Part shown: in pieces, positions 1 to 43,091 of the stretch | Position numbering within the stretch: the first letter of the stretch is position 1 | How the letters are laid out: the number at the start of each line of letters is the position of its first letter | Assembly: GCA_905236165.1 (NCBI GenBank) | Contig: CAJOOC010000102.1 | Location: 1-43,091, forward strand | Direction of reading: 5' to 3' | Origin: an uncultured Prevotella sp. | Lineage (GTDB): Bacteria > Bacteroidota > Bacteroidia > Bacteroidales > Bacteroidaceae | Length of the DNA stretch: 43,091 nt | The notes under the pieces: model-generated | What the model saw: the letters and a program-made list of their open reading frames with translations, nothing else | Told to the model about the DNA's origin: nothing | Database searches by the model: none | Position numbers and translations under genes: made by a program

Positions 1-382
1 CGAGCCAATGACATAAGAGCCAAGCTCCCTGATACTGCAAGATGTTGGACGGGAATGTGCTACTTCGTCAAAAACGTGATGAAGTTCTTAAGGGAACTTT
101 GTCATGCCCTTACCGAAATATGGCAATTCATAATCTATATAGTCACTGGCGGGGGGAATGTCTGCATCTCTGTCTATGGGGCTCAATATTAATTCAGCGG
201 ACACTAATTAAGATTACCCTTTCCCGCAAAACCAAAACGGCGCAAGGCGCGAGGACGGGTCACATTTCGGCACCATCTCTGTCGAGTATTTCCATAACAC
301 CTCCTCGCTCATCGGCGTGGGTGCAATCTTTGGATACGGACAGCTGCAGGGACGCGGGCGTCTCTAAGATTGAACATTGAAC

Positions 383-415
383 ATTAAGCTTTAAGCATTA
401 AGCATTAAGCATTAA
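383..415. repeat. Short tandem ATTAAGC heptad tract
   Basis: Consecutive copies of a 7-nt unit (ATTAAGC, TTTAAGC, ATTAAGC, ATTAAGC, ATTAAC) are directly readable. The tract lies between two copies of the GC-rich GGGACGTGGGCG repeat. It resembles, but is not the same as, the 8-nt TTAATTCG tracts found before several genes in this window. No function is evident. Confidence 0.7.
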
Positions 416-426
416 CTTCGTCAACT

Positions 427-522
427 CAGGGACGTGGGCGTCTCGCCCGCGACAGAAAAAAAATGCACACCCATCAGCGTAATATGCCTAACGGCATCGC
501 GGGCGGGACGCCCACGTCCCTG
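427..522. repeat. Inverted pair of GC-rich dispersed repeat
   Basis: The 27-nt sequence beginning CAGGGACGTGGGCGTCTCGC at 427-453 recurs as its reverse complement at 497-522 with one mismatch, separated by about 43 nt. As RNA this would form a long GC-rich hairpin. A partial copy lies at 347-364. A complete inverted copy, identical to 427-453, lies at 28985-29011 between two unrelated genes. It is therefore a dispersed intergenic repeat family and not a local duplication. Confidence 0.85.
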
Positions 523-686
523 GTCTCGGCACGCGCCCTGAATGAAGAAATACCAGAAAAGCATGACAATGTTTCAATATTCGTCAGTTCGTTTGACTAT
601 CGCCGAAGGTCTTGCGCTCCAGTAGGTGCTCAGGCGCAAGCGGAGTCCTCCGTCTTGGGTATGAAGAAAAATGCCAGCACTTTTTC

Positions 687-717
687 TTGCATATCTCAAA
701 ACTTAATCGTACTTTTG
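687..717 (+). promoter_or_regulatory. Promoter of rhodanese gene, left copy of 40-bp inverted repeat
   Basis: A Bacteroidota-type promoter is visible: TTGC at 687-690, 19 nt, then TACTTTTG at 710-717, fitting TAnnTTTG. It lies 34 nt before the ATG of the rhodanese gene. The surrounding 40 bp (680-719) is repeated in inverted orientation at 1326-1365 with one mismatch, so the same promoter sequence points inward from both sides. Confidence 0.75.
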
Positions 718-751
718 CAGCAGAATTCTAAAAACTGAACGATTATAGCAG

Positions 752-1138
752 ATGAAAAGAGTGAAGATTGTTGCGTTGCTTCTGGCCCTCACAGGCATTA
801 CCACCGCCTGCGGGCAAAAGGGCTATGAAGATGCTGAGGTGGAGGAGTTTGCAAGACTTATGGAGGACTCTACGGTTATGGTGCTTGATGTAAGGACGCT
901 GGAAGAATACGGCGCGGGACACCTTAAGCGCGCCATAAATATAGACGTGAAGCAGGAGGGATTTGCTTCTACGGCAGAATTCATGCTGCCGAAGGAATGT
1001 ACCATTGCAGTCTATTGCCGCAGCGGACGACGCTCGGCCCACGCGGCAGAACTCCTTGCAGAGAAGGGGTATAAGGCCGTCAACCTGAAAGGAGGAATCC
1101 TATCATGGGAGAAGGCCGGCAAGGCGGTTGAACGGTGA
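752..1138 (+). CDS. Rhodanese-like lipoprotein
   Basis: A 128-aa single-domain rhodanese/sulfurtransferase-like protein. The N-terminus is a signal peptide ending in a probable lipobox (GITTAC, Cys20), so the protein is predicted to be lipid-anchored in the envelope. The middle holds VLDVRTLEEYGAGHL, the usual rhodanese strand and helix. The active-site loop is CRSGRRS with catalytic Cys at about residue 89, and the C-terminus has the GGILSW motif. The likely role is sulfane-sulfur transfer or thiol redox work outside the cytoplasm; the substrate is unknown. It has its own promoter. A palindromic element begins 10 nt after its stop and may act as its terminator. Confidence 0.85.
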   Translation: MKRVKIVALLLALTGITTACGQKGYEDAEVEEFARLMEDSTVMVLDVRTLEEYGAGHLKRAINIDVKQEGFASTAEFMLPKECTIAVYCRSGRRSAHAAELLAEKGYKAVNLKGGILSWEKAGKAVER

Positions 1139-1147
1139 TGATGGTGA

Positions 1148-1172
1148 TGTCTGCGATGGTATCGCAGACTCT
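1148..1172. repeat. Palindromic element, intergenic copy
   Basis: GTCTGCGAT-GGT-ATCGCAGAC is a perfect 9-bp inverted repeat with a 3-nt loop (1149-1169), with shared flanks T and TCT. A second copy differing only in the loop occurs at 2284-2308 inside the O-methyltransferase gene. Here it lies between the rhodanese stop and the end of tRNA-Gln, which are convergent. Confidence 0.85.
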
Positions 1173-1205
1173 TCAATAAAAGATAAGGGGCTGGTGATGA
1201 AGATG

Positions 1206-1276
1206 TTGTCGTACGCGGATTCGAACCACGACAAACAGAACCAAAACCTGTTGTGCTACCATTACACCATACGACA
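1206..1276 (-). tRNA. tRNA-Gln (UUG)
   Basis: On the minus strand the sequence folds as a tRNA. The acceptor TGTCGTA (1276-1270) pairs with TACGACA (1213-1207), and the D-stem is GTGT/GCAC. The anticodon stem is ACAGG/TCTGT with loop TTTTGGT, giving anticodon TTG, and the T-loop is TTCGAATC. The first pair is U-A, usual for glutamine tRNA. CCA is not encoded, so it must be added by the CCA-adding enzyme, a candidate gene for which is at 8360-9811. A matching promoter lies upstream at 1328-1358 on the same strand. Confidence 0.93.
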
Positions 1277-1327
1277 AGCAACCGTTTATGACTCTCGCTG
1301 CATAAAGTAAAAATGCGAAAGCGGGTG

Positions 1328-1358
1328 CAAAGGTACGATTAAGTTTTGAGATATGCAA
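1328..1358 (-). promoter_or_regulatory. Promoter of tRNA-Gln, right copy of inverted repeat
   Basis: Read on the minus strand this is TTGC, 19 nt, then TACCTTTG (complement CAAAGGTA at 1328-1335), a strong match to the Bacteroidota promoter. It lies about 50 nt upstream of the tRNA 5' end. The 40 bp at 1326-1365 are the inverted copy of 680-719. Confidence 0.75.
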
Positions 1359-1381
1359 GAAAAAGACAAAGTTTTTTTAGG

Positions 1382-1801
1382 ATGAAGATATTAATTATGA
1401 ATGGCCCTAACCTGAACCTGCTTGGTGTCAGGGAACCGGGTATCTATGGTAACAGTTCGTTTGAGAGTTACCTCCCATCATTGCGGGAGCGCTATCCTGA
1501 CATGGAATTGGAATATTTCCAGAGCAATGTGGAAGGTGAGATGATCAATAAGCTGCAGGAGGTAGGTTTCACTTATGATGGTGTGGTGCTGAATGCCGGT
1601 GCCTATACCCACACGAGTATCGCTCTCCATGACTGCATTCGCTCGCTGCGCTGCCCCGTGGTGGAGGTACATATAAGTAATGTACACACACGCGAGGATT
1701 TCCGCCACCACTCATATCTCTCGCCAGCATGCAAAGGCGTGATATGCGGATTCGGCCTGGACTCTTACCGCCTCGCTATTGAAGCGCTCATTTGCAAGTG
1801 A
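1382..1801 (+). CDS. aroQ: 3-dehydroquinate dehydratase, type II
   Basis: A 139-aa type II dehydroquinase, the third step of the shikimate pathway (3-dehydroquinate to 3-dehydroshikimate), cytoplasmic and usually a dodecamer. Family motifs are clear: NGPNLNLLG at the start, REPGIYG with the catalytic Tyr, NAGAYTHTSIAL, VEVHISN and CGFGLDSY. The start at 1382 is preferred over the track start at 1346, because the family begins MKILIMNGPN and the upstream codons lie inside the inverted promoter repeat. The final Lys codon and TGA stop coincide with the beginning of a dispersed AAGTGAAGAGTGAA repeat. Confidence 0.95.
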   Translation: MKILIMNGPNLNLLGVREPGIYGNSSFESYLPSLRERYPDMELEYFQSNVEGEMINKLQEVGFTYDGVVLNAGAYTHTSIALHDCIRSLRCPVVEVHISNVHTREDFRHHSYLSPACKGVICGFGLDSYRLAIEALICK

Positions 1802-1875
1802 AGAGTGAAGAGTGAGGTGTGAAGTATCAGCTATGCCGCCCCCTCTCCTTGGGAGAGGGTTGGGGTGAGGTTTGT
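1796..1875 (+). repeat. Composite intergenic repeat (GTGAAGAG plus CTCTCC/GGAGAGG modules)
   Basis: The tract starts at the aroQ stop (AAGTGAAGAGTGAAGAGTG), passes through TATCAGCTATGCCG, and ends in the inverted-repeat module CCCTCTCCTTGGGAGAGGG followed by TTGGGGTGAGG. The same module order is seen after tyrS (38372 onward), and in part after yidD (36981) and after the permease gene (28904-28985). The second half overlaps the 3' end of the O-methyltransferase gene on the minus strand and encodes its last residues. Confidence 0.75.
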
Positions 1876-2631
1876 CCTGATTATCGTCAGTCCGTCGCGC
1901 AGAGGCAGAAGAACTTTCGACACACGAGCATCGTTGGCTATGTAGTCGTTGAAGTTGCGTATGCCCTTTGTCTGCGGGTCGGACGAATAGCCGGGGTCGG
2001 TGACGTGTCCATCCCACAACGTATTGTCGGCCATGATGAATGCCCCCGGGCTCATCAGCGGCAGCAACGTCTCATAGGTCTCGATGTATGTGCGTTTGTC
2101 ACCATCGAGGAAAGCCATATCGAAGGTGATATTCTCCGTTTGTGCTATGCGCGGTGCCTCTGTTATTGCATCGCCAATGATGAATGTCACCAGGTCGGCC
2201 CACGGGGACCCTTCTATCCAACGACGTGTGAAGGGTTCCTGCTCATCGTTTATCTCGAAAGTCCAAAGATGGGGGGGATTGGGTGTCTGCGATGATATCG
2301 CAGACTCTCCGACGGGCTCATTGATGAAAGAAGATTGAGAGCCTGCATTCAGTAGTGAGGCCAAGCCTTCGGCCATGCACAAAGCGGAATAGCCTGAGAA
2401 GGTGCCTACCTCTATGATGTTACGCGGGCGTATCATCTGAACGAGCATCTTTAGCAGGCGTCCCTGCAGATGTCCGCTTGCCATGCGTCCATGCAACATC
2501 TCTATGTTTGTGGCCCTCCACAGCCGATGCAGATAGTCGGGCTCGGCGTCGCTATGTGAGAGAACATAGTCGTCGAGCAATGCCTCGCCGCTGAGCGTAG
2601 TATGGTTGGGATTCTGAGTATGGCTCTTCAT
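1831..2631 (-). CDS. SAM-dependent O-methyltransferase, caffeoyl-CoA OMT family
   Basis: A methyltransferase of about 266 aa of the class I metal-dependent O-methyltransferase family. The SAM-binding region IIEVGTFSGYSALCMAEGL, the acidic strand FEINDEQ, the metal/SAM motif MAFLDGDK and IMADNTLWDG are all present; the substrate is unknown. MKSHTQ at 2631 is preferred over 2661, because it falls 10 nt after the mrdA stop. Two oddities stand out. About 25 extra residues sit between the first SAM motif and FEIND, in the stretch that contains ESAISSQTP, encoded by a palindromic repeat also found at 1149. The last residues, NLTPTLSQGEG, are encoded by a dispersed repeat, so the ancestral protein probably ended near LTIIR. 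In related genomes rodA usually follows mrdA here; it is absent. Confidence 0.85.
   Translation of the reverse strand: MKSHTQNPNHTTLSGEALLDDYVLSHSDAEPDYLHRLWRATNIEMLHGRMASGHLQGRLLKMLVQMIRPRNIIEVGTFSGYSALCMAEGLASLLNAGSQSSFINEPVGESAISSQTPNPPHLWTFEINDEQEPFTRRWIEGSPWADLVTFIIGDAITEAPRIAQTENITFDMAFLDGDKRTYIETYETLLPLMSPGAFIMADNTLWDGHVTDPGYSSDPQTKGIRNFNDYIANDARVSKVLLPLRDGLTIIRTNLTPTLSQGEGAA
2284..2308. repeat. Palindromic element inside a coding sequence
   Basis: GTCTGCGAT-GAT-ATCGCAGAC (2285-2305) is a perfect 9-bp palindrome, matching the intergenic copy at 1149-1169 except in one loop base. It is in frame within the O-methyltransferase gene and encodes ESAISSQT in a region where the family normally has a short loop. 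Confidence 0.85.
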
Positions 2632-2641
2632 GAAATATTCC

Positions 2642-4486
2642 TTATCTGTTTCTTGACCCATAGGCTATGCGCCGATGTTGGAAGTCGGAGGCACGTTTCT
2701 CTGAGCTTGCCGACAGTTTCCCCGTCAGATACTTCTCCATTATGAGTCCTCCGATAGGCACACCGTAGTCGGCTCCGAAACCGCCGTTCTCCACATAGAC
2801 AGCAACGGCTATCTTGGGGTCGTTCATCGGTGCAAAGCCCATGAATACGGAGTGGTCCTGTCCACGGTTCTGGGCCGTTCCGGTCTTGCCGCACACCTCA
2901 AACGGCATACTGCCGAGAGCCTTACATGTGCCACCAAGGACGGAGCTTCGCATACCTGCCACAACGAGGTCATAGGCCTTTGCCGAAGCCTTGGTGTAGC
3001 GTTTGTTTGTATAAAGGGTGTCAAGAGGCTCGCCTTGAACGCTCTTCACCACATGCGGCGTATAGAAATACCCACGGTTGGCGATGGTAGCTCCGAGGTT
3101 GGCTATCTGCAATGGTGTGAGGTTCACCTCACCCTGACCAATGGAGATGGAGATGATGGTGAGGCCGTTCCACGACCCTTTGTAGGCATTGTCGTAATAG
3201 GTGCCATTGGGTATGAGGCCTCGTTTCTCGCCTGGCAGGTCGATGCCCAGCCTATAGCCGAATCCCATGCTCACCATATAGTCGCGCCATGTGTTCATGG
3301 CATTAAGCGGCTTACCGTATTTCTTGCGGTTACCTATCATATAGTACAGTCCCCAGCAGAAGTATCCGTTGCACGATGTGGAGAGAGCCCCTACGAGTGC
3401 TATCGGCGAGGAGTGACCGTGACAACCCACATGCAATCCTTTGTAAGAGAAGCCATGATGGCACGGGAAGGCTGTGGTAGGGCTGAGAATTCCCTCGGTG
3501 ATGAATGTGAGTGCCTGTGATGTCTTGAAGGTAGAGCCCGGGGGATACTGTCCCATGATGCTTCGGTTCAGCAGCGGTTTCCACACATCCATCTCCAGCG
3601 CATGATGACTCTTGCCGCGCTTGCGGCCTGTCATGAGACGCGGGTCGTATGACGGCGATGACACCATGCAAAGCACCTCCCCCGTCTTAGGGTCTAAAGC
3701 CACGATACTGCCTATCTTACCTTCCATGAGACGCTCTCCAAGAGCCTGCAGCTCGATGTCGATGCCGAGGGTGAGGTTCTTGCCTGCCACGGGCTTACGG
3801 TCGAACTTACCGTTCTGATAGCGCCCCTGCACCCTGCCTCTGGCATCACGCAGCAACACCTGCATGCCTTTCTCGCCACGCAGCTGCTTCTCATAGGAGC
3901 GCTCCACGCCAAGCTTTCCTATATAGTCACCCCGCTGATAATACTCGTCGGCATCGATGTCACGCTGAGACACCTCAGCGATGTCGCCAAGCACATGGGC
4001 TGCATAGGGATACTGATACTGGCGAAGGGTGCGTCGCTGTATGGAGAATCCAGCGAAACGATAAAGCTTCTCACGGAAGATGGCAAAATCTTTCTCATCA
4101 AGCTGCGTAAGAAACACCTGTTGTACGAATCGCGAATAGCCCGGATTCTTGGATCTATCCTTGATATCGGCCATGCGTTTGATGAAGTATTCCTTGGTAA
4201 TGCCAAGGGTATTGCAGAAGGCCAGCGTGTCAAGATGTTCGCCCACCTCGTTCATCACTACCATAACATCATAGGAGGGCTGGTTATACACCAGCAGTTT
4301 CCCGTTACGATCGTAGATTACGCCACGGGCAGGATAATCTATTTTCTTCAGAAAGGCATTCGAGTCGGCACTCTTACGGTAGTCTTCGCTCATCACCTGA
4401 AGAGCGAAAAGGCGGAGGATGTAGACGATAACGATAATCAGTGCTGCTCCCGCTATGACGTATTTACGGTAAGAGAAGTCGGGCAC
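2642..4486 (-). CDS. mrdA: Penicillin-binding protein 2, elongation transpeptidase
   Basis: A 614-aa class B penicillin-binding protein that crosslinks peptidoglycan in the elongasome. One N-terminal membrane segment (about residues 10-30) is followed by the PBP dimerisation region with YPARGVIYDRNG. The transpeptidase domain has the active-site serine in GSTFK, the second motif as SCN (LSTSCNGYF) and the third as KTG (CGKTGTAQN). It starts 2 nt before the mreD stop, read on the minus strand, consistent with one mreBCD-mrdA transcript. The partner SEDS glycosyltransferase RodA is not encoded next to it, which is unusual for Bacteroidales, where rodA commonly follows. Confidence 0.96.
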   Translation of the reverse strand: MPDFSYRKYVIAGAALIIVIVYILRLFALQVMSEDYRKSADSNAFLKKIDYPARGVIYDRNGKLLVYNQPSYDVMVVMNEVGEHLDTLAFCNTLGITKEYFIKRMADIKDRSKNPGYSRFVQQVFLTQLDEKDFAIFREKLYRFAGFSIQRRTLRQYQYPYAAHVLGDIAEVSQRDIDADEYYQRGDYIGKLGVERSYEKQLRGEKGMQVLLRDARGRVQGRYQNGKFDRKPVAGKNLTLGIDIELQALGERLMEGKIGSIVALDPKTGEVLCMVSSPSYDPRLMTGRKRGKSHHALEMDVWKPLLNRSIMGQYPPGSTFKTSQALTFITEGILSPTTAFPCHHGFSYKGLHVGCHGHSSPIALVGALSTSCNGYFCWGLYYMIGNRKKYGKPLNAMNTWRDYMVSMGFGYRLGIDLPGEKRGLIPNGTYYDNAYKGSWNGLTIISISIGQGEVNLTPLQIANLGATIANRGYFYTPHVVKSVQGEPLDTLYTNKRYTKASAKAYDLVVAGMRSSVLGGTCKALGSMPFEVCGKTGTAQNRGQDHSVFMGFAPMNDPKIAVAVYVENGGFGADYGVPIGGLIMEKYLTGKLSASSEKRASDFQHRRIAYGSRNR

Positions 4487-4488
4487 GG

Positions 4489-4971
4489 CTATATGGCGTC
4501 GATGAAAAGGATAAAGAGGAGTGTGACAAGGAGACTTCCCCCTATCGTCATAGCCAGATACTGCCAGTCAGCAAGACTGAAGGCATCAAGCATGAAGAAG
4601 ATGGTGCAGTATGTCAGGATGAGGCAAAAAGCATAGAAGGAAAACTTCCAGAACCCCATCGTCTTTATGGAAGGCTTGAAGTCTGGTCCGTCCTCGCGTC
4701 CCAGGAACAGTTCGAGGAAATATGACTGCATGAAGCCTACTGCCGTCAGAGCCGTCATGGCTAACCCATGAGTGTTAGAGAACATGTCTACCAGGGCTCC
4801 AAGTAAGAAACACAGTAACAACTTCTGCCACTTATGGAAATGACGAGGCAGCTGCAAGACGAAATAGACGTATATCATTGGTGTGGCCACACCCATGATA
4901 CGGACATTGTTGAAGAACAATGCCTGTAGGAGTGCGAGCACTATGATGTTTATGATATACCTTGCTTTCAT
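4489..4971 (-). CDS. mreD: Rod shape-determining protein MreD
   Basis: A 160-aa hydrophobic protein with about five predicted membrane helices, matching MreD in size and position between mreC and mrdA. It is an inner-membrane scaffold of the elongasome. The sequence is weakly conserved in this family, so the call rests on hydropathy plus operon order. Basic and acidic loops (LPRHFHKWQK, GREDGPDFKPS) separate the helices. It starts 7 nt after the mreC stop and is followed immediately by mrdA. Confidence 0.9.
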   Translation of the reverse strand: MKARYIINIIVLALLQALFFNNVRIMGVATPMIYVYFVLQLPRHFHKWQKLLLCFLLGALVDMFSNTHGLAMTALTAVGFMQSYFLELFLGREDGPDFKPSIKTMGFWKFSFYAFCLILTYCTIFFMLDAFSLADWQYLAMTIGGSLLVTLLFILFIDAI

Positions 4972-4978
4972 CCTTTGC

Positions 4979-5839
4979 CTATTGTCTTGTTACTACCTGT
5001 AGCGTATCCTGAGCGCGGCGCATCAGCTCAATATACTCCTCCACCTTGCCGTTGTCTATGACACACACATCGCGCAGCGTAGCAAAGTCGGTATACAGAT
5101 GTACCTGTAACCTGTATGACATACCGTCAGGTGAATTATACACATGCAGTATCTTTCCCACAGGAATGCCTGGAGGGAACACCGTGGAATAGCCTGAGGT
5201 AACGACACGCTCGTAAAGTTTGAACTTAGCATGACGCGGGATATCGTCGACGTATGCCTTGTTGCTCTCCCCGCCTGTCCAGTGGAGATATCCGAAGTAT
5301 CCGCGACGCTCTATCATACAGCTGATGCTCGAGCGGGAGTTGAGAACGGGAATGACAATGGAGTAATGGGGACCGGTCATGTATACTATTCCCACGACAC
5401 CGTTGCCCGACACTACGCCCATATCCTTGCGAACGCCGTCAGCCTCACCCTTATTGATGGTGATGAGATTGTCCTTGCCCGACACGCTGTTGTCTACCAC
5501 CTTTGCAGGTATTACCTTATAGTCGGCAAGAAGGCCTATCTTGCTCAGCTGCACGGAATCCTCGCCAAGGCGCTGCAGTTCTTTCTGAAGGCTCTCCACC
5601 TTGTGATGCAGCCATACGTTCTGATGCGTCAGCTCTTCATTGGCACGGGCGAGGTTAAAGAACGTCGTCACCTTCGACCTTCCCTCATACACCCATCCCA
5701 CCACGGTATTAGTGGTGGAGAGCCACGTTGCGCCTTGATAACGCCCGGAGGAGAACAATAAGGTAAGCCCTATCACCTCAAGGAGGATGAATAGGGCCCA
5801 ATGACAGTGGTCGCGTATGAAGTCTATAAGATTTCGCAT
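4979..5839 (-). CDS. mreC: Rod shape-determining protein MreC
   Basis: A 286-aa bitopic periplasmic scaffold. It has one N-terminal transmembrane helix (about residues 14-31), a coiled coil (about 65-95, ANEELTHQNVWLHHKVESLQ), and then the beta-domain with GVVGIVYMTG and VVTSGYSTVFPPGIPVGKIL, which are hallmark MreC motifs. It links MreB filaments to PBP2 and regulates transpeptidase activity. It lies between mreB (64 nt upstream) and mreD in the elongasome operon. Confidence 0.95.
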   Translation of the reverse strand: MRNLIDFIRDHCHWALFILLEVIGLTLLFSSGRYQGATWLSTTNTVVGWVYEGRSKVTTFFNLARANEELTHQNVWLHHKVESLQKELQRLGEDSVQLSKIGLLADYKVIPAKVVDNSVSGKDNLITINKGEADGVRKDMGVVSGNGVVGIVYMTGPHYSIVIPVLNSRSSISCMIERRGYFGYLHWTGGESNKAYVDDIPRHAKFKLYERVVTSGYSTVFPPGIPVGKILHVYNSPDGMSYRLQVHLYTDFATLRDVCVIDNGKVEEYIELMRRAQDTLQVVTRQ

Positions 5840-5903
5840 CTATGCGCTGTTACCTTTATATGTTGTCCCCTACCCTGCCAGGGGGAAGGATGTTCTTGTC
5901 GTT

Positions 5904-6926
5904 CTATCTCATCAGGAAAGAGAAGTTATTGATGTTCTTCAGTGCTATGCCAGCACCAAGAGCAACGCTGCGAAGCGGATCCTCTGCAATGTGGAAAGGA
6001 ATGCCTATCTTCGACTCAAGGCGCTTGTCCAGTCCGCGCAGCAAAGCACCGCCGCCACTGAGCCAGATACCATTCTTCACAATGTCGGCATAGAGCTCAG
6101 GAGGTGTCACCTCAAGTGCTGAGAGCACTGCAGCATCAATCTTCGCCACGGTCTTGTCTATACAGTGGGCTATTTCCTGATAGCATACGTTGACCTCCAT
6201 AGGCAGTGCCGTGATGCGGTTAGGGCCATACACGGTATAGTCTTCTGGGGCATCGTTGCCCAAGTCAGCCAGTGCAGAGCCCACATTTATCTTGATACGC
6301 TCTGCCATACGCTCTGAAACGCGCATGTTGTGATGGCGTGACATGTACTCCTGAATGTCAGAGGTGAGCTCATCACCAGCAACACGTATGGAGGTGTTGC
6401 TCACGATGCCTCCAAGAGATATTACGGCAATCTCAGTGGAGCCGCCACCGATGTCTACTATCATATTGCCTTCAGGAGCCTCCACATCAATGCCGATGCC
6501 TACGGCTGCTGCCATGGGCTCGAAGATAAGATATACGTCACGTCCGTCGGCATGCTCGGCAGAGTCGCGGACTGCACGAAGCTCTACCTCTGTGCTGCCC
6601 GAGGGTACACCGATGACCATACGGAGAGACGGGGAAAAGAGATGACGCCCTGCAGGAACCATCTTGATAAGGCCGCGCATCATCATCTCACAAGCTGAGA
6701 AATCGGCAATGACACCATCTTTCAAAGGACGGATGGTCTTGATGCGGTCATTGGTCTTCTCATACATACTCTTGGCCACGTCGCCAACAGCTATCATCTG
6801 ATTGGTCTCGCGGTCTATTGCAACGACAGATGGCTGGTCTACCACAATCTTATCATCCTGCATGATGATAGTGTTGGCAGTGCCAAGGTCCATCGCTATT
6901 TCTCTGGTGAATGAAAAAAAACCCAT
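5904..6926 (-). CDS. mreB: Actin-like cell-shape protein MreB
   Basis: A 340-aa bacterial actin homologue that forms membrane-associated filaments guiding lateral wall synthesis. The phosphate-1 loop MDLGTANTII, the adenosine/phosphate-2 segment MIVDIGGGSTEIAV and the C-terminal GIWLSGGGALLRGLD are all present, and the length is typical. The N-terminal MGFFSF is a plausible amphipathic membrane contact. It is the first mre gene, about 68 nt after the IMP cyclohydrolase. I see no clear TAnnTTTG promoter in between, so cotranscription from the upstream promoter is likely. A single CGTTAATTTG, part of the 8-nt leader repeat family, lies upstream of its start. Confidence 0.97.
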   Translation of the reverse strand: MGFFSFTREIAMDLGTANTIIMQDDKIVVDQPSVVAIDRETNQMIAVGDVAKSMYEKTNDRIKTIRPLKDGVIADFSACEMMMRGLIKMVPAGRHLFSPSLRMVIGVPSGSTEVELRAVRDSAEHADGRDVYLIFEPMAAAVGIGIDVEAPEGNMIVDIGGGSTEIAVISLGGIVSNTSIRVAGDELTSDIQEYMSRHHNMRVSERMAERIKINVGSALADLGNDAPEDYTVYGPNRITALPMEVNVCYQEIAHCIDKTVAKIDAAVLSALEVTPPELYADIVKNGIWLSGGGALLRGLDKRLESKIGIPFHIAEDPLRSVALGAGIALKNINNFSFLMR

Positions 6927-6994
6927 TATTGGTGTAGGATATTATGTTATGGAGTATTTACAAATTAACGAAGCTATGAATTCCGATACTTGGA

Positions 6995-7597
6995 TTACTT
7001 ATTCGTTGAAACGAACCAGCTGTTGATAGCTGTGTCATAGTGAGAGCTTACGCCGAAGGCACGTGTGGCAAACATGCGACGCTGCTCAAGAGTGGTCTGT
7101 GCACCATTCTCCTTGAGGATATCGAGAAGCACGCCATACTCAGCCTTGGAAGGCACGATGACTACATCGTTAAAGTTCTTTGCTCCGGCACGTATGAGAG
7201 AGATACCGCCGATGTCTATCTTCTCAATGATATCTGCTTCTGAAGCACCTTCTGCCACTGTCTGCTCAAAAGGATAGAGGTCTACGATAACGAGGTCTAT
7301 CTCAGGTATCTCATACTTTGCCATCTGCTCCTGATCACTCTGCAGGCTGCGACGGCCAAGGATTCCACCGAACACCTTTGGATGAAGCGTCTTCACGCGT
7401 CCACCGAGGATGCTGGGATATGTCGTAACGTTCTCAACGGCCTCACACTCGTAGCCAAGAGACTCTATAAACTTCTGCGTACCACCTGTAGAAAGGAATT
7501 TCACTCCTTCTGAATTCAACTTTGCGAGCAGCTCGTCGAGGCCGTCCTTATGGAACACACTGACGAGAGCGGTCTTTATTTTCTTTACTTCGGACAT
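6995..7597 (-). CDS. purH: Stand-alone IMP cyclohydrolase (PurH N-terminal domain)
   Basis: A 200-aa protein equal to only the N-terminal, MGS-like IMP cyclohydrolase domain of bifunctional PurH, which closes FAICAR to IMP in the last step of purine synthesis. Expected motifs are present: STGGTQKF, GGRVKTLHPKVFGGIL with the active-site Lys-Thr, DLYPF, IEKIDIGGISLIRA and AKNFNDVVIV. The protein stops right after the domain (SSHYDTAINSWF). The roughly 300-residue AICAR formyltransferase domain is absent, and only 68 nt separate the stop from mreB, so no remnant remains. The formyltransferase step must be encoded elsewhere. MSEVKKIK at 7597 is preferred over the track start at 7672, which adds a 25-aa extension overlapping leader sequence. 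Confidence 0.9.
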   Translation of the reverse strand: MSEVKKIKTALVSVFHKDGLDELLAKLNSEGVKFLSTGGTQKFIESLGYECEAVENVTTYPSILGGRVKTLHPKVFGGILGRRSLQSDQEQMAKYEIPEIDLVIVDLYPFEQTVAEGASEADIIEKIDIGGISLIRAGAKNFNDVVIVPSKAEYGVLLDILKENGAQTTLEQRRMFATRAFGVSSHYDTAINSWFVSTNK

Positions 7598-7637
7598 GAA
7601 TATAAATTTTATAAATACGTAAAAAACAAACGGGGCT

Positions 7638-7654
7638 AAGGCAGCCTGCCTTAA
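7638..7654. other. Palindrome in the purH leader
   Basis: TAAGGCAGCCTGCCTTA is a near-perfect palindrome (8-bp arms about one central base) between the purH promoter and its ATG. It could be a leader hairpin or an operator. No T-tract follows on either strand, so it is not a typical terminator. Confidence 0.5.
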
Positions 7655-7685
7655 CCACTGGCGTGATGTCACTCTTTTTGCGGCA

Positions 7686-7717
7686 CAAAATTACTAAAAA
7701 AGAATGATATACACAAA
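7686..7717 (-). promoter_or_regulatory. Promoter of purH-mre-mrdA operon
   Basis: On the minus strand TTTG (complement CAAA at 7714-7717), 20 nt, then TAATTTTG (complement CAAAATTA at 7686-7693). This is a full match to the Bacteroidota consensus, about 90 nt before the purH start and divergent from the rlpA promoter. Confidence 0.75.
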
Positions 7718-7764
7718 TTTTGCAGACATATTTAATAAAAAGTACTCAAAACTTGACGTATTTG

Positions 7765-7795
7765 TTTGCCCTAAGGCACAAATGTATTACCTTTG
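7765..7795 (+). promoter_or_regulatory. Promoter of rlpA
   Basis: TTTG at 7765-7768, 19 nt, then TACCTTTG at 7788-7795, a perfect Bacteroidota promoter. Because the -7 element covers the ORF-track start at 7793, translation of the next gene must begin further downstream. Confidence 0.85.
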
Positions 7796-7822
7796 CAGAC
7801 GTATGGGCGCAGTGATGCCCCC

Positions 7823-8356
7823 ATGCAAAAGAGAAATCCCACCAAGCCTATGATATTTCTACAACATCATGCCCGTCATATTATGGCGGCCTGTCTGTGT
7901 CTGTCTATTTTCACTGTGCTGATGCTGCCAATGGCCTCACATGCGCAACAGAAAGGTAAGGCTTCCTACTACTCGCGTCGTGCCAACGGAGCACGCACCA
8001 GCAGTGGTGTTCGCCTGAACAACGACTCATTGGTATGTGCCCACAAAATGCACCCCTTTGGCACACTGTTGCTTGTAAAGAACCCCGCCAACGGCAAGGA
8101 GGTGGTGGTGAAGGTGATAGACCGCGGGCCACACGTTCGCGGACGTATCATCGACCTGTCATACGAAGCCGCCCGCAGGCTGGGCATCCTCGCTGCAGGC
8201 GTGGCGATGGTTGAAGTATCGGTATACGACCCCGACCTGCATGTGCCCATGCGGCCCAAGGACCAGTCGATGCCAGAGCTGGAACTGGAAATGACGGCAG
8301 AAAAGGACGAGGGTGATATTACCCCCGAATGGCAAAAAGACAAAAAAGCCAAATAA
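7823..8356 (+). CDS. rlpA: RlpA-like septal ring lytic transglycosylase family protein
   Basis: A 177-aa secreted protein with a long N-terminal signal region ending near ASHAQQ, followed by a double-psi beta-barrel domain. KASYYSRRANGARTSSG, CAHKMHPFGTLLLVKN and VKVIDRGPHVRGRIIDLSYEAA are the RlpA hallmarks, including the conserved His and Asp of the barrel. RlpA proteins cleave or bind denuded glycan strands; the SPOR domain is absent, replaced by a short acidic tail. The start at 7823 (MQKRNP) is chosen because the promoter occupies 7765-7795; 7850 is a possible alternative. cca follows 3 nt downstream. Confidence 0.88.
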   Translation: MQKRNPTKPMIFLQHHARHIMAACLCLSIFTVLMLPMASHAQQKGKASYYSRRANGARTSSGVRLNNDSLVCAHKMHPFGTLLLVKNPANGKEVVVKVIDRGPHVRGRIIDLSYEAARRLGILAAGVAMVEVSVYDPDLHVPMRPKDQSMPELELEMTAEKDEGDITPEWQKDKKAK

Positions 8357-8359
8357 AGA

Positions 8360-9811
8360 ATGAAAGAATATACTGATGCCGAACTGGCACAGATACTTGA
8401 CAAACCAATATTCCGCACCATCTCCGAAGTAGCCGACGAACTACAGCTGGAGTGCTATGTCGTGGGAGGTTACGTCAGGGATATTTTCCTTGAACGACCC
8501 TCCGATGACATTGACTGTGTCGTGGTTGGCTCAGGCATAGAGATGGCAACAGCCGTGAAGAAACGTCTGGGACGCCGTGCACACCTCTCTGTATTCAAGA
8601 ACTTTGGAACGGCACAGGTGAAGACAGGTCCTATGGAGCTGGAGTTTGTTGGAGCCAGGCGCGAGTCCTACCAACACGACTCAAGGAAACCCATCGTGGA
8701 AGACGGCACTTTGGAGGATGACCAGAACCGCCGCGACTTCACCATCAACGCAATGGCGATATGCCTCAACAAGGAGCGCTTTGGCGAACTCGTTGACCCC
8801 TTCGGTGGCCTTGACGACCTATGGGATGGCATCATCCGCACCCCACTCGACCCGGACATCACCTTTTCAGATGATCCGCTGAGGATGCTTCGCTGCATAC
8901 GCTTCGCCACGAGGTTCAGGTTCTATATTGAGGATGAAACCTTCGACGCGTTGCAGCGCAATGCTGAACGGCTGAAGATTATCTCCTTTGAGCGTATCAG
9001 CGAGGAGCTGAACAAGATTCTGATGACACAGACTCCCAGCAGAGGCTTCGTCGACATGCAGAGGGCGGGGCTGTTAGAGCTCATCCTGCCTGAATTGTCG
9101 GCTATGGACATGGTGGAAGAGCGCAACGGCAAGGCTCACAAGAACAATTTCTTCCACACGCTGGAGGTACTTGACAACGTAGCCGCAAGCACCGACGGCA
9201 CAACAGATATTCCTGACAAGGAACACATACTGTGGCTGCGTTGGGCTGCATTGCTCCACGATATCGGCAAGCCAAAGAGCAAACGCTGGGACAACTTGCA
9301 GGGATGGACTTTCCATGCACACAATACCATAGGTGCCAGAATGATACCAGGAATCTTCAGACGGCTGAAGCTCCCCCTTGACATGAAGATGAAGTATGTA
9401 CAGGCATTGGTGGAACTGCACATGCGACCTATCAACATCGCCGACAATGAGGTCACCGATAGCGCTGTGCGCAGGCTCGTCAATGATGCCGGCGATTATA
9501 TCGACGACCTGCTGATACTCTGCGAGGCCGACATTACGAGCAAGAACGAGGTGCGCAAACGTAACTTCAGGAACAACTACCAGCTCGTGCGTGAGAAGAT
9601 TGAAGACCTGAAGGAACGCGACTTCAAACGCCTTCTGCAGCCCGTCATTGACGGCAATGAGATTATGGAGCTCTTCCACCTGCCCCCGTCGCGCGAGGTG
9701 GGGATACTGAAGCAGTACCTGAAGGATGCCGTGCTTGACGGCATCGTTGAGAATGAGCGCGACCCCCTCATGGCTCTTCTGCTGGACAAAGCAAAGGAAA
9801 TGGGGATTTAG
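8360..9811 (+). CDS. cca: CCA-adding tRNA nucleotidyltransferase with HD domain
   Basis: A 483-aa class II polymerase-beta-like nucleotidyltransferase. The catalytic head has VVGGYVRD and the metal-binding DDIDCVV (about residues 33-55), RRDFTINAM, and the RNA-binding neck with DDPLRMLRCIRFATRF. A C-terminal HD phosphohydrolase domain has LLHDIGKPKSK. It adds or repairs the 3' CCA of tRNAs; the tRNA-Gln in this window lacks encoded CCA. It is cotranscribed with rlpA (3-nt gap). Poly(A) polymerase is the alternative assignment, but the HD domain and length fit CCA enzymes of this phylum. Confidence 0.93.
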   Translation: MKEYTDAELAQILDKPIFRTISEVADELQLECYVVGGYVRDIFLERPSDDIDCVVVGSGIEMATAVKKRLGRRAHLSVFKNFGTAQVKTGPMELEFVGARRESYQHDSRKPIVEDGTLEDDQNRRDFTINAMAICLNKERFGELVDPFGGLDDLWDGIIRTPLDPDITFSDDPLRMLRCIRFATRFRFYIEDETFDALQRNAERLKIISFERISEELNKILMTQTPSRGFVDMQRAGLLELILPELSAMDMVEERNGKAHKNNFFHTLEVLDNVAASTDGTTDIPDKEHILWLRWAALLHDIGKPKSKRWDNLQGWTFHAHNTIGARMIPGIFRRLKLPLDMKMKYVQALVELHMRPINIADNEVTDSAVRRLVNDAGDYIDDLLILCEADITSKNEVRKRNFRNNYQLVREKIEDLKERDFKRLLQPVIDGNEIMELFHLPPSREVGILKQYLKDAVLDGIVENERDPLMALLLDKAKEMGI

Positions 9812-9865
9812 GCCATGGCGTAAGTTTCAGCATAACAATACATGGTCTGCTATAGCATTGCAGCG

Positions 9866-9905
9866 AAAAGAGGTTGCCACGATATCGTAGCAACCTCTTT
9901 TTGTT
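9866..9905. terminator. Bidirectional terminator between cca and fba
   Basis: AAAAGAGGTTGC (9866-9877) pairs with GCAACCTCTTTT (9890-9901); the intervening ACGATATCGT is also palindromic. A T-run follows on the plus strand and the mirrored A-run serves the minus strand. It lies between the convergent cca and fba genes. Confidence 0.88.
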
Positions 9906-9958
9906 ATTGTCTATGGAGCCGTGGTTCACCTATTTGCCATGCTCCTTAGTCTGCAGTA

Positions 9959-10963
9959 TTACTTCGCTAACTTTCCGTTAGAGCCCAGCACATCAACAAT
10001 CTTATGGATGTACATCTGCTTCATTGCATCGCGGGCTGGGGTGAGATACTGACGTGGGTCGAAGTGACCAGGGTTCTCAGCAAGATACTTACGGATAGCA
10101 GCGGTCATAGCCAGACGTGAGTCAGAGTCGATGTTGATCTTACAAACAGCCGACTTTGAAGCTTCGCGCAGCTGCTCCTCTGGAATACCTACTGCATCAG
10201 GCAGCTTGCCGCCATACTCGTTGATAGTGTCGACGCAGTCCTGAGGAACGGAAGAAGAACCGTGGAGCACGATTGGGAAGCCAGGAAGCTTCTTCTCTAT
10301 CTCGTGAAGGATGTCGAATGCAAGTGGTGGAGGCACGAGCTTACCAGTCTTTGGGTCGCGTGTGCACTGCTCTGGTGTGAACTTGTATGCACCGTGAGAG
10401 GTACCGATAGAGATTGCGAGAGAGTCGCAGCCTGTGCGTGTTGCGAAATCGATAACCTCCTCAGGCTTAGTGTAGTGAGACTCCTCAGAAGCCACTTCAT
10501 CCTCTACACCGGCCAGCACACCCAGCTCAGCCTCTACTGTTACGTCAAACTGATGAGCATACTCTACCACCTTCTTTGTGATGGCGATATTCTCTTCGTA
10601 AGGCAGTGAAGAGCCGTCGAACATTACTGAAGAGAAACCTGTGTCGATACAGTCCTTACAGGTCTCAAAGCTGTCACCATGATCCAGGTGAAGTACTATC
10701 TCTGGGTTCTCGCAGCCGAGCTCCTTGGCATAAGCCACAGCACCCTCTGCCATGTAGCGCAGGATGGTTGGGTTAGCGTATTTGCGAGCTCCGCGTGACA
10801 CCTGCATGATAACAGGAGACTTTGTCTCTACAGCAGCCATCACGATAGCCTGCATCTGCTCCATTGTGTTGAAGTTGAAAGCCGGAATAGCATAGCCGCC
10901 GGCAACAGCGCGCTTGAACATCTCACGAGTGTTAACAAGGCCTAAGTCTTTGTAATTTACCAT
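9959..10963 (-). CDS. fba: Class II fructose-1,6-bisphosphate aldolase
   Basis: A 334-aa zinc-dependent aldolase that splits fructose-1,6-bisphosphate to DHAP and glyceraldehyde-3-phosphate in glycolysis. AIPAFNFNTMEQ, the zinc-ligand region HLDHGDSFE, VEAELGVLAGVED, the second His in SIGTSHGAYKF and the third in VLHGSSSVP are all visible. The protein is full length for the Bacteroidales enzyme. It is monocistronic by appearance, with a good promoter upstream (11019-11050) and a bidirectional terminator downstream. Codon use is strongly biased, as expected of a highly expressed gene. Confidence 0.96.
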   Translation of the reverse strand: MVNYKDLGLVNTREMFKRAVAGGYAIPAFNFNTMEQMQAIVMAAVETKSPVIMQVSRGARKYANPTILRYMAEGAVAYAKELGCENPEIVLHLDHGDSFETCKDCIDTGFSSVMFDGSSLPYEENIAITKKVVEYAHQFDVTVEAELGVLAGVEDEVASEESHYTKPEEVIDFATRTGCDSLAISIGTSHGAYKFTPEQCTRDPKTGKLVPPPLAFDILHEIEKKLPGFPIVLHGSSSVPQDCVDTINEYGGKLPDAVGIPEEQLREASKSAVCKINIDSDSRLAMTAAIRKYLAENPGHFDPRQYLTPARDAMKQMYIHKIVDVLGSNGKLAK

Positions 10964-11018
10964 AGTTTCTTTATTCTTAAAAAGTTATCAAATACTTCAC
11001 AAGTCAATATGATAACTG

Positions 11019-11050
11019 CAAAATTAGCAAATAATTTCATACCTCACAAA
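11019..11050 (-). promoter_or_regulatory. Promoter of fba
   Basis: On the minus strand TTTG (complement at 11047-11050), 20 nt, then TAATTTTG (complement CAAAATTA at 11019-11026). It is about 55 nt upstream of the fba ATG. Confidence 0.8.
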
Positions 11051-11124
11051 TTATTTGCTCGAAAAAGTCTCAGGGCTTGGATAAATTCGGCTTTTTGCTA
11101 ACTACGCTTAGCATTCATGCGGTG

Positions 11125-12036
11125 TCAGTTAAGCCTAAGTTTCGTCACCTTCACCTCTTCGTGAAGGAACATGGCGGCACACTCCTTGAAGCGCTCCGGC
11201 GATTCCGTAGTATAGTAGCGTATTGTGCCTCCCTCTGAACAATTGGCCGACATCTCCGGGTGACGAAGCAGATAGTCTTCCAGGGCCGCAGCTACGTATT
11301 CTCCCTGCGGCATGATGCTTATCCCCTGCGGCACTGCCTTGCGCAATGCGCCCATCAACAATGGATAATGGGTGCATCCCAGAAGGATTGTGTCGATAAG
11401 GGGGTCTTTCTCTAACAGTTGCTGTATGCGCTTCTTTACGAAGAAGTCTGCTCCCTCGCTGTCTGCCTCACCGGCTTCGACGATGGCAGCCCAAAGGGGG
11501 CAGGCCTGTCCCGTCACCGTGATGTCGGGATAGAACTTGGCTATCTCAAGCGAATAGCTCTTGGAGCGTATGGTACCCTCCGTTGCCACTATGCCTACGT
11601 GGCGCGTTGTGGTAAGCTTTCCCACCACCTCCACCGTAGGTCGTATCACACCCAGTACCCTGTATCCGGCCTGCTCCATTGTAAGGCTGCCTGCCAGCTT
11701 CTTGGCCTCGGGCGCGGTGAGGCCTTCACAATAGGAGCGGAGAATGTCAGGATAGCTAATCAGCGGCTGCGTGAGGTCATTCTGCTGAATGGTACGCAGT
11801 GCCTTTGCCGATGCGGTGTTACATCCCAGGACGACAAGGCGGCAACCCATGCCGAAGAGTGTCATCACGGCCTCTCGTGTAAATTCATATACCACGTCAA
11901 AGGAGCGTGAACCATATGGTGCACGGGCATTGTCGCCGAGATATATGAAGTCCCGGTGCGGCAGGCGGCGACGCAACTGCTGCAGTATCGTCAGACCGCC
12001 ATAACCAGAGTCGAAAATGCCTATAGCTCCTGGCAT
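11125..12036 (-). CDS. murI: Glutamate racemase
   Basis: A 303-aa glutamate racemase making D-glutamate for the peptidoglycan stem peptide. FDSGYGGLT with the first-half motif, GDNARAPYG, LGCNTASAKA with one catalytic Cys and LLGCTHYPLL with the other are present. It is somewhat longer than the usual 260-280 aa, with a C-terminal extension after the racemase core (GTIRYYTTESPERFKECA). It is the last gene of the uppS-bamA-skp cluster, 23 nt after the third skp gene. Confidence 0.95.
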   Translation of the reverse strand: MPGAIGIFDSGYGGLTILQQLRRRLPHRDFIYLGDNARAPYGSRSFDVVYEFTREAVMTLFGMGCRLVVLGCNTASAKALRTIQQNDLTQPLISYPDILRSYCEGLTAPEAKKLAGSLTMEQAGYRVLGVIRPTVEVVGKLTTTRHVGIVATEGTIRSKSYSLEIAKFYPDITVTGQACPLWAAIVEAGEADSEGADFFVKKRIQQLLEKDPLIDTILLGCTHYPLLMGALRKAVPQGISIMPQGEYVAAALEDYLLRHPEMSANCSEGGTIRYYTTESPERFKECAAMFLHEEVKVTKLRLN

Positions 12037-12059
12037 CGTGGGGGGATGGGATGGTTGGA

Positions 12060-12554
12060 CTACTTGAGCTTACTTGTGATATTCTCAGAGTAGTTAGGGT
12101 TGATGTAAGGACATGCCTTGCTATCGGTATCGATGATGAGCATGTATTCCTGCTTTGACGTCAGAGCCTGGATTGCAGCATTGATGCGTTCCAAAGCAGG
12201 AGCGAGGGCGCCCTCTTCGGCCTCCTTGAGGCGCTTCTGAGAGTCCTTCTTGAACTGCTCATTACGGTTGAGGAGCTCCTGCAGGTCTGCCTGACGCTTC
12301 TTTTTGATGGCCGCATCGAGGAGGGACTGTTGCTCAAGGAACAGCTCATATCTCTCCGTAAACTCCTTCTGTGCGGCATCGAGTTCAGACATTGCCTGCT
12401 GCCGCTGCTTCTCCACCCCCTTCATGGCTGCCTGATAAGTGGCATCAGCAGCAAGGACGGCACGGGTGGAGTAATAACCTATCTTCGCCTGCTGCGCCAT
12501 TGTCATGGTGCAACAAGCGAAGATAATTGTCGTTATCAGTATTAATCGTTTCAT
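12060..12554 (-). CDS. Skp/OmpH family periplasmic chaperone, third paralogue
   Basis: A 164-aa secreted protein with an N-terminal signal peptide (cleavage near TMAQQ), a long charged helical middle region (about residues 40-115, rich in Q, E and K) and a short beta C-terminus (YMLIIDTDS). This is the OmpH/Skp architecture: a trimer whose helical tentacles hold unfolded outer-membrane proteins for BamA. It begins 2 nt after the preceding skp gene. Typical genomes carry one or two copies here; this one has three. Confidence 0.9.
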   Translation of the reverse strand: MKRLILITTIIFACCTMTMAQQAKIGYYSTRAVLAADATYQAAMKGVEKQRQQAMSELDAAQKEFTERYELFLEQQSLLDAAIKKKRQADLQELLNRNEQFKKDSQKRLKEAEEGALAPALERINAAIQALTSKQEYMLIIDTDSKACPYINPNYSENITSKLK

Positions 12555-12556
12555 TC

Positions 12557-13057
12557 TTACTTAAGCTTGTTAATCTCAGCCTTCACTTCTGAAGTAACAT
12601 CCTTTGAGCCTGTGCCAACATAGAGAGCGGCGCTCTGCTCAAAAATATATGTGTACTGTCCGGCCTTGCCTACATTCTGTATAGCCGTCATAATCTTCTG
12701 CTGGATAGGCTGCATCTTCTCCTGCTGCTGCTTCTGGAACTCCTGCTGGTTCTGCTGTGCGGTCTGCTGGATCTTCTGATACATCTCCTGCAGCTTAGCC
12801 TCCTGTTCCTCCTGAGCTGAAGCACTCATGGTAGCCTTTGCCTTGTCATACTCCTCAGCCTTACGCTGTAACTCTTCCTGCATAGCCTTGAGGTCATTCT
12901 CATACTGCTGCGCAATGGCCTGCAGTTCACCATTAACCTTGGTCAGTTCAGGGAGGGTTGTCATGATAGCCTGCGAGTCAACGTGGCCGAACTTCTGTGC
13001 ATTTGCGCTAAGAGTCAGTGCAAACATTGCAACGAGTGCGATGATAGTTTTTTTCAT
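12557..13057 (-). CDS. Skp/OmpH family periplasmic chaperone, second paralogue
   Basis: A 166-aa Skp-like chaperone with signal peptide (LTLSANAQK), the beta strand KFGHVDSQAIM, a strongly coiled-coil Gln/Glu/Lys-rich helix (about residues 45-115), then YTYIFEQSAALYVG. It is the most canonical of the three paralogues. It is tightly coupled with its downstream neighbour (2-nt gap). A 58-nt AT-rich spacer separates it from the upstream skp gene and holds TATATATAAATAAGGT, also seen before the DUF6089 gene. Confidence 0.92.
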   Translation of the reverse strand: MKKTIIALVAMFALTLSANAQKFGHVDSQAIMTTLPELTKVNGELQAIAQQYENDLKAMQEELQRKAEEYDKAKATMSASAQEEQEAKLQEMYQKIQQTAQQNQQEFQKQQQEKMQPIQQKIMTAIQNVGKAGQYTYIFEQSAALYVGTGSKDVTSEVKAEINKLK

Positions 13058-13115
13058 TGTTGTTGTTATGAATTTTGTTGTTGTTTGTTAATACCTTATT
13101 TATATATATAATAAA

Positions 13116-13649
13116 TCAATATCCCAGTTTCTGCAGCACCTCATTTGAGATATCTATCTTTGGCGAGGCATAGATGATGCCATTGTCGGCAGCACGGTCT
13201 ATGACCATCTGATAGCCACGAAGCTCCGATACCTCCTTGACGGCATTGTATATCTCCTCCTGTATTGGCGACATGAGGCTCTCACGCTTCTTGAAGAGCT
13301 CGCCTTCCGGTCCGAAGTACTTCTTCTTCAGGTCGGCAGCCTCTTTCTCTTTCTGGGTTATGGCATCCTGACGCGCCACTTTCTGTTCCTGTGAGAGGAA
13401 CACCACCTCATTCTGATAGTTACGGTACATCGTAGCCGCCTCTGTGTTGAGAGCCTCCACCTCAGCCTGCCAGCGCTTGCTAACCTGGCTGAGCTGCTCG
13501 CTGGCACGCTCATAGGCAGGGATGTTCTTCAGTACATACTCCATATCGATGAGAGCATACTTCTGTGCTGACGCCTGAAGGATGAACAGCGATGAGCCGA
13601 GTGCGAGCATCACCGCCATCATCATTATTTTCTTTGTTGTCGTTTTCAT
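13116..13649 (-). CDS. Skp/OmpH family periplasmic chaperone, first paralogue
   Basis: A 177-aa Skp-like protein directly downstream of bamA (27 nt). It has a signal peptide ending ASAQ, YALIDMEYVLKNIPAYERA, a long helical segment with alternating charge (about 55-125) and a C-terminal YQMVIDRAADNG. The role is chaperoning nascent outer-membrane proteins through the periplasm toward the BamA protein encoded next to it. Confidence 0.92.
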   Translation of the reverse strand: MKTTTKKIMMMAVMLALGSSLFILQASAQKYALIDMEYVLKNIPAYERASEQLSQVSKRWQAEVEALNTEAATMYRNYQNEVVFLSQEQKVARQDAITQKEKEAADLKKKYFGPEGELFKKRESLMSPIQEEIYNAVKEVSELRGYQMVIDRAADNGIIYASPKIDISNEVLQKLGY

Positions 13650-13676
13650 TGTTTTGTCTGTATTATGAGTTAAACA

Positions 13677-16331
13677 TCAGAACTCCTGTCCAAGTACGAA
13701 ATGGAAGTTGCTTCCGCCCCTCTTTCCTGATACCTTGTCGAAACCGTAGGCCCAGTCCAGACCCATCAGTCCCACCATAGGCAGGAAGATACGCACGCCA
13801 AAGCCTCCGGAGCGCTTCATGTCGAAGGGGTTGAAATCGGAGATGTCCGTCCATGCATTACCAGCCTCAAGGAATCCCAGACCGTATATCGTTGTATTAC
13901 CCAAGAGGAACGGGTATCTTATCTCCACCCCGAAGCGGTCGTAAGCATATCCTGAAGAACCATATGGCGTCAGCGAGCCGTTTTCATATCCTCGCAGGCC
14001 TATGGTCTCTTCGGAATAGCTGCTGGAGTAGCCTGACATTCCGTCACCACCCATATAGAATGTTTCGAATGGCGACTTGTTAAATTCATTGTAATGACCA
14101 AGTATACCTATCTCTGCGCGGGTCATGAGCACGAAGCACTTCTGTCCTGACGTGAGTGCTGTGAATGTCCTTGACTTGAACTTCCACTTGTGGTACTCTA
14201 TCCAGCGATACTTCTCCTGCAACTCCGCATTGTAGGTCTTTGACTGAGGATTCGTTGCCAGATGTTCATAGTCTTTCTCTATCAATGAAGACCATGGTGG
14301 CGTTATTGCCAATGAAAGTGTGAATTCAGAACCCGTGCGTGGGAACAGCTGGTTGTCAGTGGAGACTCGCGAGAGCGAGATGCCGAGGTTCAGGTTGTTA
14401 CTGTTACCGTTCTGCATCAGGAAGTTGTATCTCCAGTTCTTTATCATATAAAGGGTATAGGAGAGGTTGAGCGACAATGTGAAATAGTCGTCAGGCCATC
14501 TGAGTCGCTTGCCCCAGCCTACGCTTCCTCCGAGCAACTGTATGTACTTGTCCGGGTCATAGTAGTTCTCGTAGTTGGAGTAGCCGTATGTGGAGCTATA
14601 TCCTGAGTAGTAGCTGTACAGGCCGGAGTTATACCAGTTGGAGTTGTAGTAGTTACTGTTCACGTCGGTCTGTTTTGAATAGAACAAACCCACAGAGAAC
14701 TGTATCGGTCGCTTACCTCCGAACCATCCCGTATTGTACGAAATGTTGTATGACTGATAGTACGTACCGTTGGTCTGTGCGCCCAATGCCAGCTGCTCAC
14801 CGTCACCGATAGGCATGATGCCGCGGTGTTCCTTGTTCTTGCGGAAGAGGTTGGCCATTGAGAAGTTGTTCAGTTTCAGGCCCACCTTACCTATCACACC
14901 GGTCTGTCCCCATCCTAATGAGAACTCCACCTGGTCGTTCGACTTCTGCTCCAGATCCCAGTTGATGTCCACCGTACCGTCTTCATAGTTCGGTTTCACG
15001 TCGGGGTTGACCTTTTCCTGGTCGAAGTGTCCCATTGATGCTATCTCACGTGCGGAGCGCATCAGGGCGTCCTTAGAGAAGAGGTCGCCCGGCTTTGTGC
15101 GCAGCTCACGGCGCACCACCTTTTCATAGAGCCTGCTGTTACCTGTGATGCGTACATGTGAGATATGTGCCTGCGGACCTTCCTGTATTCTCATCTCCAG
15201 GTCTATGCTGTCCCCGTCAACATTTATTTCCACGGGCGTGAGGTCATAGAAGAGGTATCCGTGGTTCCAATAGGCGTTACCTACGGCGTCATCATCATCC
15301 TTGAGGCGTTTGTTCAGGAGTGTCTGGTTGTAGATGTCACCCTTCTTCATACCCAGCAGGGCTGAGAGATAGTCGGTGGTATATACGGTATTGCCCACCC
15401 ATGTGATATTACGGATGTAGTATTTCTCGCCTTCCGAGATGTTGAAATAGATGTCCACGTGCCTGTCGTCGGCAGGAATGACGGTGTCTCGCAGTATCAC
15501 CGCATCGCGATAGCCCCGTTCATTATAGAAGGAGATGATGTTATTCTTGTCCTCCTTGTATTTCTCCGGAGTATATTTCTTTGACTTCAAGAAGCCCCTG
15601 AGGGTGTTCACCTCATGCAGTTTCTTCAGCGCGCCGCCTCCGAAGATGCCTCCCTTGAGCTTGCTGGCCTTAAAGTCCTTTATGCCGTCAATGAAGATAT
15701 AGCGTACCTTCGTCTTCTCTTTCTTGTCGATGTCTACGTCGAGGATTATATGGTTCTTCTCGGTCACGTCGTCTCGCTGGCGTATTATCACCTCACAGTT
15801 ATTGAAGCCCTTGCCCTCAAAATATCTCTTTGCCAGTATCGTGGCGCGTGATATCATGTTCGGTGTCACCTGCGAGCCCTTCAGCAGACCCAGTTTCTGC
15901 TCCATGTCCTCACGCTCTGACTTCTTCTTTATGCCAAGATAGTTAATCTGGCTCACGCGGGGACGGGTTTTGAGGTGTATGCCGATATATATGGAGTCAC
16001 CTACGATAGAGTCGGCAGCAATCTTCACCTCAGAGAAGAGTCCGTGCTTCCAATAGCGCTTCACGGCATCGGTGACCTCCGTGCCGGGGATGCTGATTTC
16101 CTGACCTACCGAGAGGCCGGAGATACTCGTCAGCATATAGTCCTCATAGCCGTCAACGCCGTTAACGCTTAGCTTGGCTATGGTGTATGTCTTCACCGCA
16201 CCGGCGTAGGATATCTCAGGGTTCACCTGCACCTCTACGGCTTCCTGTGCAATGGAATGAAAGATAAGAGCCGTTGATTGTATCATCAGCAACACGGCAA
16301 GGGCAATTATCCTCATTGGTTTGATATTCAT
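13677..16331 (-). CDS. bamA: Outer-membrane protein assembly factor BamA
   Basis: An 884-aa Omp85-family protein that folds and inserts beta-barrel proteins. A signal peptide (about 1-28) is followed by five POTRA-like domains (about 45-470; for example VNGVDGYEDYMLTSISGLSVG and GDLFSKDALMRSAREI). The C-terminal 16-strand barrel (about 480-884) contains the conserved region GLRGYENGSLTPYG, corresponding to the VRGF/Y loop-6 motif, and ends in aromatic FVLGQEF, the beta-signal. A Tyr/Ser/Asn-rich surface loop (SYYSGYSSTYGYSNYENYYD) lies in the barrel. It sits between uppS and skp. Confidence 0.96.
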   Translation of the reverse strand: MNIKPMRIIALAVLLMIQSTALIFHSIAQEAVEVQVNPEISYAGAVKTYTIAKLSVNGVDGYEDYMLTSISGLSVGQEISIPGTEVTDAVKRYWKHGLFSEVKIAADSIVGDSIYIGIHLKTRPRVSQINYLGIKKKSEREDMEQKLGLLKGSQVTPNMISRATILAKRYFEGKGFNNCEVIIRQRDDVTEKNHIILDVDIDKKEKTKVRYIFIDGIKDFKASKLKGGIFGGGALKKLHEVNTLRGFLKSKKYTPEKYKEDKNNIISFYNERGYRDAVILRDTVIPADDRHVDIYFNISEGEKYYIRNITWVGNTVYTTDYLSALLGMKKGDIYNQTLLNKRLKDDDDAVGNAYWNHGYLFYDLTPVEINVDGDSIDLEMRIQEGPQAHISHVRITGNSRLYEKVVRRELRTKPGDLFSKDALMRSAREIASMGHFDQEKVNPDVKPNYEDGTVDINWDLEQKSNDQVEFSLGWGQTGVIGKVGLKLNNFSMANLFRKNKEHRGIMPIGDGEQLALGAQTNGTYYQSYNISYNTGWFGGKRPIQFSVGLFYSKQTDVNSNYYNSNWYNSGLYSYYSGYSSTYGYSNYENYYDPDKYIQLLGGSVGWGKRLRWPDDYFTLSLNLSYTLYMIKNWRYNFLMQNGNSNNLNLGISLSRVSTDNQLFPRTGSEFTLSLAITPPWSSLIEKDYEHLATNPQSKTYNAELQEKYRWIEYHKWKFKSRTFTALTSGQKCFVLMTRAEIGILGHYNEFNKSPFETFYMGGDGMSGYSSSYSEETIGLRGYENGSLTPYGSSGYAYDRFGVEIRYPFLLGNTTIYGLGFLEAGNAWTDISDFNPFDMKRSGGFGVRIFLPMVGLMGLDWAYGFDKVSGKRGGSNFHFVLGQEF

Positions 16332-16388
16332 TATATTTATTGTATTGTTTCGTCGTTGGTTCGTCCTGCGGAGGCTCTTTCATGCGTC

Positions 16389-17120
16389 TTACGCCTTGTC
16401 CGCATTTTCCTCCTCCACCTGTGCCTCGGTCTTTCCAAAGCGTCGCTGCTTGTTGCTGTAGCTTTCTATAGCCTCCAGGAGGTGACTCTTGTTGAACTCC
16501 GGCCAGTAGACCGGCGTAAAGTACAGCTCAGAGTATGCTATCTGCCACAACAGGTAGTTGGAGATGCGCACCTCTCCACCTGTGCGTATCAGCAGGTCGG
16601 GGTCTGGCATGAAGCTTGAGTTCAGGTGTGTTGACACCGTTTCCTCCGTTATCTCATCCGGGCTCAGCTTGCCGGCAGCCACCTCTTTGGCTATCTGCTT
16701 CACGGCATCGGTCAACTCCCAGCGAGAGGAATAGCTGATGGCGAAGGTCACCGTCATGGTGCTGAAGTCCTTGGTCTCCTCTTCCATATCCTCCAGGTGC
16801 TTCCTTACCTGTGCCGGCATTCTGGAGCGGTCGCCTATCCACCTCATCCTTACGTCGTTCTTTACAAACAATTCGTCCTTCAGCTCTGACAATATCAGCC
16901 CCATCAGGGTTGCCACCTCATCGGCGGGTCGGCCCCAGTTCTCAGTGGAGAAGGCGTAGAGCGTGAGGTATTTCACTCCCAGCCTGACACAGTCGGCAAT
17001 GATGGTCTTTGCCGTTTCAGCACCTTCCACATGTCCGGCACTGCGCGCCTTGCCACGTTCCATAGCCCAGCGCCCGTTGCCATCCATGATGATAGCTATA
17101 TGTTGAGGTATCTTGTTCAA
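16389..17120 (-). CDS. uppS: Undecaprenyl diphosphate synthase, TTG start
   Basis: A 243-aa cis-prenyltransferase that makes undecaprenyl diphosphate, the lipid carrier for peptidoglycan and surface glycans. IAIIMDGNGRWA with catalytic Asp, LTLYAFSTENWGRP, SYSSRWELTDAV, PDPDLLIRTGGEVRISNYLLWQ and the C-terminal RRFGKT are all present. The first codon is TTG, embedded in an 8-nt repeat tract (AATTTGAACAAG). No ATG precedes the conserved IPQHIAIIMDGNG closely enough, and upstream frames are pure repeat. The alignment therefore forces a TTG start. Cytoplasmic, coupled to bamA (57 nt). Confidence 0.95.
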   Translation of the reverse strand: MNKIPQHIAIIMDGNGRWAMERGKARSAGHVEGAETAKTIIADCVRLGVKYLTLYAFSTENWGRPADEVATLMGLILSELKDELFVKNDVRMRWIGDRSRMPAQVRKHLEDMEEETKDFSTMTVTFAISYSSRWELTDAVKQIAKEVAAGKLSPDEITEETVSTHLNSSFMPDPDLLIRTGGEVRISNYLLWQIAYSELYFTPVYWPEFNKSHLLEAIESYSNKQRRFGKTEAQVEEENADKA

Positions 17121-17157
17121 ATTAACGAATTAACAAATTAGCAAATTAACGAATTAA
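17118..17157 (-). repeat. TTAATTCG/TTAATTTG tract at uppS start
   Basis: Read on the minus strand: CTTAATTCGTTAATTTGCTA, then further 8-nt units ending AATTTG, whose TTG is the uppS start codon. It lies in sense orientation directly upstream of the gene, like the tracts at 27641, 29031, 37042 and 38452. Confidence 0.9.
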
Positions 17158-17176
17158 GAGATAGGCACACGGCTGA

Positions 17177-17917
17177 TTACTCTTTGTGGCATGTGGAGCA
17201 CTTTGCCGAGAAGCTGTATGTCAACGCCAGCATTAGTGTGGAATAACAGTCTGTATTCTTGAACAGCCCGCTGCTGTTTATGCCGTATGGGTCTTTCATC
17301 CCGTCCAGCTGATCTGACAGCGAGAAGTGCATCTGCCAGTCGAGTGAGAGGTTCAGGCGATCTCCGATGCGGTATTTCACTCCTATGCCTACGGGCACGT
17401 TGGCGGTGAAGACATTCTTCGAGTTGCTCTCCGCATTGCCCTCGCTCGACATGTCCCATACGCGGTTCTTGTTGCTTGCGTATGTGGCTCCGAGGCCTAT
17501 GCTTATGAATGGCGCCACGCGACGGGCTCCGCGATACTCCTTACCTGTGCCGTATGGCCAGAAGTTGTATTCGTAGGTTATGGAGAGGTCGGCCAATGAG
17601 GTCTCAAAGGAGTAGTTCAAGTCCTTGATGAGCTCATAGTGGGTCTTCACGTCTGTTGCCTTTCCCTTGAGCTGCGTGTACATTCCGCTTACACGGAAGG
17701 CCATGTGCGGATTGGGGGTCACGCGCAGCACCACCGCTCCTGCCGGCTGCATATTGCTGAACAGCCCGCTGCTGAAGTCGCCATAGTAGGTGGTCATGCC
17801 GGCACCGCCGCCTATCTCCGCGCGGTATTCCACGTCGTCCTGCGCCTTGGCCTGAACGGTAAGGAAGGCTGCCAGGATGCCGGTAAGTAATATGTGGATA
17901 TGAAAGCGGGATTTCAT
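17177..17917 (-). CDS. DUF6089-like outer-membrane beta-barrel protein
   Basis: A 246-aa secreted protein with signal peptide (FLTVQAKAQ) followed by alternating beta strands typical of an 8-stranded outer-membrane barrel (GGGAGMTTYYGDFSS, APFISIGLGATYA, VPVGIGVKYRIGDRLNLSLDWQMHFS). The position immediately upstream of uppS-bamA and the sequence pattern match the DUF6089 family of Bacteroidales; I recall this synteny but could not search. The exact function is unknown. A Cys-rich tail (KCSTCHKE) is unusual for a barrel C-terminus. Confidence 0.75.
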   Translation of the reverse strand: MKSRFHIHILLTGILAAFLTVQAKAQDDVEYRAEIGGGAGMTTYYGDFSSGLFSNMQPAGAVVLRVTPNPHMAFRVSGMYTQLKGKATDVKTHYELIKDLNYSFETSLADLSITYEYNFWPYGTGKEYRGARRVAPFISIGLGATYASNKNRVWDMSSEGNAESNSKNVFTANVPVGIGVKYRIGDRLNLSLDWQMHFSLSDQLDGMKDPYGINSSGLFKNTDCYSTLMLALTYSFSAKCSTCHKE

Positions 17918-17997
17918 TTACACCTTATTTATATATATGGGGCCTCACGTTCTGTTACGGATGTTTGGCCACAGGGGCCGTCTCCGTTCCGACTCTT

Positions 17998-19455
17998 TTA
18001 CTTATGCCCTCTCCATAACTCACCGTTGCCTATGACGATGAGGTTGCCGTCGTTGTCAGTCATCACCATACCTACCTTTCCGCTGACGTAGTTCGCAGGC
18101 ATTGTCAGCTCTGAACTGCTCCAGGTAGTGCCGTTGTCGTATGACACATACAGCGTGCCAAAGGCCGTCTTGCTGCTATCGTAGTAAGCGGTGCCGCCAA
18201 AAGCCACCATGCAGTCCTTGAGGCCTGTCACGGTGAGCCGCTCCATCTTGGGCAGGCGAACGGGATAGTTGATGCCTGTCTGTATGCAGCAGGTCCATTT
18301 CTCCTGCAGCGCTGGCGACACGTTGTCGAGGTCTATCACCTTGCTCCATGTTGTGGCATACTTATAGTAGTCGTCGCCCATGGAGTTGTCTTCGTCGCAT
18401 GTGCCCACGAAGGTGACGCGAGGCAGTTTGTTCTCCAATGTCGTTGTCACAATGCTGTTGATATTTGCTGTGGGCAGACGGTAGTCGTTGTTAATGAATT
18501 CTGTGACATCGGTCTCTTCGCCGCTCCATGATATTCCGCCATCAGCCGACACATACATCTGTCGTGCTCCTTCATACAGGGCGTAGAGACGTCCCGCACA
18601 ACCTCCGAGGAGCGTCACGCTGGCGGGCATACCTGTCTGAACGGTGGTAAGGAGCTTTTCTCCTGAGGGAAGCAGCTTTGTCAGCACACCCTCGCTCCTG
18701 TCATAAATCATCACCGTGTCGCCGCTTGTAACGATATTGCCGGCGTTGGCGGGCAGGTCTACCATCACCTTCTCCCAGCTCTTTCCTCCATTGACAGAGG
18801 TAATGAGGGAACTTGTTCCGCTGGCATCATATCCCAGGATATACATCGCCTTGGATGTTGTGACGCCCTTCATGCCCGTGAATGCAGAAATCACAGCCTT
18901 GCTGTCAGCATCGTTGATGGCTGAAGAAGACCACATCAGGGTGCCGTGAGTAACCTGGTATGCGCTGATACGCACCTTATAGTCGCGCGTCATAGTACCG
19001 TCGCTCGACACTACGCGCAATGTGCGCTCCTTTGAAAGGTCGAGGGAGTCGGTACTGGAATAGTATGTATATACCGTCGGGTCGTCGAGGTCCTGAAAGT
19101 ATATGAGTCCGTTGTTGAGGGTTGTCAGCGAACATACCACCCTCGACAGGTTTGTGCCGTATATCAGCGAGTCGCTGTTGTAGACGGTGTTGGTATTCTG
19201 GTTGATTCGGACGGGATATGCGCTTCCGCTGTAAGACGAGGTGATGGTGTATGTGGAATCTGCCCCGCTTGTTGTTGTGACGTGGTAGGTACGTGTATAT
19301 TTCACCGTCCCGAGGGTGAAGCCCGTCAGAGCGGTGTCGCTGTAGTAGGTCGTCTCAGTATCGCTACCCACGCATGCCGTCATTGCCGACAGTATGGCCA
19401 GCACCATTACGGCCTTTGTGAAGATATTGATATACAATGGTTTCTTTATTCTCAT
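17998..19455 (-). CDS. DUF6242-like beta-propeller lipoprotein
   Basis: A 485-aa lipoprotein: signal peptide with lipobox MTACVG (Cys about 28), an N-terminal beta region (about 35-170), then a repeat-rich domain with Asp-box-like turns (VNGGKSW, SADGGISW, SYDNGTTW) typical of sialidase- or VPS10-type beta-propellers. This resembles the DUF6242 family of Bacteroidales surface lipoproteins; catalytic residues of sialidases are not evident. It is probably exposed on the outer membrane. It has its own promoter (19496-19503) downstream of a terminator, so it is transcribed apart from the SDR gene upstream. Confidence 0.65.
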   Translation of the reverse strand: MRIKKPLYINIFTKAVMVLAILSAMTACVGSDTETTYYSDTALTGFTLGTVKYTRTYHVTTTSGADSTYTITSSYSGSAYPVRINQNTNTVYNSDSLIYGTNLSRVVCSLTTLNNGLIYFQDLDDPTVYTYYSSTDSLDLSKERTLRVVSSDGTMTRDYKVRISAYQVTHGTLMWSSSAINDADSKAVISAFTGMKGVTTSKAMYILGYDASGTSSLITSVNGGKSWEKVMVDLPANAGNIVTSGDTVMIYDRSEGVLTKLLPSGEKLLTTVQTGMPASVTLLGGCAGRLYALYEGARQMYVSADGGISWSGEETDVTEFINNDYRLPTANINSIVTTTLENKLPRVTFVGTCDEDNSMGDDYYKYATTWSKVIDLDNVSPALQEKWTCCIQTGINYPVRLPKMERLTVTGLKDCMVAFGGTAYYDSSKTAFGTLYVSYDNGTTWSSSELTMPANYVSGKVGMVMTDNDGNLIVIGNGELWRGHK

Positions 19456-19495
19456 TTATATGTGCGCACATTCGCGCGTTTATGCAAATTTGGTG

Positions 19496-19541
19496 CAAAG
19501 GTACATATAAAATCCCGAAAAACGAATGTTTCTCGGGATTT
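19496..19541 (-). promoter_or_regulatory. Promoter of the DUF6242-like gene overlapping the upstream terminator
   Basis: On the minus strand TACCTTTG (complement CAAAGGTA at 19496-19503) is a perfect -7 element. The -33 position falls in the loop of the hairpin at 19510-19541 (TTCG, 19 nt upstream). Terminator and promoter thus share DNA. Confidence 0.65.
19510..19541 (-). terminator. Terminator of gluconate 5-dehydrogenase-like gene
   Basis: AAATCCCGA (19510-19518) pairs with TCGGGATTT (19533-19541). On the minus strand the stem is followed by TTATATG. It is 52 nt past the SDR stop, on its strand. Confidence 0.7.
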
Positions 19542-19592
19542 ATTATGATATTTATTGAATAAAGTGACCTATTTTAGGTTTTCTTTGCATAT

Positions 19593-20402
19593 TTACTTAG
19601 GCTGCTTGCCGATATATGCAAGGATGCCTCCGTCAACATAGAGCACATGCCCGTTGACAGCGTCAGAAGCCTTTGAAGCAAGGAATACGGCGGGGCCTCC
19701 GAGCTCTGATGGATCGAGCCAACGGCCTGCTGGTGTCTTTGCGCAGATGAAAGAGTCGAATGGATGACGTGAGCCGTCTGGCTGGCGCTCACGCAGAGGA
19801 GCTGTCTGAGGTGTAGCGATGTAGCCTGGGCCAATGCCGTTACACTGGATGTTGTACTCACCGTACTCTGAGCAGATGTTGCGTGTGAGCATCTTCAGGC
19901 CGCCCTTTGCTGCTGCGTAGGCAGAAACGGTCTCACGACCGAGCTCTGACATCATAGAGCAGATGTTGATAATCTTACCCTCCTTGCGCTCCATCATCTC
20001 TGGCAGAACGGCAGCAGAGCAGATGTAAGGTGCTACGAGGTCGATATCGATAACCTGCTGGAACTCAGCGCGCTTCATCTCGTGCATTGGGATGCGCTTG
20101 ATGATACCGGCATTGTTCACGAGGATGTCAATCTGGCCTACCTCCTGATGGATCTTCTCAACGAGAGCCTTTATGGCTTCCTCGTCGGTAACGTCGCAGA
20201 CGTAGCCCTTGACGTTGGTGATGCCTGCCTCTTTGTAGTTGTCAAGGCCGCGCTGCAGGGCTGCCTCGTTGATGTCGTTGAAGATAATCATGTTTGCGCC
20301 GGCTGCTACGAAGGCCTTTGCAATATTGAAACCAATACCGTAAGATGCACCTGTAATCCAGGCGTTCTTTCCCTCAAGGGAGAAATTTGATAAGTTAGCC
20401 AT
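19593..20402 (-). CDS. SDR oxidoreductase, gluconate 5-dehydrogenase-like
   Basis: A 269-aa classical short-chain dehydrogenase. The nucleotide-binding motif ITGASYGIG (about 16-24), LVNNAGII, the catalytic Ser in INICSMMSELG and YAAAKGG with the Tyr-Lys pair are present. Overall similarity is to gluconate 5-dehydrogenase / 2-deoxy-D-gluconate 3-dehydrogenase enzymes (GPGYIATPQTAPLRE, HPFDSFICAKTPAGRW), which interconvert keto-gluconates and gluconate. The precise substrate cannot be fixed from sequence; kduD is the main alternative. The CoA-transferase gene upstream is separated by a strong hairpin. Confidence 0.85.
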   Translation of the reverse strand: MANLSNFSLEGKNAWITGASYGIGFNIAKAFVAAGANMIIFNDINEAALQRGLDNYKEAGITNVKGYVCDVTDEEAIKALVEKIHQEVGQIDILVNNAGIIKRIPMHEMKRAEFQQVIDIDLVAPYICSAAVLPEMMERKEGKIINICSMMSELGRETVSAYAAAKGGLKMLTRNICSEYGEYNIQCNGIGPGYIATPQTAPLRERQPDGSRHPFDSFICAKTPAGRWLDPSELGGPAVFLASKASDAVNGHVLYVDGGILAYIGKQPK

Positions 20403-20451
20403 GTTGTTTTAAGGGTTTAAGGGGATTTGTTTTCTGTTTAGTTTATGGTAT

Positions 20452-20480
20452 ATGGGCCGATGGCGATACCGTCGGCCCAT
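20452..20480. terminator. Strong hairpin between CoA transferase and SDR genes
   Basis: ATGGGCCGA (20452-20460) pairs with TCGGCCCAT (20472-20480), extended by GG/CC around a 5-nt CGATA loop, giving about 12 bp. It follows the CoA-transferase stop by 12 nt. There is no T-tract on the minus strand, so it may be a Rho-linked or RNA-stabilising hairpin that lowers read-through into the SDR gene rather than a classical terminator. Confidence 0.5.
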
Positions 20481-20491
20481 GTTGTTGCGGA

Positions 20492-22000
20492 TTAGTCCTT
20501 TATGTACTCGCTGAAGTCCGTGAGGTGCATATCGCCCTTTCTGCGCAGCGTGTCGTGCATAGCGAAGGCACAAGGCAGGTTGTGATGCGTCTGACCACCT
20601 GTAGCGATGTTGAGATACTCACGCAGGAGCGGCCTGTAGTCGGGGTGTGCACAGTTCTCGATAATCAGCTTTGCGCGCTCCAATGGTGCACGGCCTCTGA
20701 GGTCGGCGATGCCCTGTTCGGTGATGATGACGTTCACGTCGTGCTCCGTGTGGTCCTGGTGGCTGCACATAGGCACGATAGAGGAGATGAGACCTCCCTT
20801 TGCCGTAGATGCGCAGGTAAAGATAGAGATGTAGGCGTTGCGCTCAAAGTCACCTGAGCCGCCGATACCGTTCATCATCTTTGTGCCGCTGATGTGGGTA
20901 GAGTTAGCGTTGCCGAAGATGTCTACCTCTATAGCGGTGTTGATGGCGATGACGCCCAGTCGGCGTATCACCTCGGGTGAGTTGGATATCTCCGACTGAC
21001 GGATGGTGAGGTGTTTGGCGAAGTGGCCGATGTTGTCGTACACGTGCATGAGGCACTCATTGTCTACCGTCAGCGAACATGTGGAGGCGTCCTTCACTCG
21101 ACCGTTGAGCATCATGTCGACGATGGCGTTCTGCAGCACCTCGGTGTACACGTTGAAGTCAGGCACGTCCTTGTCCTGTCCCAGCGCTGCGAGGATAGCG
21201 TTGGCAGTTGTTCCCACACCGCTCTGCAGAGGCAGGAACGTTGATGGGATGATGCCGCGCTTCATATCGCTCAGCAGGAAGTGGGCTACGTTGGAGCCTA
21301 TCTGGTCGGTGATGGGGTCCGTGCCCTTGAAGGAGCGTGCCTCATCGGGGATATTGCACTCTACCACACCCACTACCTTCTTCTTGTCTACCTCAAGATA
21401 AGGCTTTCCGATGCGGTCGCTCACCTTCGTAATCATGATGGGCTGACGCATTGGCGGGTCAAGAGGCTGATAGACATCGTGAAGCATACCCACGCCCTCG
21501 CTGTGGAAGGTGTTCAGCTCTATGATGATTTTCTCTGCCAGCATGGCTACGGTTGGGGCGATGCCTCCGGCAGAGGTAAGGAAGACACGGTACTTATCGC
21601 CGGCATCCTCTATCTTGCAGACCTCCAGAATACCCCAGTTCAGCGGACCATAGAAGCCATAGCGCAGCTCCTGAGCCATGTGGGAGAGGTGAAGGTCGTT
21701 GTATCGTATCTCGTTCTTGTTAACGCAAGAGCGGAAGTCCGCATTCGTCGTATACGGGGCGCGGAAATCTATCGCCTTTGCGGCGGCAAGGTCGCCATCG
21801 GTGCTCTGACCGGTGGAGGCTCCTGTGAATACACTTACCTTGAACGGGTTACCCTTTTCGTGTTCCTGAGTAGCGAGCTTCGCAAGCTCTTTTGTCGTTG
21901 CCTTTGGTGCTCCTGCGGGTGTGAATCCTGAAAGTCCCAGGGAGTCACCATTCTTAATCATTGAGGCCGCTTCGAGAGCGGTGATTGTTGTGTATGACAT
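20492..22000 (-). CDS. Acetyl-CoA hydrolase/transferase family, succinate:acetate CoA-transferase type
   Basis: A 502-aa class I CoA transferase. It likely swaps CoA between succinyl-CoA and acetate, or forms acetate from acetyl-CoA during fermentation. The conserved GLSGFTPAGAPK, the catalytic-Glu segment YTEVLQNAIVDMM and the oxyanion GGSGDF loop (MNGIGGSGDF) are visible, as is the late motif ITEQGIADLRGRAPLERA. Length fits the Cat1/AarC group. Substrate choice (succinate, propionate or acetate) is inferred from physiology of the order, not from residues. It has its own promoter at 22035-22065. Confidence 0.88.
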   Translation of the reverse strand: MSYTTITALEAASMIKNGDSLGLSGFTPAGAPKATTKELAKLATQEHEKGNPFKVSVFTGASTGQSTDGDLAAAKAIDFRAPYTTNADFRSCVNKNEIRYNDLHLSHMAQELRYGFYGPLNWGILEVCKIEDAGDKYRVFLTSAGGIAPTVAMLAEKIIIELNTFHSEGVGMLHDVYQPLDPPMRQPIMITKVSDRIGKPYLEVDKKKVVGVVECNIPDEARSFKGTDPITDQIGSNVAHFLLSDMKRGIIPSTFLPLQSGVGTTANAILAALGQDKDVPDFNVYTEVLQNAIVDMMLNGRVKDASTCSLTVDNECLMHVYDNIGHFAKHLTIRQSEISNSPEVIRRLGVIAINTAIEVDIFGNANSTHISGTKMMNGIGGSGDFERNAYISIFTCASTAKGGLISSIVPMCSHQDHTEHDVNVIITEQGIADLRGRAPLERAKLIIENCAHPDYRPLLREYLNIATGGQTHHNLPCAFAMHDTLRRKGDMHLTDFSEYIKD

Positions 22001-22034
22001 TTACTATACGTTTGTTATAATGAAAATTCGCGTG

Positions 22035-22065
22035 CAAAGGTAATAAAATTGCACGAAACTACAAA
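22035..22065 (-). promoter_or_regulatory. Promoter of the CoA-transferase gene
   Basis: On the minus strand TTTG (complement CAAA at 22062-22065), exactly 19 nt, then TACCTTTG (complement at 22035-22042): a perfect match to the phylum consensus, 35 nt before the ATG. Confidence 0.88.
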
Positions 22066-22125
22066 ATTTGTGCATCTTTTTTCATTAAAAAAACGAAAAA
22101 TGTTGCTCAATATATAAATAATGTG

Positions 22126-22133
22126 TACCTTTG
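22126..22133 (+). promoter_or_regulatory. -7 element of greA leader transcript
   Basis: TACCTTTG is a perfect -7 element; 19 nt upstream is TTGC, a partial -33. Transcription would begin near 22140, giving a leader of about 145 nt before greA. Confidence 0.75.
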
Positions 22134-22139
22134 CACTCA

Positions 22140-22286
22140 CTTTTAGGCACCTCCGTGTCGATGTGAGGCACGTGAGGCAATGATTTACGGACGGCCCCAT
22201 TAGTCACGGGGTTGTCTCTCTTTTTGGTCTTTAAGGCCACCCCTATTCGTGGGCAAACAACAGAAAAACTAAATAAATAAAGAATT
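22140..22286 (+). ncRNA. Structured greA leader or small RNA with internal terminator-like hairpin
   Basis: Two hairpins are visible. CCTCCGTG (22150-22157) pairs with CACG-T-GAGG (22169-22177). GACGGCCCC (22190-22198) pairs with GGGGTTGTC (22208-22216; 9 bp with two G-U pairs) and is followed by TCTCTTTTT, as in an intrinsic terminator. The product could be a small RNA of about 85 nt ending near 22226, or an attenuator controlling greA. The downstream 60 nt is ordinary A-rich leader. Confidence 0.45.
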
Positions 22287-22751
22287 ATGGCTTACATGTC
22301 AAAAGAAGGCTACGAACATCTCGTAGCAGAACTGCAGCGCCTTGAGGCGGTAGAGATGCCCAAGGCCAGTGCCGCCATTGCAGAGGCACGCGACAAGGGA
22401 GACCTGTCGGAGAATTCAGAATATGATGCTGCCAAGGAAGCGCAGGCTCACCTTGCCGAGAAAATCAACCAGATAAAGGCCGCTATTGCCGATGCAAAGA
22501 TCGTAGACAAAAGCCGCCTGAACACGGATGCTGTGCAGTTGCTCTCCAAGGTTGAGATGACCAACCTCAACAACAACGCCAAGATGACCTATACCATCGT
22601 CAGCGCCAACGAGGCCAACCTGCGCGAGGGCAAGATAAGCATCGAGACCCCGATAGCCAAGGCCCTGCTCAACCACAAGGCCGGCGAAACCGTAGAGGCA
22701 AAGATACCCAACGGCGTGATGCGACTGAAGATTGAGAGCATCTCTTATTAA
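22287..22751 (+). CDS. greA: Transcript cleavage factor GreA
   Basis: A 154-aa GreA. The N-terminal antiparallel coiled coil (about residues 1-75) contains the tip EARDKGDLSENSEYDAAKE with the acidic residues that deliver metal to the RNA polymerase active site. The C-terminal FKBP-like domain ends VMRLKIESISY. It rescues backtracked polymerase by stimulating RNA cleavage. Preceded by a long structured leader; a small hairpin AGCCTT/AAGGCT (22751-22767) begins right at its end. Confidence 0.96.
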   Translation: MAYMSKEGYEHLVAELQRLEAVEMPKASAAIAEARDKGDLSENSEYDAAKEAQAHLAEKINQIKAAIADAKIVDKSRLNTDAVQLLSKVEMTNLNNNAKMTYTIVSANEANLREGKISIETPIAKALLNHKAGETVEAKIPNGVMRLKIESISY

Positions 22752-23239
22752 GCCTTTCGGCAAGGCTGCATGAGGCGCTGATTTTTGTCAGAGTTTTCAT
22801 GCATTCTGGAAAGAGAAAGTCCAGAAACATGGCAAAAATACACCCCGAAAACGCCAAAGATGCCCTTTGAGGAGGTAAAAGACGGTCTTTTAGGTGCTCA
22901 AAGTTGCCCTTTTACACCCTAAAAGTGACCCTTTTACAAGGTAATAGAGCCTCCGTTACGGCACTTTTTCAGGCCAGAAACGCTGCCTTCGGAGAACCCG
23001 CTACTGATTATCAAGCAGTTACAAACCATCGCTATTTCGCCGAATTTGAAGCCGAAGGAGAACTTGCTGGAAAATATCGCGCTGTAGAGCATGATAAAAG
23101 TCAAAAGTTTCCTACTTTCTGGACTTTTAGGTTGCCTCCGGATGATGAACGAAGCAGGCCTCAGGCTAAAAGCAGGTTGCCCTTTCAGGGCGCACTTACG
23201 AAACTTGATTATAAACCAACAAACAAAAAAACATAAACT
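22752..23239. other. Gene-free spacer with palindrome and short direct repeats
   Basis: This 488-nt gap holds no convincing gene. Visible elements are a hairpin at the greA end, a perfect palindrome TAAAAGAC-G-GTCTTTTA at 22876-22892, and the motif CCCTTTTACA twice (about 22909 and 22930). The track ORF 22904-23236 (110 aa) has no recognisable domain and a composition unlike its neighbours, and I treat it as spurious. The minus-strand ORF at 22669-22857 overlaps greA and is also rejected. The region may be an intergenic repeat family member. Confidence 0.5.
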
Positions 23240-23638
23240 ATGGACATATTTTCAAAGATAGCCGCTGGCGAGATACCCAGCTACAAGTGTGCAGAAAACG
23301 AAGAGTTCTATGCCTTTCTCGATATCAACCCCGTAGTGAAGGCCCACGTGCTCGTCATCCCACGCCGTGAGGTGGATTATATCTTCGACATGGACGACGA
23401 CGAGACAGCGCGCTACTTCGTCTTTGCCAAGAAAGTGGCAAAGGCCATCAAGGCTGCCTTCCCATGCAAGAAGGTGGGAATGAGCGTCTTCGGACTCGAA
23501 GTGGCACACGCCCACATACACCTCATGCCAATGGACACCGAGGGCGATATGGACTTCCGCCGCAAGAAGCTGTCCCTGCCAGAGGAAGAGATGAAGGAGA
23601 TTGCCGCGAAGATATATGGCGAGTTCCAGAAACTCTAA
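23240..23638 (+). CDS. HIT family nucleotide hydrolase/transferase
   Basis: A 132-aa histidine-triad protein with the start typical of the Hint branch (DIFSKIAAGEIPSYK), AFLDINPVVKAHVLVIPRR, and the catalytic triad HAHIHLMPM near residues 93-100. These proteins hydrolyse nucleoside phosphoramidates or related substrates in the cytoplasm. The length is typical. The outer-membrane protein gene follows 47 nt downstream. Confidence 0.93.
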   Translation: MDIFSKIAAGEIPSYKCAENEEFYAFLDINPVVKAHVLVIPRREVDYIFDMDDDETARYFVFAKKVAKAIKAAFPCKKVGMSVFGLEVAHAHIHLMPMDTEGDMDFRRKKLSLPEEEMKEIAAKIYGEFQKL

Positions 23639-23685
23639 GCCCCCGAAACATCCAAACAACCAACACACAAACAACAATCCTGACA

Positions 23686-26007
23686 TTGAAGAGATTAGCA
23701 GCCATACTATTAGCATCACTCACGACGCTTGCCCTCAACGCCCAGACAACCGGCGGCAACAACAAGACCACCGGGAAATCCGGCACCTCCGGCATCTCCG
23801 ACCAGATGCTTGACGAGATACAGGTGACGGGTACCAAGTCGACCATGAAACTGAAGGTGGATCGCAAGGAGTTTGATGTATCGAGCATGATTACCACCGA
23901 CGGCCTTACCGCAACCGAGGTGCTTGAGACCATACCCTCCGTTGAGGTTGACAACGACGGCAACGTTTCCCTGCGCGGCAACAGCAGCGTGGAGATACGC
24001 ATCAACGGACGCAACAGCGGCCTCAACAGCGACAACCAAGGGCAGATACTGCAGCAGCTGCCGGCAGAGAGCATCGAGAAGATAGAAATCATCGACAACC
24101 CCTCGTCAAAGTTCTCCGCCGAAGGCTCGGCAGGCATCATCAACATCGTGCTGAAGAAAGACCGCAGGGCAGGCTATTACGGCTCTGCGCAGGCGGGCAT
24201 CAACACCCGCTCAGGAGTGCGCGGCTCGTTCAACATCAACTACTCCTCGTCAAAGCTCGACGCCTACGCCAACGTGGGCTACCGCCACCGCGAGAACACT
24301 GGGCGCAACGAGAGCGAGCAGGACAACCTCGTTAACGGTGTGCCCACAAGCTTTGAGCGCCACTACAAGGAAAACTCCAGCACCGGCAATAACCTCTTCA
24401 GCCGGGCAGGAGTAACGTGGCACGTTGATTCAAAGAACGACCTCTCCCTCAGCGGAATGCTCATGACGGGCAAGAACAAGAACAACTCCACTACACCTTA
24501 TTATTATGGTTACTATGTAAACAGCGCCAACTATGGCAGTTTCGTGGAGGGTCAGGAGATGCTCTACAAGATAAGGACGCGTGATGAGCACAGCAGCGGC
24601 CCGATGACGATGTTCAACATGGAGTTCAACTATCGGCACAACTTCGCCCTCAGCCACTTCATCGACTTCATCGTGTCGCACAACAGGTGGAATGCCGACA
24701 ATGATAATATCTATCAGGACAGTATCACCAACCTTGCGTCATACGATTCCCAATACAAGCAGGAGAGCTATCAGAGCCGGCCGCTGAACATCAAGAACAA
24801 CAACACCGAGATACGTCTCGACTACGAGAACAGACTCAGCGAGGCCATGAAGGTGGAGGCCGGATACAACGGAAGGCTGAGCAGGGAGAACACTCCGCAG
24901 CAGAGCTATGAGGCACCGAACTGGGACGGCACAGGGCTCGTTGAGGACCATCTCTACTACAACCGTTTCATCTACAACCTCGATGTGCACGCGCTCTACG
25001 CCACGCTGTCCTACAACTACAAGAAGATGGGCGTGATGGCAGGCCTCAGAGGCGAATACTGGAGGGTGAACACAGAGTCGTATGACTGGGATCAGGACCA
25101 CGGAACAAAAGAGAAAGACCCTGCATTCAAGAAGGACTACTTCCAACTCTTCCCCAGCATCTTCATGTCATACCAGCTGACGGAGACACAGCAGCTGCAG
25201 CTCAACTACACACGCCGCCTGCGCCGACCCTGGGGAGGAGAACTGAACAACTTCCGCAACACCTCCGACGCATCCATAACGAGCTACGGCAACCCGCTGC
25301 TGACGCCGGAATACAGCAATTCCTTCTCGCTCAACTACCTGAAACAGTGGAATCAGCACTCGCTCCTCGTATCGGCATACTACCGCCCCACGAGCGACGT
25401 CATACAGCGCATCAACTACCGCAACAGCACCGACGGCATGATGTACAGCACGCCGCAGAATGTGGCCAAGAGCACCAGCACAGGTATTGAGCTGACGGGC
25501 AAGAACAAGATAGCACGCATCATTGACCTTACAACCAACGTCAACCTCTACTACTACAAGCTCGACGACTTCAGCTACGACATAGAGGGACAGACCGTGA
25601 CGGGCAATGCACGCGACAATTTCACCTGGAACGCACGCATCATAGCACAGCTCACGCTACCATGGGACATCAGCATGCAGATAAGCGGCAGATACAACTC
25701 GCGTCAGGTCATAACACAAGGATACCGGCCAGCACAGATAAGCATGGATGCTGCGGTGAAGAAGAACTTCTTCAACCGGGCACTGGTACTGTCTATCAAC
25801 TGCCGCGACGTGTTCAACAGCCGCAAATGGGAGAGCTACACCAGCAGCGACACCTTCTCGCGATACTCTCTCAACAAGCGCAGAAGCAGAACAGTAAACT
25901 TCAACCTCACATGGAACTTCGGCAATTCACTGGGCAAGAAGAAACGTGAGGCACAGAACAATGAAAACGAAGAAGAAGAAATGTCTGTGGGAGGCTACGA
26001 CATGTAG
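23686..26007 (+). CDS. Outer-membrane beta-barrel (TonB-dependent receptor-like) protein, TTG start
   Basis: A protein of about 773 aa with signal peptide MKRLAAILLASLTTLALNAQ. A plug-like domain follows (about 40-165: DEIQVTGTKSTMKL, ATEVLETIPSVEVDNDGNVS, LRGNSSVEIRINGR, IEKIEIIDNPSSKFSAEGSA, GIINIVLKKD), then a large beta-barrel. This is the outer-membrane beta-barrel family related to TonB-dependent receptors, lacking the usual N-terminal carboxypeptidase-like domain. The ligand is unknown. The track start at 23464 lies inside the HIT gene and gives no signal peptide. No ATG or GTG lies in the right place, so TTG at 23686 is the best start. The 3' end overlaps the lysozyme gene by 47 nt. 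Confidence 0.88.
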   Translation: MKRLAAILLASLTTLALNAQTTGGNNKTTGKSGTSGISDQMLDEIQVTGTKSTMKLKVDRKEFDVSSMITTDGLTATEVLETIPSVEVDNDGNVSLRGNSSVEIRINGRNSGLNSDNQGQILQQLPAESIEKIEIIDNPSSKFSAEGSAGIINIVLKKDRRAGYYGSAQAGINTRSGVRGSFNINYSSSKLDAYANVGYRHRENTGRNESEQDNLVNGVPTSFERHYKENSSTGNNLFSRAGVTWHVDSKNDLSLSGMLMTGKNKNNSTTPYYYGYYVNSANYGSFVEGQEMLYKIRTRDEHSSGPMTMFNMEFNYRHNFALSHFIDFIVSHNRWNADNDNIYQDSITNLASYDSQYKQESYQSRPLNIKNNNTEIRLDYENRLSEAMKVEAGYNGRLSRENTPQQSYEAPNWDGTGLVEDHLYYNRFIYNLDVHALYATLSYNYKKMGVMAGLRGEYWRVNTESYDWDQDHGTKEKDPAFKKDYFQLFPSIFMSYQLTETQQLQLNYTRRLRRPWGGELNNFRNTSDASITSYGNPLLTPEYSNSFSLNYLKQWNQHSLLVSAYYRPTSDVIQRINYRNSTDGMMYSTPQNVAKSTSTGIELTGKNKIARIIDLTTNVNLYYYKLDDFSYDIEGQTVTGNARDNFTWNARIIAQLTLPWDISMQISGRYNSRQVITQGYRPAQISMDAAVKKNFFNRALVLSINCRDVFNSRKWESYTSSDTFSRYSLNKRRSRTVNFNLTWNFGNSLGKKKREAQNNENEEEEMSVGGYDM

Positions 26008-27292
26008 CATGCTGCGACTGTGGCTCCTGCCACTTACCATAACGCTGCTGTGGGCCTGCTCCGCAACGGAGACGCCACGCACCGACAACGGGCAGTATGC
26101 ACAGAGCATAGCAACAGAACTGCAGAACACCGACTCCCTGCTCACCATAGCGAGAGCCACCGACAAGGACGTGCGCTACTACCTGCGCACACACACCGTG
26201 CTCGACAACGGCTTCGACATCGTGGCAGGCTTCGAAAACAAGCAGAAGCACCGCCTCGACTCCCTGCTCCAACGCTACGAGCAGCTGCTGAAGGCAACAG
26301 AATTCCAGGCCCTGAACCTCGCGGGCCACACCACACACCGCTGGCAGGAAGAGCCACAGCGCTCACCACTCGACAGCCTCGGCACATACAGCGGAGACAG
26401 AGACATCACCGGACAACCCTCCGGATACGGCATCTTTCAGGGATACGACGGAGAATACTACGAAGGAGAGTGGCAACACGGAGAGCGCGACGGCGTGGGA
26501 ATGTCGGTAACGCCCGGCAAGAGACTAAGGCTGGGAGAATGGAAAGACAGCAAGTTCCTCGGAGAACGCATCACCTATACGCCCGACCGAACCTATGGCA
26601 TCGATATCTCACGCTATCAGCATGAGCAGGAGAAGATGGTATCGAAACGCGTGAAGGTGCGCAGAGGAAGGTATGTGACGAAGAAAGTAAAGACCGTAGT
26701 ACACCACAGCATCGACTGGGACAGGCTGCGCGTCACCTCACTCGGCACCTATTCCAAGAAGAAGATAGTAGGAGAGGTGGACTATCCCGTCAGCTTCATC
26801 TACATAAAGGCCACAGAAGGCACCACGGTGAGGAACGCCTACTTCGCTACCGACTATGCCAATTCGCGCAAGCACGGTTACAAGACCGGCGCATACCACT
26901 TCTTCTCGACGAGGACAGCGGGCAAGAGTCAGGGATACTATTTCCTGCAAAACACGAGATACAACAAGGGAGACCTCCCCCCCGTGCTCGACATAGAGCC
27001 CACCGATGCACAGATAAGGAGCCTCGGAGGCGTGAGATTCCTCTTCGCCAACGTCAGAGGATGGATACACGTAGTGGAGAAGAAACTGGGAGTGAAGCCC
27101 GTGCTGTACGTCAGCAACCGCTTCGTAAACAAATATCTCGTGCAGGCTCCTGACCTGCTCCACAACTACGACGTGTGGATAGCACGCTACGGAGAGTTCA
27201 GGCCTGACGTGAACCTCATCTCCTGGCAGCTCTGTCAGGACGGAAGAGTAAGGGGAATCTACGGGCCCGTTGACATCAGCGTAATGTTTTAA
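25961..27292 (+). CDS. MORN-repeat GH25 muramidase lipoprotein
   Basis: A 443-aa envelope protein: lipobox in LLWACSATE, a helical linker (about 45-125), two or three MORN-like repeats (about 130-195: GTYSGDRDITGQPSGYG, YYEGEWQHGERDGVGM, LRLGEWKDSKFLGE), then a GH25 lysozyme domain. Domain hallmarks are YGIDISRYQHE, SFIYIKATEG, GAYHFFS, the catalytic pair region PPVLDIEP, YDVWIARY and the terminal GPVDISVMF. A basic insertion (VSKRVKVRRGRYVTKKVK) interrupts the domain between DISRYQ and IDWDRL. It would cleave peptidoglycan beta-1,4 bonds from a lipid-anchored position. The start at 25961 is the ATG nearest the hydrophobic segment. Confidence 0.88.
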   Translation: MKTKKKKCLWEATTCSMLRLWLLPLTITLLWACSATETPRTDNGQYAQSIATELQNTDSLLTIARATDKDVRYYLRTHTVLDNGFDIVAGFENKQKHRLDSLLQRYEQLLKATEFQALNLAGHTTHRWQEEPQRSPLDSLGTYSGDRDITGQPSGYGIFQGYDGEYYEGEWQHGERDGVGMSVTPGKRLRLGEWKDSKFLGERITYTPDRTYGIDISRYQHEQEKMVSKRVKVRRGRYVTKKVKTVVHHSIDWDRLRVTSLGTYSKKKIVGEVDYPVSFIYIKATEGTTVRNAYFATDYANSRKHGYKTGAYHFFSTRTAGKSQGYYFLQNTRYNKGDLPPVLDIEPTDAQIRSLGGVRFLFANVRGWIHVVEKKLGVKPVLYVSNRFVNKYLVQAPDLLHNYDVWIARYGEFRPDVNLISWQLCQDGRVRGIYGPVDISVMF

Positions 27293-27306
27293 TACACTAT
27301 ACTATC

Positions 27307-27642
27307 ATGCAAGAAACAAGACAAAACAGAATAAGCCGCCTCCTGCAGAAAGAGCTGAGCCTCATCTTCCAGGGGCAGACAAGGCAGACACACGGAGTGA
27401 TGATCAGCGTCACACGCGTGAAGATATCGCCAGACCTCAGCATCTGCACAGCATACCTCAGCATCTTCCCCTCAGAGAAAGGAGAGGAGATACTGCAGAA
27501 CATACAGAAGAATACATCGCAGGTGCGATACGAACTGGGGCAGCGCGTCAGGAACCAGCTCCGCATCATACCTGAGCTGCGCTTCTTCATCGACGACTCA
27601 CTCGACTATCTTGAGAAGATAGACGACCTGCTGAAGAAATAA
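27307..27642 (+). CDS. rbfA: Ribosome-binding factor A
   Basis: A 111-aa KH-fold protein needed for 16S rRNA 5'-end maturation and cold growth. RQNRISRLLQKELSLIFQ, ISVTRVKISPDLSICTAYLSIFP and VRYELGQRVRNQLRIIPELRFFIDDSLDYLEKIDDLL are typical family blocks. It sits between the lysozyme gene (14 nt) and the permease. Its TAA stop is the first three bases of a TAATTCG repeat tract. Confidence 0.95.
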   Translation: MQETRQNRISRLLQKELSLIFQGQTRQTHGVMISVTRVKISPDLSICTAYLSIFPSEKGEEILQNIQKNTSQVRYELGQRVRNQLRIIPELRFFIDDSLDYLEKIDDLLKK

Positions 27643-27670
27643 TTCGTTAATTTGTAAATTCGATAATTTG
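27641..27670 (+). repeat. TTAATTCG/TTAATTTG tract joining rbfA stop to permease start
   Basis: AATTCGTTAATTTGTAAATTCGATAATTTG fills the entire spacer. The first TAA ends rbfA (27640-27642), and the last TTG (27668-27670) starts the permease gene. Confidence 0.88.
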
Positions 27671-28897
27671 AACCGCGTCAGCCTACACATAGCCCAGCGC
27701 TACCTCTTCTCAAAGAAGCGCACCAACATCATCAACGTCATATCGGGCGTCAGCGTAGTCGGTGTAGCCATTGCCACTATGGCGATGGTAGTAGTAATGA
27801 GTGTCTTCAATGGTTTCAGCGACCTCGTAGCCACATTCTTCACCGCCTTCGACCCACAGCTCAAGGTAGTGCCGGCAAAGGGGAAGACCTGCCCAGCCGA
27901 CAATGCAAAACTCATGGAGATACGCAGCATGGACTGCGTTGACCTGGTATCAGAGACCATCGAGGACCAGGCGCTGGCCATCTACGGCGACAGACAGTCG
28001 ATGGTCAAGATAAAAGGCGTTGACGACAACTTCGAGAAACTCACACGCATCGACGACCTCTGCTATGGCGAAGGCATCTATGAACTGCATGCTGCCGACC
28101 TGCAATACGGCATCGTAGGCATCAGGCTGGCCAATACCCTCGGAATGTCGGCACACTGGAAGGGCTACATGCACGTCTATGCACCCAACCGCACAGGGCA
28201 GCTCGACCTGATGAACCCCATGGAGGGCTTCATCGTCGACTCTCTGATGTCGCCGGGAGTGGTCTTCTGCGTCCAGCAGGGCAAATACGACAAGAACTAC
28301 ATCCTCACCTCCCTGCCGTTTGCACGAATGCTTTTCCAGTGTGACGGAGAGATATCCGCCCTGGAGATAAAGCTGAAGCCCGGAGTCAACATAGCCGGTG
28401 CCAAGGCCGACATGGAGAAGATTCTGGGCGAGGACTTCGTCGTGCAGGACCGCTACGAACAGCAGTCCGACACCTTTAACATAATGAAGATAGAGAAACT
28501 GATGGCCTACATCTTCCTCACCTTCATTCTCGTGGTGGCTTGCTTCAACATCATAGGCTCGCTGACGATGCTCATCATCGACAAGAAGAAAGATACCGAG
28601 ACCCTGCGGGCACTCGGGGCACGCGAGTCGCTCATCAAGAACATCTTCATCCTCGAAGGCTGGATGATAAGCATCGTGGGAGCCGTGATAGGCGTGCTGC
28701 TCGGACTGGGGCTCTGTCTGGCACAGCAGCAGTTTGGCATAGTGTCTTTAGGAGAGCAGAGCGGAGCATTCATCATCGATGCTTACCCCGTCAGCGTGCA
28801 CTATAGCGACGTGGCGCTAATCTTCATCACAGTATTAATCATAGGCTTCCTCTCCGTGCTATATCCTGTGAAATACGCTACAAAAGAAGGAAAATAA
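27668..28897 (+). CDS. LolC/LolE-type ABC transporter permease, TTG start
   Basis: A 409-aa FtsX/MacB-superfamily permease. The N-terminal RVSLHIAQRYLFSKK and first membrane helix are followed by a periplasmic domain (about 45-265) and three C-terminal helices (about 275-400). FNIIGSLTMLIIDKKKDTETLRALGA is the characteristic segment that couples to the ATPase. The likely role is extraction of lipoproteins from the inner membrane with LolD; no ATPase gene is adjacent. Family alignment places the initiator at the TTG in AATTTGAACCGC, the final unit of the repeat tract. Confidence 0.9.
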   Translation: MNRVSLHIAQRYLFSKKRTNIINVISGVSVVGVAIATMAMVVVMSVFNGFSDLVATFFTAFDPQLKVVPAKGKTCPADNAKLMEIRSMDCVDLVSETIEDQALAIYGDRQSMVKIKGVDDNFEKLTRIDDLCYGEGIYELHAADLQYGIVGIRLANTLGMSAHWKGYMHVYAPNRTGQLDLMNPMEGFIVDSLMSPGVVFCVQQGKYDKNYILTSLPFARMLFQCDGEISALEIKLKPGVNIAGAKADMEKILGEDFVVQDRYEQQSDTFNIMKIEKLMAYIFLTFILVVACFNIIGSLTMLIIDKKKDTETLRALGARESLIKNIFILEGWMISIVGAVIGVLLGLGLCLAQQQFGIVSLGEQSGAFIIDAYPVSVHYSDVALIFITVLIIGFLSVLYPVKYATKEGK

Positions 28898-28903
28898 GGA
28901 AAG

Positions 28904-29011
28904 CCCCACCCCGGCCCAGCCATTAAGGGGAAGCCCCACCCCGACCCTCCCCAAGGGGGAGGGGGAAGTGAAGAGTGAAGAGTTGTCGCGGGCGAGACGC
29001 CCACGTCCCTG
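28904..29011. repeat. Composite intergenic repeat after the permease gene
   Basis: Successive modules can be read: AAGCCCCACCCC twice, CCCTCCCCAAGGGGGAGGGG, AAGTGAAGAGTGAAGAG, and a full inverted copy of the GC-rich repeat (GTCGCGGGCGAGACGCCCAC, 28985-29011). An 8-nt TTAATTCG tract follows. The same modules occur singly or combined at 1796, 36981 and 38372. Confidence 0.8.
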
Positions 29012-29030
29012 CCCTCAGAGGTAATCATAA

Positions 29031-29058
29031 TTTGTTAATTCGTTAATTCGTTAATTTG
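29031..29058 (+). repeat. TTAATTCG/TTAATTTG tract before the 1206-aa gene
   Basis: TTTGTTAATTCGTTAATTCG then TTAATTTG ends 6 nt before the ATG at 29064; AAAGG lies between. Sense orientation, as at every other occurrence. Confidence 0.88.
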
Positions 29059-29063
29059 AAAGG

Positions 29064-32000
29064 ATGATACAAAACATTGAGATCTTCTATCCCTGTCCTA
29101 ACGGCGGGGGCATGGCCTCCACAGACAGCCTGTGTGAGATTGCCGATGCAGCAAAGACCGAATACATCTTCATATCCACAAAGAACACCCCCGTCACCCT
29201 GGGACAACGCGCCACAGAACGACTGTTGCGAGTAGCACAGGAGACGGAGGCACTCATGGTATATGCCGACCACTATTCCATGACTGACGGAAAACGCGAA
29301 CAGCACCCGGTAATAGACTATCAGGAGGGAGCTATCCGCGACGACTTCGACTTCGGTCAGCTACTCTTCGTAAAGACATCCACGTTGCGCGACTTCGTAA
29401 AGCAGCAGAAGACCGACTATGCCTATGCCGGACTGTACGCCCTGCGTCTGTATATTCAAAGGTGCGGCACCATTTTCCATCTCAATGAGTATCTCTACAC
29501 GGAAGAGGAACACGACACGCGAAAGAGCGGTGAGAAACAGTTTGACTATGTCAACCCCAAGAACCGCAGCGTTCAGATGGAGATGGAGCATGCCGCCACA
29601 TACCATCTCGAACAGATAGGAGCCAAGGTTGACACCACAACCCGCTTGGAGCCAGACTTCGGCGAGGAGCAGTTTGACGTGGAGGCATCCGTCGTCATAC
29701 CAGTATTCAACAGGGAGAAGACCATTGCCGACGCCGTCAGGAGCGCACTGGCACAGAAGGCTAAGTTCCGATACAACGTCATTGTGGTGGACAACCATTC
29801 TACCGACAACACCACATCCATCCTGCAGCAACTGGTGCAGGAGGAGACCGAAAACGGCACCAACCGCCTCATACACCTCATACCCCAGCGCACAGACCTC
29901 GGCATAGGAGGCTGTTGGAACGAGGCCATCAACTCCGACCATTGCGGACGGTTCGCCGTGCAGCTCGACAGCGACGACCTCTACAGCGGTTCCGACACGC
30001 TCCAGAAAGTGGTGGATGCCTTCTACAGACAGAAGGCCGCTATGGTCATAGGAGCATACCGCATGTGCGACTTCGAACTCAACACCCTGCCCCCAGGTAT
30101 CATCGACCATAGAGAATGGACCGACGAGAACGGGCCCAATAACGCCCTGCGCATCAACGGACTGGGAGCACCACGTGCCTTCTTCACACCGCTGATAAGG
30201 GAAATAGGCTTCCCCAACACCAGCTACGGAGAAGACTATGCCTTGGGACTGGCCTTCAGCCGCTCCTTCCGCATTGGACGTATATACGAAGAGGTATACC
30301 TGTGCAGGCGATGGGGCGGCAACAGCGATGCAGCCCTCAGCATAGAAAAGGTGAACGCCAATAATATATATAAGGACAGGTTGCGCACGATGGAGATACA
30401 CGCACGCAAGCTGATGCACGAAGGCAAGATGCCACCGATGGAGTCTGACTCCCTGACACGCTTCTTCAACCGCCAGCTGGAGCGATGGGACGATGCGCAC
30501 CAGCGATACAACGACCTGCAAAAGGTACAGATACGACAGTTGGGAGAACTGAAGGCACAGTTCAACCCCGCCAGAATCGTCTCCACAGGAGCACACATCG
30601 ACAAGGCGTCATTGACAAAGCGGGCATGCTTCCTATGTCAGGTGAACAGGCCCGACAAACAGCTGAAGAAGCAGATAGACAGCGACTTCGAGATTCTCGT
30701 CAACCCCTACCCCATCCTGCCGCAGCACTTCACCATCCCATTGCTGGAACATAAGCCGCAGAGCATCTTCAACTACTTTGAGGAGATACGCCGCATACTG
30801 CGCAAGCACTCCAACCTCATGGTGTTCTACAACGGTCCGAAGTGCGGAGCTTCCGCTCCCGACCACATGCATCTGCAAGCCGGCACATCGGGGATAGTAC
30901 CCATACAGACCGACTGGCAGCGGCTCGTGCGCACCATGCAGCCCATAGAAGAGAATAATGAAGGAGAGAGCATCTCGCTCATGACGGACTATGTCTGTCC
31001 CGTCTTCGTCATTCGCACCACACACAGCGAGACAGAGCGACGCTACTTCCGACGCCTATACCGCGCCATGGTAAACGGTGCCGACGAGCCAATGATGAAC
31101 ATCGTAGCATGGCAACACGACGGAGAGTACACCACCCTCGTCTTCCCACGCAAGAAACACAGACCCGCCTGTTACCCCGACGGCAGCAATCAGGGCAGCG
31201 ACACGCTCATGATTAGCCCGGGAGCCATCGATATGGCCGGACTCATCATAACGCCCAGAGAAGAAGACTTTAACAAGCTGGATGCCCGGCGCGCTGCCGA
31301 CATTCTCGCAGAAGTAAGCGTCAGCAAGGAAGAGGCAGAGCAGATAGCAGCCCTCTTCAAGGAAGACCTGCCACACAAGGCGAAGGAGACCGTCAAGCGC
31401 CTCAAGCGCTTTGACAGCATGCCCGACGTAAAGGTAGGCATAGTGAGCGCTACTCAGCTCACCTTCACCCTGAACGGCGACTATACCGCCAAGGGCGAAG
31501 AGATTACTGGCAAGCAGACAGTAAGCATATCAGAGGGCACCATCCTATGGCGCGGCACACAGTATCAGGAACTCATTTTCCGTCCGCAACAGAAGCAGCA
31601 GCAGAATGCCAACACCGATGCGGCCACAACGCCGTCATTCACCATTGAGGATGTCACCATCGGCATCAACTTCCACTGGGAGAGACAGCAGAGGCAGACC
31701 TTCATAGGAGCGCTGCGCCTCGTGCCGGAAGAGAATAAGATATGCGCCATCAACGAACTGCCCGTAGAGCGATACCTTGAAAGCGTGATATCCTCAGAGA
31801 TGGCAGCCACAAGCAGCCTCGAACTTCTAAAGGCACATGCCGTGATATCACGCTCTTGGCTGCTGTCGCAGATAGAGCGAAGGAAAAGGCTCAACGAGGC
31901 TTCCAACAGCTTCTTCTCGTTCGTGAAGAAAGACGATATGCTCATTCGCTGGTATGACCGTGAAGACCACACCATCTTCGATGTCTGCGCCGATGACCAC

Positions 32001-32684
32001 TGTCAGCGCTATCAAGGCATCACCAATGCAGCTAATCCGCACGTCATCAATGCCGTCAAGGCAACACGCGGACAGGTGCTGGCCTACAACGGCGAGATAT
32101 GCGACGCACGCTTCTCAAAATGCTGCGGAGGAATAACCGAGGAGTATCAGTATTGCTGGGAGAATATCTCCAAGCCTTACCTCGTCTCAGTTCACGACCC
32201 TTATTGCAACACTCAGGACAAGAAGATACTATCCGACATCCTCAACGACTACGACCAGGAGACGACAGACTTCCACGACTGGCTCGTCACTTACACCCAG
32301 GAGGAGCTCTCCGCCCTCATCAGCAAGAACATGAAGATGGACTTCGGGCGCATCAAGGCGCTGGAGCCATTGGAGAAAGGCAAGAGCGGACGTATCTCCC
32401 TGCTCAGGATTGTAGGCGAAAAGTGCACCTTCACCATCGGTAAGGAGCTGGAGATACGCAAGGTGCTCAGCGAGACCCACCTGTACAGCTCCGCCTTCAA
32501 CGTTGCAACGCCAAAGACCGATGCCGACGGTTACCCACTGCGATTCATCCTCAACGGACGCGGATGGGGACACGGCGTGGGACTGTGCCAGATAGGCGCC
32601 GCAGTAATGGGAGCGAAAGGCATACCTTACAACGATATCCTGTCACATTACTACACCGGTGTAACAATCGAAAAAGTGTGGTAA
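29064..32684 (+). CDS. Multidomain glycosyltransferase / GalT-like (DUF4922-type) / SpoIID protein
   Basis: A 1206-aa protein with no signal peptide visible. Residues about 1-200 look like a partial GT-A fold ([28 protein letters not shown]). About 208-430 is a family 2 glycosyltransferase: [22 protein letters not shown] and metal-binding DSDD at 302-305. About 515-780 resembles DUF4922 and the GalT/Apa2 branch of the HIT superfamily: a Cys pair CFLC at 522-525, GPKCGAS, and HMHLQ at 601-605, matching the HxHxQ catalytic motif and the Zn-type CxxC. About 880-1205 is SpoIID/Lyt[21 protein letters not shown] with putative catalytic Glu912, CCGGITEE at 1020, [13 protein letters not shown] with His1170, and HYYTGV. 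The reading frame is uninterrupted. SpoIID domains cut glycan strands, usually outside the cytoplasm, so co-location with a nucleotide-sugar enzyme is puzzling. The function is unknown. Confidence 0.85.
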
Positions 32685-32706
32685 TCAGCACTTTTTTGCA
32701 AAAATA

Positions 32707-32738
32707 TTTGGTCATTTCGAGAAAAAGTAGTACCTTTG
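32707..32738 (+). promoter_or_regulatory. Promoter of rpsO leader
   Basis: TTTG (32707-32710), 20 nt, TACCTTTG (32731-32738). Transcription would start near 32745, giving a leader of about 148 nt. Confidence 0.82.
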
Positions 32739-32744
32739 CACCCG

Positions 32745-32892
32745 CAAAATCGGAGGGGTGTCGCCGATGCCCCGAAAAAGCATGCTGCATTCGATGATGT
32801 CGTGACGGCTATAGTGACTGGGCCACACACCCATCAGAAGGATGTAATAGTAAAAACAGTTTTACTACACAGTCACACCACAAAACAAAGAA
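32745..32892 (+). promoter_or_regulatory. Structured rpsO leader, candidate S15 autoregulatory RNA
   Basis: Two structured parts are visible. A hairpin at 32755-32773 pairs GGGGTGTC with GATGCCCC, with tandem U-G/G-U pairs next to G-C pairs. A three-helix arrangement follows: outer stem GTGACTG (32814-32820) with CAGTCAC (32870-32876), enclosing CATC/GATG (32832-32844) and TAGTAAAA/TTTTACTA (32848-32867). S15 binds three-way junctions or G-U/G-C motifs in the rpsO leaders of several phyla; that link here is inference. Confidence 0.5.
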
Positions 32893-33162
32893 ATGTATTT
32901 AGACAGTTCAAAGAAGACAGAGCTCTTCGGCCAGTATGGCAAGTCTGCTACTGACACAGGTTCTGCTGAGAGCCAGATTGCACTCTTCACCTTCCGCATC
33001 AAGCACCTCACAGAGCACCTGAAGGCCAACCACAAAGACTACAAGACAGCACGTTCACTCACCAAGCTCGTAGGAAAGCGTCGCTCTCTGCTTGACTATC
33101 TTTATGATCGTGACATCAATCGTTATCGCGCTATCGTAAAGGCTCTCGGTCTGCGTAAGTAA
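32893..33162 (+). CDS. rpsO: 30S ribosomal protein S15
   Basis: An 89-aa S15 that binds 16S rRNA at the helix 20-21-22 junction early in 30S assembly. DTGSAESQIALFTFRIKHLTEHLK and HKDYKTARSLTKLVGKRRSLLDYL are invariant family blocks, and the length is exact. Monocistronic: its own promoter and leader upstream, a terminator at 33221-33258 downstream. Confidence 0.98.
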   Translation: MYLDSSKKTELFGQYGKSATDTGSAESQIALFTFRIKHLTEHLKANHKDYKTARSLTKLVGKRRSLLDYLYDRDINRYRAIVKALGLRK

Positions 33163-33220
33163 AAAGCGTAACAACAGACCCTCCCCACTATGGCAGCAGC
33201 GGGAGAAATAACAATCATAA

Positions 33221-33258
33221 ATCCCGCAGAAGCTACGGCTCTTGCGGGATTTAATTTT
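33221..33258 (+). terminator. Terminator of rpsO
   Basis: AAATCCCGCA (33221-33230) pairs with TGCGGGATTT (33243-33252), followed by AATTTTATT. It lies only 14-20 nt before the metK ATG, so metK expression either comes from read-through of this hairpin or from a promoter I do not see. Confidence 0.82.
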
Positions 33259-33271
33259 ATTCCACCATTAC

Positions 33272-34564
33272 ATGTATCTCTTCACATCAGAATCAGTCTC
33301 CGAAGGCCATCCAGACAAGGTGGCCGACCAGATTAGCGATGCCCTGCTCGACCAGTTCCTGGCATACGACAGCAAGGCACATTGCGCCATAGAGTCATTC
33401 GTCACCACAGGACAGGTAGTGCTCATGGGCGAAGTGACGTCAGAGGCCTACATCGACCTTCAGACCATAGCGCGCAAGACCATCAACCGTATCGGCTACA
33501 CCAAGTCTGAGTATCAGTTTGACGGTAACTCCTGCGGCATCCTCTCTGCCATCCATGAACAGAGCGGCGACATCAACCGCGGTGTCTCACGCGCCATCGA
33601 CGAAGAGCAGGGGGCAGGAGACCAGGGAATGATGTTCGGTTATGCCACCAATGAGACAGACCGCTACATCCCCGTGACCCTCGACCTTGCACATCTCATC
33701 ATGAAAACTCTTGCCGAGATACGCAAGGAAGGCAAGGTGATGACTTATCTGCGTCCCGATGCAAAGAGTCAGGTGACGGTGGAATATAGCGACGACGGCA
33801 TACCACAGGCCATCAACACCATCGTCGTATCCACACAGCACGATGACTTCATCCGGCCCACCGACGACAGCGCTGAAGCCCAGCAGGCTGCTGACGACAA
33901 GATGCTCGCACAAATCAGAGCCGACGTCCTTAACATACTGCTGCCACGCGTCAAATCTATTCTGAACGACGAGAAGACCCTCGCACTCTTCCGTGATGAC
34001 ATCAAGGTGCTCGTCAACCCCACCGGAAAGTTCGTCATTGGAGGACCTCACGGCGATACCGGCCTTACCGGGCGCAAAATCATCGTTGACACCTATGGTG
34101 GTCGCGGCGCACACGGAGGCGGTGCCTTCTCAGGCAAAGACCCCTCGAAGGTAGACCGCTCGGCTGCCTATGCAGCACGTCACGTGGCAAAGAACCTCGT
34201 GGCAGCAGGAGTATGCGACGAGGCTCTCGTACAACTATCATACGCCATAGGAGTAGCAGAGCCCGTCAGCGTATATGTCAACACCTTCGGAAAGAGCCAC
34301 GTCAACATTACAGACGGCGAGATAGCCCAGAAGCTGACACAGCTCATCGACTTCCGCCCCAAGGCTATAGAACACTCCCTGAAACTTAGGCAGCCCATAT
34401 ACCTTGAGACAGCCGCCTACGGACACATGGGACGAATGCCCAAGACCGTGAAGAAGGTGTTCACCTCTCTCTATCATGAGACAAAAGAGATGGAAGTGGA
34501 GCTGTTCACCTGGGAGAAGCTCGACCTCGTGGAGACATTCCAGAAGGCCTTCATCAAAGAATAA
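33272..34564 (+). CDS. metK: S-adenosylmethionine synthetase
   Basis: A 430-aa methionine adenosyltransferase forming SAM from ATP and methionine. [58 protein letters not shown] and [19 protein letters not shown] are diagnostic, and the length is slightly above the E. coli enzyme, as usual for this phylum. MYLFTSES at 33272 is chosen; the track start at 33242 is a TTG inside the rpsO terminator stem. The SAM produced would serve, among others, the O-methyltransferase in this window. No SAM riboswitch is recognisable upstream. Confidence 0.97.
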
Positions 34565-34636
34565 TACGCACAACGGACTCCGAACAGGCTCGCATGAGCC
34601 CACGACTCTCGGAGCACAAGAAACAGTACTTGGCAA

Positions 34637-35500
34637 ATGGCAAACGGTACTTGGTCTGACTCACTCCTGTATAACGACACTTACGTAGCACATTCCGGCC
34701 ACTACCACCCCGAGGTGTCAGGAGCGCGCAACGGTGAGGCAGGCATACCCGTGAACACGTCAATGCATACCGACAGCATTATCCTCACGGCGCTGTTCTT
34801 CTGCGTGCTCGTCACCATTGCCACCGTGCGCAAGTCGTGGCGCTACACACGCTACATGCTCTTCAACATCTGGCATACGGTGCGCGGCGATGCCTACGAC
34901 CTGCGAGAGTCTATCAAGCAGGAGCGCCACCACTGGCCACTGTTGATCATTACGCTCATCATGGTAGCCACAGTGACATACATCGGCCTACACACCTATA
35001 TGCATTGGGATGCCGGCACGCTGTATGACTACGACGAGCAATGCATCACCATAGGTGAAGCTAAGATATTCATGCCAAACGTAATGCGCTACACAGCCAT
35101 ACTGCTTCTGCTTGCACTATGGCGGGGATTCTTCTACCTACTGCAGCATGCGGTGAACAGGTTCATCTTCAGCAGGGACAACAGAAGGATATGGAACATC
35201 ACCATGCGCTTCCTGTTCGCCATGCAGGGCATATTGATACTGCCCATAGTCATTGTGCACTACCTCTTCGGAGCATCTACTTTAGTATCAGTAGCATACA
35301 CTGTTTTTATTCTCATACTGACAAGATTTAACAGGTTTATTAGGACTTATTCCATCTTTTTTGGGAAAAAGAGGCAGATTTTCAGGTATTTTTTGTACCT
35401 TTGCGCCTTTGAAATACTCCCTTTGGCAATATTGGCAGGCTTAATGACTATCATTAGCCCTATAAGCCACAACATAATTACTCTAGCAGTAACACAATAA
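34637..35500 (+). CDS. DUF4271 family membrane protein
   Basis: A 287-aa integral membrane protein with a soluble N-terminal stretch (about 1-45) and about six to seven predicted helices (for example LTALFFCVLVTIATV, LLIITLIMVATVTYIGL and LRFLF... to ISPISH at the C-terminus). Composition and position immediately upstream of the uroporphyrinogen-III synthase gene fit the DUF4271 family of Bacteroidota. Function unknown. The gene context (hemD, rnpA, yidD) is the usual one. A TACCTTTG sequence inside its 3' end (near 35396) could be an internal promoter for hemD. Confidence 0.78.
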   Translation: MANGTWSDSLLYNDTYVAHSGHYHPEVSGARNGEAGIPVNTSMHTDSIILTALFFCVLVTIATVRKSWRYTRYMLFNIWHTVRGDAYDLRESIKQERHHWPLLIITLIMVATVTYIGLHTYMHWDAGTLYDYDEQCITIGEAKIFMPNVMRYTAILLLLALWRGFFYLLQHAVNRFIFSRDNRRIWNITMRFLFAMQGILILPIVIVHYLFGASTLVSVAYTVFILILTRFNRFIRTYSIFFGKKRQIFRYFLYLCAFEILPLAILAGLMTIISPISHNIITLAVTQ

Positions 35501-35538
35501 CATAAACTCAAACAAAGAGCACATTCAGGACACCAACG

Positions 35539-36288
35539 ATGGTAAAAAAGATTTTGATTTCCCAGCCCAAGCCCTCAAGTGACAAATCACCTTACTACGA
35601 TATCGCACGCGATTTCAATGTAGAGCTGGTCTTCCGTCCTTTCATCAAGGTAGAAGGTATGACGCAGCAGGAGTTTCGAAAGCAGAAGGTAGACATAACC
35701 AAATACACCGCCATAGTGTTCACGTCACGTCATGCCATCGACCACTTCTTCCAGCTTGCCAAAGACATGCGCATCACTATGCCCGAGACAACAAAGTATT
35801 TCTGCGTCACTGAGACCATAGCGCACTATATACAGAAGTATGCACCATATCGCAAGCGCAAAGTGTTCTTCGGAGAGACTGGCAAGGTTGACGACCTCAT
35901 ACCTGCTATGGTGAAACACAAGTCTGAGAAATATCTGGTGCCATTGAGCAACGTCTCTTCCGACACCATCTCAAAGATGCTTGATGCCAAGGGACTGACC
36001 CACACCGAGTGTGTCATGTATCGCACCGTAAGCAACGACTTCACACCTGAAGAGGTAAAGTCCTTCGACTATGATATGGCCCTCTTCTTCTCTCCCGCAG
36101 GCATCAAGGCACTTGTGGAGAACTTCCCCGACATGAAGGCCGGCGACATCATGATAGGCACCTTCGGACCATCCACCGCAAAGGCCGTGAAAGAAGCCAA
36201 CCTTCAGTTGGACCTGGAGGCACCTACCGATCGCTACCCATCGATGACAGGAGCATTGCGACACTTCCTGCAGGAGATGGAAGACTAA
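35539..36288 (+). CDS. hemD: Uroporphyrinogen-III synthase family protein
   Basis: A 249-aa HemD-like protein of two Rossmann-type halves. Recognisable segments are KILISQPKPSSDKSPYYDIA, the YTAIVFTSRHAIDHFF motif, KYLVPLSNVSSDTISKML, and FFSPAGIKALVENFPD with TFGPSTAKAVKEA near the C-terminus. It would cyclise hydroxymethylbilane to uroporphyrinogen III in tetrapyrrole synthesis. Many Bacteroidales lack complete haem synthesis, so the in vivo role is less certain. It follows DUF4271 by 38 nt and precedes rnpA. Confidence 0.85.
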   Translation: MVKKILISQPKPSSDKSPYYDIARDFNVELVFRPFIKVEGMTQQEFRKQKVDITKYTAIVFTSRHAIDHFFQLAKDMRITMPETTKYFCVTETIAHYIQKYAPYRKRKVFFGETGKVDDLIPAMVKHKSEKYLVPLSNVSSDTISKMLDAKGLTHTECVMYRTVSNDFTPEEVKSFDYDMALFFSPAGIKALVENFPDMKAGDIMIGTFGPSTAKAVKEANLQLDLEAPTDRYPSMTGALRHFLQEMED

Positions 36289-36380
36289 ATACAGGATAAA
36301 GCCTAATGCTCAACCCCGAACGAGGCGACTATGAGACGCTTGCCGTTTCAAGGAGCATCCTGAGCGGGTCTACGAAGTTA

Positions 36381-36773
36381 ATGCTGAAAGCTGAAAAGAT
36401 GATTAAAGACCAACGTTTCCCAAAGTCACAGCGTCTGTGCCACACCAAGCTCATCGAACAGCTCTTTGAGCCTGCAGGCAGCAAATCGTTCACAGCCTTT
36501 CCGCTAAGGGCGGTATTCAGGGCTGTCGACAGTGACGAGACACAGGTGCTCATCTCCGTACCCAAGCGGCTCTTCAAACACGCTGTGGACCGCAACAAGG
36601 CAAAGCGACTCATCAGGGAGGCCTACCGCACCAATAAAGACCTACTGCCGGCAACGCCTCATATGCACATCGCATTCCTGTGGCTGGACAACAAGCACCA
36701 TCCATCCCACGTCATCATTGCTAAAACAAAAAACCTATTGCACAGAATGGCCGAGACATGCACAAAATCCTGA
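36381..36773 (+). CDS. rnpA: Ribonuclease P protein component
   Basis: About 130 aa. The RnpA fold is indicated by [20 protein letters not shown]-like N-terminus, [26 protein letters not shown] (the RNR signature) and [12 protein letters not shown]. It assists the RNase P RNA in tRNA 5' processing. The track start at 36306 adds 25 residues with no family match; 36381 (MLKAEKM) or 36399 (MIKDQ) is more likely. Its end overlaps yidD by 16 nt, suggesting translational coupling. Confidence 0.9.
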
Positions 36774-36979
36774 GCGCACCACTGTTGGCGCTCATCATCT
36801 TCTATCAGCGCTGCATCAGTCCCTTCACACCGCCATCATGCCGCTTTACGCCGACATGCTCGCAGTATGCGAAGGAAGCATTAATAAAATACGGCCCCAT
36901 AAAAGGACTATGGCTCGCAATCAAACGCATATGCCGATGCCACCCTTGGGGAGGCTCAGGCTATGACCCAGTGCCGTAG
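36758..36979 (+). CDS. yidD: Membrane protein insertion efficiency factor YidD
   Basis: A complete 73-aa YidD. An amphipathic N-terminal helix ([20 protein letters not shown]) is followed by the Cys motif [16 protein letters not shown] and the terminal [17 protein letters not shown], all invariant. It aids YidC-dependent insertion of inner-membrane proteins. It overlaps rnpA by 16 nt, the widely conserved rnpA-yidD arrangement. A composite repeat begins 2 nt after its stop. Confidence 0.96.
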
Positions 36980-36980
36980 G

Positions 36981-37072
36981 AAGTGAAGAGTGAAAAGTGA
37001 AAAGTGAAGTATCGGCTTCACCGGAGCTCATGCCGGAAGGCTAATTCGTTAATTCGTTAATTTGTTAATTCG
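36981..37072 (+). repeat. Composite intergenic repeat plus TTAATTCG tract before tyrS
   Basis: The modules in order are AAGTGAAGAGTGAAAAGTGA, then TATCGGCTTCACCGGAGCTC, ATGCCGGAAGG, and the 8-nt tract TAATTCGTTAATTCGTTAAT (37042-37072) ending 6 nt before the tyrS ATG. It fills the whole yidD-tyrS spacer. Confidence 0.85.
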
Positions 37073-37078
37073 ACATAT

Positions 37079-38377
37079 ATGAAGAATTTCATTGAAGAAC
37101 TAAAATGGCGCGGAATGCTCGCGCAGATTATGCCTGGAGCAGAAGAGTTGCTTCAGAAAGAAATGGTTACAGCCTACCTGGGCACCGACCCTACGGCTGA
37201 CTCCCTACACATCGGACACCTTTGCGGCATCATGATGCTGCGCCATCTGCAGCATTGCGGACATAAGCCCATCATCCTCGTCGGTGGTGCCACAGGTATG
37301 ATTGGCGACCCATCAGGCAAGTCACAGGAACGCAACCTGCTCGATGCCGAGACACTCTACCACAACCAGGAGTGCATCAAGGCACAGGTGGCTAAATTCC
37401 TCGACTTCGAAAGCAAGGAGCCCAATGCAGCCGAGATGGTCAACAACTACGACTGGATGAAAGATTTCACCTTCCTCGACTTCGCACGCACTGTAGGCAA
37501 ACACATCACAGTAAACTATATGATGGCAAAAGACTCCGTACAGCAGCGTCTTAACGGCACAGCTCGTGACGGACTCTCTTTCACAGAATTCACATACCAG
37601 CTGCTGCAGGGCTATGACTTCCTGCACCTCTACCAGACCAAGAACTGTAAGATGCAGCTGGGCGGCAACGACCAGTGGGGCAACATGACTACCGGCACAG
37701 AGCTCATTCGCCGCACCTTGGGCAACGACCAGGAGGCTTATGCCCTCACCTGTCCTCTCATCACAAAGGCCGACGGAAAGAAGTTCGGCAAGACTGAGAG
37801 CGGCAACATCTGGCTCGACCCTAAGCGCACATCTCCATATAAGTTCTATCAGTTCTGGCTCAACGTCTCCGACGATGATGCGGAGAAGTACATCAAGATC
37901 TTCACCAGCCTCGACAAAGCAACCATCGACGACCTTGTAGAGGAACACCAGCAAGACCCGGGCCGACGCATCCTGCAGAAGCGCCTGGCAGAAGAGGTGA
38001 CAGTACTCGTTCACGGACAGGACAACCTCAACACCGCTATCGAGGCCAGCGGCATCCTCTTCGGAAAGTCTACAAAGGAAAGCCTTGAGAAACTCGACGA
38101 GCAGACATTCCTTGATGTCTTCGACGGCGTAGAGACATTCACACTCCCTGCCGACCAGCTCGGACAGCCAGCAATTGAGCTGCTGACGCGTGAGGACGTG
38201 AAGGTGTTCCCATCCAAGGGCGAGATGCGCAAGATGGTACAGGGCGGCGGCGTCTCCATCAACAAAGAGAAGCTCACCGACCAGAACCGCCCACTCACAG
38301 AGGCAGACCTCCTCGGCGGCAAATATATCCTTGCGCAGAAAGGCAAGAAGAACTACTACCTCATCAGCGTTAAGTGA
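37079..38377 (+). CDS. tyrS: Tyrosyl-tRNA synthetase
   Basis: A 432-aa class I tyrosyl-tRNA synthetase. The HIGH motif appears as HIGHLCG (about 48-54), tyrosine-binding [24 protein letters not shown], the KMSKS-type loop [10 protein letters not shown], and a C-terminal S4 RNA-binding domain ([20 protein letters not shown]). Full length and intact. The last Lys codon and the TGA stop coincide with the first bases of the next AAGTGAAGAGTGAA repeat. Confidence 0.97.
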
Positions 38378-38508
38378 AGAGTGAAAAGTGAATAGTGAAG
38401 AATCGGCTTCGCCGGAGCTCTCTCTCCTATGGGGAGGGCTGGGGTGGGGCCTTAATTCGTTAATTTGCTAATTCGTTATTTGTTAATTCGAATCGTTTTG
38501 TTAATTCG
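38372..38508 (+). repeat. Composite intergenic repeat spanning tyrS stop to FNT gene start
   Basis: In order: AAGTGAAGAGTGAAAAGTGA containing the tyrS stop, GAATCGGCTTCGCCGGAGCT, CTCTCCTATGGGGAGGGC with TGGGGTGGGG, then TTAATTCG-type units to 38508. The reading frame of the next gene is open within the last units, with TTG codons available at 38465 and 38498. Confidence 0.85.
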
Positions 38509-39097
38509 CAACACCCTACCCCTGTCCATCCTGGCAGGCATCTGCATCTCAATAGGATGCGTCGTGAACCTCAGAACAGGTGGTGTGGCCGGAGCCGTAC
38601 TCTTCGCCTTCGGCCTCACCACCGTAGTATATTATGGTCTGAAGCTTTATACGGGCACAGCGGGCTTCATACGCCGTAAGGGCGACTGGTCTATGCTACT
38701 CACCGTGCTGGGCGGCAATATCCTCGGATGCCTGCTCACAGCATGGCTCATAGCCTACGCACAGCCCGACTGCATAGAGCCTGCATCAAAGATTCTGGCA
38801 GGACGAATAGAGAAGGGGCCATGGGCTTGCGCCCTGCTTGCCGTAGGATGCGGATTCATCATGACAACGGCGGTAGAGTTTGCAAGAAAAGACAAGATGC
38901 TGCCACTACTGCTGGGAGTACCCGTCTTCATCCTGTGCGGCTTCACCCACTCCATAGCTGACGCCTTTTATTTCCTCGTCTCCCCCAAGGAGCTATTGCT
39001 TCAGCCGGAGGTGATGGTGATATACGTCAGTGAGGTGCTCGGAAACTTCGTAGGCTGCAACCTGTACCGCTGGACCACATTGTCTGTCCAGCGTTAA
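38498..39097 (+). CDS. Formate/nitrite transporter (FNT) family channel, probable TTG start
   Basis: A membrane protein of about 199 aa with six predicted helices. Family landmarks are visible: LAGICISIG, GAVLFAFGLTTVVYYGLKLYTG, GNILGCLL, CGFTHSIADAFYF, aligning with the pore His of FocA (GFEHSIAN), and a final GNFVGCNLYR. It is shorter than FocA (about 285 aa), mainly through a trimmed N-terminus and loops. It probably moves formate or another small anion. No ATG exists near the 5' end; the N-terminal residues are encoded by the repeat tract. TTG at 38498 (LIRNTLPLS) is the best guess, 38465 the alternative. Confidence 0.8.
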   Translation: MLIRNTLPLSILAGICISIGCVVNLRTGGVAGAVLFAFGLTTVVYYGLKLYTGTAGFIRRKGDWSMLLTVLGGNILGCLLTAWLIAYAQPDCIEPASKILAGRIEKGPWACALLAVGCGFIMTTAVEFARKDKMLPLLLGVPVFILCGFTHSIADAFYFLVSPKELLLQPEVMVIYVSEVLGNFVGCNLYRWTTLSVQR

Positions 39098-39105
39098 GGC
39101 AGGTA

Positions 39106-40566
39106 TTAATCTAACCCACATAACTCCTTACCACCGACAAACAGCCGATGTCCGTTGCTCTTGATACGCGAAGTGTCGCCCTTCAACGATGTGACGTAAG
39201 AGTCGGCTGAGAGGCTCCATGTGCAGTCATCGCCAATAATCACATTTACCGTTCCCGTCTCCGTTGACACGCTCTCGCCTGCTGCATTGGTGATACTGCC
39301 GCTGACAGAGCCATTGAAGGTAGAACCGTCGGCCAGGGTCAGTGTCAGCTCAGAGTCGCTGCCCACAAGTACAGCACCCTCTAACAGCTGTCGGCTCGCA
39401 TTGAGCGTAGCCTTGTTGCTGGCTCCCTGCCACCCGTCAGCACATACCGACAGCAGCACACCCTCCTCATCATCGTTCGTCAGTTTCACTCCATTAAGCA
39501 TGATGATAGCATTCGTGTTGGTAACATGAAAAAGATGTCCCTTTCTGTTGGTCAGCGAACCGCCATTCATCGTGAAGTGAGAATTGCCGCTGTCTGCATC
39601 GCCTGAGAACGACTGGTATATCATGATGGCATCCAGGAACTGAGCATGCCCGTTGCGACGCGTATTGCTCACTGTCATCTCGCAGTTGTTCAGCGTGATG
39701 CTGTTCTTGCCCTCTATGCACACGCCCTCTGACATATTCGAGGTAAGCATGGCATCCGTTACCGTCACATCGGCTGTGGAATAGATAACGGGTGAACCCA
39801 GGCCGTTACTGGTATAGCTACCACCTTCTACTGTCACTACGCCGCCACCACGGTCGGTGCGAATAGGAGCCGATGACCTGCCGCTGGTGTTCACTGTCAG
39901 GTTCCTGGCCTCCATCATGCCACCGCCGGTAGTCATGATGCCGCCAGAGCCGTCACCAGTAGTGGTAATCTTGGTATCCTCGATGATAACCGTAGTACCG
40001 TCACCTTCGCCGCCGTTACGACCGCCGTTGCCGCCGTAGGAGAATACGCCGTTGGCACCTGTGCCGTTGCTGGTGATCGTACCGCCACTGATGGTCGTGG
40101 TGCTGCCGCCCTTTACCAACACCGCTGCATTAACACCATAGAAGCTACAGTTATCGCCGCCATCCGAGCTGCCTGTCTTGCTGACAGCAGGCTGTAACAC
40201 TTTCACCGCCTCCTTAGTGGAAATAAGCAGGGCACACTCATCTGCCTTATCGCTCTGATATGCCTTTCCGGTTTCGGTAGTGGCAGCAGTCACCTCGGTA
40301 GCTCCGGCATATTTCACATCCTTGCTGCGTGAGCCCGGACGGCCAGGCATACCGCCAGGCATGTCGCCCATAGGAGGACGCTTGCCCCTTGGTGGGCGCT
40401 GACCCTGGGGACGCTCTCCCTTTGAAAACTCCTTATGAGGGCCTTCAACCTGTGGCATCTCTACGAAGTCATTGTCACGCTGAGGTATTTCCTCCTGTGC
40501 CAGCATCGAAGCCGACACAAAAAACATACTGATAATAATCAAAACAAATTTACTCATTGTTGTCAT
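39106..40566 (-). CDS. Secreted beta-helix (adhesin-like) protein
   Basis: A 486-aa exported protein: signal peptide ending ASMLAQ, a Pro/Gly/Arg-rich linker (about 40-80, RPQGQRPPRGKRPPMG), then about 380 residues of short beta repeats rich in Gly, Thr, Ser and Asn (TTTISGGTITSNGTGANG, VVTVEGGSYTSNGLGSP), suggesting a right-handed parallel beta-helix. There is no recognised catalytic motif and no C-terminal sorting domain that I can identify. Similar proteins are annotated as carbohydrate-binding or hypothetical exported proteins. It faces the FNT gene with only 8 nt between stops and has its own promoter. Confidence 0.7.
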   Translation of the reverse strand: MTTMSKFVLIIISMFFVSASMLAQEEIPQRDNDFVEMPQVEGPHKEFSKGERPQGQRPPRGKRPPMGDMPGGMPGRPGSRSKDVKYAGATEVTAATTETGKAYQSDKADECALLISTKEAVKVLQPAVSKTGSSDGGDNCSFYGVNAAVLVKGGSTTTISGGTITSNGTGANGVFSYGGNGGRNGGEGDGTTVIIEDTKITTTGDGSGGIMTTGGGMMEARNLTVNTSGRSSAPIRTDRGGGVVTVEGGSYTSNGLGSPVIYSTADVTVTDAMLTSNMSEGVCIEGKNSITLNNCEMTVSNTRRNGHAQFLDAIMIYQSFSGDADSGNSHFTMNGGSLTNRKGHLFHVTNTNAIIMLNGVKLTNDDEEGVLLSVCADGWQGASNKATLNASRQLLEGAVLVGSDSELTLTLADGSTFNGSVSGSITNAAGESVSTETGTVNVIIGDDCTWSLSADSYVTSLKGDTSRIKSNGHRLFVGGKELCGLD

Positions 40567-40615
40567 CTCTTCTAAGGTAGGTTCTATTAATTCCTGCTAT
40601 TCTTTATAACAACTG

Positions 40616-40623
40616 CAAAATTA
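40616..40623 (-). promoter_or_regulatory. -7 element for the beta-helix gene
   Basis: Minus-strand TAATTTTG (complement CAAAATTA) is about 50 nt upstream of the ATG at 40566. No good TTTG is at the expected -33 distance. Confidence 0.6.
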
Positions 40624-40994
40624 CGGCTTTTGACCTGTCTGGTAAAAAATAATCAGCGAAGCACCCGAATCTTTCAACAAAACATTGACATCTCGGCAAA
40701 TTGTCAAATCTACAAACTAAAAAATCGCCAAGTGCTTGTTTTTAGCATCTTAGCGATTTTCTCAGTTGGGATACCCGGACAATTATATATGAAATTCGGC
40801 AAAATCGGGCAAAATTGAGTGAAATTGCTAATTGCTGATAATCAATGGATTACAAAGATTTTGAATTTTATTCAATTTTGAAAAATTGCATTAGGTTGCA
40901 AACAATCCGAATATTTTCCGAATTTTTTCCGAATTTTTTTGGTTATATTCGGAGAATTTTTCTTAACTTTGCAATCGAATCAAATTATAATGTT
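40624..40994. other. AT-rich structured spacer before the integrase
   Basis: No gene. The stretch contains TTGACA/TGTCAA (hairpin near 40685-40706) and a long imperfect hairpin at 40721-40760 (AAAATCGC with GCGATTTT, extended by AAG-TGCT/AGCA-CTT). The hexamer CCGAAT occurs in either orientation at 40665, 40794, 40907, 40918, 40929 and 40947. This could be the junction of chromosome and mobile element, with integrase or regulator binding sites. The track start of the integrase at 40845 lies inside this spacer and is rejected. Confidence 0.55.
40907..40971 (+). promoter_or_regulatory. Integrase promoter with phased CCGAAT sites
   Basis: CCGAAT at 40907, 40918 and 40929 is spaced exactly 11 bp, about one helical turn, with an inverted copy ATTCGG at 40947. 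The -7 element TAACTTTG follows at 40964-40971, with TTTG at 40938 (22-nt spacing). The ATG at 40995 is 24 nt downstream. The array overlaps the promoter, as an autoregulatory operator would. Confidence 0.6.
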
Positions 40995-42560
40995 ATGGCA
41001 AAAATTCAATTCAGACTTTCAAAAAAGGTTCTCACTGACTCCGGCAGAAGTGAGATTGTTATCAATTTCTCTCATCAGCATCTTAACATGAGGGCAAAAA
41101 GCGGGTTATTTGTTAATCCATCATTCTTTGAGTATTTTATCGATTGGAGACGGACAGAAAACAATGCAAAGAAATATGGACTCAGCATTAAGCGCACAAA
41201 TACGGATACTATCTCAGAGGAAAAAGCTGCGAAACTTGGATATGAGTTGCAAGAATGCGGGGACATCGTGATTCGGCAGAGACTTGAGAATCCTGATGTG
41301 ATATTCCATAGAGAGCAGAAGAAAAGACTTGATGCTCTCAGTAATGCCATTATGGATGCATTCACAAATCCCTCTCTTGATAAGGACTCACTCACAAAGG
41401 ACTGGCTCAAAGATATTGTTGAAAGATTTAATCATCCTGAGAAGTACCAGGATGCACCCATTGAGAAAAAGACTATCTATTCTATCATCGAAGAATATAC
41501 AAAAACGCCTGATAGAAAAACCAATCAGCCATTGGTAGAATCTCATGCAAGAGTGTTCTATGTTCTCAGCCGAGCAATTGCCCGATATGCTGGGTATGTA
41601 AGAGCAACAGACAACAGTCGCAAGGATTTTGAGTTTGATATTGACGATGTGACTCGTGAGGATATAGAAGATTTCACAGACTACCTGAGACACGAAAAGG
41701 AACTGGCTGAAGATAAGCCACGACTCTTTGAAAAGTTGTTGGCAGAGTATCCGCAATGCGTCAGGAAAGGCCGTAATGTCGTAGAGGGCAGAGGTGAGAA
41801 CACAATCATCAAAATGCGAGCTCGCTTAAAGTCAGTGTTCCTATATGCCAATATGAAGGGGTACACCGTCAACAGACCATTTGAGGGTGTGAAGATAGGA
41901 ACTGCAAAAGTTGGTACACCTATCTATATAACAATAGATGAACGCAATCAAATAGCGGATACTGATTTAGCCTCTATTTGGGAAACGATGCCAAAGAAAG
42001 AGAGGCAGCTTGCAAGGATGCCTATTAAGACTCTGATGGAGCAACGTGACATCTTCGTATTTCAATGCCTGATAGGTTGTCGAGTTGGTGACTTGCTCAA
42101 AATGACTGAGAGATACATTCATAATGGAATTTTAGTATATACACCTCACAAGACCTTGAACGAAGGTGAAGAGGCAGTCCAGGCGAGAGTACCGTTGCAT
42201 CCGAAGGCTCTAAGTCTCATTAGGAAATACCGAGGTGTGGACTCTAAAGGCCGTCTGTTTCCATTCATTACGGCTCAGAGATACAACGATGCCATTAAGC
42301 TTATATTCAAGATGGCGGGTATTACTCGCAATGTAGAAGTGAGGAATGCACGAACTGGAGAGACTGAGATTGTCCCTATCAATGAGGTTGCGTCAAGCCA
42401 TTTGGCGAGGCGTACATTTGTCGGTAATGCCTATTTCAAGGTGCATGACCCGAATCTGATTGGCAAGATGTCCGGCCATGTGGAAGGCTCTAAAGCATTC
42501 CAAAGGTATCGCAAAATAGAAGATTCTACCCTAAAAGAAGTTATTGATTTAATCGGTTGA
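40995..42560 (+). CDS. Tyrosine recombinase / site-specific integrase
   Basis: About 521 aa from the ATG at 40995 (MAKIQFRLSKK). The N-terminal arm and core-binding region (about 1-330, with the helical SAM-like stretch FEFDIDDVTREDIEDFTDYLR) is long. The catalytic domain shows the first Arg in IGCRVGDLLKM, HLARRTF with the His-x-x-Arg motif, SGHVEGSKAFQRYRK with the third His and the nucleophilic Tyr. It belongs to the Bacteroidota phage-type integrases of mobilisable or conjugative elements. Base composition is more AT-rich than upstream genes, and a small unknown gene follows after 4 nt. Confidence 0.93.
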   Translation: MAKIQFRLSKKVLTDSGRSEIVINFSHQHLNMRAKSGLFVNPSFFEYFIDWRRTENNAKKYGLSIKRTNTDTISEEKAAKLGYELQECGDIVIRQRLENPDVIFHREQKKRLDALSNAIMDAFTNPSLDKDSLTKDWLKDIVERFNHPEKYQDAPIEKKTIYSIIEEYTKTPDRKTNQPLVESHARVFYVLSRAIARYAGYVRATDNSRKDFEFDIDDVTREDIEDFTDYLRHEKELAEDKPRLFEKLLAEYPQCVRKGRNVVEGRGENTIIKMRARLKSVFLYANMKGYTVNRPFEGVKIGTAKVGTPIYITIDERNQIADTDLASIWETMPKKERQLARMPIKTLMEQRDIFVFQCLIGCRVGDLLKMTERYIHNGILVYTPHKTLNEGEEAVQARVPLHPKALSLIRKYRGVDSKGRLFPFITAQRYNDAIKLIFKMAGITRNVEVRNARTGETEIVPINEVASSHLARRTFVGNAYFKVHDPNLIGKMSGHVEGSKAFQRYRKIEDSTLKEVIDLIG

Positions 42561-42564
42561 AGGT

Positions 42565-43020
42565 ATGGAGAAAAGCAATGTTATAAGATGTTTTAATGAA
42601 GGCAAGCGTTATATTGAAACTTGCCTGGAGCAAATTGTGTCTTTGGAACAGAATGATGACAAGGAAATGCGAATAGCACTTAAGGGTGTATTCATGGTAA
42701 AAGTGTCATACAAGGCTGCTGAGAACTTTTGCAAAGTTGTAAGTTATGTTATTGATGGTAAAGATGGTGCACAACAAATGAAAGATGAATTGATTTGTCT
42801 GAAAGAAAAGTTAGTTCAATTATACAATGGTGCAGACAGACAGAATCTCTCCACTATAAAACATATTAGTGAGGTGATAATGGATGAAATCAAAGAGGTT
42901 GAAAAATGGACTGGATATAATAACTCAGGTGACAATTCAGAAACCGGCAATGATGAAGAGTTAAACAAGGAAGATATTGTCGAAAAAATTAAGAATTATA
43001 AGACATTACCTGTTGGATGA
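42565..43020 (+). CDS. Unknown small protein downstream of integrase
   Basis: A 151-aa protein I do not recognise. It is predicted mostly helical and charged (MEKSNVIRCFNEGKRYIETC, QMKDELICLKEKLVQLYN, VIMDEIKEVEKW), with an acidic low-complexity tail (NNSGDNSETGNDEELNKE) before a final helix. There is no signal peptide or membrane helix. It starts 4 nt after the integrase stop in the same AT-rich context, so it is probably cotranscribed and part of the mobile element; an excision or regulatory accessory role is only a guess from position. Confidence 0.75.
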   Translation: MEKSNVIRCFNEGKRYIETCLEQIVSLEQNDDKEMRIALKGVFMVKVSYKAAENFCKVVSYVIDGKDGAQQMKDELICLKEKLVQLYNGADRQNLSTIKHISEVIMDEIKEVEKWTGYNNSGDNSETGNDEELNKEDIVEKIKNYKTLPVG

Positions 43021-43091
43021 ATTAAATTTGTAAAATATTTATGCTTAAAAAGTTGCACATATCATTGATTTTTAGTAACTTAGTGGTGTCA

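Follow-up and report, generated by a model that had tools for sequence, protein, structure and literature searches.

The window, that is, the whole 43,091-nt stretch of DNA that was analysed, belongs to a draft genome of an uncultured Prevotella sp. (G000; 2.5 Mb in 171 contigs, 83% complete). Close to its start, a rhodanese gene and a tRNA-Gln gene face each other next to aroQ, and a repeat search across the window recovered an inverted repeat around the two, with arms at 680-728 and 1317-1365 (49 nt, 90% complementary). The locus comprises the following features:

642..671, plus strand: degenerate mirrored 'B' arm 5' of the left promoter copy, GGAGTCCTCCGTCTTGGGTATGAAGAAAAA, also present upstream of many other copies
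680..719, plus strand: left promoter copy, with the -33 element TTGC at 687-690 and the -7 element TACTTTTG at 710-717, facing the rhodanese gene
720..751, plus strand: rhodanese leader, mostly common to a copy on contig C138, GCAGAATTCTAAAA..CGATTAT.GCA
752..1138, plus strand: single-domain rhodanese gene, 128 aa (PF00581, 7e-19)
1205..1276, minus strand: tRNA-Gln (TTG)
1326..1365, minus strand: right promoter copy, with the -33 element TTGC at 1358-1355 and the -7 element TACCTTTG at 1335-1328, facing tRNA-Gln
1382..1801, plus strand: aroQ, type II dehydroquinase (PF01220), a neighbour that neither copy drives as oriented

The inner 40 nt of the arms, TACTTTTGC on the left and TACCTTTGC on the right, differ at a single base (39/40), which confirms the inverted copies at 680-719 and 1326-1365 of the original prediction. 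The similarity fades out across the 49 nt, and the 26-nt core TTGCATATCTCAAAACTTAATCGTAC is found exactly at two places in the window, compared with 0.00 expected by chance. The arms are spaced 606 nt apart and, as to the question of an assembly artefact, the 40-bp repeat sits inside a 43-kb contig. Both copies fit the Bacteroidales promoter consensus (-33 TTTG / -7 TANNTTTGY, as quoted in PMC8748976) and face inward, with the rhodanese start 33 nt past the left core and the tRNA-Gln start approximately 50 nt past the right core. Position and consensus thus also favour reading either copy as a promoter directed at the gene in front of it. The right copy does not face aroQ, which begins 17 bp beyond it; the stretch in between (1366-1381) leaves only about 17 bp before the aroQ start codon and holds no promoter that faces this gene.

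Other repeats are found in the same region. A 21-nt REP-like palindrome, GTCTGCGATGNTATCGCAGAC, occurs just past the rhodanese stop (1149-1169) and again within an O-methyltransferase ORF (2285-2305; ORF at 1831-2661, minus strand). It recurs dozens of times across the genome (87 matches over both strands at up to 2 mismatches, control 0), several of which carry symmetric changes in both halves. Further upstream, a 26-nt inverted repeat, CAGGGACGTGGGCGTCTCGCCCGCGA (427-452 and 497-522, 96% complementary, 44 nt apart), with a similar fragment nearby at 347-364, is probably another intergenic repeat.

Dispersed copies and their distribution

The promoter is not confined to the window. At up to 3 mismatches, TCTTGCATATCTCAAAACTTAATCGTACNTTTGCA has at least 24 matches in G000, with none for the reversed-pattern control, and identical cores are present on other contigs. 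Judged by its sequence, the 34-nt core, TCTTGCATATCTCAAAACTTAATCGTA[A/C]CTTTGC, is a complete putative promoter; its median distance from the start codon is 43.5, 46 and 28 nt in three genomes. The genes behind the copies in G000 belong to unrelated Pfam families, including L19, Bax1-I, DUF4369, AlaRS, UPF0227, GH3, PepSY-like, NIF3, YebC, DUF4199, pectate lyase, Ino1, TonB plug and HflX-type GTPase. Rhodanese and tRNA-Gln hence join a list of family-bearing genes to which rplS, alaS, yebC and hflX also belong. At the TonB-plug gene (L046, contig C25), the stretch between the promoter and the gene resembles a cobalamin riboswitch by eye.

Promoter families were sought by pattern and in sampled stretches. 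In a sample of the genus, 8 of 398 genomes match the family pattern, with 59 copies in G375 and 36 in G186, two related metagenome-assembled genomes (MAGs). A looser pattern revealed a second carrier clade (G114, G209, G272 and G125) with 26-44 copies and a consensus of its own, TTGCATTTCTCATAACTTAATCG, and nearly all other genomes of the genus have 0-4 copies. In a tree of alaS and aroQ, G000 groups with G186 and G375, and the second carrier clade stands apart; G008 and G001 fall into the lineage of the former three, with the family absent or nearly so. An exact scan of public species genomes returned matches only in MAGs labelled Prevotella, Prevotellaceae or Bacteroidaceae, and where the title gives a source, it is the stomach of sheep or yak. 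Every named carrier is a MAG. Taken together, the 40-bp sequence probably belongs to a promoter family that is dispersed and lineage-specific, carried by a clade of ruminant Prevotella.

The carriers also differ from the window in the surroundings of aroQ. In G375 and G186, unlike in G000, this gene is faced by the same promoter family. The junction of tRNA-Gln and aroQ was found in the G000 MAG only and may reflect either a genuine rearrangement or a join made in assembly.

The inverted pair and the source of the rhodanese promoter

The original prediction had proposed that the 0.6-kb segment could invert by recombination between the two promoters, with rhodanese and tRNA-Gln swapping places and each always being driven. 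The inverted repeat is real, and its length would permit homologous recombination now and then; inverted repeats that flank a segment are a feature of invertible promoters. In Bacteroidales, these consist of a promoter between inverted repeats beside an invertase gene (PMC8748976). Inverted repeats and a promoter of the -33/-7 type are common to both, but in the window it is the repeats that are promoters, and an invertase was not seen. Moreover, copies of the repeat exist beyond this locus (24 in the genome, 22 of them at other sites), the 24 window ORFs scanned with Pfam include no recombinase or invertase, and both genes would keep the same promoter after an inversion, so that no switch is evident. 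A search in relatives for rhodanese, tRNA-Gln and aroQ in a conserved or flipped order gave no such case; in none of the relatives examined do the three genes lie next to each other. The left copy is lacking in these relatives, an observation that the original prediction had itself named as speaking against it. A locus-specific inversion was thus rejected as unsupported, and an invertible segment must be considered very unlikely.

The best reading is instead that the inverted pair is incidental and without a special function of its own: the copies form an inverted repeat because the two neighbouring genes face each other. Two of about 20 independent loci lie within 700 bp of each other, where random placement predicts approximately 0.1 such pairs and 0.03 inward-facing ones. 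This appears to be a mild coincidence, lessened by the confinement of the promoters to intergenic DNA. Two identical inverted promoters close together therefore need not be an invertible switch.

A related proposal, that a tRNA promoter was captured by the rhodanese gene, here via a local inverted duplication of the tRNA-Gln promoter, could draw on the proximity of the arms and their 39/40 identity, but the flanks contradict it. The closest match in the genome to the rhodanese promoter and its leader is the copy on contig C138 (85% over 85 nt, E 3e-19), which takes in about 35 nt of leader and the same -7 element and is followed by an unrelated 41-aa frame. The tRNA-Gln copy is in turn closest to the rplS copy, and identical cores lie on other contigs. 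Since the rhodanese copy is nearer to the C138 copy than to that of tRNA-Gln, it should not derive from its neighbour. Capture of the tRNA promoter was accordingly ruled out by flank similarity, and a local duplication is extremely improbable.

The match between rhodanese and C138 is the one clear case in G000 of copying that extends beyond the promoter motif. Across species, promoters of an ordinary and different kind precede the orthologues of the window genes (in G008, G001, G272, G114 and others), and the tRNA-Gln orthologues examined in relatives do not carry the family promoter. By eye, the first leader bases past TTTGCA of tRNA-Gln in G021 (L002) resemble those in G000, with a different promoter spacer, as if the promoter alone had been exchanged. 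Tandem number varies at orthologous sites as well, for example, one in G186 (L101) and three in G375 (L114). In G186, family copies at four loci (L055, L185, L189 and L190) share the leader AGGAGG.GACGTG..CACGTC, possibly a common leader hairpin that was copied along with the promoter.

Mirrored arms and tandem units

About half of the copies possess a diverged reverse-complement arm upstream (..GTCGAAGGTACTCCGTCTTGGATATGCAAGAAAAAA..), with which the promoter forms a hairpin-forming arm pair; of the two window copies, the left has this arm in degenerate form only and the right is without it. Promoters and arms also occur as tandem promoter-arm-promoter units, mostly 82-88 bp and in some cases 123-152 bp apart. 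One tandem copy (L033) folds to a strong hairpin as single-stranded DNA (z = -4.5), and the window copies gave no strong hairpin in the same fold test. A search of the sister clade for the mirrored arm yielded one case only.

Sequence variants in arm and promoter are linked more strongly than under within-genome permutation: 452/504 were observed for the -33 arm, versus 432 +/- 3.6 in the permutations, and 320 for the -7 arm, versus 307 +/- 3.3. Compensatory evolution of the two arms was considered on these grounds, yet the linkage, significant as it is, could also be explained by common descent of whole units rather than compensatory change, and we do not claim the former.

When -33/-7 windows from the sampled stretches were clustered de novo, G008 yielded another dispersed promoter, TTTTGTTCTGCNCTCGTTTTTTNGTAACTTTGC, unlike the first. 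This second family, TTTTGTTCTGCTCTCG..TTTTCGTAACTTTGC, is represented genome-wide by 14 copies in G008 (e.g. L240:13058), five in G000 (contigs C8, C15, C61, C107 and C119) and one in G001, and one of its copies shows the same tandem-mirror layout. Within the 400 kb sampled of G016, no comparable promoter family was found.

Known systems and rival readings

Matus-Garcia, Nijveen and van Passel (2012, NAR 40:10032) reportedly described 'mobile promoters', or promoter propagation in prokaryotes. As in that case, near-identical promoters stand here before non-homologous genes of one genome with a lineage-specific copy number, copying reaches beyond the motif, and promoters are present or absent at orthologous genes of relatives. 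The present family is unlike mobile promoters in the mirrored arm and 82-88-bp tandem units of many copies, in having reached housekeeping genes and a tRNA, and in the different family that a related species carries, one copy of which is laid out likewise. The main finding is, in short, a lineage-specific dispersed promoter family, probably of the kind known as 'mobile promoters', with an unusual mirrored tandem architecture. Literature searches returned no paper with the phrase 'putative mobile promoters' and none that combined 'Prevotella' with 'mobile promoters'.

Most likely, the family represents promoters of this propagated kind that are copied between sites. The promoter, often together with its mirrored arm as a unit of about 87 bp, would be copied to new sites, with tandem duplication and copying proceeding through recombination or another activity. 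Older promoters would thereby be replaced, and the gene's own leader may stay in place. At the window locus, two neighbouring genes would each have received a family copy. Because neither a transposase nor a target-site duplication nor an excision product was found for the family, we infer this movement from comparison only.

Alternatively, the copies could form a regulon, in which the whole 34-nt core is recognised by a global regulator or special sigma factor, and point mutations have brought unrelated promoters to this sequence by convergence. In favour of this, conservation in much of the spacer equals that of the -7 box, a looser related consensus recurs through the genus, and many housekeeping functions are found among the downstream genes. 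Convergence would, however, leave unexplained the leader shared by rhodanese and C138 as well as the mirrored arm and the 87-bp tandem units, and the family is nearly absent from G001 and G008 although these belong to the same lineage. The gene sets may point in the same direction: G186 and G375 have about 20 downstream genes in common, but of the 24 downstream ORFs in G000 just three are shared with G375 and two with G186. A regulon as the source of the family hence seems unlikely. Conceivably, the uniform spacer reflects selection for a factor-binding site, and some copies may be convergent, given the looser consensus in promoters of the genus at large.

A narrower form of the copying reading, which does not exclude it, sees the family as an element of the REPIN or MITE type whose functional arm is the promoter and which a transposase moves in trans. 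Short inverted-repeat elements of the MITE type are said to occur in Porphyromonas gingivalis, likewise a member of the Bacteroidota; in contrast to these, neither a related transposase nor a target duplication was found here. REPINs with their RAYT transposases (PMC8049555) resemble the family in their paired inverted hairpin arms, many dispersed copies and local tandem amplification, and the stable hairpin of L033 fits such an element. Unlike in REPINs, one arm is a promoter located just before genes, and the mirrored arm is missing in about half of the copies. Flanks read by eye contained no recognisable target-site duplication. The Y1/RAYT transposase (PF01797) was not found in the drafts of G375 and G186, which are richest in copies, and G000 has one partial match; PF01797 does not track the promoter family, and RAYT/REPIN was rejected on this basis. 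We therefore regard a transposase-driven element of this type as improbable.

For the family as a set of promoters copied between sites, a wider proposal can be put forward tentatively, at rather less than even chances. This clade of ruminant Prevotella may keep exchanging gene promoters, those of housekeeping genes among them, for copies of a few lineage-specific, mirrored and tandemly duplicating cassettes, by a process that corresponds to no known transposase system, with species amplifying different cassettes of the same layout. If the promoters of core genes are regularly overwritten in this manner, regulation in these gut bacteria could be rewired without a change in the genes themselves, and many genes would come to depend on one promoter, rising or falling together. 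Such promoter families lend themselves to counting and to mapping onto a simple phylogeny, which makes the spread of promoters testable.
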